DNA of 64,000 nucleotides from Nitrospiraceae bacterium (GTDB lineage Bacteria > Nitrospirota > Nitrospiria > Nitrospirales > Nitrospiraceae): assembly GCA_035623075.1 (NCBI GenBank), contig DASPUC010000049.1, positions 62,001 through 126,000 on the forward strand, given 5' to 3'. Positions 1 to 64,000 of the stretch are shown one piece after another. The position numbers and the translations under genes are program-made. The notes under the pieces are model-generated. The model ran no database searches. It was not told the origin of the DNA and saw only the letters and a list, made by a program, of their open reading frames with translations. Position 1 is the stretch's first letter; each line of letters begins with the position of its first letter.

Positions 1-1
1 G

Positions 2-187
2 TTTGCCAGGCAAGCTCGAGGATCGTTGTATGAAGCTCTAGACCACTTAACCGTATGTAAGGATCAAAAGATCATAGACGCAGAAACATTTGATCATGTT
101 CGAGATGACGTATTGAGAGCCATCACCATCGTGAACGGTTTTATCAGGTATCTGAGAACGGCAAAAGACAGGGAACCTTGCGATTAA
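2..187 (+). CDS. Four-helix bundle protein (23S rRNA intervening-sequence protein family), 3' part
   Basis: The open frame enters from the window edge and ends at TAA 185-187, giving about 61 residues. It contains ARGSLYEALDHL followed by an amphipathic helix and a final helix with the G-F-I-R-Y-L pattern. This matches the C-terminal half of the S23/IVP four-helix bundle family, whose hallmark is an ARGSL-x-E-L helix start. The family is known from ORFs inside 23S rRNA intervening sequences of Leptospira and Coxiella and also occurs as free-standing genes; its biochemical role is not established. The stop codon lies inside the first heptamer of a degenerate repeat array (181-208) that fills the gap to nuoF. 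The gene has no evident functional link to complex I. The family call rests on a partial sequence. Confidence 0.72.
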   Translation, partial: FARQARGSLYEALDHLTVCKDQKIIDAETFDHVRDDVLRAITIVNGFIRYLRTAKDREPCD

Positions 188-208
188 CGATTCACGTTTA
201 ACGATTAG
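181..208. repeat. Degenerate heptamer array, single arm (CGATTAA type)
   Basis: Four heptamers are in register: CGATTAA, CGATTCA, CGTTTAA and CGATTAG, at 181, 188, 195 and 202. The first contains the stop codon of the four-helix bundle gene. The array ends 6 nt before the nuoF ATG at 215, leaving no clear Shine-Dalgarno. Only the downstream arm is visible; a matching inverted arm, if present, would lie upstream of the window. Confidence 0.8.
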
Positions 209-214
209 CGACCC

Positions 215-1518
<1,304 letters not shown>

Positions 1519-1522
<4 letters not shown>

Positions 1523-1594
1523 TCGTTCTTCGTTAATCGCAATGGAAAAATTCGGCTTTCATGTTTCACGTGTAACGTTTCACGAATAACGGCG
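1519..1594. repeat. Bipartite inverted heptamer element (TTAATCG / CACGTTT arms)
   Basis: The left arm has heptamers TTAATCG, TTCTTCG and TTAATCG at 1519-1539, starting across the nuoF stop. The right arm has CATGTTT, CACGTGT, AACGTTT, CACGAAT and AACGGCG at 1560-1594. The arms are in inverted orientation around a 20-nt centre. The right arm ends 3 nt before the nuoG ATG. Confidence 0.85.
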
Positions 1595-1597
1595 AAC

Positions 1598-4264
1598 ATG
1601 GCTACCACCACCGAGACAGTACGTTTGACGATCGACGGCCTTCCGGTTACGGTGCCGAAAGGCACGCTTGTGATCGAGGCCGCGCGACGCGTTGGGGTCA
1701 TGATCCCGCATTTCTGCTACCACCCAAAGCTGAAGCCTGACGCCAACTGCCGGATGTGTCTCGTGGAAATCGAGAAGATGCCGAAGCTCCAGACCTCCTG
1801 CAGCACGCCGGTCGCCGAAGGAATGGCCGTGCGGACGGCGACGACCGTCGTCAACGACGCACACAAATCGGTCCTCGAATTCATTTTGGCCAATCACCCG
1901 CTGGATTGTCCCGTGTGCGACCAGGGAGGCCGCTGCGATCTCCAGGATTTTTCCCACGAGTATACGGCGACCGCCAGCCGGTTCATCGAAACGAAACGGA
2001 TCTTCCAGAAGGAATACTTCAGCCCGCTCATCGAAACCCAGATGAACCGCTGCGTGCAATGTCTCCGGTGCGTCCGCTACTGCGACGAGGTCATGGACGT
2101 GAAGGCGTTGGCCCCGGCCGGACGGGGCACGATGACGGAAATCAAACATTTCGGTCCACATGCGCTCGACTGCGAGTTCTGCGGCGGATGTGTGCAGATT
2201 TGCCCCGTCGGCGCCATCACGAGCCGGCTGTCCATGTATGAATACCGGCCCTGGATGCTCAAGCGGGCCGATACGGTCTGTGCCTTCTGCGGAGACGGCT
2301 GCCAGATCACGATTCAGACAAAGGGGAACGAGCTGATCGAAGTCAACTCCGCCTATGGCGCCGGCCGCAACAATGGCGATCTCTGTGCTCGCGGCTTCTT
2401 TGGATTTCACGCCACAAGCCATCCGGAACGTCTGACCCATCCGCTGATCCGACGAAAAGGGATCTTGGTTCAAACCACCTGGGAGGAGGCGCTGGAGTAT
2501 GTTGCGGAGCAGGCCACTAAACTCAAGTTGGCCCATGGGGCGCAGGCGTTTGGAGGGCTGATTACAGGACGGTGCACGAACGAAGAATTATATCTGTTCC
2601 AAAAATTCATGCGGCTGACGATCGGCACCAACAATCTCGACAGCAGCGCGCGCTACGGCTACTTCAATGGAATCCAGGCCCTGCGCTATGTGCAGGGTAC
2701 GCATCGGTGGACTGTCACCTTTGAAGACCTCGTTGAGGCGGACACGCTCTTGTTGGTCGGGACCAACATCACAGAGACCAACCCCGTCACTGGGCTCAAA
2801 GTCAAAGAGGCCGTGAAGAAAGGTCACACCACACTGCTGACGATCGACACCATGCGACCGATCATCGGGACCATCAGTAATATCGCGACGCTCGCTCATC
2901 AGCACCTCTGTGTCGGGCCGACTCAGCTCGGGAACGCCGTGCTCGGACTTCTCAAAGCGGTGGTCGAGGGTAATCTCCTTGATCCGGCGCTGAGTCGGAA
3001 GGCAGATGGATACGCATCGGCGATCGCTCAGGCTCTCCAACCGATCACATGGCCGGCTTTGACAGCCGCAACCGGAATCTCTCAGGAGGCCTTTGTCGCC
3101 ATGGCAAAAACCTTCTCTTCCGGTCGACGGGTCGTCATTCTGGCCGGTCAAGGGGTACTCCAGGGCGCCGGCGGTTTTGGCATCTGCCTCAACCTCCTCG
3201 ACTGTTTAATCCTCACGGGAAAACTGACTGCGCCAGGCTGCGGGTTTGCGCCGCTGGCCAAAGAGAACAATGACCAAGGGGCCATCGAAATGGGGGCCGT
3301 CGCGGAATTTCTGCCCGGTCCTCTCGCTGTCGCAGACAATATCGCTCGGGAGCGGATAGCTTCGGTCTGGCGGGAGGACATCCCTTCCACGCCGGGTATG
3401 ACTCTCACCGAGATCGTCGAGCGGGCGAGGAGCGGTGCGCTTAAGGCGCTCTTCGTCGTGGGAGAGAACCCCGTCGGGACACTGCCCGACCCCGGCGCCA
3501 TCGCCCAATCCCTCGCGAAGCTGGGCCTTCTTGTCTGCCAGGAACTGTATCTCACAGAGACCGCTCGGCTGGCGCACGTGGTCTTCCCCGCAGCCTCATA
3601 TGCAGAAAAGACCGGAACTTTCACCAATACAGAAGGGCACGTGCAGGCGGTTCGCCCCGCGGTTGATTCCGTCGGTGAGAGCCGGCCCGATTGGGAGATT
3701 CTGTCGGCCCTGTCCGTGCTGATGGGCATCCCGCTCGAATACGGCGATGCCAAAGAATTGCTCAAAGAGATCCGCAGCGTCATCCCCGGCTACGGCCAAC
3801 TGGGACCGGCTCCGATTCCTCCTAAAGTCGATCAGGCCGCACTTGACCGGTACTTGGCGGAGGGCTATCGCCGGAACCTCTCAGCCCGCTATACTCTCAC
3901 CCCCGGAGTCAGGCGGCCCGAGGGAACCGTGCAGGTGGGGCTGACCCAAAGCTTGTTCCATGCGGGAAAGTTCTCGACTCGATCGAAAGGCTTGCTCCAA
4001 GTCGAAGGCCGCGGCTCATTGCGCATGAATCCGGCGGACGCTGTGCGGTTTGCGGTGACCGACGGTGATCGAGTTCGGTTATCGAATGCGCGAGGCAACG
4101 TCACCACGTTCGTAAAAGTGTGGGACCGAGTCCCGGAAGGATTGGCATGGTATCCCGATCATTTTGCACAGGAGATGACCCAACTCTTCGAGTGCACGGT
4201 GGATCCGGAGACGAAGGTGCCGTCGTTCCGGATCGCGTCCGTATCGGTGATGAAAGTGGCATAG
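1598..4264 (+). CDS. nuoG: NADH-quinone oxidoreductase subunit G
   Basis: Large Fe-S subunit of the complex I peripheral arm (888 aa). The N-terminal [2Fe-2S] ferredoxin domain has Cys40, Cys51, Cys54 and Cys68. The His/Cys-ligated cluster segment (HPLDCPVCDQGGRC) follows near residues 100-113, then two [4Fe-4S] motifs, CVQCLRCVRYC and CEFCGGCVQICP, at about 150-205. The rest is a molybdopterin-oxidoreductase-like domain that begins with CAFCGDGC and a later LCARG cysteine, so the extra N7-type cluster site is intact. The start of this domain looks close to formate dehydrogenase alpha subunits. Position between nuoF and nuoH supports complex I. ATG 1598 follows the repeat element directly, with no strong Shine-Dalgarno. 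Confidence 0.95.
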   Translation: MATTTETVRLTIDGLPVTVPKGTLVIEAARRVGVMIPHFCYHPKLKPDANCRMCLVEIEKMPKLQTSCSTPVAEGMAVRTATTVVNDAHKSVLEFILANHPLDCPVCDQGGRCDLQDFSHEYTATASRFIETKRIFQKEYFSPLIETQMNRCVQCLRCVRYCDEVMDVKALAPAGRGTMTEIKHFGPHALDCEFCGGCVQICPVGAITSRLSMYEYRPWMLKRADTVCAFCGDGCQITIQTKGNELIEVNSAYGAGRNNGDLCARGFFGFHATSHPERLTHPLIRRKGILVQTTWEEALEYVAEQATKLKLAHGAQAFGGLITGRCTNEELYLFQKFMRLTIGTNNLDSSARYGYFNGIQALRYVQGTHRWTVTFEDLVEADTLLLVGTNITETNPVTGLKVKEAVKKGHTTLLTIDTMRPIIGTISNIATLAHQHLCVGPTQLGNAVLGLLKAVVEGNLLDPALSRKADGYASAIAQALQPITWPALTAATGISQEAFVAMAKTFSSGRRVVILAGQGVLQGAGGFGICLNLLDCLILTGKLTAPGCGFAPLAKENNDQGAIEMGAVAEFLPGPLAVADNIARERIASVWREDIPSTPGMTLTEIVERARSGALKALFVVGENPVGTLPDPGAIAQSLAKLGLLVCQELYLTETARLAHVVFPAASYAEKTGTFTNTEGHVQAVRPAVDSVGESRPDWEILSALSVLMGIPLEYGDAKELLKEIRSVIPGYGQLGPAPIPPKVDQAALDRYLAEGYRRNLSARYTLTPGVRRPEGTVQVGLTQSLFHAGKFSTRSKGLLQVEGRGSLRMNPADAVRFAVTDGDRVRLSNARGNVTTFVKVWDRVPEGLAWYPDHFAQEMTQLFECTVDPETKVPSFRIASVSVMKVA

Positions 4265-4312
4265 GACAGACAAGATTGTGAAGCCGTTCATCTGCTATCC
4301 GGGAGCATTGTC

Positions 4313-5383
4313 GTGACTGAACTTAGCTTGCGCCTCGCCATTTCCCTCGCTCAAATCGCCGCTGTGATGGGCATCGTCATGTTGACCGTGATGATCCTGA
4401 CGCTCGCCGAGCGCAAAGTTCTCGGCTGGATGCAGGACCGCATGGGACCCATGGAAGTGGGCCCCTACGGCATCCTCCAACCGATCGCAGACGGCCTCAA
4501 GCTCTTCTTCAAGGAAGACATCATTCCCGCCGGCGCGAACAAGTTCATGTTCAGTTTGGCGCCGATTTTGGCTATGGTGCCGGCGCTGATTGGTTTCGCC
4601 GTCATTCCTTTCGGTCCGACTCTCTCATTTGAAGTCGGCGGCATCAAGGTTCAACCTTTCGTCATCAGCGACATCAACATCGGCATCCTGTACATCCTGG
4701 CCTTCACCTCAATCGGCGCCTACGGCATCATCCTGGGCGGGTGGGCCTCCAACAGCAAGTACTCGCTGTTGGGGGGGTTGCGGTCTGCCGCCCAGGTCAT
4801 CAGCTACGAATTGAATGTCGGACTGGCCATCGTCGGCGTGCTGATTCTGGCCGGCTCGCTGAGTCTGGTGAGGATCGCTGAGGCCCAGGCGGGCGGGTTC
4901 TGGCACTGGTATCTCTTCGCCCTTCCGATGCCCCAGGTCGTGGCCTTCGTGGTCTATGTGATCTCTTCCGTTGCCGAAACCAATCGCGTACCGTTCGACT
5001 TGCCCGAGGCGGAGAGTGAACTCGTCGCTGGTTTCTTCACCGAGTACAGCGGCATGCGCTTCGCGTTTTTCTTCATCGCGGAATACGCCAACATGGTGCT
5101 CGTCTCATGCGTCGCCGCGGCGCTCTTCCTCGGAGGCTGGAATGCTCCCTATCCCGGCACGATCCTGGGCCATCTGGGGATCAGCGGCATCGCGTGGATC
5201 GAGAATGTCGCTTGGTTTACCGTGAAAGTTTACTTTTTCCTGTTCCTGTTCTTTTGGCTGCGGGCCACCTTGCCGCGGTTGCGGTACGACCAATTGATGC
5301 GGTTCGGATGGAAGGTCATGTTGCCGATCGCGCTCGGCAACATTATCGTGACGTCGATCGCTGCGTATTTCTTTCCGAAGTAA
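4313..5383 (+). CDS. nuoH: NADH-quinone oxidoreductase subunit H
   Basis: Membrane subunit of complex I at the quinone-binding junction, 356 aa with about eight membrane segments. Conserved loops visible are ERKVLGWMQDRMGP near residues 30-44 and AETNRVPFDLPEAESELVAG with FFTEYSGM near 220-250, the acidic loop lining the quinone chamber. The start is GTG at 4313. The nearest upstream ATG is out of frame, and the N-terminal hydrophobic helix begins at once after GTG. It lies 48 nt after nuoG in the same operon. It ends at TAA 5381-5383, where the next repeat register begins. Confidence 0.97.
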   Translation: MTELSLRLAISLAQIAAVMGIVMLTVMILTLAERKVLGWMQDRMGPMEVGPYGILQPIADGLKLFFKEDIIPAGANKFMFSLAPILAMVPALIGFAVIPFGPTLSFEVGGIKVQPFVISDINIGILYILAFTSIGAYGIILGGWASNSKYSLLGGLRSAAQVISYELNVGLAIVGVLILAGSLSLVRIAEAQAGGFWHWYLFALPMPQVVAFVVYVISSVAETNRVPFDLPEAESELVAGFFTEYSGMRFAFFFIAEYANMVLVSCVAAALFLGGWNAPYPGTILGHLGISGIAWIENVAWFTVKVYFFLFLFFWLRATLPRLRYDQLMRFGWKVMLPIALGNIIVTSIAAYFFPK

Positions 5384-5394
5384 GCGGGGAAGGC

Positions 5395-5455
5395 GTCAGC
5401 AATCGGCAGTCAGCGTAAAAGGCTGACGGCTCATAGCTGACCGCTGATAGCTGAT
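5395..5455. repeat. Bipartite inverted heptamer element (GTCAGCA / AGCTGAT arms)
   Basis: The left arm is GTCAGCA, ATCGGCA and GTCAGCG (5395-5415). A 5-nt centre follows. The right arm is GGCTGAC, GGCTCAT, AGCTGAC, CGCTGAT and AGCTGAT (5421-5455), the inverse complement type. The nuoI ATG follows the last heptamer with no gap. Extending the register back places a heptamer boundary at the nuoH stop, 5381. Confidence 0.88.
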
Positions 5456-5998
5456 ATGCAACGATTCACCGACTGGCTCAAGACCATCACGTTCTACGAA
5501 ATTCTCGTCGGCATGAAGGCCACGCTTTCGCATCTCCTGCAGTACAAACCCATCACGATCCAGTACCCGCACGAGAAACGGAACTTGCCGGACAACTATC
5601 GCGGCATGCTGGCGCTCCTTCGCTATGACGATGGCACTGAGAAGTGTGTGGGGTGCGACTTGTGCGAGGCGGCCTGCCCCTCCCGTGTGATCCGCGTCGT
5701 CAGTGCAGAGGTGCCCGGCGAACCGACGAAACGGTACTCAAAAGAATATTACATGGACATGACCCGCTGCCTGTTCTGTGGCATGTGCGTCGACGCCTGT
5801 CCAGTGGATGCGCTCGGCATGACTCGCGAATTCGAATGGGCCGTGTACGACAAGCGCCAGCTTCTGCTGAACAAAGCTCAATTGCTCGCCATCGGCGATC
5901 GATCATTCCCGATTCGGGAAAAGCGGTTGGAGCTGCAGCATCCGAACGTGGCGTTCTTCAACATCCCGTTCAAACACGTGCCGCAAAAGCCGGTCTGA
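5456..5998 (+). CDS. nuoI: NADH-quinone oxidoreductase subunit I
   Basis: Ferredoxin-like subunit carrying clusters N6a and N6b, which conduct electrons to N2. It has 180 aa, the normal size. Two complete [4Fe-4S] motifs are visible: CVGCDLCEAACP (near residue 65) and CLFCGMCVDACP (near residue 104). A preceding amphipathic segment is typical for docking on NuoH. The ATG at 5456 abuts the repeat element, so there is no separate leader or Shine-Dalgarno; translation is presumably coupled or driven by sequence inside the repeat arm. Confidence 0.97.
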   Translation: MQRFTDWLKTITFYEILVGMKATLSHLLQYKPITIQYPHEKRNLPDNYRGMLALLRYDDGTEKCVGCDLCEAACPSRVIRVVSAEVPGEPTKRYSKEYYMDMTRCLFCGMCVDACPVDALGMTREFEWAVYDKRQLLLNKAQLLAIGDRSFPIREKRLELQHPNVAFFNIPFKHVPQKPV

Positions 5999-6067
5999 AC
6001 ACTCCGAGGCCGGATATCGTGCTGCGCGCGACATGCGCACAAGGTGGAATCGGACTGAGTCATCTGG

Positions 6068-6586
6068 ATGGAACTGGCCTTCTTCTTTTATTTCGCCCTC
6101 GTGATCACCGTCACGTCGACCCTTGTGGTCGCGTTCCGGAATCCCATCTATAGCGCGCTTTCCCTGCTTATCATGTTCTTTCACGTCGCGGGGCTGTACG
6201 TCACGCTCCATGCGGAGTTCCTGGCAGCCGTGCAGATCATCGTGTATGCAGGCGCCATTCTCGTGTTGTATCTCTTCGTCGTCATGCTGCTGAATATGAA
6301 GCAAGACGACCCGTATCATCGACAGTGGCCCGTTGCGGGACTGATCGGGGGACTGCTCCTGATCGAAGCCCTCGTCTTGACCACTGCACGGTACCGCGTA
6401 CCGGCCGTGACAACGTCGGAAGTGGAGTCGGTGGTTGAACAGAGCGGCAACACCGAAGCGATCGCCGAGGTGCTGTACTCGACGTATCTGTTCCCCTTCG
6501 AGGTCGCGTCGTTGATCCTGCTCGTGGCCATGATCGGCGCCATCCTCCTGGCCAAACGCGACCTCCAGGAGGCGCCAAGGTCATGA
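6068..6586 (+). CDS. nuoJ: NADH-quinone oxidoreductase subunit J
   Basis: Membrane subunit of complex I, 172 aa with about five transmembrane helices. It carries the conserved [19 protein letters not shown] segment, the helix with the pi-bulge that adapts during turnover. The C-terminus ([14 protein letters not shown]) is typical of the family. The stop overlaps the nuoK start by 4 nt (ATGA at 6583-6586), indicating translational coupling. The 69-nt spacer after nuoI shows no clear heptamer array. Confidence 0.96.
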
Positions 6587-6888
6587 CGGTTCCGATGTCC
6601 TACTATCTCACGCTCAGCGCGATCGTGTTTCTGACCGGCCTCGTCGGCGTGCTGATCCGCCGGAACATCATCATTATTTTACTTTCGGTGGAATTGATGT
6701 TGAACGCGACGAACATCAACTTCGTCGCCTTTTCGCAGTACTTTCACAACGTCGCAGGACAGGTCTTCGTGTTTTTTGCTCTGACGGTGGCGGCGGCGGA
6801 AGTGGCCGTGGGTCTGGCCATCATCATCGCGCTCCATCGGGCAAAATCCACGATCAATGTAGACGAGTTTAGTCTCCTCAAGTGGTGA
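6583..6888 (+). CDS. nuoK: NADH-quinone oxidoreductase subunit K
   Basis: Small antiporter-like subunit (MrpC-like) of 101 aa with three transmembrane helices. The two conserved membrane glutamates are present: one in [15 protein letters not shown] and one in [15 protein letters not shown]. These belong to the central hydrophilic axis of complex I. It overlaps nuoJ by 4 nt. The 76-nt spacer to nuoL holds a single heptamer arm. Confidence 0.97.
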
Positions 6889-6925
6889 TCATGAACATGC
6901 CGAGAACTGCGATCAAGACGAAGTT

Positions 6926-6960
6926 GGACTCAGCACTTAGCACTCAGCACTGAGCCCTAC
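6926..6960. repeat. Degenerate heptamer array, single arm (GCACTCA type)
   Basis: Five heptamers in register: GGACTCA, GCACTTA, GCACTCA, GCACTGA and GCCCTAC. No inverted partner is recognisable between the nuoK stop and the array. The nuoL ATG is 4 nt downstream (6965). Confidence 0.82.
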
Positions 6961-6964
6961 AATT

Positions 6965-8863
6965 ATGATCTACGCCCTGATCCCTCTCCTCCCATTCGCC
7001 GCCTTTCTGATCCTCGGATTAGCCGGGTGGCGGATCAAGGATCGCGCACATCTGGTGGCCGTCCCCGCCGTCGCTTTGTCTTGGGTACTGTCGATCGTCG
7101 CGTTCATCGACGTCGTCTTGGGATCGGTCATCTCTGTTCCCCTGTACACGTGGCTCACGTCCGGTCCGCTCGATATTCACATCGGCTTGTCGGTCGATCG
7201 GTTGACGGCCGTGATGTTACTCCTGGTGACGACGGTGAGCGGTCTCGTCCACATCTATACGATCGGTTACATGCATGGGGAACCGGGCTATGCGAGGTTT
7301 TTCAGTTATATCGCCCTCTTCACCTTCTCCATGCTCATGCTCGTACTGGCCGACAACCTGCTTCAGCTGTTCATCTTCTGGGAAGCGGTCGGGCTCTGTT
7401 CGTACCTCCTGATCGGCCATTGGTACGAACGACCGTCGGCCTGTTCCGCGGCAACAAAAGCCTTTATCGTGAACCGGATCGGCGATTTCGGATTTCTCCT
7501 TGGTCTCTTCCTGGCCTGGGCGTCGTTCGGTTCACTCACCTATCTCGACATTTTCGCCCAGGCCCATCAATCCGCGAACGAAACGCTGAACCTGCTTGCC
7601 CCGCTGGGCGGTCACTGGGAGGTTTCGGTCGTCACATTGGTGTGCCTCTTGTTGTTCACGGGAGCCGTCGGCAAATCGGCGCAGGTACCGTTACACGTCT
7701 GGCTGCCTGATGCCATGGAAGGCCCCACTCCGATCTCCGCTCTCATCCATGCCGCGACGATGGTCACGGCCGGTGTCTTTATGGTGGCCCGGCTGGCTCC
7801 CTTGTACAACCTCTCCCCGACCGCTATGTCGGTCGTCGCAATCGTCGGTGGCCTGACCATGGTCTTGGGCGCGACCATCGCTGTTACGCAGACCGACATT
7901 AAACGGGTGGTCGCCTACTCCACTGTGAGCCAACTCGGTTACATGATGATGGCTTGCGGTCTGGGTGCCTATGCGGCCGGAATCTATCATCTCCTGACCC
8001 ACGGAGCTTTCAAAGCTCTGCTGTTCTTAGGCTGCGGCTCCGTGATCATCGCGCTCCATCATGAGCAAGATATGCGGCATATGGGAGGACTCAAGGAGAA
8101 TCTTCCCGTGACCTACTGGACCTTCGTCGTCGGCTCCCTCGCGCTGGCTGGATTCCCACTGACTGCCGGATTTTTCAGCAAGGACGATCTTCTCGTATCG
8201 ACGTGGTCGGCCGGTCCGCTCGGTCAGATTCTGACCATCTTCGGACTGCTGACCGCGATGCTGACTGCGTTCTACAGTTTTCGACTCGTCTTCGTCACGT
8301 TTTGGGGACCGTCGCACGTCGATCCTCACCATGCCGGTCACGTGCAGGAACCCTCGAAGACCATGACGGTCCCGCTCATCATTCTTGCCGTGCTCAGCGT
8401 CATCACCGGCTACCTTGGCATTCCAGGGTTTCTCGAACCGGTCTTTGCAACCGGTTCGGACACAGGTTCTGATCACAGCGGGGGGACCGCGGGTATCATG
8501 ATGACTGCTACGCTCATGGGCCTCCTGGGGATCGCCGGAGCGTACTACCTGTATGTGATCAGGCCGGGGCTCCCGGATCAATTGATTCGAACGTGGCAGG
8601 CTCTGTACCAAGGGTCGCTCCACAAGTGGTATGTCGACGAAGCCTATGACCGGACGGTCGTACGCCCCACGTTTGCTATGGCGGACGAACTCTGGACAAA
8701 GATCGATGTCAGGATTATCGACGGGGCCGTCAACGGTGTCGCCCGGGCGATAGCCTGGGGTGGCTGGCTCCTGCGTCTCGTGCAAAGTGGACAAACACAA
8801 CATTACGCGCTCGGCATGGCGCTCGGCGCCGTGGTGTTCTTGACCGTCCTGTTGATCTTCTGA
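6965..8863 (+). CDS. nuoL: NADH-quinone oxidoreductase subunit L
   Basis: Distal antiporter-like proton-pumping subunit of complex I, 632 aa. About 14-16 transmembrane helices are followed by the long lateral amphipathic helix and a terminal anchor. Key channel residues are visible: the Glu in IFWEAVGLCSYLLIGHWYER, the Lys in TGAVGKSAQVPLHVWLPDAM, and the His/Lys region ALIHAATMVTAGVFM with SQLGYMMMACGLGAY. It is followed 6 nt later by nuoM. Only one nuoM follows, so this is the ordinary form, not the two-NuoM complex reported in some nitrite oxidisers. Confidence 0.97.
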   Translation: MIYALIPLLPFAAFLILGLAGWRIKDRAHLVAVPAVALSWVLSIVAFIDVVLGSVISVPLYTWLTSGPLDIHIGLSVDRLTAVMLLLVTTVSGLVHIYTIGYMHGEPGYARFFSYIALFTFSMLMLVLADNLLQLFIFWEAVGLCSYLLIGHWYERPSACSAATKAFIVNRIGDFGFLLGLFLAWASFGSLTYLDIFAQAHQSANETLNLLAPLGGHWEVSVVTLVCLLLFTGAVGKSAQVPLHVWLPDAMEGPTPISALIHAATMVTAGVFMVARLAPLYNLSPTAMSVVAIVGGLTMVLGATIAVTQTDIKRVVAYSTVSQLGYMMMACGLGAYAAGIYHLLTHGAFKALLFLGCGSVIIALHHEQDMRHMGGLKENLPVTYWTFVVGSLALAGFPLTAGFFSKDDLLVSTWSAGPLGQILTIFGLLTAMLTAFYSFRLVFVTFWGPSHVDPHHAGHVQEPSKTMTVPLIILAVLSVITGYLGIPGFLEPVFATGSDTGSDHSGGTAGIMMTATLMGLLGIAGAYYLYVIRPGLPDQLIRTWQALYQGSLHKWYVDEAYDRTVVRPTFAMADELWTKIDVRIIDGAVNGVARAIAWGGWLLRLVQSGQTQHYALGMALGAVVFLTVLLIF

Positions 8864-8869
8864 GGTCCG

Positions 8870-10432
8870 ATGCAATCCAGCGGATTTCCATGGCTCTCAT
8901 TGCTGATCCTGCTCCCTTTGGGAGGAGCTGTGGCGTTGTTGTTTGTGAAAGACTCCGCTGTGCGTTGGCTCGCCCTTGGCGTGGCGATCGCCGATTTTGT
9001 GGTTGCCCTGCCGCTTTGGTGGCTCTTCGATCCGAGTTCAAGCCAGATGCAATTCACGGAACATGTGATCTGGATCACTTCTCCTTCGATTCATTACAGC
9101 CTGGGACTCGATGGCATCAGCCTCCCGTTGGTCCTGATGACGGCGGCGCTCCTGCCGCTCTGCGTGCTCGCGTCGTGGCAGGCCGTCGCGACGAGAATCC
9201 GAGGCTTCATGGCCATGCTGCTCGTCATGGAAGCGGCGATGCTCGGCGTATTCATGGCCTTGGACTTCGTGCTGTTCTACGTGTTCTGGGAGGCGATGTT
9301 GATCCCCATGTACCTGCTGATCGGGGTGTGGGGAGGACCGAACCGACTGTACGCCGCCATCAAATTTTTCTTGTATACGCTGGCCGGCAGCGTGCTGCTG
9401 CTTGTCGCGATCCTCGTACTGTTTTTCTACGGAGGCCACACCTTCGACATCCTGGCCTTGACACAAGTATCGTACCCGACCTCCCTCCAGATGTGGCTCT
9501 TCCTCGCCTTGTTCGCCGCCTTCGCCGTGAAAGTTCCGATGTTTCCCTTCCACACCTGGCTTCCTGACGCGCATGTCGAAGCGCCGACCGCCGGGAGCGT
9601 GTTGCTCGCCAGCGTGTTGCTGAAGATGGGCACCTATGGGTTCGTTCGTTTCAGCCTGCCGATGTTGCCGGATGCAAGCCGGACGTTCGCACCCATGATG
9701 ATTGTGCTGTCGATCGTCGCCATCATCTACGGAGCTTACATGGCATTGGCCCAGGCCGATCTCAAGAAACTGATCGCCTACTCAAGTGTCAGCCACATGG
9801 GATTTGTTACGCTCGGTCTCTTCGTGTCGAATCAACCGAGCATCGAGGGCGCCGTGCTCCAGATGGTCAACCACGGGATCACGACGGGAGCGTTGTTCTT
9901 GTGCGTCGGGGTCATCTACGAGCGCACCCATAGCCGCTTGATCGCCGACAACGTCGGATTGACCAAACCCATGCCGCAGTACGCCACCTTTTTGGTCATC
10001 TTTGCCCTGTCTTCGCTCGGCCTGCCCGGCACCAACAGTTTTGTCGGAGAATTCCTCGTGCTGGCCGGGACGTTTCTTTGGAGCAAAGTCGCTACGGCCC
10101 TGGCCTCGCTCGGACTGATTCTCGCAGCAACCTACCTGCTCTGGATGGTGCAACGGATCGCCTTTGGTGTTCCCTCTCCCCACCACCTGCCGGAGCTCAG
10201 AGATCTGAATCAGCGCGAACTGGCGACATTGGTGCCATTGGCGGTGCTGGTTTTCTGGATCGGCTTTTTCCCCAATCCTCTCGTCAGCCGGATGCATACG
10301 AGTGTCACGAAGACGATCGACCTCATGTCGAGGACACGCATCGCTCCTGTAACGCATCCCTCTGCCGGACAGGCGCTGCCTGCATCGGTTTTGACGGTCC
10401 AACAGCCACTGGCACAGGAATCTGCACGATGA
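8870..10432 (+). CDS. nuoM: NADH-quinone oxidoreductase subunit M
   Basis: Second antiporter-like pumping subunit, 520 aa and about 14 helices. Conserved segments include FYVFWEAMLIPMYLLIGVWG (channel Glu), VKVPMFPFHTWLPDAHVEAP (channel Lys and loop) and KKLIAYSSVSHMGFVTLG. The C-terminal 40 residues are polar and rich in Ala, Pro and Gln, a tail outside the conserved fold. The stop overlaps the nuoN ATG (ATGA at 10429-10432). Confidence 0.97.
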   Translation: MQSSGFPWLSLLILLPLGGAVALLFVKDSAVRWLALGVAIADFVVALPLWWLFDPSSSQMQFTEHVIWITSPSIHYSLGLDGISLPLVLMTAALLPLCVLASWQAVATRIRGFMAMLLVMEAAMLGVFMALDFVLFYVFWEAMLIPMYLLIGVWGGPNRLYAAIKFFLYTLAGSVLLLVAILVLFFYGGHTFDILALTQVSYPTSLQMWLFLALFAAFAVKVPMFPFHTWLPDAHVEAPTAGSVLLASVLLKMGTYGFVRFSLPMLPDASRTFAPMMIVLSIVAIIYGAYMALAQADLKKLIAYSSVSHMGFVTLGLFVSNQPSIEGAVLQMVNHGITTGALFLCVGVIYERTHSRLIADNVGLTKPMPQYATFLVIFALSSLGLPGTNSFVGEFLVLAGTFLWSKVATALASLGLILAATYLLWMVQRIAFGVPSPHHLPELRDLNQRELATLVPLAVLVFWIGFFPNPLVSRMHTSVTKTIDLMSRTRIAPVTHPSAGQALPASVLTVQQPLAQESAR

Positions 10433-11916
10433 CCTTCTCCGGCGCCGACCTCCTGGCCATCCTGCCCGAACTGATCATTATCACGGCCGCCTGTCTCGTC
10501 CTGGCCTTTGATCCCGTCACACCATCTCCGCGCAAGGACCTGCTGGCATGGCTCAGTCTCGGCGCCCTCGCGCTCTGCATCGGGCTTACGGGAGGGCAGA
10601 TCAGTGTTTTGAATGTACGCGTCACAGCGTTCAGCGACCTGATCGTCATCGATGCCTACGCCAGGTTCTGGAAACTGCTCCTCTATGTCGTGAGCGGACT
10701 GACGATCCTGATGTCGATGCCCTACTTGAAAGCCGAGCGGTTGAACCTGGGTGAATACTACGGATTCATCCTGCTTGCCCTCTCGGGCATGATGGTCATG
10801 GTGTCCGCTACCGACTTGCTAACGATCTATCTCGGCACCGAGCTGATGTCGTTGTCTCTCTATGTGATGGCAGGACTCAAGCGGTCGGAACCTCGATCAC
10901 TGGAAGCCTCGGCGAAATATTTTGTTTTGGGAGCTTTTTCATCCGGGATCCTCTTATACGGGATTTCTTTGCTCTTCGGGGTCTCCGGCAGCACGAAGTT
11001 GGCTGACATCGCGGTAGCAGTGGGCGCGAGAGGACTCGGCGACCCGATCTTGTTGATGGCCACGATTCTGTTGACGGTTGGATTCGGGTTTAAACTTGCC
11101 GTGGTTCCGTTTCACATGTGGACGCCGGACGTCTATCAGGGCGCACCAACGTGCGTCACGGCTTTCATGGCCGTCGCCTCCAAAGCCGCCAGTTTCGCGG
11201 CCTTCCTGCGCGTTTTCGTGGAAGGGTTGGGCGGACTGAAGGTCAACTGGTCGATGTTGTGTATGCTGCTCTGTGTGGTCACCCTCGTCCTGGGCAACGT
11301 CGTCGCCATTATCCAAACCAACATCAAGCGCATGCTGGCCTATTCCAGCATTGCGCACGCTGGCTATGCCCTGCTCGGGGTCGTCGCAGCCGGCCGAGGG
11401 GTCGGCGAATCGGGTAGCGCGACCGGCCTCGCGAGTGTCATGTTGTATCTCGTTCTCTATGCGTTCATGACCCTTGGCGCGTTCACCGTGATCAGTATGC
11501 TCCGCAAGGGCGGACTTGAAGGGGAAGAGATCGACGACTTTACAGGACTCGCCAAGCGCCAGCCGCTGGCGGCATTTCTGATGCTGGTCTTCATGGCTTC
11601 GTTGGCCGGTATCCCTCCGACGGCCGGGTTCATCGGTAAGTTCTACGTTTTCATGGCGGCAGTTGAAGCGGGCATGACCTGGCTCGCGGTCGTCGCCCTC
11701 GTCTTCGCAGCAATATCGGCCTACTACTACATGCGCGTGGTCATGGTGATGTATATGCGCGATCCGGACGTGTCGACTCTCGAATCCCCACAGCTCATCA
11801 CCTCGCCCGCGCTCTCGGTCGTGCTGGTCTGCGCCGTCGCCGGCGTGATCGTGTTCGGGGTCTTTCCCAATCCCTTAGTCAGCCTCGCTCTGCAGTCGGT
11901 GCTCTTCCTCAAATAA
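10429..11916 (+). CDS. nuoN: NADH-quinone oxidoreductase subunit N
   Basis: Third antiporter-like pumping subunit, 495 aa with about 14 helices. Family signatures: the channel Lys in VGFGFKLAVVPFHMWTPDVY, then VTAFMAVASKAASF and KRMLAYSSIAHAGYALLG. The reading frame stays open upstream into nuoM, but ATG 10429 is chosen. It gives the normal length, starts directly at the first helix (MTFSGADLLAILPELI) and overlaps the nuoM stop by 4 nt. It is the last gene of the block; the next gene lies 52 nt away and is unrelated. No hairpin with a T-run is evident after it. Confidence 0.96.
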   Translation: MTFSGADLLAILPELIIITAACLVLAFDPVTPSPRKDLLAWLSLGALALCIGLTGGQISVLNVRVTAFSDLIVIDAYARFWKLLLYVVSGLTILMSMPYLKAERLNLGEYYGFILLALSGMMVMVSATDLLTIYLGTELMSLSLYVMAGLKRSEPRSLEASAKYFVLGAFSSGILLYGISLLFGVSGSTKLADIAVAVGARGLGDPILLMATILLTVGFGFKLAVVPFHMWTPDVYQGAPTCVTAFMAVASKAASFAAFLRVFVEGLGGLKVNWSMLCMLLCVVTLVLGNVVAIIQTNIKRMLAYSSIAHAGYALLGVVAAGRGVGESGSATGLASVMLYLVLYAFMTLGAFTVISMLRKGGLEGEEIDDFTGLAKRQPLAAFLMLVFMASLAGIPPTAGFIGKFYVFMAAVEAGMTWLAVVALVFAAISAYYYMRVVMVMYMRDPDVSTLESPQLITSPALSVVLVCAVAGVIVFGVFPNPLVSLALQSVLFLK

Positions 11917-11968
11917 GGTTTCTCATCTCTTCCGAATCCGTGCACGAACTCTTGACTCGTGCTACGCT

Positions 11969-12844
11969 GTGCCCGTGCAACCCTTGCGGTTTCTCATCGA
12001 CCTCGGAAAATCATTTCTCCATAACGGGTGTGCAAGTCTGGCGGCATCGCTGGCCTTTTTTTCCCTGCTCTCGCTCTTCCCGCTTGTGTTCCTGTTATTG
12101 TACGGGCTGAGTTTTGTCGTGAGTCAGGAGGTCATCAGCGAACAGGTCTTGCTCAGCTTCCTCAAGGGATTCCTTCCGTCCCTGGGAGAACATGTGGCAG
12201 AAGAGCTCCATCGAGTCGGCTCCTTAGAAACCGTCCGTTGGGCTGTCTTCCTTGCATTTGCGTGGTTCGGCGCACTGGTGTTTTATGAAATCGACTACGC
12301 CTTGAACGTCGTCTTCGAAAGCACCTGGCGTCGGCACCCTCTCATCTCCACGATGATTGCGGTAGCCTCGCTGGGCGCCATGGGTCTGTTGCTGATCGTA
12401 TCGTATGTGGCCACTCAAACCGTGAATTTTCTGATCTCCTATGCCCCTCAATTGTGGGGGCTGGACCTGATCGCGCTCGCAGCCCACAACTTTTTCCTCA
12501 CCTATACCTTGCCCTTCGGCCTCGCCTTTGTGGCGGTGACGGTGTTGTATCGCTTCGTCCCGCGGCGTCGACCGCAATGGCGTGAAGCCATGATCGGCGC
12601 CCTCACATTCAGCCTGCTGTGGGTCTCCGCCAAGCTGCTGTTCGTGACTTATGGCACCTACGCTACGATCTACACCCATCTGTACGGATCGCTCTTCGAG
12701 GTGATTCTCTTGCTCCTATGGGTATATTACTCCTCAGCTCTGTTGCTGATAGGGGCCGGAGTGGCTCACTCTCTCCAGCAACGTGCCCTTGCGGTTTCGG
12801 CTGCGGCTGAAAAATCTTCTCACCCGGACCCCGCTGTGCTCTAG
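11969..12844 (+). CDS. YihY/BrkB family inner-membrane protein
   Basis: Membrane protein of 291 aa with about six helices, in the family once named ribonuclease BN. That nuclease assignment is known to be wrong for the family, and the true function is undefined. Visible hallmarks: HNGCASLAASLAFFSLLSLFP near the N-terminus and LYGSLFEVILLLLWVYYSS near the C-terminus. The start is one of two in-frame GTG codons (11969 or 11975). A TGCTACGCT extended -10-like sequence ends just before 11969, so the transcript may have little or no leader. No functional link to complex I. Confidence 0.85.
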   Translation: MPVQPLRFLIDLGKSFLHNGCASLAASLAFFSLLSLFPLVFLLLYGLSFVVSQEVISEQVLLSFLKGFLPSLGEHVAEELHRVGSLETVRWAVFLAFAWFGALVFYEIDYALNVVFESTWRRHPLISTMIAVASLGAMGLLLIVSYVATQTVNFLISYAPQLWGLDLIALAAHNFFLTYTLPFGLAFVAVTVLYRFVPRRRPQWREAMIGALTFSLLWVSAKLLFVTYGTYATIYTHLYGSLFEVILLLLWVYYSSALLLIGAGVAHSLQQRALAVSAAAEKSSHPDPAVL

Positions 12845-12955
12845 CATCTCCCGCCGTGATCGGGTTTTCTTGGCCTGTCAACTTCCGGCCTTTTTCTGGC
12901 AGGGAACTTCCTTCCTGGCTAAAATGGCATCCGGCACGAAGGGAGCTGCTTCTTC

Positions 12956-14311
12956 ATGGACGATCTCGGCAAGGATATGCTCATGCTCGGCGGAACTCTG
13001 GCAGGGTTCGTCGCGGCACTGCTCTCCGTCATGGAGAAATTGATCAACATAAAGGATCACATCAGACCAGGCAAAGAACGGAAGTCACCGGCACCGTCTG
13101 AACGCCCCACGAGCGAACCCTCCCCAAGCATCGATTTCTTTTCTTCGAAGCCGCTACGGGGAACGTCGTATCTGCTGCTGTATGAAACTGGTGTAATCGT
13201 CGCTGCTGGACTGTTGTTGAACTATGTCGGGCTCACGCTGAGCCGCCATCTGGAGAGTATTCTGTTCCTGGACATGACAGGAACGGCGCTGGTCGCATTC
13301 CTCTTGGGCCCCTGGTGGGGCGCCATCACAGCGTTACTCTCAAATTCCGTCGTGAACTGGCTGCTCTACCCGGAAACTGGTGCCGACGTCGTTATTTTTC
13401 CTTGGTCGCTGGTCAGCATGACCGGTGCCTTTTACTGGGGCTGGATGGCTCGGCAAACGGGGTTTCAGAAGTATCTCAAGACCGGTCGCAGTTCCGCCTG
13501 GTCCCACGCCTGGTTCCTGTACGTGTTCGGCGTTGGAGGGGCCCTGGTGATGAGTCTCCCAGGAACCTTCGTTCAGGCGGCCTTGCACGAACGTGCGACG
13601 TTTGCGTTGAACCCCGACGTGGCGGAAAGCCTGAGCTTCCGCGTCCTCCAATGGGAGCAGGCGATCCGAGGGTACCTTGAAACCCAGTTCGGCCTGGCAC
13701 ATGGAGAGAGTCTGAGCTGGTGGGTCGTCAACTGGTTTCAGACGTGGGTCCGGTACATTCCGGACAAAACCATGAGCGCCGCGATCGCGCTCGTTGTCCT
13801 CAAGTACGGCTATCCCCTCTTCGAGCGAGAACTGATCCATGGCGGACCCGAACGTGAACGGCCGAAGGACGAACGGATCCTGCCGCTGGTGTTGGGCCTC
13901 ATTTTCGCTCCCTCATTCGCGGTGCTGATCAGCAGCGAAACCTACGGAGAATCGGCGTGGTGGCCGCTGTGGTCCGCCCCCTGGCTCCTCATGCTATTGG
14001 GCTATGTCAAGCTACGGTACTGGGGGCCGACGAACGCGAGTCTGCAGGAAGCACGCCTCCAACGTGCCGAACGGTACGCACGGGCGCTGAAACCGATCGG
14101 CAAGGAAGCGTCGTATGAATTCTGCCGCCGACTGACGTTTGTTACGTTGATCGCCAGTCTCCTGTTTGCGCTCTGTCTGCCCATCCTCCTCATGGATTTC
14201 TATCGGGTCACGTTCAAGTTCTTCTGCGTCGTATACGGCTTTCTCCTCGTCGTCCACCTGATCCGCGTGGCCATCGCTCAGAACATCTCCATCGCACGAG
14301 CCGACGGATAA
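12956..14311 (+). CDS. Multi-pass membrane protein resembling ECF transporter S components
   Basis: Unrecognised by name; 451 aa. There is one N-terminal hydrophobic segment (residues 8-28), then a charged Ser/Pro-rich linker (40-65). A membrane domain of about six helices includes FLDMTGTALVAFLLGPWWGA, SNSVVNWLLYP and WSLVSMTGAFYWGWMARQTG. Two or three further helices near the C-terminus are split by a basic loop (370-395). The segment with a Gly-Pro-Trp-Trp-Gly turn and a following Asn is reminiscent of S components of energy-coupling factor vitamin transporters. No EcfA or EcfT gene is nearby, so transport is inference only. It is followed by an unrelated deacetylase. Confidence 0.5.
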   Translation: MDDLGKDMLMLGGTLAGFVAALLSVMEKLINIKDHIRPGKERKSPAPSERPTSEPSPSIDFFSSKPLRGTSYLLLYETGVIVAAGLLLNYVGLTLSRHLESILFLDMTGTALVAFLLGPWWGAITALLSNSVVNWLLYPETGADVVIFPWSLVSMTGAFYWGWMARQTGFQKYLKTGRSSAWSHAWFLYVFGVGGALVMSLPGTFVQAALHERATFALNPDVAESLSFRVLQWEQAIRGYLETQFGLAHGESLSWWVVNWFQTWVRYIPDKTMSAAIALVVLKYGYPLFERELIHGGPERERPKDERILPLVLGLIFAPSFAVLISSETYGESAWWPLWSAPWLLMLLGYVKLRYWGPTNASLQEARLQRAERYARALKPIGKEASYEFCRRLTFVTLIASLLFALCLPILLMDFYRVTFKFFCVVYGFLLVVHLIRVAIAQNISIARADG

Positions 14312-14390
14312 TTACCGACTCACGGATTCCTCCGTCGCATCGCGCACGTCGACTCGGCGGCATCCGGCTGGTTCGGGTATACTAACAGCC

Positions 14391-15098
14391 ATGCGTCTGG
14401 CTCGTGTGCGTCGGCTATGCACGATCGTCCTGGCTTTAACGCTGATCCTTATCGTGCCGGCGGAAAGTCAGGTGATCAAGTCTGGTCCGCCGGCCTGTCC
14501 CGGCGTGGCGCTCACCTTCGACCTCTGCCCGGTTCGCGGCGGGACCGGCTACGATCAGGCGCTCATTGACTATTTGATCGAGCGAAAAATCCCCGCCACC
14601 TTCTTTCTGTCCGGTAAATGGATCACCAAGCATGATGATCAAGTACGGGCGCTTCTCCGGATTCCCTTCTTTGAAGTGGGCACTCACGGTGAGGTTCACG
14701 CCCATTTACCGATGCATCCGGCCGAGGAGCAAAAACAGGAAATCCTCGGACCGGTCCGGCTGCTCAAAACCAAGTACGGCCATGATGCGACCTTGTTTCG
14801 TCCCCCCTACGGCGAGTTCAATGACGAGACAGTTGACGTCGTCCATGGGCTCGGTCTTCAGTTCATTTTGTGGAATGCGGTGTCCGGTGACCCGGATCCA
14901 ACACTCTCTGCCGCACAGATCGATGATCGGCTGAAGCGGTTTGTCCGTAAAGGTAGCGTGGTCGTCATGCATGCCAACGGAAGGGGCATCCACACACGCG
15001 AGGCTGTGGAGTATCTTGATCAACAGCTCCTGCCGCAACGTGGCTTGATTCCAATGACCGTCAGCGATCTCTTGAACTGTAAGCAGACGACGCCATGA
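14391..15098 (+). CDS. Secreted polysaccharide deacetylase (NodB homology)
   Basis: Predicted carbohydrate esterase family 4 enzyme removing N- or O-acetyl groups from polysaccharide, 235 aa. An N-terminal signal segment (about residues 1-27) precedes ACPGVALTFDLCP, the variant of the usual TFDDGP motif. The metal-binding THGEVHAH follows, then RPPYGEFN and the late VVMHANGRG histidine motif. The second Asp of the first motif is Leu, but the first Asp and both His are kept. The next gene (GNAT) overlaps by 4 nt. A TATACT box at 14378-14383 sits 7 nt before the ATG, which would give a leaderless transcript; no good -35 is seen. Confidence 0.88.
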   Translation: MRLARVRRLCTIVLALTLILIVPAESQVIKSGPPACPGVALTFDLCPVRGGTGYDQALIDYLIERKIPATFFLSGKWITKHDDQVRALLRIPFFEVGTHGEVHAHLPMHPAEEQKQEILGPVRLLKTKYGHDATLFRPPYGEFNDETVDVVHGLGLQFILWNAVSGDPDPTLSAAQIDDRLKRFVRKGSVVVMHANGRGIHTREAVEYLDQQLLPQRGLIPMTVSDLLNCKQTTP

Positions 15099-15577
15099 CC
15101 AATCTCACCATCCGTCAGATGAAGCCCGAAGATTGTCCGGCAGTGATTGCCCTGCTGATCGACTCCGAGCCGTGGAAACGGCTTGGTTATACTGCTGCCG
15201 ATTGGGATCAGTATTTTGCGGCGATCCCCCGGGGACGCGACAGCTACGTGGCCGATCTTGACGGGACGGTGGCGGGCATCGCGGTCGTCCGACAGAAATT
15301 CCTGTTGGGCGACTACCTGGAGCTTTTCGGAGTGGCCGACTGGGCGAGAGGTAAAGGGGTCGGGGGACATCTGCTCGGAGAGATCGAGTCGATGGTCTTC
15401 GCCAGAGCCAAGAACCTCTTTATCTGCGTGTCAGATTTCAATGAACCGGCTCGGCGGTTCTATCAGAAACACGGATATCAGGAGATCGGCTCAATACCGA
15501 ACCTTTTAATCCATGGTGCGGCGGAGGTGCTCATCAGAAAAACGACAGGACCAGGAATGAAAGACAGAGGAAGGTAG
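15095..15577 (+). CDS. GNAT family N-acetyltransferase
   Basis: Acetyl-CoA-dependent acetyltransferase of 160 aa; substrate unknown. The GNAT core is visible: ELFGVADWARGKGVGGHLLG (motif A acetyl-CoA pyrophosphate loop, R-G-K-G-V-G) near residues 79-98. FNEPARRFYQKHGYQEIG near 118-135 is motif B. It overlaps the deacetylase by 4 nt and is followed after 2 nt by a VOC protein, so the three are probably co-transcribed. Confidence 0.88.
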   Translation: MTNLTIRQMKPEDCPAVIALLIDSEPWKRLGYTAADWDQYFAAIPRGRDSYVADLDGTVAGIAVVRQKFLLGDYLELFGVADWARGKGVGGHLLGEIESMVFARAKNLFICVSDFNEPARRFYQKHGYQEIGSIPNLLIHGAAEVLIRKTTGPGMKDRGR

Positions 15578-15579
15578 TC

Positions 15580-15978
15580 ATGCGTGTCAAGAAGCTCCTC
15601 CACACTAGAATGCGCGTCAGCGATATGGATCAGACGATTCGTTTCTACACCACGGTGCTCGGCCTCGAAGTACTCGAGCAGAAGGTATCACCGCGGGGCT
15701 CACATCTGGCATTCCTCAAAGTGCCCAACAGCGACGAGCTCATCGAGCTCTGCAGCTTTCCAGCCAGCGGGCCGGTCAAAGTCCAGGAGGACCTCGTTCA
15801 TTTGGCGTTCCAGGTCGACAACCTCGACGAGACCATCAGGCAGCTCGAGGGGAAAGGGATCAGGATTACCGACGGTCCCACGAAGACCTCATCCGGCAAT
15901 CGCTTCATTTTTATCGACGCTCCGGACGGCTACGAAGTCGAGCTCATCGAACGGCCGCCGGGTGTGAAGATTGTCTGA
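15580..15978 (+). CDS. VOC (glyoxalase/bleomycin-resistance) family protein
   Basis: Single vicinal-oxygen-chelate unit pair of 132 aa. The fold is readable from RMRVSDMDQTIRFYTTVLGL (first beta-alpha-beta) and LVHLAFQVDNLDETI (second). Candidate metal ligands are His8, a Glu near 52 (ELIELCSF), His86 (LVHLAF) and the Glu in GYEVELIE. This set resembles lactoylglutathione lyase (GloA), so glyoxalase I activity is possible but unproven. It is tightly coupled to the upstream GNAT gene. Confidence 0.85.
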   Translation: MRVKKLLHTRMRVSDMDQTIRFYTTVLGLEVLEQKVSPRGSHLAFLKVPNSDELIELCSFPASGPVKVQEDLVHLAFQVDNLDETIRQLEGKGIRITDGPTKTSSGNRFIFIDAPDGYEVELIERPPGVKIV

Positions 15979-16068
15979 CGAGCCTCCTTCACAGCCCTTT
16001 TCCCGCTCCTCCTCTTCATGATACCTTCCACCGCCTGTGTGAGCATCGGTCATGGGAAGGGGCGACAC

Positions 16069-16938
16069 ATGAAAAACGGATTTTTCCGGGGCCACGGCCT
16101 TGGCAACGACTATCTCGTAGTCGACCCGAGAGCGCTCACGTTTAAGCTCACGCCAAAGAACGTTCTGCTCCTCTGCAATCGCAATTGGGGCCTCGGGAGC
16201 GACGGTATTCTGGCGCTGGTCCCGAGCAAGAAGGCCAACTTTGGGTTGCGCATCTTCAACCCCGACGGCAGTGAAGCGGAAAAATCGGGGAATGGTCTCC
16301 GGATCTTCGCTCGATATCTTCATGCAACCGGCAAGACGAAGAAGAAGCGCTTCACCGTGGAGACAAAGGGTGGCCTCGTCACGATCGGTCTCCACGTGGA
16401 CCGTCATGGAGACGCCAGCGCCGCGACAGTCGAAATGGGACATGCAACGTTTGAACCGAGCGCCCTCCCCTGCACACTCGCGGTCGAGGAACTCCTCCGA
16501 CAACCGATCCAAGCGGCTGGGCGTTCGCTCCAGTTCACCGGCGTCAGCGTCGGCAACCCCCATTGCGTCATTTTCAAAGAGGCCGGAGAGTCGTGGTCGC
16601 GCGAAGACCTCTTGTCGCTCGGGCCCGCATTGGAGCATCACGCGATCTTCCCGAAACGAACGAATGTTCAACTGGCGGTGCCGACCGGACCGAAAGAAAT
16701 CTTCATCCTGATCTGGGAACGGGGAGCCGGTGAGACGCAAGCCTCCGGGTCCTCTTCTTGCGCAGCCGCCAGCGCCGCCGTGCGGCTGGGCTTGGTCCAA
16801 AGCCCCGTCACGGTGAGGATGCCCGGCGGCGCGTTGAATATTGAAGTGAACGCCGACTTCAGTCTCACCATGAAGGGTCCGGTGGCGGAGGTGGCCCGCG
16901 GAACCCTGAGTCCCTCATTCGTGCGGACGCTGCGCTGA
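16069..16938 (+). CDS. Diaminopimelate epimerase-like protein with both catalytic Cys replaced by Ser
   Basis: The protein (289 aa from ATG 16069) has the full DapF fold and signatures: FRGHGLGNDYLVVD at the start, NPDGSEAEKSGNGLR and ERGAGETQASG. In DapF the two catalytic cysteines lie in CGNG and in ETxACGTG. Here both are Ser: Ser73 in KSGNG and Ser226 in TQASG. A nearby Cys231 is not in the catalytic place. Substrate-binding Asn and Glu residues are kept, so the fold is probably intact. It may act on a different substrate, be a non-epimerase, or be a Ser-variant epimerase. ATG 16069 is preferred over 16018 because GGAAGGGG lies just upstream and the family starts there. Annotating it as plain dapF would overstate the evidence. 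Confidence 0.8.
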   Translation: MKNGFFRGHGLGNDYLVVDPRALTFKLTPKNVLLLCNRNWGLGSDGILALVPSKKANFGLRIFNPDGSEAEKSGNGLRIFARYLHATGKTKKKRFTVETKGGLVTIGLHVDRHGDASAATVEMGHATFEPSALPCTLAVEELLRQPIQAAGRSLQFTGVSVGNPHCVIFKEAGESWSREDLLSLGPALEHHAIFPKRTNVQLAVPTGPKEIFILIWERGAGETQASGSSSCAAASAAVRLGLVQSPVTVRMPGGALNIEVNADFSLTMKGPVAEVARGTLSPSFVRTLR

Positions 16939-16942
16939 ATAA

Positions 16943-17064
16943 GCGATCAGCAGTCCGCGGTCAGCTATCAGGCGACAGCGAAGCCAACTTGCCCGCGGAA
17001 TCCCCGGCCTTTAGAATGATCGCAGGATCATTGCGTCTGCTGATGGCTGAAAGCTGACGGCTTC
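16943..17064. repeat. Bipartite inverted heptamer element (GCGATCA / GCTGATG arms) with central hairpin
   Basis: The left arm at 16943-16984 holds GCGATCA, GCAGTCC, GCGGTCA, GCTATCA, GGCGACA and GCGAAGC. The right arm at 17039-17066 holds GCTGATG, GCTGAAA, GCTGACG and GCTTCAT, and runs into the uvrC ATG. The 54-nt centre contains a perfect hairpin, AATGATC-gcag-GATCATT, at 17015-17032. It begins 4 nt after the stop of the DapF-like gene. Confidence 0.85.
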
Positions 17065-18891
17065 ATGGCTACTTCAATCGACCTCCAATCCAAACTCGCT
17101 CACCTACCCGACCAGCCCGGCGTGTACCTCTTCAAGGATGCGGCGGGCGAGATCCTCTACATCGGCAAGGCTGCGTCTCTGGCCGATCGTGTACGGTCCT
17201 ATTTTCTCAAAGGCGCCGACCACTCGCCGAAAACCACTCTCTTGGTGAGCCAGATCGCGGACCTCGAAACCATCGTCACCCGGTCGGAATTGGAAGCGCT
17301 CATCCTGGAAAGCAATCTGATCAAGCGCCATCGACCCAAACTCAACATCGTGCTTCGCGACGATAAACACTACCCCTATCTTCGCCTGCCGATCAAAGAG
17401 GATTTTCCCCGGCTGTCGATCGTCCGTCGCGTCCAGAAGGACGGGGCGCTCTATTACGGCCCCTATACTCCAGCCGGCGCATTACGCGAGACGCTCAAAG
17501 TCATCAAGAAGGTCTTCCCTCTCGCGACTTGCACGATCAAGATCGACGGCACGGCGGAACGGGCCTGCATCGAATTTGAAATCAAGCGCTGCATGGCACC
17601 CTGCACCGGTAATCAATCGAAGGAGGACTACCAGAAGATCGTTGCGCAGGTTCGACAGTTCCTCGAAGGACGCGACCGTGAATTGCTCGACGATCTGACC
17701 GCACAGATGACGGCAGCGGCGGAGCAGGAGGAGTTCGAAGAGGCCGCGCGATTGCGCGACCGGCTCTTCAAGGTCGAACGCACTCTGGAGAAACAACGGG
17801 TGACGCAAACGAACGACACCGACCAGGACGTGGTCGGTGTCGCACGCCAGGGAACAGCCGTCGATCTCCAGTTGCTGTTCGTCCGTGGCGGTCTCTTGAT
17901 CGGTCGCAAAGACTTCTTTTGGCCTCAAGCAGCGGACGCCGGCGATGAAGAGCTCGTCCGATCGGCAATCGAGCAGTTCTACAACATAGACGGACGGCCG
18001 CCCAAGGAACTGTTGCTCCCCGTCGAGCTCAACGATGTGGCGCTGATCGAAGAGTGGCTCTCGGACAAACGGGGAGACAAGGTCCGGCTGGTGGCACCGG
18101 AACGGGGGATGAAACACCAATTGCTCTTGCTTGCGGAGGAGAATGCCGTCGCGTCGGTGGCCGAGCATCTCAGAGACGAGCTGCTCGATCGGCAGGCGGT
18201 GGACGAACTTCAGCGCCTCTTGCGCCTCGATCACCCTCCGGAGCGCATTGAGGGGTTCGACATTTCCAACACGATGGGGAACCAATCCGTCGCATCGATG
18301 GTCGTCTGGGAACGGGGCCAGTTGAAGAAATCGGACTACCGGCGGTTTAAGATCCAGACGGTCGTCGGTGCCAATGACTTTGCCAGCATGCAGGAGGTGG
18401 TGCTACGACGTTATCGAGACACCGAGGACCTCGCTCGACCTGACGTCGTCCTCATCGACGGAGGGCTCGGACAACTGGCAGCTGCCAGGGAGGGGTTGAA
18501 ACAGGCAGGCCAACCGAATATGGCCATCATCGGTCTCGCGAAAGCCCGCGGCGAGAAAGACGAACGGATTTTCCTGCCTGGGCGAAAAAACCCCATCACC
18601 TTGCGGGCGAACTCACCGGCCACTCATCTCGTTCAACGCATCCGAGACGAAGCTCATCGGTTTGCGATTACCTTTCACCGAAGGCTGCGAGGCAAGGCCC
18701 TTCTTGCCTCCCAATTGGATCAAATCATCGGGATCGGAGAAATTCGTCGCACCTCCCTGCTGAAACGGTTCAAGACACTGGAGGGCCTCACGGCCGCGTC
18801 GGACGAAGATCTCCGGGCGACGGGATTGAATTCTCAGACCATTCAGGACCTTCGCGCACAGCTGGGCACCAGGACAGCCACCGGCTCGTAA
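17065..18891 (+). CDS. uvrC: Excinuclease ABC subunit C
   Basis: Dual-incision nuclease of nucleotide excision repair, 608 aa. Domains in order: GIY-YIG endonuclease (GVYLFKDAAGEILYIGKA, residues 19-36), Cys-rich region (RACIEFEIKRCMAPC), UVR motif binding UvrB (about 200-235), the RNase-H-like endonuclease domain (IEGFDISNTMG with the catalytic Asp, and VVLIDGGLGQL), and C-terminal tandem helix-hairpin-helix (about 550-600). The start ATG overlaps the last heptamer of the upstream repeat. uvrA lies elsewhere in this window on the opposite strand. Confidence 0.97.
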   Translation: MATSIDLQSKLAHLPDQPGVYLFKDAAGEILYIGKAASLADRVRSYFLKGADHSPKTTLLVSQIADLETIVTRSELEALILESNLIKRHRPKLNIVLRDDKHYPYLRLPIKEDFPRLSIVRRVQKDGALYYGPYTPAGALRETLKVIKKVFPLATCTIKIDGTAERACIEFEIKRCMAPCTGNQSKEDYQKIVAQVRQFLEGRDRELLDDLTAQMTAAAEQEEFEEAARLRDRLFKVERTLEKQRVTQTNDTDQDVVGVARQGTAVDLQLLFVRGGLLIGRKDFFWPQAADAGDEELVRSAIEQFYNIDGRPPKELLLPVELNDVALIEEWLSDKRGDKVRLVAPERGMKHQLLLLAEENAVASVAEHLRDELLDRQAVDELQRLLRLDHPPERIEGFDISNTMGNQSVASMVVWERGQLKKSDYRRFKIQTVVGANDFASMQEVVLRRYRDTEDLARPDVVLIDGGLGQLAAAREGLKQAGQPNMAIIGLAKARGEKDERIFLPGRKNPITLRANSPATHLVQRIRDEAHRFAITFHRRLRGKALLASQLDQIIGIGEIRRTSLLKRFKTLEGLTAASDEDLRATGLNSQTIQDLRAQLGTRTATGS

Positions 18892-19074
18892 CCTTGCATC
18901 CTCCGTCGAACACTCCGTTCGACCCTACCCAAGATGTTCTTCGCCCTAGCAATTCAGCAGGGAATGGTTCTATCCTATCCGCCGGTTGGCGGTGGTACGT
19001 CACACAGGACCGCTCGCAGCAGTCCGAGCGGGTCACAGAGACAATCGCCTCCGCATCGTCGGGAGGAGGGTGTC

Positions 19075-22000
19075 ATGGATACCCGTATCGATACGTCACG
19101 CCAGACATCGGATGACGTCGTCAGCTTGCGGCAGCGCGTCGCCGAGCTTGAGCAGACCATCGCGCAGCAGCGACTCGCAGATGCCGCGCTGCGCGAACGT
19201 CAGGTTCATTTTCAGACTCTCTACGAGGACACGCCTGCGATGGCGTTCGTTCTGTCCATGGACGGAACGATTCTCTCGCTCAACCGGTACGGCGCCGAAC
19301 AGTTGGGCTATACCCCCGAGGAGCTGGTCGGCCAATCAGTCTTGCAAATTTTCGACCCTGCCGACCACCACGCTGTGCTCAGACAACTGACCGTTTGTGG
19401 ACACACTTCCGACAGCACCATGGGCTGGGAGTTGCAGAAGGTTCGGAAGGACGGCTCTCGCCTCTGGGTTCGGGAAACAGCACGGACCATCCGAGATGCG
19501 GCGGGATCACCAACCATCCTCGTCGTCTGCGAGGACATTACCACGCGCAAGACCGCCGAAGAGGAGTTGCGCGTCACGGCTCAGAAACTCCAAGCGCTCA
19601 TCCACGCTTGTCCGCTCGCAGTCATGTCGCTCGACAACGAAAGCGAGACGGTGACGCTCTGGAATCCAGCCGCTGAAGCCATGTTTGGGTGGCACGCCGA
19701 CGAGACGTTGGGCCGACCAACTCCATTTCTGCCTCCCTCGCAGCATTACGAATCGGGCCACATGTGGGACGATCTGATCACCAGTGGAGCGGTGTCCGGC
19801 GTGGAGTTCCGTCGAGTCCGCAAGGATGGGATACCGATCGACATTTCCTTATGGGCAACCGTGCTGAAGAATGAACATGGGACTGTCACCGACACCATCG
19901 GCTTCCTGGCCGATATCACCGCCCGCAAGCAGGTCGAGGCCTCATTGCGAGAGAGCGAACAGGCCATTCGTGCACTGCAGGAAACGATCTCTCGACCCGC
20001 GCTGACTTTCGACCAGCGTATCCAAGCGATGCTGGAATTGGGTTGCCGTCGGTTTAAACTTCCCATCGGACTCGTGACGCGCGTCGAAGGCAAGAGCCTT
20101 GTCATCACCCATGTCTCGTCCCAAGAAACACACATCGTCGCCGGTACGGTCCTCCCCCTCAACCAGACGTACTGTCATGCCACGCTCACAGCGGAGGAGC
20201 CGGTTTGTTTCGAGCAGGCCTCGGCGTCCGAGTGGCGAAATCATCCTGGCTATACGACGTTGGAGATCGAGTGTTATATCGGAACGAAGCTGGTCGGGCT
20301 CAATTCGATCCATGGGACGATCTGTTTCGTCGCTCCCACCCCGTACGCGACTCGTTTCACCGATGCGGACAAGGACTTTCTCTTGCTGATGGCACAATGG
20401 ATCGGCCATGAGCAGGACCGCCAGGAATCGGAACGGGCATTGAAACAACAGGAGAGTCTGTTGCGTGCCGTCATCGACACCGCCACCGACGCGATTTTTA
20501 TGAAAGATACGAAGGGCCGATACCGGCTCATCAACGCCGCCGGTGCAAAGACCATCGGTAAACCGGTGGAGGAGGTCATCGGGAAAACCGATCAAGAATT
20601 ATTCCCGCCTGAAACCGCCAAACGACTCATGGAGAATGACCAGCAGGTGCTGATCGGAGGGTCACAACATCACTTTGAGGCTGTCATTCCATTCCAGGGA
20701 GAACCCCGAACGTTTTCATCGATCAAGACGCCGCACCGGGATCCTCAAGGGAACGTGATCGGGCTCGTCGGTGTCTCACGCGATATCACCGATCAAAAAC
20801 TGCTTGAAGAGCAACGGAGCAAGAGCGAGCGGCTGTTCGCCTCGTTCATGGAAAACCTGCCGGGCCTTGCCTGGATCAAAGATACGGCCGGGCGGTATGT
20901 GTACCTGAATGGCGCGTTTGAACGAGCCTTTGACGTCAAGCTGCTGGATTGGAAAGGAAAAACCGATTTCGAGGTGTGGCCAAGGCCTGTCGCCAACCAG
21001 TTCACGGCCAATGATCGTCAGGTCCTCTCGACGAATGCTCCGATTTTGACCGTGGAAACAGCACCGCAGGCGGATGGAAATCACGCCTCACTCGTCAGCA
21101 AATTCCCCATTCCTAACGAACAAGGGTCTCCCATTCTCGTCGGAGGGGTTGCGGTTGACATCACCGAACGCAAACAGGCCGAGGAGGCCCTGCGGTTGAC
21201 GCAATTTGCGGTGGATCGCGCTGCCGATCTTGCCTTCTGGATCGACCGCGAGGCGCGCTTCGCGTACGTCAACGACGCGGCCTGTCAACGACTCGGCTAC
21301 ACACGTCACGAGTTGTTGTCGATGACGGTTGCAGATGTGGACCCGAATTATCAGACGGAATCGTGGCCCCAACATTGGGAGGCACTTCGTCGTACGGGCC
21401 AGCTTCGCTTCGAGACCATGCACCGGACGAAAACCGGCGAGCTCTATCCCGTGGAGGTCGTCGCCAACTACGCGACGTTCGAAGGCAAAGCGTATAACTT
21501 CGCCTTCGCCCGCGACATCTCCGAACAGAAACGGGCTGAGGCTGCGTTGCGCGACAGCGAAGCGCGTTGGAAAACGCTGTTCGAGCATGCAGGAGTCGGC
21601 ATTGCGCAGCTCAGCTTGACCGGACAATTTCTGCGCGCCAATGCCCGCCTCTGCCAGACACTGGGTTATTCATCCAAAACGTTGTGTCAACATAGCTTCC
21701 ACGAAATCACACATCCGGACGACTTGGCATTAAACCTCAGACTCCTGGATGAGTTAATGACCAGCACACGCCCGTCCTTCTCGATGGAGAAACGGTATCG
21801 CAGAAACGATGGTGTGTGGTTGTGGGCTACTTCGACCGTCTCGTTGGTTCGCTCGACCTCCGGCACCCCGACCTACTTCATCAAGGTGATCGAGGACATT
21901 TCGGAGCGGAAGCAGGCTGAAGAGGCACTCCAGCAGAGCGAGGCGCGACTCCATCGATTCGTGGCAGACGCGCCGGTCGGATTGGTCATCATGGACGCGC

Positions 22001-22902
22001 AGAAGCGGATCTTGAGTGCCAACAAGGCCTTTTGCGCCCTGACAGGGTATACGGAGTCAGAGATCATCGGCAGCACCTATGCCCTCTATACCCACCCCGA
22101 CGATCTGCCGGAGAATCTGGTACTAACCGACGAATTTTTCCAGGGTAAACGGTCAGGCTACGCGCATGAGAAACGGTACGTCAGGAAACCCGGCGACATC
22201 ATCTGGGTGGCCGTCAAGACCACCAGTACCGAATTACCGGGCCATGTCGGCCCCCTCTTGCTCGCCGTCGTTGAAAATATCACCGAACGAAAGCAGGCGA
22301 TGGATGAGCGCGAGCGGATCAGCCAAGATCTTCATGACGACGTGCTCCAATCGCTGTACGCCGTCGGCATGGGATTGGAAGCGACGAAAGGCCGACTCAA
22401 ACCGATCTCCCGCTCCACCGCGAAGCGGCTTGAAGGGTCCGTCGCCCAGCTCAACGGTGTCATCCATGAAGTACGAAGCTTCATCCCCCGCATGCAGAAG
22501 TCCTCTCGGGCAGACGGGAGTTTCGAGCAGGCTCTTCGATCCCTGGTCGGATCGTTCACGGCAACCGGTTCGGGAGACATTGCCATCACGATCGACGCCG
22601 CGGCGTCGGCTGCTCTACCGCTCGATCATTGTCGAGACGTCATCAGCATCGCGAAAGAAGCCATCAGCAACAGCTTGAGACACGCGAAGGCTCGTCGTCG
22701 CACCATTACCTTTCACCGGCACCGGAGCACACTGCGGTTGGAAATCACGGACAACGGGCGCGGATTTCAACCGAGCCGGTCGCGGAAGGGGCTGGGGCTG
22801 TCCAACATGCGGACCAGGGCGAAAAAGTTGGGGGCACGATTGAAGATCGATTCAGCGCCGGGCCAAGGCACCAGAATTATCATGGATCTTCCTGTGAGAT
22901 AA
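19075..22902 (+). CDS. Soluble multi-PAS/GAF sensor histidine kinase (HisKA_3 type)
   Basis: Cytoplasmic sensor kinase of 1275 aa without membrane segments. It begins with a short coiled coil (residues 15-40). About seven PAS units follow, recognisable by their D-I-T-x-R-K-x-A-E-E linkers. A GAF-like domain sits between the second and third PAS, around residues 300-450. The kinase core starts at ERISQDLHDDVLQSL with phospho-acceptor His1087 and ends with an HATPase (EAISNSLRHA, ITDNGRGF, GLGLSNMRTRA), the NarX/LiaS/DegS class. ATG 19075 follows GGGAGGAGG, a strong ribosome site; the open frame extends further upstream without one. Its regulator begins 2 nt after the stop. The stimulus is unknown; no haem- or flavin-binding signature was recognised. 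Confidence 0.93.
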   Translation: MDTRIDTSRQTSDDVVSLRQRVAELEQTIAQQRLADAALRERQVHFQTLYEDTPAMAFVLSMDGTILSLNRYGAEQLGYTPEELVGQSVLQIFDPADHHAVLRQLTVCGHTSDSTMGWELQKVRKDGSRLWVRETARTIRDAAGSPTILVVCEDITTRKTAEEELRVTAQKLQALIHACPLAVMSLDNESETVTLWNPAAEAMFGWHADETLGRPTPFLPPSQHYESGHMWDDLITSGAVSGVEFRRVRKDGIPIDISLWATVLKNEHGTVTDTIGFLADITARKQVEASLRESEQAIRALQETISRPALTFDQRIQAMLELGCRRFKLPIGLVTRVEGKSLVITHVSSQETHIVAGTVLPLNQTYCHATLTAEEPVCFEQASASEWRNHPGYTTLEIECYIGTKLVGLNSIHGTICFVAPTPYATRFTDADKDFLLLMAQWIGHEQDRQESERALKQQESLLRAVIDTATDAIFMKDTKGRYRLINAAGAKTIGKPVEEVIGKTDQELFPPETAKRLMENDQQVLIGGSQHHFEAVIPFQGEPRTFSSIKTPHRDPQGNVIGLVGVSRDITDQKLLEEQRSKSERLFASFMENLPGLAWIKDTAGRYVYLNGAFERAFDVKLLDWKGKTDFEVWPRPVANQFTANDRQVLSTNAPILTVETAPQADGNHASLVSKFPIPNEQGSPILVGGVAVDITERKQAEEALRLTQFAVDRAADLAFWIDREARFAYVNDAACQRLGYTRHELLSMTVADVDPNYQTESWPQHWEALRRTGQLRFETMHRTKTGELYPVEVVANYATFEGKAYNFAFARDISEQKRAEAALRDSEARWKTLFEHAGVGIAQLSLTGQFLRANARLCQTLGYSSKTLCQHSFHEITHPDDLALNLRLLDELMTSTRPSFSMEKRYRRNDGVWLWATSTVSLVRSTSGTPTYFIKVIEDISERKQAEEALQQSEARLHRFVADAPVGLVIMDAQKRILSANKAFCALTGYTESEIIGSTYALYTHPDDLPENLVLTDEFFQGKRSGYAHEKRYVRKPGDIIWVAVKTTSTELPGHVGPLLLAVVENITERKQAMDERERISQDLHDDVLQSLYAVGMGLEATKGRLKPISRSTAKRLEGSVAQLNGVIHEVRSFIPRMQKSSRADGSFEQALRSLVGSFTATGSGDIAITIDAAASAALPLDHCRDVISIAKEAISNSLRHAKARRRTITFHRHRSTLRLEITDNGRGFQPSRSRKGLGLSNMRTRAKKLGARLKIDSAPGQGTRIIMDLPVR

Positions 22903-22904
22903 GT

Positions 22905-23582
22905 ATGCGACCTCAGCGGGAAAGCCTCGTTACCATCTTGTTGGTCGACGATCACGAAGTCGTCCGTATCGGGCTACGTGCATTGCTGGACGCGGTACCG
23001 GGGTTCCGGGTCGTTGGCGAAGGAACGACGAAACGCGAAGCCATCACCGGCGCCGTTCGACTCAAGCCCACCGTCGCCTTGTTGGATATTCGCCTCCCTG
23101 ACGGCAGTGGGATCGATGCCGCCCGTGAGATCCTCTCGGCCTGTCCAACCACGAATGTGGCGTTCCTGACGAGTTATGCCGACGACGACAGTGTCCTGGC
23201 TGCGGTCCTGTCAGGTGCCCAGGGTTACATCCTGAAGGATATCGGATCTGACAATCTCGTGAGGGCGGTGCGGACCGTCGCGAGCGGAAAGCCTCTCTTG
23301 GATCCTCGTCTCACGAACCAAACCAGAACCTGGGTTAAAAACCTCTCCCGTCCCGGCCAAACCTCTTTGACCCCGTCGCTCTCTCCGCAAGAACAGCGTC
23401 TCCTGCCGCTGATCGCCGAAGGTCACACCAACAAAGAAATTGCCGAGGCCATGCAGCTCAGCGAAAAGACCGTGAAAAACTACCTGGCTAATCTCTTTTC
23501 GAAACTCCATATTTCCCGACGTTCCCAGGCCGCCGCCTTCTATGTGCGGAGGTCAACCTCGGACGCCACCCGTCCCGAATAG
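22905..23582 (+). CDS. NarL/FixJ-type response regulator
   Basis: DNA-binding response regulator of 225 aa, the evident partner of the preceding kinase (2-nt gap). The receiver domain (about residues 8-125) has the acidic pair in LLVDDHE, phospho-acceptor Asp in ALLDIRLPDGSG and the conserved Lys in YILKDIG. The LuxR-type helix-turn-helix is at about 155-215 (LSPQEQRLLPLIAEGHTNKE and EKTVKNYLANLFSKL). ATG 22905 is used because the longer frame overlaps the kinase. Target promoters are not evident. Confidence 0.93.
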   Translation: MRPQRESLVTILLVDDHEVVRIGLRALLDAVPGFRVVGEGTTKREAITGAVRLKPTVALLDIRLPDGSGIDAAREILSACPTTNVAFLTSYADDDSVLAAVLSGAQGYILKDIGSDNLVRAVRTVASGKPLLDPRLTNQTRTWVKNLSRPGQTSLTPSLSPQEQRLLPLIAEGHTNKEIAEAMQLSEKTVKNYLANLFSKLHISRRSQAAAFYVRRSTSDATRPE

Positions 23583-23681
23583 GCACTCTGTAGAACAATC
23601 CAAGAGGCTCGGCGGCCTGATCTTGACAAACGTCTCGGTTCCTTTCATCCTGCCGCAACCATTGTTCACACGCGAGTTGAC

Positions 23682-26600
23682 GTGAATCCTTCAACGGCAC
23701 TTCGTTCGCGTCCCAACCCAATCCCCGCAGCCGTCGGTCTGTTCTCTCTGCTCGTCGGTCTCTTAGTCCTCCTTGGCTGGGCCGTAGACAGCATTTCCTT
23801 AAAAAGTCTTGTTCCGGGCTTGATCTCGATGAAGCCCAATGCCGCGCTGGCGTTTGTGCTGATCGGCTGTGCCTTGTGGTTCCTGTCGTCGCAGAAGCGA
23901 ACGCGAACCGCATTGTGCGTGGCTCAGAGCAGTGCCTTCGTCGTAACGACCATCGGCGGCCTCACGATCGTTGAATATGTACTCGGTTGGAATCCGGGAT
24001 TCGATCAGTGGCTCTTCCAGGAATCGCTGACAACGAGCGGTCCTTGGTTCCCCGGTCGCATGGGGCTCAATACCGCCCTCTGTTTTTTTCTGTTTGGCAC
24101 AGCCCTCATTCTCAATAGAACCCAGTCTCATCGAAATTCCCACCTGCGCGAGAGTCTGACCCTCGGCGGGGTCCTGTTCGCATTCATCGCCCTCCTTGGA
24201 TACCTTTATCAAGAAACGCTTCTCTACGGAATTGGTCAGTATACCGCCATGGCGTTGCATACCTCGCTGACTCTGCTTGCCGTCGGTGTTGGCCTCCTGT
24301 TTCTCCACCCCGACCACGGACTCATGGGCGTTATGACGAGCGAACAGGCCGGTGGACAGATGCTCAGGCGCCTCCTGCCTGGAGTGCTCTTCCTGTTACC
24401 CGCGATCGGATGGATCCGCCTCGCGGGTGAACGCCAGGGCTTCTATGAGGAAGCGCTGGGTGTTGCTCTTTTCGCCACCTTGGCCACAGTAGCTCTGTTT
24501 ATCCTTCTCTGGTGGACCGCACGCTCGTTGAACCTCACGGCACAGGCCCATGATCTGGCGCGGCAGGCCAGTGACGAAAGCGACCGGCGTTTCCGCCAAC
24601 TGGCTGAGTCGATCCGCGAAGTCTTTTGGCTGAGCGATCCGGCGAAGAGCCAGGTTTTGTACATCAGTCCTGGATACGAGGCGATCTGGGGACGCTCCTA
24701 TGAGAGTTTGTATGCCATCCCCGCATCCTGGGCTGAGGCCATTCACCCTGACGACCGTGAGCGTATCTGGCACGCCGTCATCACCAAACAATCGACCGGC
24801 ACCTATAACGAGGAATACCGGATCCTCACTCCGGACGAGTCCGTGCGCTGGATTCATGACCGTGCCTTCCCCGTCTTGAATGACCAGGGTCAGATCTACC
24901 GTATCGCGGGTATCGCTGAGGATGTGACGGAGAACAAGCGGACTGAAGCAGCACTACGAGAGAGCGAAGAACGATTCGAAAAGGCGTTTCGCTCCAGCCC
25001 TCATCCCATCGGGGTCACCGAACTGGAGAGCGGGGTCTGCCTGGACGCGAATGATGCCTGCCTGGCTCTATTCGGGTTCAGCCGTGAGGAAGTCTTGGGA
25101 ACGAGCACGTTAGACCTGCAGATCTGGCCGAACCCCGAGGATCGCGCACGCTTTGTCCAACTGTTGCGATCGCAGGGAGCCGTCCAGAATCTTGAAGTCA
25201 CGCTTCGAACGAAGCAGGGCGAGCTTCGCCTGTTCCTCTGTTCGTCGGAATTGATCGACCTGAAAGGAACACCGTGCATTGTCACGGTCGGGAACGACAT
25301 AACCGACCGTAAGCGGGCCGAAGAAGCCCTCCAGCGAGCTCATGTCGAGTTGGAACAGCGGGTGCGAGAGCGAACCGCACAGTTAGCCGAATTGAATGCG
25401 GTGCTGAAAGAACAGTTGATGGAACGCAAACGGGTCGAAAATGCCCTTCGAGAGAGCGATAAGCGGCTGCGCGCCTTCCTCGACCATGCACCGAATCTGG
25501 CGTTTGTGAAAGGGACGGACGGTCGATACCTGTATGTGAACCGCCGGTTCGAGGAAGTCTTCCACTTTGAGCGGGGAAGTGTCTTGGGCAAGACGGATGT
25601 CGATCTGTTTCCACGGGAGCAGGCTGATCAGTTTCAGTGTAACGATCGCCAGATCCTCGCCTCGGGAGAGGGCAAAGAGTTTGAAGAACTCGCGTGGCAT
25701 GCCGACGGCCTTCATACAAGCATCGTCGTGAAATTCCCCTTGCGCGACACCTCCGGTCAGATCTCCGCCATCGGGGGGATTGCGACGGACATCACCGATC
25801 GGAAACGGGCCGAGGAGGAGCTTGCTGAGCGCGCGCGCCTGTCGAGTTTCGCGGCAGAAATGAGCTCGATGCTCAATCGTGAGATGTCCACAGAGGACAT
25901 TCTTCGTCACTGCTCGGATACAGTCGTCCATTACCTAGAGGCGGCGCTCGTGCGAATCTGGACGGTGGCGCCCGGCGACCTTTGCGGAACGTGCCTGAAA
26001 GCAGACCAGTGCGTTGACCGAAGACAGTGCCTCCATCTCAAAGCCAGTGCCGGCCTGTCCACAAATCTCACCGGCGAGTATCGGCGTGTGCCGCTGGGCG
26101 CGCTCAAGATCGGACAGATTGCGCAGGGGATGGGCGTCATGTACACCAACGACGTCCTCGATGATGAACGACTTCCTAACAAAGAGTGGTTGAGGACCAA
26201 CAATCTCCAATCGTTCGCCGGATTCCCATTGGTCATCGAAGGCGAGGTATTCGGCGTCATGGCCGTATTCTCCAGGGCCCCCTTGTCCGAACTGATGCTC
26301 TGGACGCTGGAATCGGCCTGCAACGGTCTTGCGGCAACCATTGCGCGCAAACAGGCAGAGGAGCAGGTCCGAAGGTCCGAATCGTTCCTCTCATCGGTGT
26401 TAGATCATCTTCCGAACATGGTGTTCGTGAAGGACACGAAAGATTTGCGATTCGTGCGGTTCAACAAAGCCGGAGAAGAGTTGTTGGGCCGGTCGCGGAA
26501 CGAGCTGCTCGGAAAAAGCGACTACGATTTCTTCCCGAAGGAGCAGGCCGATTTCTTCACCGACAAGGATCGCACCGTGATCGATAGCCGTCAGTTACTG

Positions 26601-27467
26601 GACATTCCCGATGAGCCGATCCAAACCAAAGTGAAGGGCCTTCGGCACCTCCACACGAAAAAACTTCCTCTCTACGACGAGAGCGGTCAGCCACAGTACT
26701 TGGTCGGCATCTCTGAAGATATCACCGAACGCAAACAAGCAGAAGAGGAACTCCGATCAGCCTATCGTAAATTGCGGGATCTGACGCACCGATTGGAAAC
26801 CGCCAGGGAAACGGAGCGACAGCGGATTGCCCGAGAGCTGCACGATGAGTTCGGACAGGCCTTGACCGGGATGAAGCTTGATTTGTCCTGGCTGGGCACA
26901 AGACTGGCCCGTGTCCTGCCCGCAACGGCGGGTAGACCGCTTGTGAAAAAAACGCAAGGCCTCAAGGCATCCGTGGATGCCTTAATCGATTCCGTCCGCG
27001 AAACCGCGACGTCGCTCCGGCCCGGTATGTTGGACGATCTCGGTTTCATCCCGGCTCTGGAGTGGCTCGCCAAGGATTTTTCCAGGAGAACAGGTATTGC
27101 GAGCGAGGTCGACATCGGTTCAGAAATTGCCCAGGCGCAGCTGTCGAATGAATCTTCCACGGCGTTGTTTCGATCCGTCCAGGAGCTCTTGACCAACGTG
27201 ATCCGCCACGCCCAAGCCTCAGCGGTCCAAATCAGGTTGTCCGAAACCGACGATCAGTTGCTGTTGGAACTCACAGACAACGGGACAGGGATCTCCGCGC
27301 ATCAAATTACACAGTCCGGATCTCTTGGTCTGCGAGGCATGGAGGAACGGGCAGCACTGCTGGGCGGGTTATTCACGATCAGTGGCGCACCGGGAGTCGG
27401 GACGACGGCGCGAATTGCCCTCCCCAAAACCTCTCTACTCATATCTCCGGAGGAAAAGGTCCGATGA
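23682..27467 (+). CDS. Membrane-bound multi-PAS/GAF sensor histidine kinase (HisKA_3 type)
   Basis: Sensor kinase of 1261 aa. The N-terminal 280 residues form about eight transmembrane helices, including SMKPNAALAFVLIGCALWF and a matching MGLNTALCFFLFGTALIL. This integral sensing domain is seen in many PAS kinases without a known ligand. Then come two PAS domains (about 295-550), a coiled coil (555-600), a third PAS (600-715), a GAF domain with Cys-rich CGTCLKADQCVDRRQC (about 730-880), a fourth PAS (885-1010), HisKA_3 with His1054 in IARELHDEFGQAL, and an HATPase. The start is GTG 23682. The stop overlaps the next regulator by 4 nt. The Cys cluster in the GAF domain could bind metal; that is speculation. 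Confidence 0.92.
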   Translation: MNPSTALRSRPNPIPAAVGLFSLLVGLLVLLGWAVDSISLKSLVPGLISMKPNAALAFVLIGCALWFLSSQKRTRTALCVAQSSAFVVTTIGGLTIVEYVLGWNPGFDQWLFQESLTTSGPWFPGRMGLNTALCFFLFGTALILNRTQSHRNSHLRESLTLGGVLFAFIALLGYLYQETLLYGIGQYTAMALHTSLTLLAVGVGLLFLHPDHGLMGVMTSEQAGGQMLRRLLPGVLFLLPAIGWIRLAGERQGFYEEALGVALFATLATVALFILLWWTARSLNLTAQAHDLARQASDESDRRFRQLAESIREVFWLSDPAKSQVLYISPGYEAIWGRSYESLYAIPASWAEAIHPDDRERIWHAVITKQSTGTYNEEYRILTPDESVRWIHDRAFPVLNDQGQIYRIAGIAEDVTENKRTEAALRESEERFEKAFRSSPHPIGVTELESGVCLDANDACLALFGFSREEVLGTSTLDLQIWPNPEDRARFVQLLRSQGAVQNLEVTLRTKQGELRLFLCSSELIDLKGTPCIVTVGNDITDRKRAEEALQRAHVELEQRVRERTAQLAELNAVLKEQLMERKRVENALRESDKRLRAFLDHAPNLAFVKGTDGRYLYVNRRFEEVFHFERGSVLGKTDVDLFPREQADQFQCNDRQILASGEGKEFEELAWHADGLHTSIVVKFPLRDTSGQISAIGGIATDITDRKRAEEELAERARLSSFAAEMSSMLNREMSTEDILRHCSDTVVHYLEAALVRIWTVAPGDLCGTCLKADQCVDRRQCLHLKASAGLSTNLTGEYRRVPLGALKIGQIAQGMGVMYTNDVLDDERLPNKEWLRTNNLQSFAGFPLVIEGEVFGVMAVFSRAPLSELMLWTLESACNGLAATIARKQAEEQVRRSESFLSSVLDHLPNMVFVKDTKDLRFVRFNKAGEELLGRSRNELLGKSDYDFFPKEQADFFTDKDRTVIDSRQLLDIPDEPIQTKVKGLRHLHTKKLPLYDESGQPQYLVGISEDITERKQAEEELRSAYRKLRDLTHRLETARETERQRIARELHDEFGQALTGMKLDLSWLGTRLARVLPATAGRPLVKKTQGLKASVDALIDSVRETATSLRPGMLDDLGFIPALEWLAKDFSRRTGIASEVDIGSEIAQAQLSNESSTALFRSVQELLTNVIRHAQASAVQIRLSETDDQLLLELTDNGTGISAHQITQSGSLGLRGMEERAALLGGLFTISGAPGVGTTARIALPKTSLLISPEEKVR

Positions 27468-28096
27468 AGATATTGATCGTCGATGACCACGCTGTCGTGC
27501 GCCGAGGAGTGGCACAAATTCTTACCGACGCCTTCCACCGGATTGAGATCGGCGAGGTAGATTCCGGCAAGGGCGCCCTATCCGCTGTGAAGAAAGAACC
27601 GTGGGATGTCGTCATTCTGGACCTCAATCTGCCGGACCGAAAGGGGCTGGAGATCCTCCGCGCGCTGAAGACAGACTATCCGCTTCTTCCCGTGATGATC
27701 TTGAGCCTCCACCCCGAGGAAGAATATGCACTCCGCGCCCTGCAAGCCGGTGCGTCGGCCTACTTGACGAAGCAGAGTGCTCCGGATGAGTTGGTCGCCG
27801 CCGTCAAGCAAGTGCTCAAGGGACGCATGGTCGTGAGCGCGTTCCTTGCTGAACACCTCGCTGACAGCCTTAGTAGGGACCATCCCGCAATCCCTGCCCA
27901 TCACACGTTGTCCGGTCGAGAGTTCGATGTCCTCAGCAAGCTCGCCCAAGGCCTCTCGATAAAGGAGACCGCCGACCAGCTGAAACTGAGCATGAAAACC
28001 GTCAGTACCTATCGAGCGAGGTTGCTCGATAAACTGCATCTCAAAACAACCGCCGATCTCATTCGGTATGCGCTCGACCACCATCTAATTCGATAG
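27464..28096 (+). CDS. NarL/FixJ-type response regulator
   Basis: Response regulator of 210 aa, translationally coupled (ATGA overlap) to the membrane kinase. The receiver has IVDDHAVVRRGV and phospho-acceptor Asp in VVILDLNLPDRKGLE. The conserved Lys is in YLTKQSAPDELV. The LuxR-type helix-turn-helix includes LSGREFDVLSKLAQGLSIKE and KTVSTYRARLLDKLHLK. It is close in plan to, but not a duplicate of, the regulator at 22905. Confidence 0.94.
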   Translation: MKILIVDDHAVVRRGVAQILTDAFHRIEIGEVDSGKGALSAVKKEPWDVVILDLNLPDRKGLEILRALKTDYPLLPVMILSLHPEEEYALRALQAGASAYLTKQSAPDELVAAVKQVLKGRMVVSAFLAEHLADSLSRDHPAIPAHHTLSGREFDVLSKLAQGLSIKETADQLKLSMKTVSTYRARLLDKLHLKTTADLIRYALDHHLIR

Positions 28097-28255
28097 GGTC
28101 GCCCGTTTCTTTTTCTAGTCTCTATCGATAAATTTCTTCTCGCTCGGAGAGCGACGACTGACCGCAATCCTGAACTCGACGAGTCGATTTCCTAGAGGTC
28201 CGTCTTGCCTCCGTGTGCCATTCGAAATCGTATCGATGCGCGCAACACAACCTCA

Positions 28256-28284
28256 TTGACAGCCTCGTGTTTGCTCTCTAGGAT
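28256..28284 (+). promoter_or_regulatory. Sigma-70-type promoter upstream of the yqhA-like pseudogene
   Basis: TTGACA at 28256-28261 and TAGGAT at 28279-28284 are separated by exactly 17 nt. The expected start point, near 28291, is about 3 nt before the GTG at 28294. The downstream gene is broken but its promoter still looks intact, suggesting recent inactivation. Confidence 0.6.
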
Positions 28285-28293
28285 ACGACTTCG

Positions 28294-28896
28294 GTGAGCA
28301 AGCTAACACAGGCCGGTCTTCCAGCCACTCAGCGTTCTCTGTCCCCATCAACGAGGGTCGAAAACCTTTTCGAAAACATCGTGTTCGCCAGCCGGTGGAT
28401 CCAGGCTCCGCTCTACGGAGGCTTGATCATCGCGGAGCTCTTGTATGCCTATAAATTCCTCGCTGAATTGTGAGAGATGATCGTTCATATCCGGGAACCC
28501 CATGAGACAGTATCCATGCTGAGAGTGTTGGGGTTGATCGACGTCACACTGGTGGCCAACCTTCTGACCATGGTGGTGATCGGCGGCTACGCGACCTTCG
28601 TCAGCAGATTGAATCTGGACGGCCACCCAGACCGGCCGGATTGGTTAAGCCATATCGACCCTGGAACGATCAAGGTGAAACTCGCCGCATTGCTCATTGG
28701 CATCTCAAGCATTCACCTCCTGAAGGCGTTTGTCGATATCGCCAATGAAAATCCCAAGCACATTTAATGGAAAATCTTCATCCACATGACTTTTCTCGGG
28801 TCTGCTATTCTCCTGGCCTGGACCGATAAGATCATGCAGAAGGACAAGAAACACTCAGTGGGGAATCAGAATCAATACAGCATGTATCTTTTTTGA
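28294..28896 (+). pseudogene. YqhA/UPF0114 family membrane protein, interrupted by two in-frame stops
   Basis: One reading frame, 28294-28896, encodes the whole YqhA-like protein but has TGA at 28471-28473 and TAA at 28765-28767. The first piece reads VENLFENIVFASRWIQAPLY, the normal family start. The second holds VLGLIDVTLVANLLTMVVIG, FVSRLNLDGHPDRPDWL and IKVKLAALLIGISSIHLLKAF. The third holds WKIFIHMTFLGSAILLAWTD, the normal last membrane helix. No frameshift is needed, only two point changes; TGG to TGA is a likely origin for the first. The start codon is uncertain (GTG 28294, or lost). Recoding is unlikely because two different stop codons are involved. The family has three to four membrane helices and no settled function. 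Confidence 0.82.
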
Positions 28897-29062
28897 TCAT
28901 CCGATCTCAATTTGTTTCCTGCTGAATCCAAGTTTGCCCAATTTCCACTATTCGTTTACGGAATTATTGTCGGCATGCCCGTTGCTTTCACATTCCATGC
29001 TGCGGGCATATGCGGTAGGGAGTTCGCTAAAAGTCTCTCTCAGCCGATTAAAGAGGTGATTG

Positions 29063-30187
29063 ATGCATTGCTCAGCTCCCTTATCCCGATCCGCTCTCGC
29101 AACACTCATCTTTTTGGCCGGTTGCGCCTCTCCCATTCTGCAGCTGAGCGAACAATCCGGATTCTATGAGAAGGTCAAGGGGAACACCGAGCTTGCAAAA
29201 CAGTTCCTACGCTGCAGCCGGCAGGGCTATCAGGACCAAACAGCCGAAAGTGTGTCTGCCACTCCTTCAGTAGCCGTTAGTGGGCAAGCTCCGTCCGCAG
29301 CACCTGCCCTGCCCGCGGTCGAAGCAGCAGTGGCCGATAGTCCCCAGCTGAAGGCCGATGAGGACATCAGCGCGCTACTGGACTTGATCCGTGACATGAA
29401 TGATCCGGCGGAACGGAAAGTTGACATAGGCCGTCTCATTCGCATTGCCGAAATGGGGAAACGCCTCCATGCTCGATTCCGGATCGACGAAGACCGACTG
29501 GCTCAAGACAATTCCCTCTTCGCCCAACTCCTCCTCGCCTATAACAAGGCGTATTTCGGAGACATTCAATTCCGCACTCAGCCCACCCAGACAGGATCCG
29601 GAATCCAAGGAGTGTTCAAGGTGGTCTCAGCTGGGTTCGTCGACTGCAACGGTAACGCATTCACTTTCCCCGGGCTTTCTTCAGAGATCACCGTCTCTAT
29701 GGATCCAGTGAAGCAGGAGCCAACCGTTCGCTTCCACGCAAGTTCGGTCGACTCACGACGCGTGGCATCTGACCTGGTGCGGATCTTTTTGGAAGCCCTC
29801 ATGGACGCCGCCTTCCGAGTCCCGGCGACCCAGGAAGCCACCGCACTCAAAGTTAAATGGAGCCGCGATGAACGCCCCTACCCACGTATTGACCCAGACC
29901 ATCCACCCATTTCATACGATCAATTTGCGCGCGTGGCGCGTGACGCGATGCTCGCCGAAGCAATTGTCACATCGGCCGTCGGCAAGGCGGTCCGTGGGGC
30001 CGGGGTGTTCGGGACCAACAACGAGACATTGGCCGCCGCCGTGGAAACAGCGGGTGGCGTGCTTGCCAAAAAATTAGCCGAACACGAAGCTTTCTGCTAT
30101 TTCCGAGTCACAAAGGGAAAGCCACAAGTCATGGATCATACTGACACCAGGACCGAGGCACCTGCGGGTCCCGCCGCGACGCGGTGA
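29063..30187 (+). CDS. Predicted lipoprotein of unknown function
   Basis: No family recognised; 374 aa. A lipoprotein signal peptide ends at LIFLAGC, with Cys21 as the lipidated residue. An Ala/Pro-rich stretch (about residues 75-105) follows, then a mixed alpha/beta region with a near-repeated Pro-rich turn (residues 255-280). The ATG at 29063 is preferred: AAGAGGTGA ends 5 nt upstream. It lies 46 nt before a patatin-like lipoprotein gene on the same strand, and both have lipoboxes. A shared role at the outer membrane is a reasonable guess, not shown. Confidence 0.75.
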   Translation: MHCSAPLSRSALATLIFLAGCASPILQLSEQSGFYEKVKGNTELAKQFLRCSRQGYQDQTAESVSATPSVAVSGQAPSAAPALPAVEAAVADSPQLKADEDISALLDLIRDMNDPAERKVDIGRLIRIAEMGKRLHARFRIDEDRLAQDNSLFAQLLLAYNKAYFGDIQFRTQPTQTGSGIQGVFKVVSAGFVDCNGNAFTFPGLSSEITVSMDPVKQEPTVRFHASSVDSRRVASDLVRIFLEALMDAAFRVPATQEATALKVKWSRDERPYPRIDPDHPPISYDQFARVARDAMLAEAIVTSAVGKAVRGAGVFGTNNETLAAAVETAGGVLAKKLAEHEAFCYFRVTKGKPQVMDHTDTRTEAPAGPAATR

Positions 30188-30233
30188 CACCAAGCATGGA
30201 CTGATCATCACCCATCAGAGGAGACCAACCACC

Positions 30234-31658
30234 ATGAACGTCCTGTTCGCTCTGGGACTAACGCTCACGCTGACACTCACCGGCTGTTTTGCGAAAATTC
30301 ACCAGCTTCCGGCGCATCCCACCACCACAACTCCCGTCTTCGCACCGTTGGCCGATCAGGAAACCCTCCTCGGATTGGCCGTCTCAGGCGGAGGCAGCCG
30401 AGCCGCGACGTTCGCCGCCGGTGCACTGGAAGCCCTGGCTGAGATCCGCGTCGCGCGCGATGGAAAGGAACGCAGCGCCTTGGAACTGGTGACCCACATG
30501 TCGAGCGTCTCCGGCGGCAGTCTGGCCACGGCCTATTTTGCCGTGAAGAAACCCGCCAAGTCCGAAGCTGTGTTGGCAAACGAAGGATTGTCTCCCATCT
30601 ATCGGCAATTCTTTACGTCGTTTAAAGAGGACATGCAGCAGAATTTTCAGTTCCAGGCGCTGGTGCGGCAGTTGGTAAATTTTCGCGTGGCGAATCCCAC
30701 CAAGTTCGCCTATTCCTTCGCCGATGTATGGGAGTCGAGATTTTTCGGCGGAGTGACCTTCGCCGGACTGTACGAGCGGGAACGCCGGGGCGATGCACCG
30801 CAAATCATCTTGAACGGAACGATCTACAATACCGGGCGGCGGTTGGTGATGACGACGTTGCCTCCCTCGGATTTCGCCTATGATTTCACGCAAGAACTGC
30901 GCGCCAAACTGGTGGAAAAAGGACAGCAGTTCACCCCGGAAGGAAAGGCCAGTTTCGATAAGAGTGTCGAGCGAGCCAAGAACCAGTTCCTGCCGCAGAC
31001 CTTCGAAGATGTCCAGATGGACCATCAAAGCCTTCCCATCTCGCTCGCTGTCGTGACATCCGCCTCCTTTCCTCCGGTGGTCGGGCCTGTCACCTATCAG
31101 GTAACCGGAGCTACGACCTATACCCACGTCGGTGATGGTGGACTCTATGACAACCTCGGCACCGAATCATTGACGACCTTGTTCCTCAATAAACTCCGCC
31201 CGCAACACCCCGCCGCCAAACGGGGGTTGATCCTGGTCATCGACGCTTCCTTTCAGTTTGACGAGGGCGACGCAGACCTCAACAACAACGAAAAGGGGTT
31301 TGAAGTCTTCGCCGACGATCCTTTGCGCATCGTGGGGATCATGGAGGAACGGGCGAATGCCTATCAGGCGATGCTGTGGCACAGTCTGCGGACCGAGAGT
31401 ACGCTGCTCCCGGACTACGACCATTTGAAACTCATCATCCTTCGACATACAGAGGCCGAATGGACGAAGGATGATCCGATTCCGGATGGCTGTCCGAAAA
31501 CCCTCACACCCGACGAGATCAAGCGGACCGTCAGACAGGTGCCGACCCTGTTCAAGATCGAGAACCAATGTCATGCGGCGTTGCTCATCGCTTCGGCCAG
31601 GAAAGTGGTGGCCAAGCAGCGGCAACGGATCGTGAATTTTCTCCAGCAGTCCTCGTAG
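30234..31658 (+). CDS. Patatin-like phospholipase, lipoprotein
   Basis: Predicted acyl hydrolase of 474 aa anchored by a lipobox (LTGC, Cys18). Patatin elements in order: oxyanion loop SGGGSRAATFAAGAL near residue 50, nucleophile elbow MSSVSGGSLATAYF near 90, and the catalytic Asp motif GDGGLYDNLGTESL near 303. The elbow has Ser-Ser-Val-Ser-Gly-Gly rather than a strict G-x-S-x-G, which is common in this subfamily. SD AGAGGAG precedes the ATG. It sits between an unknown lipoprotein and a second, membrane-embedded patatin, so the three may form one envelope-lipid unit. Confidence 0.9.
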   Translation: MNVLFALGLTLTLTLTGCFAKIHQLPAHPTTTTPVFAPLADQETLLGLAVSGGGSRAATFAAGALEALAEIRVARDGKERSALELVTHMSSVSGGSLATAYFAVKKPAKSEAVLANEGLSPIYRQFFTSFKEDMQQNFQFQALVRQLVNFRVANPTKFAYSFADVWESRFFGGVTFAGLYERERRGDAPQIILNGTIYNTGRRLVMTTLPPSDFAYDFTQELRAKLVEKGQQFTPEGKASFDKSVERAKNQFLPQTFEDVQMDHQSLPISLAVVTSASFPPVVGPVTYQVTGATTYTHVGDGGLYDNLGTESLTTLFLNKLRPQHPAAKRGLILVIDASFQFDEGDADLNNNEKGFEVFADDPLRIVGIMEERANAYQAMLWHSLRTESTLLPDYDHLKLIILRHTEAEWTKDDPIPDGCPKTLTPDEIKRTVRQVPTLFKIENQCHAALLIASARKVVAKQRQRIVNFLQQSS

Positions 31659-31717
31659 TTCATCGCTGAATTACCGTTCGACGCAGTGACTCCGAGTAGT
31701 TCCGATGGAGGGCGCTC

Positions 31718-34375
31718 ATGAGAAACACATCGTCTGATCATGGCCCATTTCACTTAAGCCGGGTGTTGGCGGACGAATGTACGGCGCTGCACGGCGCTCA
31801 GATCACTTTTCCTGAGACGGCATCAGAATCCGAACGACTTGCAAAGGCCTACACATCCATCCATCAACACGCACCAACACGCTCCGCGCTCTGCTTCTCC
31901 GGCGGCGGCATCCGCAGCGCGACGTTCGGGCTGGGCGTGCTCCAAGGGCTGGCACGCTTCAATCTGCTCGGCCAATTCGATTATCAATCCACTGTGTCAG
32001 GCGGCGGCTATATTGGAAGCTGGTTGGCAGCCTGGATTCGTCGGGAGGCCGGCGGCGTCAACGCGGTCTCTGCACAGTTGGGAGGGATACGGCAGAATGC
32101 TTCGTCGCCTGAGCCGGGGCCCGTATGTTGGTTGCGCAACTACAGCAATTACCTCAGCCCACGATTGGGGCTCATGTCGGCCGATTCCTGGACCCTCGTA
32201 GGAACATACCTCAGGAATCTCATTCTTAACTGGCTGGTCCTGGTTCCATTCCTCCTCGCATTCCTGGCTCTTCCGACCTTCTACCGGGCCACACTCGGTG
32301 CCCATGCGTCACCGCATCTCATGCTCACGTTCGTCACCTTGGGCAACCTGCTGCTGCTTCTAAGCCTGGTCTATCTGCACCTGTGCCGCCCAAGCCTAGG
32401 GAAGTTATGGCCTCGCAAGAACAAGAAATGGGGATGGATTGAAACGCAACGGGCATTTTTATCGATTTCTCTCGTGCCGCTCCTGGTCTCGGTGAGCCTG
32501 CTGACGATCTCCTGGGAATGGTATCGCCGGTCCGGACACAACCTTGACGATCTCACAGCCTTCGGACTTTCGAGTCTTTTTACGCTGGCGCTCGGGGCCG
32601 CGACGATGCACGTTGCTGCCTGGCTCATCGCGGGAGCGGCGCTTCGTCGACCCTTGCTGAACGGATGGCGCTCGCTTGAACTCCTCGCGATCATGCTGAG
32701 TGGCTTGATAGGGGGAGGGTTGCTCTGGGTTGCGCTGGCGAAGCTCACGCCGCTTGCCCCCGGTTCGAGTTATGCGGATTGGTTTGCCGTGGCCGCTGTT
32801 CCGACCTTCCTCTCTCTCTTTCTCTTAGCAGCCACCCTCTTTATCGGACTCGCGAGCCGATTCACCGGCGACGACGATCGTGAATGGTGGGCTCGCTCTG
32901 GGGCCTGGGTCTTGATCGGCAGTGTCTGCTGGATGGGTGCGACCGGCATCGTTCTGTTCGGCCCATGGGTACTGGATCAACTTCCTGGATGGATTCAATC
33001 GGCTGGGGGACTCGCGGGACTCTTCACTCTCCTGTTCGGTTTCAGCGCGAAGACCGACGCAAACCCTGCTTCTGAACAGTCGGTGTGGTGGAAGCGACTC
33101 GGGACGAAATGCTACCTCCTCTTATTGGCGCCCTTCACGGTCGCCTTGATCCTGGCAGCGCTGGCGCGAGTAAACGTCGCGATCATTCACGACGCGTCGT
33201 GGTTCGAGGTCGGCGAATTTATCGTCGGAATGGCGCTCTTCAGTGTGCTGATGTCGTTCTTCATCAACATCAATAAATTTTCACTCCATTCGATGTATCG
33301 CAACCGGCTCATTCGGGCCTACTTAGGCGCTTCTCGTGGGGACCAACGAACTCCCAACCCGTTTACGGGGTTCGATTCCAACGACAATCTTGAGATGAGC
33401 GAGCTGGTGTCGAGGGGTGGCCCGGTTCAAAAGCCGATGCCCGTCATCAACATCGCGCTGAATCTCGTACACACAGACAAGCTCTCTTGGCAACACCGGA
33501 AGGCGGAGTCGTTCACGGTCAGCCCGCTGCATTGCGGCAGTTCCGCGATTGAACCCGGATATCGCCGATCGTCGGAGTATGGAAGGAATCCCGCCGTCAA
33601 TCAGGCCATCACGATGGGAACCGCGCTGGCGGTTTCTGGAGCGGCGGCCAGCCCGAACATGGGGTATCATTCGTCGCCTGCTGTCACCTTTCTGCTCACT
33701 CTGTTCAACGTCAGGCTGGGGTGGTGGCTGGGAAATTCCGGTGAAGCCGGTAACCAGACGTACGATCGTTCATGCCCTGAATTCGCGGTGGGACCGTTGC
33801 TCGCGGAAGCGTTTGGATTAACGGATGACCAGAAGCGGTACGTGTATTTGTCCGACGGAGGACATTTTGAAAACTTGGGGCTTTACGAGATGGTGCTGCG
33901 TCGGTGTCACTGTATTCTCGTCAGCGACGCCGGGTGCGATGAGAAAATGGAATTTCAAGACCTCGGCAACGCCATCCGGAAAATCCGGATCGATCTCGGG
34001 ATCGATATCACGATCAAGCTGAATCGGCTGAAGCCGCTTAAACAGAACGGACGGTGCAGCGGCCACTACGCCGTTGGAACCATCCACTACACTCGCGTGG
34101 ACCACGATAGTTCAGACGGAACATTGATCTACCTGAAACCCTCGCTGACCGATAATGAGCCGGTCGATGTGCTGGAATATGCCGCCCATCATAGCCAATT
34201 CCCGCACGAACCGACTTCAGACCAGTTTTTCGACGAGTCACAGTTCGAATCGTACCGGCGACTCGGTGAGCATATTGTCGAGGAAGTCTTTTCATCGGCT
34301 CTGAAGTCCCGACCCCACAGGCTCCACCAGATGTTCGAAGAACTCCACAGCCACAGCGGACCGACGGGCGCATAA
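31718..34375 (+). CDS. Large membrane-embedded patatin-like protein
   Basis: This 885-aa protein carries a split patatin domain. The oxyanion loop CFSGGGIRSATFGLGVLQG is near residue 56 and the nucleophile STVSGGGYIGSWLAAW near 90. About nine to ten transmembrane helices follow (residues 165-520). The catalytic Asp motif LSDGGHFENLGLYEM comes only at about 710. The membrane block is thus inserted between the two halves of the active site, or the enzyme domain wraps around it. It follows the patatin lipoprotein by 59 nt. Substrate unknown; phospholipase activity is inferred from motifs only. Confidence 0.85.
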   Translation: MRNTSSDHGPFHLSRVLADECTALHGAQITFPETASESERLAKAYTSIHQHAPTRSALCFSGGGIRSATFGLGVLQGLARFNLLGQFDYQSTVSGGGYIGSWLAAWIRREAGGVNAVSAQLGGIRQNASSPEPGPVCWLRNYSNYLSPRLGLMSADSWTLVGTYLRNLILNWLVLVPFLLAFLALPTFYRATLGAHASPHLMLTFVTLGNLLLLLSLVYLHLCRPSLGKLWPRKNKKWGWIETQRAFLSISLVPLLVSVSLLTISWEWYRRSGHNLDDLTAFGLSSLFTLALGAATMHVAAWLIAGAALRRPLLNGWRSLELLAIMLSGLIGGGLLWVALAKLTPLAPGSSYADWFAVAAVPTFLSLFLLAATLFIGLASRFTGDDDREWWARSGAWVLIGSVCWMGATGIVLFGPWVLDQLPGWIQSAGGLAGLFTLLFGFSAKTDANPASEQSVWWKRLGTKCYLLLLAPFTVALILAALARVNVAIIHDASWFEVGEFIVGMALFSVLMSFFININKFSLHSMYRNRLIRAYLGASRGDQRTPNPFTGFDSNDNLEMSELVSRGGPVQKPMPVINIALNLVHTDKLSWQHRKAESFTVSPLHCGSSAIEPGYRRSSEYGRNPAVNQAITMGTALAVSGAAASPNMGYHSSPAVTFLLTLFNVRLGWWLGNSGEAGNQTYDRSCPEFAVGPLLAEAFGLTDDQKRYVYLSDGGHFENLGLYEMVLRRCHCILVSDAGCDEKMEFQDLGNAIRKIRIDLGIDITIKLNRLKPLKQNGRCSGHYAVGTIHYTRVDHDSSDGTLIYLKPSLTDNEPVDVLEYAAHHSQFPHEPTSDQFFDESQFESYRRLGEHIVEEVFSSALKSRPHRLHQMFEELHSHSGPTGA

Positions 34376-34394
34376 CGATCGGGCCGGAAGGTAC

Positions 34395-36917
34395 TCACAC
34401 CCACGCAGGTGTTGTTGTACCCTTCGTGTCACGCCAATACGGTGTCCACGCTAGGGCCACGAGCTTCACAGTAATGTTTGACTTGATGGGTTTGAGCGAG
34501 ATCGTCTCGAGCTTCTCATTCAACGGATCGGTCGCGACAGACAGTGCATCCGCTTCTGATTTGAACTGGACTTCCAAATCGGCGAGCTGGCGTTGCAACG
34601 CCGCTACGTTTTCCTGAGCCTGCCCAACCTCTTGCGATTCTTTGATCGCGCGGCCCGCTCCCCGAATCGCCGTCGTCGCCTTGCCGATATTCGTGGCGCT
34701 GATCGCCTTCCGGCCGAGGAACGCCCCGAGGATTGTGGCACCGACCGAGATCGCCGCTTGCACCTGACTCGATCGCGACTCGGCCTGCTGCCGCTCGACC
34801 ATCTGTTCGGCGCGTCTGATGCGATCCTGGAGCGCTGCAATTTTCGGTGCATACTTCCGGCGCAGGCTTTCCGATTGCTTGTCCCGTTGCTCACGACCGG
34901 ATTGCTGTAACCGCACGCGGAAGTCCCGTTCAGGTTCGCCGGGCTTCGAGACTTCTTTCGTGCTCGGGCTCTTAAGCAATTCGGCTTTTTGGGTTCGAAA
35001 CAGCCACCCGGAAAAATCCCTGTTCCAGGTCTCGTAATTCTTGGCTTTGCTCGCAGCGGCAGGCACAGCCCCGAACTGTGCGCCGTCCATGGGCGACGAT
35101 TCCAGATCAGCCACCGCAATACTGGTTCCAATGGAATGGTCCCAATCAACCGCGACCGGGCCATCCGTGATGGGCGCGAGAATCGTGACGTCCTCAGTAA
35201 CATCTATCCCAGCTTTGCTGTCCGATACCCGCACCTGCGATACCCCCAGCAACATCGGCTGATAGATCAGGGTGCTCCCGCCTGGCTGACTGCCACGAAC
35301 CGGCACGAACTCCTGCGGAACATCCGGTGGCAGCACTGGGCGTGAGGAGTGAGGCGTAAGGCGTGATGCGGTCGGAGTGGAAGATGCTGTCTCAGACGCT
35401 TCACGTTTCACGCTTAACGCTTCATGTCTGATTGAGTCCATCAGCGTCTTGATCTGAGACCGCGTCAGCGGCCCGCTGAGATACGACAGCGTCCATCGCG
35501 TCTGAAAAAGTTCCGGTGCATCTTCGTGGACATTGTTCAGCAGAAAGACTCGGTTGCCCAGTCCGGCTAAAACCTGCTCCATCCCCCGCTTGTCGAACTT
35601 CTTTCCCGAACTCGCCGCGGCTCCTTCCAATCCTTCAAGCACTCGAGCTTTGTCCCGCTCGGTCTGCAATCGCCCTATGAACCACGTTCCGGTGTTGGCC
35701 AATCCTTTATAATCCAGATCGACCGGGTTCTGTGTCGCCAACACGATGCCGAGCCCGAATGCCCGCGCTTGTTTCAGCAACGTGAGTAACGGCTGTTTCG
35801 ACGGCGGATTCGCGACCGGCGGGAAGTAGCCGAAGATCTCGTCCATGTAGAGAATCGCGCGCAAGCTTGTTGTGCCTGACTGCGCGCGCATCCAGCCGAG
35901 GGCCTGGCTCAAGAGCATCGTCACAAAAAACATCCGTTCTGCGTCGTTCAAATGCGCGATCGAGAAAATCGCCAATCGCGGCTTCCCTCCCGGAGAATGC
36001 AGCATCTGTCCAACGTCGAGCGCCTCGCCCTCAAGCCAGGCCTGAAAGCCCGGCGCCGCCAGTAAATTGTTTAATTGCATGGCCAACGCAAAGCGGTCTT
36101 TTGATGGGTAAAACGAGTCGAGATCGAGCACGCCGACCTTCTTGATGGGCGGAGACTGAATCTGTTGAATCAGCGTCGCGAGATCCAGATCCTGCCCTGT
36201 CCTCCATGTGCGGTCGAGGATGGTCGAGAGAAGAATGTGCTCGCGACTCTTAATGGGATCGGCATCGATGCCGATGAGACCTAACAGACTCGTAACTGTC
36301 GTGCTGATCCGTTCACGCAGCATCTCGGCATCATCCAGAATTTCGTGGGACGGCGCGGCAAACGACTTGAGGATGGACACCGGAATACCGGCGCTGCTGC
36401 CTGGTGTATACACGACCACATCGGCAGCGTCGCGCAGCTTCTGAATCCGCTCGCCGCTCTGTCCCCAATCCTCCAAGCCTTTCTTCCACAGTTCAGCCTG
36501 CCTCTTGGCGTATTCAGCTGGAGTCAATCCCTTCTTGCGTGCATCGTCCTCGTTCACCCAGGGGGCAAAGTCTTCACCGCGCAATTGCGGGAAGGTCAAC
36601 AACAAGTCTGCAAGATCGCCCTTGGGATCAATGATCAAGGCAGGAATGCCGTCGATGGCCGCTTCTTCCAGCAATCCGATACAGAGGCCGGTCTTTCCGC
36701 TCCCGGTCATTCCTACACAGACCGCGTGAGTGACCAGATCCTTCGAGTCGTAGAGCAGCCAGCCTGGTTTCGTCCGCTTCACAGCCAGATCATAAGGACG
36801 GCCGAGATAGAAGACGCCGAGCTTTTCGAAGTCCTCGGCTGATCCACTACCCGACGGAGCCGCGACCGTCTTTGGGAGTGCCTTCGTGCGCACCGACTCT
36901 GGTTTCTTCGTGGCCAT
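34395..36917 (-). CDS. HerA/DUF87-like ATP-binding protein
   Basis: Predicted P-loop ATPase of 840 aa. Walker A is in VGMTGSGKTGLCIGLLEEAA near residue 69 and Walker B in RAILYMDEIFGYFPPV near 357; FIGRLQTERDKARVLEGL is typical of HerA/FtsK-like pumps. Residues ~650-800 hold charged coiled coils flanking a short hydrophobic stretch (VGATILGAFLGRKAIS). The role is unknown; relatives are DNA translocases, but this branch is not placed. The middle contains an in-frame repeat element: residues about 498-526 (LSVKREASETASSTPTASRL region) are encoded by the bipartite heptamer array at 35340-35425, probably a linker that tolerates insertion. The next gene, DUF486, is 3 nt away. Confidence 0.82.
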   Translation of the reverse strand: MATKKPESVRTKALPKTVAAPSGSGSAEDFEKLGVFYLGRPYDLAVKRTKPGWLLYDSKDLVTHAVCVGMTGSGKTGLCIGLLEEAAIDGIPALIIDPKGDLADLLLTFPQLRGEDFAPWVNEDDARKKGLTPAEYAKRQAELWKKGLEDWGQSGERIQKLRDAADVVVYTPGSSAGIPVSILKSFAAPSHEILDDAEMLRERISTTVTSLLGLIGIDADPIKSREHILLSTILDRTWRTGQDLDLATLIQQIQSPPIKKVGVLDLDSFYPSKDRFALAMQLNNLLAAPGFQAWLEGEALDVGQMLHSPGGKPRLAIFSIAHLNDAERMFFVTMLLSQALGWMRAQSGTTSLRAILYMDEIFGYFPPVANPPSKQPLLTLLKQARAFGLGIVLATQNPVDLDYKGLANTGTWFIGRLQTERDKARVLEGLEGAAASSGKKFDKRGMEQVLAGLGNRVFLLNNVHEDAPELFQTRWTLSYLSGPLTRSQIKTLMDSIRHEALSVKREASETASSTPTASRLTPHSSRPVLPPDVPQEFVPVRGSQPGGSTLIYQPMLLGVSQVRVSDSKAGIDVTEDVTILAPITDGPVAVDWDHSIGTSIAVADLESSPMDGAQFGAVPAAASKAKNYETWNRDFSGWLFRTQKAELLKSPSTKEVSKPGEPERDFRVRLQQSGREQRDKQSESLRRKYAPKIAALQDRIRRAEQMVERQQAESRSSQVQAAISVGATILGAFLGRKAISATNIGKATTAIRGAGRAIKESQEVGQAQENVAALQRQLADLEVQFKSEADALSVATDPLNEKLETISLKPIKSNITVKLVALAWTPYWRDTKGTTTPAWV
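35340..35425. repeat. Bipartite inverted heptamer element inside a coding region (GCGTGAG / GCTTCAC arms)
   Basis: The left arm at 35340-35367 holds GCGTGAG, GAGTGAG, GCGTAAG and GCGTGAT. The right arm at 35398-35425 holds GCTTCAC, GTTTCAC, GCTTAAC and GCTTCAT, in inverted orientation around 30 nt. The whole element is translated in frame as part of the minus-strand HerA-like gene, as a Ser/Thr-rich linker. Confidence 0.85.
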
Positions 36918-36920
36918 GGA

Positions 36921-37250
36921 TTACCACTCCTTAAAGATCAGAAACACGGCTCCGACCATCAAGCCAAAGCCGGCCAGATAATTCCACTTGAGCGGCTCTT
37001 TGAGATACAGGACCGAGAAGGCGCAAAACACGATGAGGGTAATCACTTCCTGAATGGTTTTCAATTGGGCTGCCGTAAATTCATAATGCCCGATCCGATT
37101 CGCCGGTACTTGGAAGCAATACTCGACGGAGGCGATCAACCAGCTCACCACAATCGCCTGCCACAACGGCACATCCTTGTACTTGAGATGGCCATACCAC
37201 GCGACAGTCATGAAGATGTTCGAAATAGTCAGCAAGGCAATCGTATGCAT
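36921..37250 (-). CDS. DMT/DUF486 family membrane protein
   Basis: Small membrane protein of 109 aa with four predicted helices. It matches the DUF486 family of drug/metabolite-transporter-like proteins: WYGHLKYKDVPLWQAI, ASVEYCFQVPANRIGH and FSVLYLKEPLKWNY are its typical segments. The substrate is unknown. It ends 3 nt before the HerA-like gene on the same strand, and AGGAGGCCC lies upstream of its ATG. Confidence 0.9.
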   Translation of the reverse strand: MHTIALLTISNIFMTVAWYGHLKYKDVPLWQAIVVSWLIASVEYCFQVPANRIGHYEFTAAQLKTIQEVITLIVFCAFSVLYLKEPLKWNYLAGFGLMVGAVFLIFKEW

Positions 37251-37266
37251 GGGCCTCCTATGAAAA

Positions 37267-37294
37267 GCGTGTGTGGCTAGTGGCGTGTGGTACG
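37267..37294. repeat. Degenerate heptamer array, single arm (TGGCGTG type)
   Basis: Heptamers GCGTGTG, TGGCTAG, TGGCGTG and TGGTACG lie between uvrA and the DUF486 gene. No convincing inverted partner is seen before the uvrA stop at 37339. It resembles the weaker array at 59398. Confidence 0.55.
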
Positions 37295-37338
37295 AACTCC
37301 GACTCTCTGGAATCGATTCTACTGTGAGCCATCAGCTC

Positions 37339-39936
<2,598 letters not shown>

Positions 39937-39969
39937 AAGAAGCGGATTATACCATCCGGTCTCATCGCC

Positions 39970-39998
39970 TTGACAAAGGCGGAAACTGGGTGTTACCA
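39970..39998 (+). promoter_or_regulatory. Possible sigma-70 promoter for ubiE
   Basis: TTGACA at 39970-39975 and TTACCA at 39993-39998 are separated by 17 nt. The predicted transcription start near 40005 fits use of GTG 40028, with GGAGG at 40018-40022, as the ubiE start. The -10 is weak. Confidence 0.4.
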
Positions 39999-40027
39999 CG
40001 ACTGCCATGCTCTCTGTGGAGGAGTCC

Positions 40028-40789
40028 GTGACGCAGGAACAGCGTCAGCCGTTGGCGCCCGCCCGCACGATCTCGACTTGGACCGGATCGGCACGTGAAC
40101 AGGCCGTGCAACGGATGTTCACCGCCATTGCGCGAGTCTACGACCTGAACAACACACTCCTCAGCTTCGGACTCCACCACCGATGGAAAAAAATCACAGC
40201 GTCGTATGTACCGATTGCCACGGCTGGACGGGCCCTCGACGTCGGATCCGGCACGGCGGATCTCGCGTTTTTGGTTGAACCTCGGATGGGCAAGGAGGGA
40301 TTGGTCATCGCCTCCGATTTGAACCATGCCATGCTCGTGGAAGGATTGAAAAAAATCGCCGCGCGCAAACTAACGAAGCGGATTACCTGTCTCGAGGCGA
40401 ATGCAGAACAGTTGGGGTTTCCCGACCAGACGTTCGATGTCGTAACGACGGGCTTCTGCATGCGAAATGTCGGAAACCTGATGCAGGCATTCACCGAGAT
40501 CCGACGAGTCTTGAAGCCGGGCGGCCGGTTCGTCTGTCTGGAATTTTCCCAACCGGTCCGGAAATGGCTGCTCAATCTCTATGACTGGTACTCTTTCCGA
40601 CTCTTGCCCTGGATCGGCACGAAAGTCGCGCATGACACAACTGGAGTCTATGAATACTTGCCGGCATCGATTCGAACTTTTCCAGATCAGGAGCGACTGT
40701 GCCAGCTTCTTCGGGAGGCCGGCTTCCAGCAAGTCGAATATCGCAATTTGACCGGCGGGATCGTGGCGATTCATGTGGCAGTGAAGTAG
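40028..40789 (+). CDS. ubiE: Demethylmenaquinone/ubiquinone methyltransferase UbiE (MenG)
   Basis: SAM-dependent C-methyltransferase for the last step of menaquinone synthesis; 253 aa from GTG 40028. Family motifs: [34 protein letters not shown] (SAM loop), [14 protein letters not shown] and [13 protein letters not shown], with the late [15 protein letters not shown]. The start is chosen because GGAGG lies 5 nt upstream; an in-frame ATG at 40007 lacks such a site. In a menaquinone-using organism MenG is the likely activity. It is divergent from uvrA. Its TAG stop (40787-40789) starts the next repeat element. Confidence 0.93.
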
Positions 40790-40866
40790 GTGAGAGGCAT
40801 GGGGCTAGAGGCAATAGGCAAGATATTCTGCGTCTCACCTCTAGCCCCTTGCCCCTAGCCTCAAGC
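40788..40866. repeat. Bipartite inverted heptamer element (AGGCAAT / CCCTAGC arms)
   Basis: The left arm from 40788 holds AGGTGAG, AGGCATG, GGGCTAG, AGGCAAT and AGGCAAG. The right arm at 40832-40866 holds GTCTCAC, CTCTAGC, CCCTTGC, CCCTAGC and CTCAAGC. GGGGCTAGAGG and CCTCTAGCCCC are exact inverse complements. The element spans from the ubiE stop to 5 nt before the next ATG. Confidence 0.9.
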
Positions 40867-40871
40867 CAACG

Positions 40872-42500
40872 ATGAATTCTATTCTATATATTTTCCTCCC
40901 CTGCAAGAAGGTCTACCCGATCGGGGTAACCTATCTGGCCGACTTCGTCCACCGGCGCAAGCCGGAGGTCCGTCAGCGCATCGTTGATCTTTCGTTGTTC
41001 CATGACTCGCAACGATTGCAGGCGGTTCGCGATGCGGCCGCTCAATTCAAGCCGGATCTCGTCTGTTTCTCTTGGCGAGACATTCAGATTTTCTCGCCTC
41101 ACGAGGGGGACTCATCCCTAGAGCACGCCTTCAACTTTTACTTCGCCAGCAACCCGCTCAAACGTGTCGTCGCATCGTTCGAGGGATTGAAACAACTGTA
41201 TCGCTACTACAGCCACATTCGAGCCAATCTCTCTTACCCCTGGTTGATCGCGAAGGAATTTCCGAAGGCACAGATCATGATCGGCGGTGGAGCCTTCACG
41301 GCCTTTGCCGACCAGTTGATTGAAAAGCTCCCGGAAGGCACCATCGGCATTCTCGGCGAGGGCGAGGATGCGATCCTCAAGGTTCTCGATGGCCAATCGT
41401 TGGATGGCGAGCGTTATATCGTGCGCGAGGGCAAAACAATTCGCAAAGGGCAACAGGCTGCCCCCGCGCTTCTGGATGCCCTCACTGTTGACCTTCCATA
41501 CCTGACGTCGATTTTCCCCCAATACCGTCACTACACGGACGAATCGATCGGGGTGCAAACCAAACGCGGCTGCCCCTACGACTGTGCCTTCTGCCTCTAT
41601 CCCTATATCGAAGGAAAACGGGTACGGTACCGCCCGCCCGCGATGGTCGTGAAAGATATTTCCCAACACTACCATCAGTGGGGTGCTCGTCGCTTTTGGT
41701 TCACCGACGCGCAGTTCATCACAGGGAAAGAATCGTATCCGCAGTGCACGGAAATCCTGGAGCGGATTCTCGCCGAAAAGCTGGAGATCGAATGGTCCGG
41801 CTACATCCGCACGTCGTTGATTACTCCGGAGCTGGCGAAGCTCATGGTTCGGTCCGGTGTCGGTGATTTGGAAGTCGCGATCACGTCGGGATCTCAAGAA
41901 GTACTGAACAATCTGCACATGGGTTTCAAACTTGAGCGACTGTACGACGGCTGCCGCTACCTCGCTGAAGCGGGGTTCAAGGGAAAAGTGATCCTGAACT
42001 ATTCGCTGAACTCGCCGAAAGAAACCGAGGACAGCCTGCTGCAAAGCGTCGAAGCTTATAAAACCGTGGCGTCGATCCTCGGTGAAGACCGGGTGTTTCC
42101 CTTGATGTTCTTCCTCGGCATCCAACCCAATACGGATCTCGAACACCGGTTGTTGGAGGAAGGCTATCTATCGGCCGGGTATAATCCCTTGATGCTCACC
42201 CCAAACAGCATTCGAAAGCTTCTCTACAATCCGGCTCCGCTCAACAAGATCATCGCCAAGGCCTGTCTGTTGGCCTGGGAACGGAAGCGAGGCAGCCGGG
42301 ACCCGCGCGCCTGGTCCGGTTCCTTGTCACAGACAGCTGAAAGGTCCACGAACTACGCCGATGAAAGTTTGCTGAAAGGCATCGATGGAAACTCCGGACG
42401 CGACGCGCTTCTGTCCCTCGAAGAAATTATCCGGTCGCGTAAATCTTCATCTCCATCAATGGCTTCACGAGAAAATCCTGCCGCGAGTTCCGCCCGTTAG
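40872..42500 (+). CDS. Radical SAM protein with N-terminal B12-binding-like domain
   Basis: Radical SAM enzyme of 542 aa, function unknown. The [4Fe-4S]/SAM motif is CPYDCAFC (Cys234, Cys238, Cys241) within QTKRGCPYDCAFCLYPYIEG. The first 200 residues resemble the Rossmann domain of cobalamin-binding radical SAM proteins (IMIGGGAFTAFADQLIEKL and GILGEGEDAILKVL). The cobalamin-ligating DxHxxG motif is not seen, so B12 binding is doubtful. Residues 470-542 are polar, Ser-rich and likely disordered. The ATG lies 5 nt after a repeat element. It is upstream of the PCP_red cluster but separated from it by 158 nt. Confidence 0.85.
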   Translation: MNSILYIFLPCKKVYPIGVTYLADFVHRRKPEVRQRIVDLSLFHDSQRLQAVRDAAAQFKPDLVCFSWRDIQIFSPHEGDSSLEHAFNFYFASNPLKRVVASFEGLKQLYRYYSHIRANLSYPWLIAKEFPKAQIMIGGGAFTAFADQLIEKLPEGTIGILGEGEDAILKVLDGQSLDGERYIVREGKTIRKGQQAAPALLDALTVDLPYLTSIFPQYRHYTDESIGVQTKRGCPYDCAFCLYPYIEGKRVRYRPPAMVVKDISQHYHQWGARRFWFTDAQFITGKESYPQCTEILERILAEKLEIEWSGYIRTSLITPELAKLMVRSGVGDLEVAITSGSQEVLNNLHMGFKLERLYDGCRYLAEAGFKGKVILNYSLNSPKETEDSLLQSVEAYKTVASILGEDRVFPLMFFLGIQPNTDLEHRLLEEGYLSAGYNPLMLTPNSIRKLLYNPAPLNKIIAKACLLAWERKRGSRDPRAWSGSLSQTAERSTNYADESLLKGIDGNSGRDALLSLEEIIRSRKSSSPSMASRENPAASSAR

Positions 42501-42658
42501 TGCTCGACCGGTCGACCTCTATTATCCTTGCATTACATCGGAAGCGAGTGCTATGATCGGCCCTCTTTTGAGGCGGGGGAGTGGTGTCAACCGTTTGGAT
42601 TGCTTGATGAATCTCACAATCGACGCCAGCCACGAGAGCGCCTGGAGGAGGCATCTCA

Positions 42659-44755
42659 ATGTATAAGACGATCTACGTACCGGTCGACAATTCCGACCAT
42701 TCCAACACCGCGGTGGATGTCGGTGTTCATCTCGCCAAAACCTTCGGCTCCAAAATCGTGGGCAGTCACGTCTATGCCGCCAAGATGCACGACAAACGCT
42801 TCAAACAGATGGAGGCGGGCCTGCCGGAGGAATATCATGACGAGAAAGAATTGGACCGGCAGCGGCAGATCCACGACTCGTTGATTACTCGTGGTCTTCA
42901 GATTATCACCGATTCCTACCTGGACTACGTCGACAAGAAATGTAACGAGGCCAACCTGCCGGTCGAACGCCGCTCGCTCGAAGGACGTAACTGGAAGGTG
43001 CTGGCCGAAGATATCAATACCAACGCCTACGACCTCGTCATCATGGGGGCCCTGGGAGTCGGGGCAGTGAAAGATAGCGTCATCGGCAGCAACACGGAGC
43101 GCGTCGTTCGTCGCGTCCGCAACTCCGATATGCTGATCATTAAGAACACGCAGCCGATGACCGATGGCAAGATTGTCGTGGCCGTCGACGGCAGCCCCTA
43201 TTCCTTCGGTGGGCTGATGACCGGCCTTGCGCTCGGAAAGGCCTTTAATATGCCGGTCGAAGCCATTTCTGCCTTCGATCCTTACTTCCACTATGCAGCC
43301 TTCCACAGCATTTCCGGCGTCTTGAACGAGGAAGCGGGCAAGGTGTTCCGTTTCAAAGAACAGGAAAAGCTTCATGAGGAAATCATCGATAGCGGGCTCG
43401 CGAAGATCTACCAATCACATCTCGATATTTCCCGCGAGATCGCCCAAGCCGAGCAGAGCGACATCAAGACCACGTTACTCGACGGCAAGGCCTTCGAAAA
43501 GATCATCCAGTACGTCCGCAAGGATGTTCCCACCCTTTTGATCGTCGGCCGCATCGGCGTTCACAGCGATGAGGATATGGATATCGGCAGCAACACGGAG
43601 AATCTTCTTCGAAGCGCTCCCTGCAACGTTCTTGTCTCGAATCGGAAATACGTGCCGCCGATCGATACCCAAGCCGAGTACACGATCGCCTGGACAGAAG
43701 AAGCCTTGCGCCGGATGGAAAAGATTCCCGTGTTCGCGCGCGGCGTTGCCAAGACGGCAATTCACCGGTATGCCATCGAAAAGGGTCATACGATCATCAG
43801 TAATACGGTGGTCGATGCCGCCGTCGGCCATATCCTGCCGAAAGGCGCGATGGAGGCGATGCGTGCGCTGGGCGGCAGTCTTGACGCGGCCGGAATCGAT
43901 CGCGACAAGATGCAAGCGGACGATTCCGTGGCGAAGGACCTGATGGGGTCGACGCTCAGCAGCATGATGACGCAAGTGGTCGAAGAAAAGCCCAAAACCT
44001 CGGAAGCCACGCAGGCCTATCTCGATCGCATGAGCCAAAATTACTTCGTCTGCGACGGCTGCGGGTACATCGGGAAGGGTGAAACGCCGGTCAAATGTCC
44101 CGTCTGCGGAGCCGACGGCGCACGGTTCAAACAAGTCGACAAAAGCATCTTCGAAGCGGCTGCCAAGGCGGAGGGCGAGATCGAAACCGACGTGGCGTAT
44201 GACGATATCCCGATGCAATGGACAAAGGACGCCAAAGAATCGATTCGAGCCGTCCCGGCCGGCTTCCAACGTCGCCGCGCCAAGGCAAAGATTGAGAAGA
44301 GCGCTCGTAAGCTGGGGATGACAACGATCACGCTCGAATATGCCGCGCCGATGATCAAGGAAGCGGCGGACGAAGACTACCAGCCGATTTTCGCGAACAA
44401 GGGCACCGGTACGTCTGCAGAAGCGGAAGCCAAGCTCACCGGCATAAACGGAAACGGGACCAACGGGAACGGGGCCCACGGAAATGGCAACGGAAACGGA
44501 GTTGCTGAAGCACCGGCGCCCTATACCTGGACCGCCGACGCGCAGGCAAGGCTCGAACGGGCGCCGGAAGGATTCATGCGTGACTGTACGCGCGCTTTGA
44601 TTCAGAAGCACGCGGATAAACTCGGCACGACTCATATCACGCTCGAAGTGGCAAACGAAGGCATCGAACAGGCGAAGGGCTACATGGCCGAAGCCATGAA
44701 GACCGGTAACCTGAAGGATATGATCGCCAACCTCACCGGAAAGGGAAGTGCCTAG
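42659..44755 (+). CDS. Universal stress protein-PCP_red-rubredoxin fusion
   Basis: Six-part fusion of 698 aa, no membrane segments. Usp domain 1 (residues 1-165) has YVPVDNSDHS and the late nucleotide loop MGALGVG-x9-GSNTERV. Usp domain 2 (168-330) has VVAVDGSPYS and GRIGVHS-x6-GSNTENL. Three copies of a roughly 45-residue module, W-x2-EA-x2-R-M-x-K-I-P-x2-R then A-x4-G-x2-I, lie at 343-390, 520-565 and 622-668. These match the PCP_red domain of the BchB/ChlB C-terminus. A rubredoxin-like zinc or iron ribbon (CDGCG at 465-469, CPVC at 480-483) sits between copies 1 and 2. A Gly/Asn-rich linker (594-616) precedes copy 3. It is followed by a radical SAM gene that also ends in PCP_red. GGAGG lies upstream of the ATG. 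Function unknown. Confidence 0.88.
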   Translation: MYKTIYVPVDNSDHSNTAVDVGVHLAKTFGSKIVGSHVYAAKMHDKRFKQMEAGLPEEYHDEKELDRQRQIHDSLITRGLQIITDSYLDYVDKKCNEANLPVERRSLEGRNWKVLAEDINTNAYDLVIMGALGVGAVKDSVIGSNTERVVRRVRNSDMLIIKNTQPMTDGKIVVAVDGSPYSFGGLMTGLALGKAFNMPVEAISAFDPYFHYAAFHSISGVLNEEAGKVFRFKEQEKLHEEIIDSGLAKIYQSHLDISREIAQAEQSDIKTTLLDGKAFEKIIQYVRKDVPTLLIVGRIGVHSDEDMDIGSNTENLLRSAPCNVLVSNRKYVPPIDTQAEYTIAWTEEALRRMEKIPVFARGVAKTAIHRYAIEKGHTIISNTVVDAAVGHILPKGAMEAMRALGGSLDAAGIDRDKMQADDSVAKDLMGSTLSSMMTQVVEEKPKTSEATQAYLDRMSQNYFVCDGCGYIGKGETPVKCPVCGADGARFKQVDKSIFEAAAKAEGEIETDVAYDDIPMQWTKDAKESIRAVPAGFQRRRAKAKIEKSARKLGMTTITLEYAAPMIKEAADEDYQPIFANKGTGTSAEAEAKLTGINGNGTNGNGAHGNGNGNGVAEAPAPYTWTADAQARLERAPEGFMRDCTRALIQKHADKLGTTHITLEVANEGIEQAKGYMAEAMKTGNLKDMIANLTGKGSA

Positions 44756-44764
44756 GTTCATCGC

Positions 44765-44857
44765 GCTGAGTCCTGGATGCTGAGTGCTAAGGACCACCAG
44801 GAAAAAGATCGGCTCCGTGTTTACAACCCAGCACTCAACTCTCAGCACTCAGGCCTA
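44765..44857. repeat. Bipartite inverted heptamer element (GCTGAGT / AGCACTC arms)
   Basis: The left arm at 44765-44792 holds GCTGAGT, CCTGGAT, GCTGAGT and GCTAAGG. The right arm at 44830-44857 holds AGCACTC, AACTCTC, AGCACTC and AGGCCTA, inverse complements of the left arm. A 37-nt centre separates them. It fills most of the gap before the radical SAM ATG at 44865. Confidence 0.88.
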
Positions 44858-44864
44858 ACCGAAT

Positions 44865-46235
44865 ATGGGCAAGTCACTTCCCATCCTCAACTCTCCGATG
44901 CTGCCCGGACCCCAGCGGGTCTCAGCACTCAGCACTGACTACTCAGCCCTGGTTCAAGACGGGCGCACCGTCGACGATTTCAAGCCTTACCTCGTCGCCC
45001 TCAATCTGACGAAACGCTGCAATCTCAAGTGCGACCATTGCTATCTTGACGCCACCACAAAAGCCAGTGGTGGGAGCGACGAGCTGTCCACAGAAGAGTG
45101 TTTCCGTCTCATTGATCAGATCGCAGAGGTGAACAAGGGCTGCCTGTTGGTGATCACGGGCGGTGAGCCTTTGGTTCGTCCCGACATCCTCGACATCGCG
45201 CGCCACGCCGTGAAGCTCGGCTTCATGGTTGTATTCGGCACCAATGGCATGCTCATCAATGACAAGATGGCCCGGACGCTGGTTGAGATCGGTGTCATGG
45301 GAGTCGGCATCAGCATCGATTCGCTCGATCCATCGAAGCACAACAAGTTCCGTGGGGTGCCTGGCGCCTGGGAGGCGGCCGTCGCCGGCATCGAAGCGTC
45401 TAAACGAAACGGCTTGCAGTTCCAAGTGCACTTTAGCGCGCAACCGATGAACTATCAGGAGTTGCCGGCGGTGATCGATTGGGCGCATGGGCTCGGGGCC
45501 CGTGTCCTGAACGTCTTCTTCATGGTCTGTACGGGTCGAGGTGAAGAGCTGACGGACATCTCGCCGGCTCAGTACGAGGAAGTGCTCGGCTACCTGGTGA
45601 ACTGCCAAGACCGGTACAAGGACATGCTCGTTCGTGCTCGCTGCGCTCCTCATTTCAAGCGACTGGCCTACGAAAAGGATCCGAATTCCCCGATTACAAA
45701 GGCGACCGGGTACATGGGCGGGGGTTGCTTGGCCGGTACGAACTACGCGCGCGTGACGCCGAACGGCGAATTAACGCCCTGTCCCTACATGCCGCTCTCC
45801 GCCGGCAATATTCGAGAGAATAGCTTCATCGATCTCTGGGAGAAGTCGGATATTTTCAATTCGTTCCGCTACCCGCAGCTCAAGGGTAAGTGCGGCGATT
45901 GCGAGTACAGCGACATTTGCGGCGGCTGCCGGGCTCGCCCCTACGTCGATCACGGCGACTGGCTGGATGAAGATCAGTGGTGCCTATACACTCCGAAGGG
46001 CGGTGAGAAGATCAAAGTGTCGTTCAATACGCCGGAGGAGGCCGAAATCCCATGGGATGACGCCTCGCAGTTCCGCCTCAGCCGCATCCCGTACTTCCTG
46101 CGCGCCATGGTGAAAAAAGGTGTTGAGCGGCATGCGCGCGAGCATGGCATCCCATTGATCACCATCGACTTGATGGAAGAACTCCGCAAGAAGCGTTTCG
46201 GAAACGAAACTCCGGTCTTCAAGTTCGAGCGTTAA
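44865..46235 (+). CDS. Radical SAM/SPASM protein with C-terminal PCP_red domain (AhbD/NirJ-like)
   Basis: Radical SAM enzyme of 456 aa. The core motif is CNLKCDHC (Cys52, Cys56, Cys59), followed by the GGEP loop (TGGEPLVRPDI). A SPASM auxiliary-cluster region has CLAGTNYARVTPNGELTPC and CGDCEYSDICGGCRARP. The fold and spacing resemble AhbD and NirJ, which act on haem and haem d1 precursors. Residues 395-440 are a PCP_red module (IPWDDASQFRLSRIPYFLR), as in the upstream fusion. Residues about 19-27 are encoded by an extra heptamer arm (44918-44945), so the N-terminus has been built or altered by the repeat. ATG 44865 follows the repeat element by 7 nt. The stop (46233-46235) starts the next element. 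A tetrapyrrole substrate is inference. Confidence 0.88.
   Translation: MGKSLPILNSPMLPGPQRVSALSTDYSALVQDGRTVDDFKPYLVALNLTKRCNLKCDHCYLDATTKASGGSDELSTEECFRLIDQIAEVNKGCLLVITGGEPLVRPDILDIARHAVKLGFMVVFGTNGMLINDKMARTLVEIGVMGVGISIDSLDPSKHNKFRGVPGAWEAAVAGIEASKRNGLQFQVHFSAQPMNYQELPAVIDWAHGLGARVLNVFFMVCTGRGEELTDISPAQYEEVLGYLVNCQDRYKDMLVRARCAPHFKRLAYEKDPNSPITKATGYMGGGCLAGTNYARVTPNGELTPCPYMPLSAGNIRENSFIDLWEKSDIFNSFRYPQLKGKCGDCEYSDICGGCRARPYVDHGDWLDEDQWCLYTPKGGEKIKVSFNTPEEAEIPWDDASQFRLSRIPYFLRAMVKKGVERHAREHGIPLITIDLMEELRKKRFGNETPVFKFER
44918..44945. repeat. Extra heptamer arm inside the radical SAM gene (GCACTCA type)
   Basis: GGTCTCA, GCACTCA, GCACTGA and CTACTCA, the same unit as the right arm at 44830-44857, occur in frame as codons for residues about 19-27 of the radical SAM protein. 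Confidence 0.75.
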
Positions 46236-46330
46236 CCGGTAATCGTTACTCGTTAATCGCAAAGAGTGAGTCGAATGTCGGCCCGTCCCCCTTTTCACGG
46301 TTCACGTTTAACGATTCGCGTTTAACGAGG
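46231..46330. repeat. Bipartite inverted heptamer element (GTTAATC / AACGATT arms)
   Basis: The left arm at 46231-46258 holds GTTAACC, GGTAATC, GTTACTC and GTTAATC, and contains the upstream stop codon. The right arm at 46296-46330 holds CACGGTT, CACGTTT, AACGATT, CGCGTTT and AACGAGG. The arms are inverted and are the same family as the arrays at 181 and 1519. The next ATG is 7 nt downstream. Confidence 0.88.
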
Positions 46331-46337
46331 CCTCGGC

Positions 46338-46844
46338 ATGGACGCCTTACAAAGCATCGTTACCGACCTCAACACCCTGATCCCGATCGTCAACCATTGG
46401 TTTCATCTTTTGTCCGCCGTTATCTGGATCGGCGGGCTGGCCTTCCTGGTGATGGCCGTGACGCCGGGTCTGCAAAAGGCCGTGGCCAAGGAGCACATCA
46501 AGCCGATTACGGATGTGTTCTATCAGCATTACAAGAAAGTGGCCGGTATCCTGCTGGTCATTCTTTTGTTTACCGGGGGTATCAATCTCCATTACGTGAA
46601 CCAGGTCCTTACCTCACAGACCGGGAGTGGCGTCCAAAATCACGCCAAATATTTGATCGTCTTTTTCATCAAGCTGTCTCTGGTTCTCTGCCTGTTGACG
46701 CTTTTTCTCTATACGGTCATTTTCAAACCCAACGAGGATGAGGAGGAGGAAACATATGAAGTGATCCCCTACCAACGGGCTGCGCTCTGGATCGGATTTT
46801 TTATTATCCTCTGTGCCGCTGCGATGAAACACCTCCATCAATAG
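46338..46844 (+). CDS. CopD-like membrane protein
   Basis: Inner-membrane protein of 168 aa with four predicted helices. HLLSAVIWIGGLAFLVMAV in the first helix is typical of CopD/DUF-type cytochrome-like membrane proteins. Histidines in or near helix ends (NHWFH, HYKKVAG, NLHYVN, NHAKY, KHLHQ) could ligate haem or metal. A charged acidic loop (EDEEEET) lies before the last helix. It is linked to the PCP_red radical SAM gene by a repeat element only, so it is probably co-transcribed with it. Confidence 0.75.
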   Translation: MDALQSIVTDLNTLIPIVNHWFHLLSAVIWIGGLAFLVMAVTPGLQKAVAKEHIKPITDVFYQHYKKVAGILLVILLFTGGINLHYVNQVLTSQTGSGVQNHAKYLIVFFIKLSLVLCLLTLFLYTVIFKPNEDEEEETYEVIPYQRAALWIGFFIILCAAAMKHLHQ

Positions 46845-47397
46845 CTCCCTCAATCCCCTTCAACAGTCATGTGTCACATCGGCAACCTCTTCAGGTGCTG
46901 TCGCTGTATCTCTCTAGATAACTCACGTACCTGATCAGATACGTCGTGGTCTGTCGATCGTCGCTTCATTCCCGTGGCTTTCATGCACAGTGTTCCTAAC
47001 TAAAGACAGTTCAACAACTTGCACGGGCCGAATCCGCGGCATCCGCATGCCGTCGCCATGGTATGAGGGTTGCTGTAGAAGCCTCCAGCAGATGAATTTC
47101 CACAATTCCGGTCTCGACTCATGATGAGCAAAAGTGCAGAACTCATTCGGCGGAGCGAGTGGCCAGCGAGGAACCACCGGGGCAGGTCACAGTCTGTCCT
47201 CTCGGTGGCCCTACCTCTGGATCGTGCCCATCCGGAGCATCCGCGCTGCCCCCTTGCTTTTGCCTCGCAGGCCGCATGGCTGCTATTCAGCACCCATGCG
47301 GCCTGCCACCACGTTCTTGGTTGCACACATAGGAATTTAACATACGAGCAAACTGGAGCGCATCGTTCTATCACTTGAACTGTCTAGGAGGTCATTC
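46845..47397. other. Non-coding 0.55-kb region
   Basis: No gene supported. A 124-aa minus-strand open frame (47000-47374) has an unlikely, Cys/Arg-rich composition and no recognisable domain. The right half contains a long hairpin (47267-47306) and weaker pairing near 47175-47215, so a small structured RNA is possible. AGGAGGT at 47387 serves the RHH gene. Confidence 0.5.
47267..47306. other. Long perfect hairpin
   Basis: GCAGGCCGCATGG (47267-47279) pairs perfectly with CCATGCGGCCTGC (47294-47306). After one mismatch, TGCT/AGCA extends the stem to a 4-nt loop. There is no T-run on either side, so it is not an ordinary intrinsic terminator. It could be part of a structured RNA or a protein-binding palindrome. 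Confidence 0.7.
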
Positions 47398-47808
47398 ATG
47401 TCGCTGATCATGCCCGACCATCTACCGACCTCACCCAATCAGAGCCGGACGAGGATACGGGCACGTCCTGACACGCGTGATCGTTCTAACGAGCCACGAG
47501 CAAGAATGGTGCGGCTGACCGTGAATCTACCGGCGGATTTGGCTGATCGCATGCGCGATGCGGTCTATTGGACCCCGGGATTGACCCTCGCCTGGTTCGT
47601 TGCCTCCGCTATTCGCACGTCGCTCACCGAACTTGAAGCCGCGAATCGAGTTCCGTTCCCAAAGCGCGCGAGACAACTCCGGCCCGGTCGCCCGCGATTG
47701 ATGGGACAGTCGCTCAAACTGCGTCCCCATCCTGGGCTGAGCGAAGCACCCCATCCCGCAGATAGCTCTTCTCCTCTCACAACCGGGTTACGATCAAATC
47801 ATGAATAG
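47398..47808 (+). CDS. Ribbon-helix-helix-like DNA-binding protein
   Basis: Protein of 136 aa; family not firmly recognised. The centre (residues 36-75) reads RMVRLTVNLPADLADRMRDA, a beta strand then helix typical of ribbon-helix-helix repressors. The helix continues through YWTPGLTLAWFVASAIRTSL. The N-terminal 35 residues and C-terminal 45 residues are basic and disordered-looking (FPKRARQLRPGRPR). Similar proteins occur on plasmids and integrative elements. AGGAGGT precedes the ATG. Its stop overlaps the start of a receiver-domain gene by 8 nt, so the two are co-translated. Confidence 0.7.
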   Translation: MSLIMPDHLPTSPNQSRTRIRARPDTRDRSNEPRARMVRLTVNLPADLADRMRDAVYWTPGLTLAWFVASAIRTSLTELEAANRVPFPKRARQLRPGRPRLMGQSLKLRPHPGLSEAPHPADSSSPLTTGLRSNHE

Positions 47809-48244
47809 AATCGACTACCAGAACGATACTCCGGCTGTCTTGGTCGTCGATGACGATCCGGATATTCTTGCTGCCTTGCATGATCTTCTCGATCACGAAG
47901 GCTATCAGGTGACATGTGCCTCAACGTGCGGGGATGCGCTCGCGGAAGCCACGGCTTCTCCATACGATGCAGTCCTCCTCGACATCGGATTACCGGACGG
48001 AGATGGGCTCTCCGTGTTGGACCTTCTCAGGGAACAGCATCCCTCGCTCCCCGTTATCATCCTGACTGCGTTTGGTTCACCTGAATACCGCGCCAGGTCC
48101 CTCTCGCACGGCGCCTTTTCATGCGTAAACAAACCGTATGATCAGGATGCGCTTCGCGGACTTCTTCGCCGGGCCATTCGCGCTCATGCTTCCATCGACA
48201 CGATTCCATCGAGTACTCCTGCGTCTTCCTCGCCAGACTCCTGA
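47801..48244 (+). CDS. Single-domain response regulator (CheY-like receiver)
   Basis: Receiver-only protein of 147 aa with no output domain. Acidic pocket VVDDDPDI, phospho-acceptor Asp in VLLDIGLPDGDG, Thr in ILTAFG and Lys in VNKPYDQDAL are all present. The last 20 residues are Ser/Pro-rich. It overlaps the RHH gene by 8 nt; no kinase is adjacent. It may act as a phosphorelay intermediate or modulate the RHH protein; this is inference. Confidence 0.9.
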   Translation: MNRIDYQNDTPAVLVVDDDPDILAALHDLLDHEGYQVTCASTCGDALAEATASPYDAVLLDIGLPDGDGLSVLDLLREQHPSLPVIILTAFGSPEYRARSLSHGAFSCVNKPYDQDALRGLLRRAIRAHASIDTIPSSTPASSSPDS

Positions 48245-48329
48245 ACCTCATCCTCATGGCACTTCTCGGTGCCGAAGGTCGGCCATCCGACGCAATGACG
48301 GCAGAAACTCGGCGCATGAACGCCAGAGA

Positions 48330-49094
48330 CTATCGAGAGGATTTTGATCCTAAAAAGGCCCGCTTGAAGACGGTACGAAGACCGAAATAGGCGAAGGAAT
48401 CTTTGAGGTTGGAATAGAGTCGCTTAAAGGGCCCCATCTCGGGGTTGGTGACATACTCCATCGTCAATGCAATCCGTTCTTCCCCCTCCGCAAGTGGGGT
48501 GACCGCGTGCCAGAGCTTGTCGCCGTTGAACACGACCAAATCACCGGGCTCCGTGACAATCTCCAGATGGCGTGGCTGTTTCACCGGATCGTCTTTGAAC
48601 AACTCGCAGACGAGCTTACAATGGGTCGATTTGTCCACCAGGCCCATCAAAATCGTATACCGCGCGCCTTTGTAATAGGAGGTATCGTAGTGGAACCCGA
48701 TATGATCCCCCGGTTCTGTATAGTAGTAGAGGGCGCATGAATGCGGGTCGCTCTCAGGACAAAGTTGCAGTTTGGCGTCGGTTAGTCGGCTCACAAACGC
48801 AATGAACGCCTCCGATCGATAGAGGTCGAGAAAGCGCGGAGCCTTTTCCATCACGGTATAATAGCTGACGCTGCCGCCTTTCTTATGGCCTGGGATGTAG
48901 TTGCGATTCAGGTCTCCTTTGACGACTTGCGCTTGAGGGACGAGCAGCTCTTCGACGGTTGCTCTCGGAAGAAACTGCTTCACGAAAAGAAATTCATTCT
49001 GTTCCCAGTATTGCCGGCGCAGTTGCTCGACATCGAGGGAAGCGACCGCCCGTTCCACTGCTTCCGTCACTGAATTCATCGTCATCGTACTCAT
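48330..49094 (-). CDS. 2-oxoglutarate/Fe(II)-dependent oxygenase
   Basis: Predicted non-haem iron dioxygenase of 254 aa. The facial triad is visible: His-x-Asp in IGFHYDTSYY and the distal His in KLWHAVTPL. A following Arg (EERIALTMEY) can bind 2-oxoglutarate. The double-stranded beta-helix core is complete. An N-terminal helical region of about 60 residues and a basic C-terminal tail of about 35 flank it. Substrate unknown. It is convergent with the receiver gene and upstream (minus strand) of nothing obvious. GGAGTAATGG lies near the start. Confidence 0.86.
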   Translation of the reverse strand: MSTMTMNSVTEAVERAVASLDVEQLRRQYWEQNEFLFVKQFLPRATVEELLVPQAQVVKGDLNRNYIPGHKKGGSVSYYTVMEKAPRFLDLYRSEAFIAFVSRLTDAKLQLCPESDPHSCALYYYTEPGDHIGFHYDTSYYKGARYTILMGLVDKSTHCKLVCELFKDDPVKQPRHLEIVTEPGDLVVFNGDKLWHAVTPLAEGEERIALTMEYVTNPEMGPFKRLYSNLKDSFAYFGLRTVFKRAFLGSKSSR

Positions 49095-49121
49095 CGGTTT
49101 TCCATTACTCCTTCCTCGAAA

Positions 49122-49835
49122 TCATGGTGCGCTGAGCACCGGCGCCTTCACAACTTCCACATCGGATGGCAGCTTCAATTCAAAGGGTTCGTCGTTCATC
49201 CCGACATTTGCCTGCGGCGCTGAAAACTCGAACGTCGACACGTTGCCGCTCACTTCGTAGAGGGAGACTGTTCGAATATAGTATGTCTTGGGATATACCT
49301 CCAGCACGATCCGTTGCAATGTCCTTCCACTCTGGCCGCCGTTGTGTTTCGGAATCAACGTCAGCAATCTGATTCCTCCGACCCCTTTTCCGTTTCCGGG
49401 AGTCGGCTCGATATCGAACGATTCGTCCAACCGCGCCGCTCCTTGGAGCAACTCCAGCGGAGCCCTGGACGACGCCATTTGCGTCAACTTGCCGATCATG
49501 ACTTGCTTGTGTTCCGGAACATAGACTTTGACATCATCGCGATTAACGTAGATATCTTCCACTGCGGGGTCCAAATAGCTCCACCGCAGCTGGCCCGGTT
49601 TTTTGATATACACTTTTCCCGAGGACATGACGGGCCGTTCGAAACCCTCGATCAGAGTCTTCTGTGTGAAGTCGGCTTGAAGATCCTTGGTCTTCTCGTA
49701 CCGGGCCTGGAGACGTTTCAGGACTTCGCGAACTTCTTTCCGAGCCTGGTCGTCTATCGGCTCATCCGCCGCCCAGACGGGAATCGCAAGCAGGGAAAAA
49801 CCCGCAGCAAAACACAGGATGAACCATCGTCTCAT
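49122..49835 (-). CDS. lolA: Outer-membrane lipoprotein carrier protein LolA
   Basis: Periplasmic chaperone shuttling lipoproteins from LolCDE to the outer membrane, 237 aa. A Sec signal peptide ends near AIPVWAADEP. The LolA fold is shown by LQADFTQKTLIEGFERPVMS, SGKVYIKKPGQLRW and DVKVYVPEHKQVMIGKL. The gene overlaps ftsK by 4 nt (ATGA at 49832-49835), so expression is coupled. It agrees with a diderm cell that has many lipoproteins, such as those at 29-31 kb. Confidence 0.9.
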   Translation of the reverse strand: MRRWFILCFAAGFSLLAIPVWAADEPIDDQARKEVREVLKRLQARYEKTKDLQADFTQKTLIEGFERPVMSSGKVYIKKPGQLRWSYLDPAVEDIYVNRDDVKVYVPEHKQVMIGKLTQMASSRAPLELLQGAARLDESFDIEPTPGNGKGVGGIRLLTLIPKHNGGQSGRTLQRIVLEVYPKTYYIRTVSLYEVSGNVSTFEFSAPQANVGMNDEPFELKLPSDVEVVKAPVLSAP

Positions 49836-52243
49836 GGCTGGGCTTCACCGACTGGGCCTCGCCGGGCCAGCACTTCCCGTCGTCCATCACGTCCCGCGGC
49901 TCCGACAATTCCTTCCGTTTCCATCTGCTCAATCATGCGGGCGGCACGAGGATAACCGACGCGCAAACGGCGCTGAATCAGCGAGGCAGAAGCCTGACCC
50001 GTCGAAAGCACAAGATCTTTTGCCTGCTCATAGACTTCGTCTTGAGCCTCTTCTTCCTTCGCTTCTTCCTGTTTCAATGTCTGTAATTCTTGGTTGTAGG
50101 TCGGCATCGCTTGCCCTTTGACGAACTCGACGACCCGCCGGACATCGTCATCGGATACGAACGACCCGTGTAATCGAACCAGACGTCCCGTGCCGGATGC
50201 AAGGTAGAGCATATCGCCCCGTCCCACAAGGGCTTCGGCGCCGTTCGAGTCGAGAATCGTGCGGGAATCTGTTTTGGAGGACACTTGGAACGCAATGCGG
50301 GCAGGAAAGTTGGCTTTGATCAACCCTGTGAGGACATCAACGGAAGGCCGTTGGGTCGCCAGCACAAGATGGATCCCCGACGCCCGGGCCATTTGGGCAA
50401 GGCGCGCTATCTTGTCTTCGACTTCTTTCGGCGCCACCATCATCAAATCCGCCAACTCATCGATCATCACGACGATGTACGGCAAGGGTTCGGGGGGAGT
50501 CGGAGGGGGCTCATACGATCCAGGGCTCCCGTCCGGAAGCGTGCTTTCTCCGGCTGAAAGTCGTTCCTCCTCCGAAAGAAACTGCATGGGTAATTCCGCT
50601 TGGTCCTGCTTGGTCTCGGCACTGCTTTCGCCGCTCATACCCTGTGCGCCGGCCACTTTGCGGTTATATGCGTCGATATTCCGCACGCCGGCTTCCGCCA
50701 GTAGCTTATAGCGTCGTTCCATTTCCTGGACCACCCAACTCAAACCGCGGGCCGCCGACTTTGGATCGGTGATCACAGGGCGCAGGAGATGTGGAATACC
50801 GTCGTAGGTTTGAAACTCCAGCATCTTGGGATCGATCAGGAGCAATTTGACTTCGTCCGGCCTAGCCGAGAATAGAATGCTCATCAGCATCGTATTGAGA
50901 CTCACGCTCTTGCCGGCCCCCGTAGCTCCTGCCACGAGCAAGTGCGGCATCGTCTTCAAATCGGTGGTCACCGGCACCCCGAAAATGTCCTTGCCCAGCG
51001 CCAGTGTCAGTTTCGATCGGGCTCTGCTAAACACTTCGCTGGTCACCACCTCTTTCAAGGAGACGGTTTCCCGATAGGGATTCGGCACCTCGATGCCCAC
51101 CACCGATTTGCCAGGGAGCGGCGCAACGATCCGCAGGCTGGTCGCTTTCATCGCCAGAGCCAGGTCGTCGGCCAGATTGACGATCCTGGCGACTTTTGTC
51201 CCGGGAGCCGGTTCGAATTCATACATCGTGACCACCGGCCCTGGCCGGACTTCCGTGACTTTTCCTTCGATGCCGAAGCTCAGGAGCGCCCGTGCAAGGA
51301 TCTCCGATTGCGCTTTCAGCTCTTCGTCCGTCATCCGGGCCAGGGCGCCGGAGGGCTCGCTGAGCAACTCGGCCGGATCCGGCAGCACATAGTCATCGGC
51401 TTCGTCCCGGGTGGCCGTTATCTGAGGTTCCGGCTCGGTCTCGACTGGCTCCGGCGCACCTTCAACCGGTTTCGGAATCGGCTGCGCCATGGTTGCGTCC
51501 GCAACGGGAGACGGCTCTGCCGCCGGCAAGACTTCTTCGATGACCAATCGAATCGATTTCGCTGATTTGGGCTTGGTTTTCTTCACCGGTGTCTCAGGCT
51601 CGGCCGCTGCACCTCGCTCCGGAATCCAGGTGGAGATACGGCTAACCGCGCGGCCCCACCATTCAGGAACACGGAGGACGAGTTGGGCCAACGACATCGG
51701 CGTCGTGTACAGCATCGACACCAAGAATCCTGCGATAATCAAAATGTGCGCCCCCGTACTGGCAAAATAAGACCGTAAGCTTTCGGCTAGGACCTGTCCG
51801 CAGAGACCACCTGCCGCTCCGCGAGAGACCATCCCGCTTGACACCGTCGGGATCGCTGTCACTTCCAGGTGAAGGAATCCGCTGAGAAACAGAAGGGCCC
51901 CGACAGAGGCGGCGACATTACGAAGCCGAATCGACAGGGTGCTTTGGGTGAAACACCGCATCCCCAGCAAGCCAAGGAGAAGCGGGAACAGGTAAGCGGC
52001 TCCGCCGATCAGAAAGAACAAAATGGACGCGAATAATGCTCCGGCCGACCCGATCAGATTTCGGGGGGAGGCTGCATGCGGGGCGAACACATTTCTGTCC
52101 CCCGGAACAAAGGAGAGCAGGCTTAGGAACGTCAAGAGGCTCAACGCGATCAGAACGACTCCGATCACTTCGCGCTTGAGATGAGAAGGCGGAGATGAGG
52201 CCCGCCGGGCATCGCCCCGCTTGGCCGTCGTGGAGGCACCCAT
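49832..52243 (-). CDS. ftsK: DNA translocase FtsK
   Basis: Septal DNA pump of 803 aa. The first 200 residues carry four membrane helices, then a Pro/Glu-rich linker (about 215-290). The alpha/beta motor has Walker A in VAGATGAGKSVSLNTMLMS and Walker B in YIVVMIDELADLMMVAP. ARMIEQMETEGIVG marks the C-terminal winged-helix gamma domain that reads KOPS-like sequences. A polar insertion of about 60 residues (AQGMSGESSAETK onward, with a PPPTPPEP run) splits the motor before Walker B; such loops are common but long here. It is upstream of and coupled to lolA. Confidence 0.96.
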   Translation of the reverse strand: MGASTTAKRGDARRASSPPSHLKREVIGVVLIALSLLTFLSLLSFVPGDRNVFAPHAASPRNLIGSAGALFASILFFLIGGAAYLFPLLLGLLGMRCFTQSTLSIRLRNVAASVGALLFLSGFLHLEVTAIPTVSSGMVSRGAAGGLCGQVLAESLRSYFASTGAHILIIAGFLVSMLYTTPMSLAQLVLRVPEWWGRAVSRISTWIPERGAAAEPETPVKKTKPKSAKSIRLVIEEVLPAAEPSPVADATMAQPIPKPVEGAPEPVETEPEPQITATRDEADDYVLPDPAELLSEPSGALARMTDEELKAQSEILARALLSFGIEGKVTEVRPGPVVTMYEFEPAPGTKVARIVNLADDLALAMKATSLRIVAPLPGKSVVGIEVPNPYRETVSLKEVVTSEVFSRARSKLTLALGKDIFGVPVTTDLKTMPHLLVAGATGAGKSVSLNTMLMSILFSARPDEVKLLLIDPKMLEFQTYDGIPHLLRPVITDPKSAARGLSWVVQEMERRYKLLAEAGVRNIDAYNRKVAGAQGMSGESSAETKQDQAELPMQFLSEEERLSAGESTLPDGSPGSYEPPPTPPEPLPYIVVMIDELADLMMVAPKEVEDKIARLAQMARASGIHLVLATQRPSVDVLTGLIKANFPARIAFQVSSKTDSRTILDSNGAEALVGRGDMLYLASGTGRLVRLHGSFVSDDDVRRVVEFVKGQAMPTYNQELQTLKQEEAKEEEAQDEVYEQAKDLVLSTGQASASLIQRRLRVGYPRAARMIEQMETEGIVGAAGRDGRREVLARRGPVGEAQP

Positions 52244-52318
52244 GAGCGGATGCTAGCATAGGGAACGGGTCATTTCAAACGAACGACCAGCTGAAGTCCT
52301 CTTCCACGGCGGTTTTCC

Positions 52319-53110
52319 TCACGCGACGCGAGAGGTCAGTTCGATGAATTGTTCAACGGACAGAGTTTCCGCTCTGACGGTCGGCGGGAGATTGAGCGCG
52401 TGAAGAGCATCCAGCACTCGATCGACCCCATATCCCTCATCGCGCAGCGAATTGGGAAGCGTTTTTCTGCGGTGGGCAAAGGCCGCTTTGACGATCCGGT
52501 GGAAGTTGGCCTGCTGCCCATCCGACACGAGAGCTGTCGCGCGACGGCGCAGCGACACGACCACCGACGCCACCTCAGGCCTGGGACGAAAACACTGGGC
52601 CGAGACGCGAAACCCCTCAACGATCTCCGCTGATGATTGCGCCATGACGGACAGAAGACCATACGCCCGATTGCCCGGCTTCGCCACCAACCTGGCCGCG
52701 ACTTCCGCTTGCAACATCAGCACCATTCGACTCAAGCGCGGCCCAATTTCCAGCAATCGAAACAGGATCGCAGTCGAGATGTAATAGGGCAGGTTCGCCA
52801 CCACCACGGTTCCGTAGGGCAGGTCATCGATCGGGTACGTCAGCACATCTCCGCAAACGAGCTCAAGATTCAGCAAGCCGGATAGTCGCCTCGACAGGTA
52901 GGCATGTAATCGTGGATCGACTTCGACTGCGATGATACGAGTCGCAACCCGGCAGAGGGCTTCAGTCAGAATCCCGCGGCCCGGCCCGATCTCAAACACC
53001 GATTCGCCAGGCTGTACATCAGCTAGCGAGACGATCTTGCGGACGATGTTCGGATCGATGAGGAAATGCTGGCCCAGGGACTTGCGCGCAGGAGGTGCCG
53101 AGGCATCCAT
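52319..53110 (-). CDS. rsmA: 16S rRNA (A1518/A1519-N6)-dimethyltransferase
   Basis: Dimethylates two adjacent adenosines in helix 45 of 16S rRNA (KsgA). From ATG 53110 it has 263 aa, the family size. Motifs: KSLGQHFLIDPNIVRKIV, SAM loop VFEIGPGRGILTEAL, and catalytic VVANLPYYISTAILF (NLPY). The longer open frame upstream lacks family similarity. It lies 10 nt after the small unknown gene at 53121, which follows pdxA; pdxA-rsmA neighbourhood is also known in Proteobacteria. Confidence 0.96.
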   Translation of the reverse strand: MDASAPPARKSLGQHFLIDPNIVRKIVSLADVQPGESVFEIGPGRGILTEALCRVATRIIAVEVDPRLHAYLSRRLSGLLNLELVCGDVLTYPIDDLPYGTVVVANLPYYISTAILFRLLEIGPRLSRMVLMLQAEVAARLVAKPGNRAYGLLSVMAQSSAEIVEGFRVSAQCFRPRPEVASVVVSLRRRATALVSDGQQANFHRIVKAAFAHRRKTLPNSLRDEGYGVDRVLDALHALNLPPTVRAETLSVEQFIELTSRVA

Positions 53111-53120
53111 CACAGTGCCA

Positions 53121-53438
53121 CTAGCTGGTTTTGGGGATCGACGATTCGAGCTTCTTCGCCATCGTCCGGAGGACCGAGCGGTAATAGTCCACGATATCCG
53201 TAAATTCTTCAAAGAGATCGTTCGTAAATGATGGACCCGGCTGCTGCCTGGAGAAAGCCTTCCCTTCCTGTTCTCCAAGGGTCTGACTCAGCAGAGCGGC
53301 GGTCCGGGCTTTCCATTTCGTCACCCGTTCGGTCCCCGCCACGGTGTTGAGATCTTCCGTGGTTCTCTTGGCGATCTCGTCCAGCTCCTTCATTTGTTGC
53401 TGAATGGCAGCGAGCCCAAGCTGTAACTTTTCGGTCAT
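53121..53438 (-). CDS. Small helical protein of unknown function
   Basis: Not recognised; 105 aa, strongly helical and charged. Residues 8-45 form a probable coiled coil (QQQMKELDEIAKRTTEDL), and a second helix spans residues 70-100 (FEEFTDIVDYYRSVLRTMAK). No Cys, no signal peptide, no membrane segment. It overlaps the pdxA stop by 4 nt and precedes rsmA by 10 nt, so it is part of a pdxA-X-rsmA operon. Coupling on both sides supports a real gene. Confidence 0.75.
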   Translation of the reverse strand: MTEKLQLGLAAIQQQMKELDEIAKRTTEDLNTVAGTERVTKWKARTAALLSQTLGEQEGKAFSRQQPGPSFTNDLFEEFTDIVDYYRSVLRTMAKKLESSIPKTS

Positions 53439-54490
53439 GCTGATCCTTCCAGAGACGCAGTCCGTCTCTGCTTACGGTCCCTTGCGAGCTTGGCCGCGAG
53501 CTTGACCGCTTCAAGCAGGCTGCCGTGGTCGGCAATTCCCTTCCCCGCAATATCGTAAGCAGTCCCGTGATCGACCGAGGATCGAATGATCGGGAGTCCC
53601 ACCGTGAGGTTGACGCAGGTGCCGAACGCCACGAGCTTGAGCGGAATCAATCCCTGATCGTGATACATCGCAACCACACCATCATAGTCGCCACGCGCCG
53701 CTTTGCCGAACAGCGTGTCAGCCGGTAACGGGTCGCTGGCCAGGATCCCCTGAGCCTGAGCTGCACGCGCGGCTGGTCGGATGGCCGTCGCTTCTTCATC
53801 GCCGAAGAGGCCATGTTCTCCCGCATGAGGGTTCAACGCCGCCACCCCGATTTTCGGCTTCGGAACATGAAACAACTCGCTCAGGGCCCTGTGTGCAAGC
53901 CGAATAGCCTTTTCGATGCGCGCCTGCGTCAATACCGAAGGCAACTCCTTGATCGCCACGTGGGTTGTCACGAACATGATTTTGAGCGGCCCACCGACAA
54001 TCATCATGCCGCTCTCCGGAGAATGCGTCAGGTCTGCCAACAATTCCGTATGGCCGGGATAATGGCAACCGGCCATGTTGATGGCTTCTTTGTTGATCGG
54101 AGCAGTGACGATGCCGTCGACGCAGCCGAGTTCTGCCAACCGGACCGCTTTCTTGATGAAGGCCACCGAAGCAGCACCGGTCTCCGGTGCTGCGACTCCT
54201 ACAGTGAAGTGTCCAAGCGGAGAATCGAGAGGATCGAGAACCGCCACCTGGCCCGGGCGAAATGAAGCGCCATCGTGGCCGGCAACCGGTACGACTTGGA
54301 GCTTGAGCTTCAACGACTTGATCGTCTGCTCCATCACCGGAATCGATCCGATGACGAGCGGACGGCACAACCGTCGCAATACCGTCCCTGAGAGCGCCTT
54401 GGCAATCACCTCAGGGCCAATCCCGGCTGGGTCGCCCATCGTCAGGCCCAAAAGCGGGCGTGTCTCCCCTCGTTGCCGTCGCTTTGCCAT
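53435..54490 (-). CDS. pdxA: 4-hydroxythreonine-4-phosphate dehydrogenase
   Basis: NAD-dependent, metal-requiring step of the DXP-dependent pyridoxal phosphate pathway, 351 aa. Motifs: TMGDPAGIGPEVIAKAL near the start, the metal-binding His in YPGHTELLADL, a further His in VAALNPHAGEHGLFG, and MYHDQGLIPLKLVAFGTCVN. All expected metal-binding histidines are present. It overlaps the small gene at 53121 by 4 nt. Confidence 0.95.
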   Translation of the reverse strand: MAKRRQRGETRPLLGLTMGDPAGIGPEVIAKALSGTVLRRLCRPLVIGSIPVMEQTIKSLKLKLQVVPVAGHDGASFRPGQVAVLDPLDSPLGHFTVGVAAPETGAASVAFIKKAVRLAELGCVDGIVTAPINKEAINMAGCHYPGHTELLADLTHSPESGMMIVGGPLKIMFVTTHVAIKELPSVLTQARIEKAIRLAHRALSELFHVPKPKIGVAALNPHAGEHGLFGDEEATAIRPAARAAQAQGILASDPLPADTLFGKAARGDYDGVVAMYHDQGLIPLKLVAFGTCVNLTVGLPIIRSSVDHGTAYDIAGKGIADHGSLLEAVKLAAKLARDRKQRRTASLEGSA

Positions 54491-54533
54491 GGTGCTCCTA
54501 CCAACACACGCATCTGGGAAAATGGTTCATTTC

Positions 54534-54623
54534 GTCTATCTGGTTAATTGGTTTGTCTGGTGCGAGGAAATCCGTGACTCAAGAAGTTCCAACCAGAGAA
54601 ACCAAACGAACCAGACCAACCGT
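54534..54623. repeat. Bipartite inverted heptamer element (TTGGTTT / CAAACGA arms)
   Basis: The left arm at 54534-54561 holds GTCTATC, TGGTTAA, TTGGTTT and GTCTGGT. The right arm at 54589-54623 holds CCAACCA, GAGAAAC, CAAACGA, ACCAGAC and CAACCGT. Inverted arms surround a 27-nt centre. The right arm ends 8 nt before the stop of the exchanger gene (minus strand). Confidence 0.8.
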
Positions 54624-54631
54624 CTCAGCCA

Positions 54632-55639
54632 TCACCAGCCGTAGAGATAGATGCCATACCCTATATAAAGGAGGGCACTCCCGCCGAGCAACCAGGGTCG
54701 CCAGCAGCCTCCCCACGCTGCCTGGAGCAGACAAGAAGTTGCGGCAATCACCGCGAGCACCATGGTTACCAGCACTGTCGGTTTCAACGCCCACTCCGTT
54801 CCTAGAAGTCCCACTGAAACCGGGAATGTCCCTTGAAACACCATCGCACCGGTCACATTACCGACGGCCAGTCGGTCTTTCTTCCTATAGAGCCATAAAA
54901 AACTGTTGGACATCTCTGGTAATTCCGTCGCGAGCGGCGCGACTAACAAAGACAAGATTAATGGTGACAGTGCCAGCGTGCCAGCTATCGTTTCCGCGGC
55001 AGAGATGAAAAGATGGGCGCCGAGAATGAGCCCGATCAACCCAGCCACACCCTGGAGGCCAATCATCGAATAGGGCGGGGTTGCGGAAGCTTTTGAGAAG
55101 ATGAGCGGCTCGATCCCCCCCTCTCCAACCTCGTCGTTCTCGCTGAACTTCAGCGTCATATAATAGAGATACAGCCCCATGAGTCCCGCTGCCGCCGCTG
55201 CGTGAATGAGCCGGGACGACACGAAGACACAGGCGATCGCGACGCCATAGGCGACCGAAAAGAAGGAAAGGTCGACAGTGATATCCGTATAATTCAGATG
55301 GAACGTACGACCCCGTTTCCCCATCCGAGCATAGACCAGGAGCAGGGTTGCCAGGATGGGAATTACCAGCGTGCTGAGCATAAAGGGGGCGCCGAGAATC
55401 GCTCCAAGACCCACTTCCGTTTGTTCGCGTCCCGTACCAAAGAAGATCGCAATGATGGGGATCGATGTCTCAGGCAACGTCGTGCCCAGCGCAGCGAGAA
55501 CGCTGCCGACTGCGCCCTCGGACAAGTTGAACCTTTTGCCCAGCCACTCGATCGCGTTGGTGAAGAGGGCACAACCTCCGAGCGTCACGACGATTGAGAG
55601 AAGGAACAGTCCGCTATAGAACAGCACCGTCACAGTCAA
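54632..55639 (-). CDS. Sodium/calcium exchanger family (CaCA) membrane protein
   Basis: Cation:cation antiporter of 335 aa with about ten helices. The two inverted alpha repeats are recognisable: ALGTTLPETSIPIIAIFFG near residue 52 and LVAPLATELPEMSNSFLWLY near 230, each with the ion-binding Glu. Calcium is the usual substrate but other cations are possible. It overlaps larC by 4 nt at 55636-55639, an unexpected pairing that may be simple operon packing. Confidence 0.88.
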   Translation of the reverse strand: MTVTVLFYSGLFLLSIVVTLGGCALFTNAIEWLGKRFNLSEGAVGSVLAALGTTLPETSIPIIAIFFGTGREQTEVGLGAILGAPFMLSTLVIPILATLLLVYARMGKRGRTFHLNYTDITVDLSFFSVAYGVAIACVFVSSRLIHAAAAAGLMGLYLYYMTLKFSENDEVGEGGIEPLIFSKASATPPYSMIGLQGVAGLIGLILGAHLFISAAETIAGTLALSPLILSLLVAPLATELPEMSNSFLWLYRKKDRLAVGNVTGAMVFQGTFPVSVGLLGTEWALKPTVLVTMVLAVIAATSCLLQAAWGGCWRPWLLGGSALLYIGYGIYLYGW

Positions 55640-56841
55640 TTCTTGCTCCTGACGGCCTTGCTCTTGGCGAACGCCACCATCGCTTCTTCCAGCACATCCT
55701 TCACTGGTCGTCCCGTCCGGTCCGCAATCCGCTTGCAGTCAATGTACTCCGGCGCCGCCTTGTCCTTCGTCACGTCCGCTGCGGCAATTTTGATCCTGAC
55801 TGAACCGCCACGCACTCGTACCGAGAGAAAACGCCGCGGTAGAATCTGCCGGTTGATCTGTTGAACCCGCACTCCCAAGGCCGTCGTCTCCATGAACAGC
55901 ACGTCGAGCACCGGATCCACATCCGCGGGAGCCACGAGACACGTCACGAGGACTCCGGGCCGACCCCGTTTCATGATGACCGGAGTAAGCGTCACATCAA
56001 GCGCCCCGCGGGTAAACAACTGCTCCATCACATGTTCATAGGTCTGGGGGTTCACATCATCAAGATTGGTTTCGATCTGGAGAATCGTATCTTGTTCACG
56101 TCCCGTTCGGGCGGTTGATCGCGCCAAAAACACACGCAACACGTTCGGCCAGTCGTCAGGATTCCAGTCTGCCGCTCCATACCCCACCGCTGTTGGCATC
56201 ATCGCAGGCATGGGACCGAATTCCGACGTCAGTGTTCTCAGTAGTGCGAGACCTGTCGGCGTTGTTAGCTCCCGCCTCGGCCCCGCGCTATAAATCGGAA
56301 TGCCCTTCGCCAACGCCGCGACCGCCGGCCCCGGCACCGGGAGAATTCCGTGGATGGACTGCACTGTTCCTCCACCCACGTTGACAGGGGAGGCCGTAAT
56401 CCGGGTCACACCCAAGAGATGACAGCCCAACACCCCCCCGACGACGTCGACAAACGAGTCCAACACGCTCACTTCATGAAAATGCACCTTGGCCTTCGCG
56501 ACTCGGTGCGCCTGCCCCTCGGCTTCTGCGAGGCGTTCGAAGACAGCCCAGCTTTGTTCCTTCACGGTCTCGGGCAAACGACTGGCTGTCAGGATGTGAT
56601 GGATGCGCTTTAATGGCAGCGGTTCATGCAGCCCTTTGCGGACGATGACGCTGACCTTTGTTGCGTGCAACGCCCCTCGCCGGACACGACGCTTTTTGAG
56701 AGTGAATCCTGGCAGACGCAGACTACCCAATCCTTTCACCAGTTGTGAAAATGGCACCCCCAAGTCCACGAGGGCGCCGAGGACCATGTCCCCACTGACA
56801 CCAGAGAAACAGTCGAAATGAAGATGCGCTCCCACTGACAA
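55636..56841 (-). CDS. larC: Nickel-pincer cofactor biosynthesis protein LarC
   Basis: Nickel insertase that completes the nickel-pincer nucleotide cofactor of LarA-type racemases; 401 aa. MSVGAHLHFDCFSGVSGDM is the diagnostic start, and ETNLDDVNPQTYEHVME lies in the C-terminal half. Both LarC1 and LarC2 halves are in one uninterrupted frame, unlike Lactiplantibacillus, where a programmed frameshift joins them. larB is 0.7 kb away on the same strand; larA and larE are not in the window. Confidence 0.94.
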   Translation of the reverse strand: MSVGAHLHFDCFSGVSGDMVLGALVDLGVPFSQLVKGLGSLRLPGFTLKKRRVRRGALHATKVSVIVRKGLHEPLPLKRIHHILTASRLPETVKEQSWAVFERLAEAEGQAHRVAKAKVHFHEVSVLDSFVDVVGGVLGCHLLGVTRITASPVNVGGGTVQSIHGILPVPGPAVAALAKGIPIYSAGPRRELTTPTGLALLRTLTSEFGPMPAMMPTAVGYGAADWNPDDWPNVLRVFLARSTARTGREQDTILQIETNLDDVNPQTYEHVMEQLFTRGALDVTLTPVIMKRGRPGVLVTCLVAPADVDPVLDVLFMETTALGVRVQQINRQILPRRFLSVRVRGGSVRIKIAAADVTKDKAAPEYIDCKRIADRTGRPVKDVLEEAMVAFAKSKAVRSKN

Positions 56842-56922
56842 GCCTTTCAGTCGTTCAGCCGGAATCCCGCGGAGCCATCTTACCCAAGGCGCTCTGGAAC
56901 GGCAATCTGCGCGGAACGATCG

Positions 56923-56950
56923 TTGACAGCATCTCGGTACTGTGTTATCC
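56923..56950 (+). promoter_or_regulatory. Possible sigma-70 promoter for the 56994 gene
   Basis: TTGACA at 56923-56928 and TTATCC at 56945-56950 are separated by 16 nt, in the 152-nt gap between larC (leftward) and the rightward gene at 56994. The -10 is a partial match. Confidence 0.35.
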
Positions 56951-56993
56951 CCTCAGCGCCGCGACTGTCGGAGATGTTTTTCTCATCCCTGTT

Positions 56994-57539
56994 ATGAACA
57001 CCTGGTACAAGCCCTTCCGGTGGCACCGATTGTGTTCTCGCTCGTTGACATGGCGCGGACTGTCATTTCTGTTCTGCGCCACAGTCGCCCTGTCGACCAC
57101 GACGGAGGTGCAGGCCAAAGCCAAGCCGCAAATTCCCCGTCCAGAGCCGGAGCTGAAAATCCTCGAACTCAAAGTCACGCCGAATCCCTATACGATCGCC
57201 GGCGGTGCGTTGGAGTTTTCTGCGGTGATTCAATTGCCCAAGGAATTGAATGGGGGGACCATCCTCGAGCTTTCGTCTCTCGTCACCTCTCCCTCAAAAA
57301 CATCCCTCCGGTTTCTCAACACTCGAAAACCAGTAGAGCCCCATACCACCACGGGCGGAGCCGATCCTCCGCGAATCTCGCTCGTGCTGACATGGGATGG
57401 CTTCGACCACAAGAAACAACCGGCTGTACCGGGCATCTATGCATTCGAAGTTCGGGCGAAACTGCTGGAGAACGGGGAGAAGGGACCGCGGACGATCATG
57501 GTCTCGTGGCCGAAACGAGGCACGATAGAGGTCAGGTAG
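56994..57539 (+). CDS. Secreted protein of unknown function
   Basis: Not recognised; 181 aa. A long, basic N-terminus (MNTWYKPFRWHRLCSR) leads into a hydrophobic stretch and probable cleavage near TEVQAKAKP, so export is likely. The mature part reads as a beta-sandwich: ELKILELKVTPNPYTIAGG, then alternating strands ending in KGPRTIMVSWPKRGTIEVR. This recalls Ig-like or BsuPI-type domains. It lies between larC and larB on the opposite strand. Its TAG stop (57537-57539) is at the edge of a repeat element. Confidence 0.7.
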   Translation: MNTWYKPFRWHRLCSRSLTWRGLSFLFCATVALSTTTEVQAKAKPQIPRPEPELKILELKVTPNPYTIAGGALEFSAVIQLPKELNGGTILELSSLVTSPSKTSLRFLNTRKPVEPHTTTGGADPPRISLVLTWDGFDHKKQPAVPGIYAFEVRAKLLENGEKGPRTIMVSWPKRGTIEVR

Positions 57540-57545
57540 CGTGCA

Positions 57546-57608
57546 GCGATCAGCTGTCAGTGACCGAGAGGGGGATGCTTCGACCGTGCTGATTGCTGAT
57601 GGCTGACA
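57546..57608. repeat. Bipartite inverted heptamer element (GCTGTCA / GCTGATG arms) at the larB 3' end
   Basis: The left arm at 57546-57566 holds GCGATCA, GCTGTCA and GTGACCG. The right arm at 57588-57608 holds GCTGATT, GCTGATG and GCTGACA, in inverted orientation. The LarB stop (minus strand, 57557-57559) is in the left arm, so the last 15-17 LarB residues are encoded by the element. Confidence 0.82.
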
Positions 57609-58363
57609 GCTCCTTGTACTCCGAGCGCATTAATGCGATGCGCCAAACACCCGGCTCCGAAACCGTTATCGATGTTCATCACTCCGACACCTGCCGCACA
57701 GGAATTCAGCATCGTTAACAAGGCCGCCAACCCGCCGAAGCTTGCCCCGTAGCCTCGGCTCGTCGGCACGGCGATCACCGGATAATCCACCAATCCTCCA
57801 ACGACGCTCGGCAGGACTCCGTCCATTCCTGCAACAACGATTGCGACCTTCGCTTCGATCAGGCGATGCTGACGCTCCAATAAGCGATGGATCCCCGCCA
57901 CTCCCACATCGTAGAGAGTTTCGACATGACTCCCCATCACCTCAGCCGTAACTTTCGCCTCTTCTGCAACCGAGATATCGGACGTCCCGGCCGTGATGAC
58001 GAGGACATGACCGCGTCGGGGTCGGTTCAGTTCTCGGATGGCCACGATCCGCGCCGCCTCGTGATAGACCGCGCGGCGATCGAGTCGTTTGATGATCGTC
58101 GCCACCTCTTTCGTTGCGCGTGTGGCTAGGAACGGACGATGGTGACTCAACAGGGATCGCGCGATCACGCGAATCTGCGCCGGTGTTTTCCCCTCACAAA
58201 AAATAACTTCCGGGAATCCCTGACGCAACGACCGATGGTGATCGAGAGAGGCAATCCCCAAATCTTCATACGGCAGGGTGCGCAAATGTTTTAGCGCCGT
58301 CTCGATCGAGAGCGTGCCGCTCCGGACCTTGGCGAGGAGCTGTCGGAGCTTCGTCGGACTCAC
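57557..58363 (-). CDS. larB: Nickel-pincer cofactor biosynthesis protein LarB
   Basis: Carboxylates and hydrolyses nicotinic acid adenine dinucleotide in the first step to the nickel-pincer cofactor; 268 aa. Family segments: FPEVIFCEGKTPAQI, VLVITAGTSDISVAEEA, VGVAGIHRLLE, VVAGMDGVLPSVVGGLVDYP and PTSRGYGASFGGLAALL. The final residues (AVSHQQSARSKHPPLGH) are encoded by a repeat element and look unlike the family. It overlaps gpsA by 4 nt. Confidence 0.94.
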   Translation of the reverse strand: MSPTKLRQLLAKVRSGTLSIETALKHLRTLPYEDLGIASLDHHRSLRQGFPEVIFCEGKTPAQIRVIARSLLSHHRPFLATRATKEVATIIKRLDRRAVYHEAARIVAIRELNRPRRGHVLVITAGTSDISVAEEAKVTAEVMGSHVETLYDVGVAGIHRLLERQHRLIEAKVAIVVAGMDGVLPSVVGGLVDYPVIAVPTSRGYGASFGGLAALLTMLNSCAAGVGVMNIDNGFGAGCLAHRINALGVQGAVSHQQSARSKHPPLGH

Positions 58364-59379
58364 GATGCACCCTTCTCCGCTTTGGCTTCTCGCTCCATCA
58401 AGTCAGTGACAGCTCGACGGCAGGATTTCCCCTCGAACAACACGGCGTTCACTTCCTGCACAATCGGCATTTCCACTCGATGCCGAAGGGCGAGCCCCTG
58501 TGCCGCCTTGGCGGTCCGCACCCCTTCAGCCACGGCATGCATCCCACTCAGGATTGCCTCCAGCCGCTCCCCTTGCCCCAATCGCATACCAACCATATGA
58601 TTGCGGCTCAAGGCCCCTGTACAGGTCAAGACCAGATCGCCGACCCCCGACAACCCGTAAAACGTGCGCGGATCGGCCCCCATGGCCGTGCCGAGACGCA
58701 CCATTTCCGCCAAGCCTCTGGTGATCAATGCTGCTCTCGCGTTGTGGCCGAGCCCAAGCCCATCGACGATCCCGGCCGCCAGCGCCATCACGTTCTTCAA
58801 TGCGCCGCCCAATTGGACACCTATCACATCGTGGTCCGCATATACGCGCAATGTCGATGACATCAAAATCGACTGGAATCGGTTGACGACCGCGATGTTT
58901 TTTCCCGCCAGACACAGCGCGGTTGGTTGCCCTCGACTGACTTCCGTCGCAAAGCTTGGCCCGGATAACACCATCAACGACTGGTGACACGATCGTGGAA
59001 GCACATCCTCCATAACTTGAGTAATCAGCTTCAACGTATCTTCTTCAACCCCTTTGGTCGCGCTGATGATGGGTGTCTCATCGGAAAGCACGGGGGCCAG
59101 CTGTTGCATAACCGTTCGAGCGACGTGCGACGGAACCGCGAACAGGATGGTCTCGCATCCTTCCGTTGCCTGCACCAAGGAATTGGTGACCTTCAGCGTG
59201 TGCGGCAGCGCCACACCAGGTAAGAACCGAGAGTTCTCATGCGCGAGGTCGATCGCATCGACGACCTCTCTCTCGTAGGCCCAGAGTTGGACGGAGAGCC
59301 CTTTCTGAGACAAATGCTTGGCCAGTGCCGTTCCCCACGCTCCGGCACCGATCACCGTGATCCGATTCATAGCTGGCAT
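58360..59379 (-). CDS. gpsA: Glycerol-3-phosphate dehydrogenase [NAD(P)+]
   Basis: Makes sn-glycerol-3-phosphate for phospholipid synthesis; 339 aa. The Rossmann loop is VIGAGAWGTALAKHLSQKG. ISATKGVEEDTL, VLSGPSFATEVSRGQPT and the catalytic-Lys region LGGALKNVMALAAGIVDGL (substrate-binding NxxA) are complete. The C-terminus (VEMPIVQEVNAVLFEG) is typical. It overlaps larB by 4 nt; the phospholipid and cofactor genes have no known link. Confidence 0.96.
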   Translation of the reverse strand: MPAMNRITVIGAGAWGTALAKHLSQKGLSVQLWAYEREVVDAIDLAHENSRFLPGVALPHTLKVTNSLVQATEGCETILFAVPSHVARTVMQQLAPVLSDETPIISATKGVEEDTLKLITQVMEDVLPRSCHQSLMVLSGPSFATEVSRGQPTALCLAGKNIAVVNRFQSILMSSTLRVYADHDVIGVQLGGALKNVMALAAGIVDGLGLGHNARAALITRGLAEMVRLGTAMGADPRTFYGLSGVGDLVLTCTGALSRNHMVGMRLGQGERLEAILSGMHAVAEGVRTAKAAQGLALRHRVEMPIVQEVNAVLFEGKSCRRAVTDLMEREAKAEKGAS

Positions 59380-59397
59380 GATGAGTAGGATGCCCTA

Positions 59398-59425
59398 AGT
59401 GGCGTGTAGTCAGTGGGCAGCGTGG
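59398..59425. repeat. Weak heptamer array, single arm (AGTGGCG type)
   Basis: AGTGGCG, TGTAGTC, AGTGGGC and AGCGTGG lie just upstream of gpsA. The match to a heptamer register is poor and no inverted arm is seen, so membership in the family is uncertain. Confidence 0.4.
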
Positions 59426-59579
59426 ATTCTCCGAACTGGTGCTAGCCGCGCGGATTATAGGAAGCTGGTTTTCCCCTGTCAACGAACAGGCTTGTCCACC
59501 AATGCACCAATCACCCTACAGTCAACGTTGCCCTGACTCATAAGCAATCCCACATATAGCGTTAGCAACGCGCCTAGAT

Positions 59580-59595
59580 TGGCACACGGCTTGCT
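59580..59595 (+). promoter_or_regulatory. Sigma-54 (RpoN) type promoter
   Basis: TGGCACACGGCTTGCT has the -24 GG and -12 GC elements exactly 10 nt apart and both conserved cores (TGGCAC and TTGC). The start of transcription would be near 59606, about 80 nt before the ATG at 59686. Upstream enhancer sites were not recognised. Confidence 0.65.
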
Positions 59596-59685
59596 CCAGT
59601 TCGTCTGGATATCACATTTCCCTTCGCGCTCGATCGGTCGGCCTTTAGGATGGAAGTGTATCGAGATGGAATTCGGAGGATCCCC

Positions 59686-60396
59686 ATGAAGACCGTTCGC
59701 TTCAGCACGGCGCTGCTCGTAGGTGTCTTCCTCCTGTTTTTCCTTGCGCAAAGCACCATCGAGCCGTCGACTGTAGAGGCGGAATCGTATTTTGCCGGAC
59801 AGGTCGGTTACGCTTTCCCACAGAGTTTGAGTAATGGAAAAGTGACGCAAGATGGTTTCGGAGGACTCGACATCTCCGACCAACCCCTGAAGAATTCTCC
59901 CATGGTCGGCGCGAAACTCGGACACTACTTCACGCGGATTCGATGGCTTGGGGTCGAGACAGAGGTCACCTATTCGAACCCGCACATCAAACAAAGCTCA
60001 ATTACCTTTAGCGGTCCTGGGGGACCTCCGGTGACCAGCCCCATCTTGGCAGGTGTTACTCAGCGCATGATTATGTGGTCGCCGTTGACGTTACTCGCTC
60101 GTTATCCGGGACAACGTCTTCAGCCCTATGTGGGTGTCGGTCCCGCGCTATTCTTCGCCCACCTGAATGGCCCAACGGCACCCCCAGGCCAATCGGGAAC
60201 CGCCATCGGATTGAATGCGGAGGCTGGACTTCGCTATTACGTCACGAGGCATTGGTCTCTGTCGACGGAAGGCAAGTACAATCTCGCGCGAATCGGTTAC
60301 ACCTCCAACGATAGTAACCCGAACGCCGACCCCTTCGGTTTCAGAGCTACCTATAGCGTCGTCACTGTCTCGTTGGCACTCGCCTATCACTTCTGA
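59686..60396 (+). CDS. Outer-membrane beta-barrel protein
   Basis: Predicted 236-aa porin-like barrel of the OmpA-transmembrane type. The signal peptide (residues 1 to about 29, hydrophobic core VGVFLLFFLAQ) precedes FAGQVGYAFPQ. Alternating amphipathic strands follow, with periplasmic turns and a terminal strand ending in aromatic Phe (LALAYHF), the usual barrel signal. ATG 59686 has GGAGGA 5 nt upstream; the open frame extends further but lacks such a site. A sigma-54-like promoter at 59580 suggests regulated expression. Function unknown. Confidence 0.85.
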   Translation: MKTVRFSTALLVGVFLLFFLAQSTIEPSTVEAESYFAGQVGYAFPQSLSNGKVTQDGFGGLDISDQPLKNSPMVGAKLGHYFTRIRWLGVETEVTYSNPHIKQSSITFSGPGGPPVTSPILAGVTQRMIMWSPLTLLARYPGQRLQPYVGVGPALFFAHLNGPTAPPGQSGTAIGLNAEAGLRYYVTRHWSLSTEGKYNLARIGYTSNDSNPNADPFGFRATYSVVTVSLALAYHF

Positions 60397-60495
60397 TCCC
60401 GATTCTCCCCACCCAAATTCCAACTAGCAAACCGATGCTGGTCCGTGTAGCTTATGAGTCTGGCGGAGAATTACTGATCTGCAGGAAAACGACCG

Positions 60496-60846
60496 ATGAA
60501 GACCTGTCCCTCCTGCCAGCGACAACAGGCAGACCTGAATCGCTATTGTGTCGGCTGCGGACGACAGTTCGATGACGCACCACCGACCCCTTCCACACCA
60601 AGGGATACCACGCCGGAGGCTCTGAACCTTCAAGTACTCTATGGGATGGTGGGGGTGCTCGTCCTTGCGATTCTGTTTCCGCCGTGGGAAACACCTCCGT
60701 CACAGGCTCCGGATTTTCTTAGCATGCATTTCATCCTGGATCCCCCGACCCCCGACGCGGTGGTGAGTCGTCTTCTCCTGACGATCGAGCTCGTCACGAT
60801 CGCCATCGCCGGCCTCTACGCATCGTTTCTGTTCAGAAAGAGATAG
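60496..60846 (+). CDS. Zinc-ribbon membrane protein
   Basis: Small protein of 116 aa. The N-terminal zinc ribbon has CPSC (residues 4-7) and CVGC (18-21). A Pro/Thr-rich linker follows, then two membrane helices (VLYGMVGVLVLAILFPPWET and LLTIELVTIAIAGLYASFLF). Such zinc-ribbon anchors are common and undefined. Its TAG stop (60844-60846) begins the next repeat element. Confidence 0.8.
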   Translation: MKTCPSCQRQQADLNRYCVGCGRQFDDAPPTPSTPRDTTPEALNLQVLYGMVGVLVLAILFPPWETPPSQAPDFLSMHFILDPPTPDAVVSRLLLTIELVTIAIAGLYASFLFRKR

Positions 60847-60936
60847 CAGGCAAGAGGTTCGCGGCGAGGGGCGAGAGGCCGGTCGTGGATCAAATCCCAT
60901 CGCCTCTGGCCCCCTGCCTCTTGCTCCGAGCCCCAA
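60845..60936. repeat. Bipartite inverted heptamer element (GAGAGGC / GCCTCTT arms)
   Basis: The left arm at 60845-60879 holds AGCAGGC, AAGAGGT, TCGCGGC, GAGGGGC and GAGAGGC. The right arm at 60902-60936 holds GCCTCTG, GCCCCCT, GCCTCTT, GCTCCGA and GCCCCAA. It sits exactly between two convergent stop codons (60844-60846 and 60938-60940), so it could act as a two-way terminator hairpin. Confidence 0.85.
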
Positions 60937-60937
60937 T

Positions 60938-61738
60938 TCAATCAAGAGCCAGTGTTAGGCACTTAGCGGACCCACCGGATTTCATGAACTCGCTCAGGGG
61001 GACGGGGTGGGGGCGATAGCCTCGCTCCTCAAGGAGCCGTTCGGTCCCGGCACATCCGGCGGGAAGAACCACGTGTTTTCCGACGCAGATCGCGTTACAG
61101 GCGAATTTGAGCGCATCCGCTTCGGATACGGCGAGTTGTTGGTGCGGTGCGATCCGGTCGGCAATCGCCGCCTGTCCGTATCGATCAAAGGCAGCAGGGA
61201 AGTAGAGAAGCTCGCCCCCACTCAACGGACAAAAGCAAGTATCGAGATGATAATACCGACTGTCCACAAGCTCGAGCGGAATGATCTCTCGATTGAACCA
61301 CTCGCTGAGAAACGGAAAGGCTCGGATCTCTGACCGTTGACGGTACCCCCCGAACCATGCATCAGGAAACCCAAGGAGATCGCCGGCTCCTTCGAAGAAC
61401 AACTCCTTTTCCAACGACAAGACCTCGAACCCGTTCGTGCGGAACCAGTCTTCAAACCACGCCTCTTCCGGTTGTCGTTCGGCATAACGAAATCGACTGG
61501 GAACGGCTCGGCGTCCCACCACGAGGCCGGCATTCGCCGTGAAAACGAGATCGGGCAACCCGGGCACTGGATTCATACGTTCCAGCACGGCGCCAACATC
61601 TTGCTCGAGAACCTGCATCAAACCATGCCACTGTCGAACAGCCTGGTCTCGGTTCACGGTATTCGATCGGCGCATCCAGGGGTTGATTTCATACTCGATG
61701 CCGAAATAGTCGGGGGGACAGACCAGCAGACGACTCAT
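60938..61738 (-). CDS. Arginine dihydrolase/amidinotransferase-type enzyme (AgrE N-terminal half homologue)
   Basis: Guanidino-group-modifying enzyme of 266 aa from ATG 61738. The fold shows MSRLLVCPPDYFGIEYEINP, the substrate loop PDLVFTANAGLV (Asn69 where DDAH and arginine deiminase often have Asp), EGAGDLLGFPDA, the catalytic His164 in YYHLDTCFCPL and catalytic Cys260 in GGSAKCLTLALD. An Asn at this loop, plus the next gene, matches the cyanobacterial arginine dihydrolase AgrE/ArgZ (arginine to ornithine, CO2 and 2 NH3). Dimethylargininase activity is the main alternative. It overlaps the downstream-family gene (61735) by 4 nt. Confidence 0.85.
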   Translation of the reverse strand: MSRLLVCPPDYFGIEYEINPWMRRSNTVNRDQAVRQWHGLMQVLEQDVGAVLERMNPVPGLPDLVFTANAGLVVGRRAVPSRFRYAERQPEEAWFEDWFRTNGFEVLSLEKELFFEGAGDLLGFPDAWFGGYRQRSEIRAFPFLSEWFNREIIPLELVDSRYYHLDTCFCPLSGGELLYFPAAFDRYGQAAIADRIAPHQQLAVSEADALKFACNAICVGKHVVLPAGCAGTERLLEERGYRPHPVPLSEFMKSGGSAKCLTLALD

Positions 61739-62979
61739 GAGGTCCAACCCAATTCTCGGGCTAGTTCGCGCAGAAACGAAGCGGCGTCCATCACCAAGCC
61801 GATGGCCTGGAAACTCCCCCGATCGGCCAGCTTCGTCAGCACAGCAGGATTCACATCGACACACACGGAAGGAATCGTAGCCGGCAGCAGATTACCGGTC
61901 GCCACGGCATGGAGCGTGGAGGCCACCAGCAAGGCCAATCCGACCCCGGGGATCGCTGCTCGCATGGCCTCCTGGGCCCTGACTGAGTCAGTGATCACAC
62001 CAGGTAACGGACCATCATCGCGGATTGTTCCAGCCATGACGACCTGGACGTGTTTATTGATGCAAGCGGCCATGATCCCGCCCTTAATCACGCCGGACTC
62101 CACGGCAGCGTCGATGCTCCCGATCGCGCGGATTCGATTAATCGTCCGCAGATGGTGTTCGTGTCCATGTGGAACAACTCGTCCGGCCTGCTGCCCATAC
62201 CCGAGTGACGTGCCGTACAATTCGACCTCCATGTCATGGGCTGGCAGCGCATTCCCGCAAAACAGGACGTGGATGAATTCTTCTTCAATGAGCCATGTCA
62301 ATGCATCGCGTCCGCCCGCATGGATAATGGCCGGCCCTCCGGCCAGCAAAACCTTGGATGCCGGTCGGCCCTGGCGGAACCCTTCGCGCAGTGACATCAT
62401 GCGTTTGGCGATATCGTGGATGACGTGACGGTGCGGACGCTCGGCGGACACCTGCGACTCCATGAAGCCGAATACGTCGCGGTCGCGCGGTCGTTCCAGA
62501 GGCGTGACGCGGATTCCCTCTCGGCCCGTGACGATCAGGTCTCCCCGTTTTACCGCTCCCATAGGCACGGTTCGGGCGATCGCCTTCTTTGGCTCGACAG
62601 CGACGCCGAGATCCATTTCAGTCCCTTCGACATCCACCCATTGCCCTTGGAGCCGTATTTGAGTCGGCAAATGTGTGGTCGCATAGAATTCCTCGGGGAA
62701 AATGCCGTTCGCTGGAGCCGGCTGGAGTCGGCAATCGGCCTCACGTTCGACCGAGGCTCCATGGGGCTGAATCCGGTGCAAGATGTCACTGAGTAATTGC
62801 GCGGTTCCCGCGCGCACGATTATTCTGGCCCGAGAGGATTCTTCACGCGTTTTACCGATCTGGACGTCCGCAAGATCGAATGACCCGCCCATCATCAGAA
62901 TCGTGTCCAAGACCTTGGCCAGGATCAGCGAATCGATGATATGGCCACGAAGAATGACAGTTTCCTGGTGGGACGTCAT
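61735..62979 (-). CDS. TIGR00300/LOR-SDH-type protein, probable ornithine cyclodeaminase (AgrE C-terminal half homologue)
   Basis: Protein of 414 aa from ATG 62979, in the TIGR00300 family, the C-terminal domain of cyanobacterial AgrE/ArgZ. The first 110 residues are a regulatory-looking alpha/beta domain (ILRGHIIDSLILAKVLDTIL, then TTHLPTQIRLQGQWV). The second part is Rossmann-like: KVLLAGGPAIIHAGGRDAL, VLFCGNALPAHDMEVELYGT, GIMAACINKHVQVVMAGTIR and VASTLHAVATGNLLPA. In AgrE this domain converts ornithine to proline and ammonia with NAD. It starts upstream of and overlaps the dihydrolase gene, so the pair is a split, co-translated version of the fused enzyme. NAD use and product are inference here. 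Confidence 0.85.
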   Translation of the reverse strand: MTSHQETVILRGHIIDSLILAKVLDTILMMGGSFDLADVQIGKTREESSRARIIVRAGTAQLLSDILHRIQPHGASVEREADCRLQPAPANGIFPEEFYATTHLPTQIRLQGQWVDVEGTEMDLGVAVEPKKAIARTVPMGAVKRGDLIVTGREGIRVTPLERPRDRDVFGFMESQVSAERPHRHVIHDIAKRMMSLREGFRQGRPASKVLLAGGPAIIHAGGRDALTWLIEEEFIHVLFCGNALPAHDMEVELYGTSLGYGQQAGRVVPHGHEHHLRTINRIRAIGSIDAAVESGVIKGGIMAACINKHVQVVMAGTIRDDGPLPGVITDSVRAQEAMRAAIPGVGLALLVASTLHAVATGNLLPATIPSVCVDVNPAVLTKLADRGSFQAIGLVMDAASFLRELARELGWTS

Positions 62980-63081
62980 GGAGAAAGCCTCAGATTGACG
63001 GGTCTGGTGAAATTCTACCACCCAGGCGCAAGGACAGGGGACAGATGGCTGACAACACCTCGACGAGCCTGTGTGAGGGCT

Positions 63082-63999
63082 CTAGCGCAACGAACTGCTT
63101 GACATCTCAGGCGTTTTCATGAGCTCTCGTAACACGCTCGTGGCATAGCCACTAGGTGGGAGGGCAAAGGAGAGGGTGAGCGTTGATCCTTTGAGAGACC
63201 ATTCCAATTCCAGAAGCTGGAGCCTGAGCGATCGTCGTTCGCCGCGAAACCCGCATTCCTTCGCTGCTTGGATGAGCTGCTCTTTGCTCATACCTTGTTC
63301 CGTCAACACCGCCTGTTCGATCTCGCCCGGTTCGCCCTCAGCCCAGGAGACGCGAGAGCCAAACAAAATGCCGGTTGGACTGATTTCAAACCGATCGGCT
63401 CTTGGCTGTTCCCGGTCGCCGTCTTCCACGAGAAAACACGCGCCGTTCTCGGCTTTCATCGCCCAATCCCCGGTCAAGATCCGATCGAGTCGATCGATCC
63501 TCCTGGCAACCATCCGATTGAACAGATGGGACTGATAGCTATTGAGGTACCACATGCGCTTGGCTCGGCTCATTTTCTCCCGTCGAGCCTTGTCGATGAG
63601 CAACGAGGCTCCGGTCAGATAGTTGTCCCCCTCCCGTCCTTGCCGTTGCGGCCCAAAATAATTTGGCACTCCTCGGCGAAGCAGCGTTTCCACGATGAGC
63701 GGGACCGTCTCTTCCGCATGTTGAGCGACATCTCGGATCACGAGGCGGAAGGTGTTGCCGGCGTGGTGGCCGGTCCGCAATCGATTCCGATGCCGGCCCA
63801 GCACCTCAATCGCCAACAGCCGATCATCGGTCGGTATCCGTATGACATGCTGCGTATCCACTCCATGGAGCGAAACCATCTGAGTGGTCACGGCACGCGC
63901 ATCCTTGAGTCCAGCCACACCGATCGCCTGGGTCCTGATGCCTAACGTTGAAGACAAACGTCGCACAAGATCCGGCGTCGAAAGATTCCGTTTCGTCAC
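63082..63999 (-). CDS. truD: tRNA pseudouridine(13) synthase TruD, N-terminus outside the window
   Basis: Makes pseudouridine 13 in tRNA-Glu. The 305 visible residues begin within the catalytic domain: GLKDARAVTTQ holds the catalytic Asp (usual GMKDKRAVT). FRLVIRD, VPNYFGPQRQGREGDNY and YQSHLFNRMVARRI are typical TruD segments. The last 60 residues (SLRLQLLELEWSLKGSTLTL, then FALPPSGYATSVLREL) are the normal C-terminus. The frame runs off the end of the window, so perhaps the first 40-60 residues are missing. It lies 103 nt downstream of the 61735-62979 gene's start. Confidence 0.93.
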   Translation of the reverse strand: MTKRNLSTPDLVRRLSSTLGIRTQAIGVAGLKDARAVTTQMVSLHGVDTQHVIRIPTDDRLLAIEVLGRHRNRLRTGHHAGNTFRLVIRDVAQHAEETVPLIVETLLRRGVPNYFGPQRQGREGDNYLTGASLLIDKARREKMSRAKRMWYLNSYQSHLFNRMVARRIDRLDRILTGDWAMKAENGACFLVEDGDREQPRADRFEISPTGILFGSRVSWAEGEPGEIEQAVLTEQGMSKEQLIQAAKECGFRGERRSLRLQLLELEWSLKGSTLTLSFALPPSGYATSVLRELMKTPEMSSSSLR

Positions 64000-64000
64000 T

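Follow-up and report, generated by a model that had tools for sequence, protein, structure and literature searches.

A tandem universal stress protein with three PCP_red domains, paired with an AhbD/NirJ2-like radical SAM enzyme in Nitrospira: a possible scaffold or carrier for haem-type cofactors

Introduction

Tandem universal stress proteins (Usps) such as TTHA0350, UspE and Rv2623 carry two Usp domains in one chain, and the PCP_red domain (PF08369) is found in BchB/ChlB of the dark protochlorophyllide reductase. AhbD, NirJ2 and NirJ are radical SAM enzymes with a SPASM domain, and a review states, in the portion drawn on here, that AhbD can replace ChdC in the coproporphyrin route (PMC7242693). 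The OR-N type CydAA' is described, in the excerpt used, as the presumed terminal oxidase of Nitrospirales (PMC12342949), and, according to an excerpt of PMC6606698, Nitrospira, Nitrospina and anammox bacteria have gene clusters that combine a bd-like oxidase with cytochromes c and an alternative gamma subunit of nitrite oxidoreductase. According to excerpts of two of these sources, the composition and function of the Nitrospira bd-like terminal oxidases await experimental confirmation (PMC12342949, PMC10839748).

The gene described here lies in a window of 64,000 nucleotides of Nitrospiraceae DNA. Its product resembles tandem Usps in having two Usp domains per chain, both with the G-2x-G-9x-G(S) motif, and differs from them by long helical inserts with conserved histidines, by C-terminal PCP_red domains and a ribbon, and by the pairing of its gene with a radical SAM gene. 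It shares PCP_red with BchB/ChlB, according to both Pfam and sequence matches to 2kru, 2l09 and BchB, but it has no nitrogenase-like domain (TIGR01278 gives 65 bits against a cut-off of 490, over the PCP_red part only), presents three copies of PCP_red and occurs in an organism without photosynthesis. The partner enzyme is like AhbD, NirJ2 and NirJ in its radical SAM and SPASM parts, its invariant cysteines and its best profile matches, and unlike them in forming its own clade, in carrying a PCP_red tail and in having a Usp partner. Finally, the association of cytochrome c, periplasmic cytochrome b and a bd-like subunit published for OR-N type CydAA' clusters recurs around the pairs of the deep branches, whereas the excerpted accounts of these clusters mention no maturation factor or PCP_red protein (PMC12342949, PMC10839748, PMC6606698, PMC9040806).

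Architecture of the Usp-PCP_red protein

The open reading frame starts with ATG, preceded by GGAGG, and encodes the following features:

42659..44755, plus strand: Usp-Usp-PCP_red-ribbon-PCP_red-PCP_red protein of 698 amino acids (ORF translation, hmmscan, comparison of 80 homologues)
42659..43153, plus strand: Usp domain 1, with the ATP-binding type motif G130-2x-G133-9x-G143-S144 and an insert with conserved His37, His44 and His72 (hmmscan, comparison with relatives)
43166..43642, plus strand: Usp domain 2, with G297-2x-G300-9x-G310-S311 and conserved His211, His239 and His302 (hmmscan, comparison with relatives)
43691..43822, plus strand: PCP_red copy 1, residues 345-388, 54.3 bits (hmmscan, genome-wide profile search, phmmer)
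44045..44131, plus strand: rubrerythrin/rubredoxin-like ribbon, CxxC...CxxC, residues 463-491 (hmmscan, homologue comparison)
44219..44338, plus strand: PCP_red copy 2, residues 521-560, 40.9 bits (genome-wide profile search)
44528..44653, plus strand: PCP_red copy 3, residues 624-665, 36.5 bits (genome-wide profile search)

Searching with hmmscan matched Usp (PF00582) over two stretches (E 4e-33, 115 bits), PCP_red over three (E 6e-32, the best being residues 345-388) and the ribbon as RUBY_RBDX (PF21349, 28 bits against a cut-off of 26.5). Each of the three PCP_red copies, taken singly, lies above the gathering cut-off of 32.5 bits, and copy 1 retrieves by sequence, with phmmer, the solved PCP_red structures 2l09 and 2kru together with BchB chains in the PDB. 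The same domain order had been read from motifs in a preliminary description, which assigned PCP_red to residues 343-390, 520-565 and 622-668; Pfam bears out the order, and the PF08369 search places the copies at the residues listed above. In all 80 Nitrospira homologues there are exactly three PCP_red matches per protein and the ribbon cysteines 465, 468, 480 and 483 are invariant, and conservation in this set amounts to 81-97% in the domains versus 50% in the linker 567-621. The architecture is real and under selection, and a chance match is excluded. Our literature searches, on PCP_red/PF08369 and on Usps combined with radical SAM enzymes of the haem type, found no paper that describes it, in agreement with the earlier remark that it had no described function.

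The G-2x-G-9x-G(S/T) motif of both Usp domains is kept in relatives, and would enable the tandem core to bind ATP. The histidines of the helical inserts are kept in relatives down to 33% identity, with His37, His72 and His302 invariant and His44, His211 and His239 nearly so. Structure prediction had been proposed in the preliminary description: the AlphaFold model of the whole protein (mean pLDDT 70.5) predicts three helices for each PCP_red, and its first half retrieved with Foldseek the tandem Usps Rv2623, UspE and ATP-bound TTHA0350, with E down to 9e-16. The placement of the domains is unreliable (pTM 0.50) and too uncertain between them for an interface to be read. The PCP_red copies have no conserved Cys or His in common, and a promoter scan gave nothing above shuffled sequences. 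Judging from its sequence, the ribbon could hold iron or equally zinc.

A conserved partner: the radical SAM/SPASM enzyme

Around the Usp-PCP_red gene, the following neighbours were compared:

44865..46235, plus strand: partner radical SAM/SPASM enzyme, nearest to NirJ2/AhbD, with a C-terminal PCP_red (hmmscan, NCBIfam profiles, alignment, tree)
46053..46187, plus strand: PCP_red of the partner enzyme, 52.7 bits (hmmscan, genome-wide profile search)
46338..46844, plus strand: membrane protein with distant similarity to CopD, third in the conserved gene run (profile searches, neighbourhood comparison)
40872..42500, plus strand: B12-binding radical SAM protein, upstream neighbour in 71 of 80 loci, nearest to slr0320 (445 bits against a cut-off of 775); a putative member of the system at most
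40007..40789, plus strand: MpqE methyl-plastoquinone methyltransferase, among the upstream neighbours in 67 of the 80 loci (413 bits, cut-off 335); likewise a putative member at most

The enzyme gene adjoins the Usp gene in 78 of the 80 Nitrospira loci. Of 24 loci over the phylum, 19 have a tandem Usp gene directly beside a PCP_red radical SAM gene and in the same orientation; two of the remaining five lie near contig ends. With the family of the source organism included, the pairing extends to 12 families. Enzymes without an adjacent Usp occur in families f7 and f8, from the class of the source organism, and in f29. In most relatives outside this class the ribbon is absent and the pairing is kept; deep-branch Usp proteins lack PCP_red yet still stand beside the enzyme, which there carries one to four PCP_red domains. 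Because the Usp of these branches keeps its place without PCP_red, the pairing probably preceded the fusion, and the distribution suggests that the system probably began as the Usp-enzyme pair, with PCP_red and then the ribbon added later on the Usp side.

The best NCBIfam matches of the enzyme are NirJ2 (TIGR04055, 325 bits) and AhbD (TIGR04545, 313 bits), both under their equivalog cut-offs of 500 bits, and peptide maturases reach about 145 bits or less. Its CxxxCxxC motif and SPASM cysteines are invariant among 37 relatives, and in the tree the PCP_red enzymes form a single clade set apart from the AhbD of haem operons, with an SH-aLRT support of 100 and some long branches. The closest solved folds are those of SuiB, PqqE and SkfB, which act on peptides, and no AhbD or NirJ structure is among the matches.

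Other PCP_red proteins

The preliminary description missed that PCP_red is also present on the downstream gene and further afield: a genome-wide profile search found 12 PCP_red domains in five proteins of the source genome, namely the Usp protein, the enzyme, a ribbon-PCP_redx2 protein, a PCP_redx4 protein and a PCP_redx2 protein. Its statement that no photosynthesis gene is present holds, no PCP_red match in the source genome being BchB, and a photosynthesis remnant was rejected on the same ground. It had also placed PCP_red near the substrate in the dark protochlorophyllide reductase, which is not supported by the pocket residues named in the excerpt available, Asp274 and Gly409-Leu410 (PMC4157233): they precede the PCP_red segment of BchB, located at about 467-512 by phmmer alignment. 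A search of plasmids for PCP_red returned one BchB and nothing else.

Some of these genes are found together in relatives. In G131, from the same class, about 9 kb contain the genes for an Mrp ATPase, a PCP_redx2 protein, a haem-oxygenase-like protein and a PCP_redx4 protein, as well as those of the enzyme and its Usp partner; the order in G119 is ATPase, PCP_redx2, haem-oxygenase-like protein, PCP_redx4. These clusters suggest that the PCP_red proteins, the ATPase, the enzyme and the Usp protein form one system.

Several side observations concern the same genes. The cluster Mrp ATPase, PCP_redx2, haem-oxygenase-like (CADD/TenA-like) and PCP_redx4 was located at L134 5866-9487 and L204 7629-10868. 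In the source genome, the ribbon-PCP_redx2 protein follows a gene for an Mrp/NUBPL-type P-loop ATPase (L014 6556-8281, C26), and this ATPase-PCP_red pairing was also seen in L139, L140, L141, L134 and L204. A protein consisting mostly of four PCP_red domains lies near the genes of an SppA-like peptidase and ribosomal protein S1 (L013 6460-7665, C26). A third region (L015 5195-10563, C30) contains in a row a BchU-like O-methyltransferase, whose sole strong NCBIfam match is BchU, under the cut-off, then a DUF420 protein, a PCP_redx2 protein, a membrane protein and a CydA-like subunit. Family f27 has small proteins with a single PCP_red whose genes adjoin one for a B12-binding radical SAM protein (L136 6874-8884, L137 5004-7000). 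In several families, a protein of about 215-250 amino acids, with a weak PNPOx match in some cases, comes after the PCP_red radical SAM gene, at L126, L130, L133, L189, L196, L197 and L199.

Links to haem, cytochromes and bd-like oxidases

In relatives, the neighbours of the pair point to haem. HemY adjoins the enzyme in f19 (304 bits against a cut-off of 97.85), and G008 has the HemY that follows the pair in addition to the one of its haem operon; in f17, HmuY comes after the enzyme. Cytochromes c or cytochrome c-EB_dh proteins surround the pair in f19, f28, f29, f32, f35, f37 and f38, and in f32 the pair is also close to a molybdopterin oxidoreductase and a NarJ-like chaperone. Among 20 loci, five have a divergent CydA-like gene in the stretch that was retrieved, where 0.16 would be expected by chance, in a test conceived after the loci had been seen.

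The co-occurrence analysis across genomes, also proposed earlier, was carried out as well: outside the class of the source organism, PCP_red is present in 21 of 21 genomes whose best CydA match is divergent, versus 30 of about 160 others (Fisher P 8e-14, counting genomes as independent and ignoring kinship), and contrasts inside families f15, f28, f29 and f35 agree with this association. Exceptions are f12, f20, G184 and G228, with PCP_red and no divergent (OR-N-type) CydA as best match. Within Nitrospira, no CydA gene was found near the Usp-enzyme pair, and no PCP_red beside CydA in seven Nitrospira-family loci, which hold another bd-like cluster than OR-N2, or in three f13 loci.

Possible functions

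We tentatively propose that the Usp-PCP_red protein is an ATP-binding scaffold or carrier dedicated to a radical SAM system that makes, modifies or delivers a haem-type cofactor for the OR-N bd-like oxidase and cytochrome c/EB_dh complexes, which seems to us quite possible though short of probable. The domains, the enzyme pairing and the genomic association with genes for CydA-like proteins, cytochromes and haem-related proteins are observed; from them we infer a physical complex, ATP binding, a tetrapyrrole ligand and the identity of the product. The tandem Usp core would bind ATP and dock the neighbouring AhbD/NirJ2-like enzyme. Both partners carry PCP_red, which would either handle a tetrapyrrole common to the two or keep them assembled around it. 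The ribbon, presumably added later, might supply or sense electrons. Together with the other PCP_red proteins, encoded beside the Mrp-type P-loop ATPase or near a bd-like oxidase gene, the pair would constitute one Nitrospirota system, whose product would be a haem-type cofactor for the divergent (OR-N) cytochrome bd-like oxidase and the cytochrome c/EB_dh complexes. The preliminary description had suggested a tetrapyrrole or Fe-S sensing or carrier protein; only a tetrapyrrole-linked role gains from our results, and by context, through the AhbD/NirJ-type neighbour with its own PCP_red and, in relatives, the nearby genes for HemY, HmuY, cytochromes and bd-like oxidases. Several points speak against the scaffold or carrier: the weakness of the model between domains, the lack of conserved Cys or His in PCP_red, whose tetrapyrrole binding is putative, the enzymes of f7, f8 and f29 without adjacent Usp, the distance of the Nitrospira pair from CydA, the other Nitrospira bd-like clusters without PCP_red, and the four exceptions with PCP_red and no OR-N-type CydA.

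The pair could instead be an oxygen-independent haem b synthase, converting Fe-coproporphyrin to haem b under conditions in which the H2O2-dependent ChdC fails, with the Usp as a low-oxygen helper. The similarity of the enzyme to AhbD and NirJ2 is consistent with this, and so is the source genome, which has HemE-HemH-HemY and a cytosolic ChdC-like protein, as in the coproporphyrin route; HemF and full HemN were not found in it. Its two chlorite-dismutase-family proteins are encoded at L157 1462-2193 and L158 1303-2100, one being ChdC-like and cytosolic and the other having an apparent signal peptide. A search of G119 (99% complete) for ferrochelatase, ChdC, HemN and AhbD found a ferrochelatase, no ChdC and no full HemN, with the PCP_red enzyme as the sole AhbD-like protein; in that genome, no other enzyme may be available for the final haem b step. 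However, the enzyme coexists with a canonical AhbD, devoid of PCP_red and placed in an AhbD-HemE-HemH-HemY operon, in G203, G111 and G266, with HemN in G008 and G049 (both f19) and G131, and with ChdC-family proteins in the source genome, G157 and G163; it also stays under the AhbD cut-off. Because of this coexistence and its clade separate from haem-operon AhbD, it is probably an additional enzyme and not the housekeeping haem b synthase; housekeeping synthesis as its sole role is less likely, and we retain the haem b synthase as a rather unlikely rival.

Other readings give the Usp-PCP_red protein a different part. As a UspA-type low-oxygen regulator, it would sense haem precursors or redox state through PCP_red and the ribbon; its tandem Usp fold with two ATP motifs would suit this role, and an excerpt of PMC8115632 reports four N. 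marina Usp proteins that rise at low O2 beside operons also rising. But hmmscan found no DNA-binding domain in the 698 residues and the tight pairing with one enzyme gene over 12 families fits an enzyme partner better, so we consider a regulator unlikely. In another reading, proteins or peptides would be the target of the radical SAM/SPASM enzyme, with the PCP_red/Usp protein as its substrate or substrate adaptor. This agrees with the peptide-acting proteins among the closest solved folds of the enzyme, and PCP_red might serve as a recognition domain; the lead of more than 150 bits of the haem enzyme profiles and the HemY, HmuY and cytochrome neighbours in relatives make it improbable. It is more improbable still that the protein serves mainly as an electron donor, with rubredoxin-type iron in the ribbon feeding the Fe-S clusters of the partner: the four invariant cysteines and the RUBY_RBDX match would fit, but in most relatives outside the class the ribbon is absent and the pairing is kept.

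Significance

Nitrospira are key nitrite oxidizers. On a broader and more doubtful view, an undescribed special-haem pathway may serve the terminal oxidase and cytochrome complexes of Nitrospirota, and perhaps those of further groups whose bd-like oxidases are of the OR-N kind. It would be made up of PCP_red proteins, the AhbD-like radical SAM enzyme, the tandem Usp carrier and the Mrp-type ATPase, and PCP_red would be a module for handling tetrapyrroles in general. A conserved PCP_red/radical SAM/Usp system tracking the bd-like oxidases would point to the origin of their cofactor and make it testable, and PCP_red, named for the tail of a chlorophyll enzyme, would gain a role outside photosynthesis.
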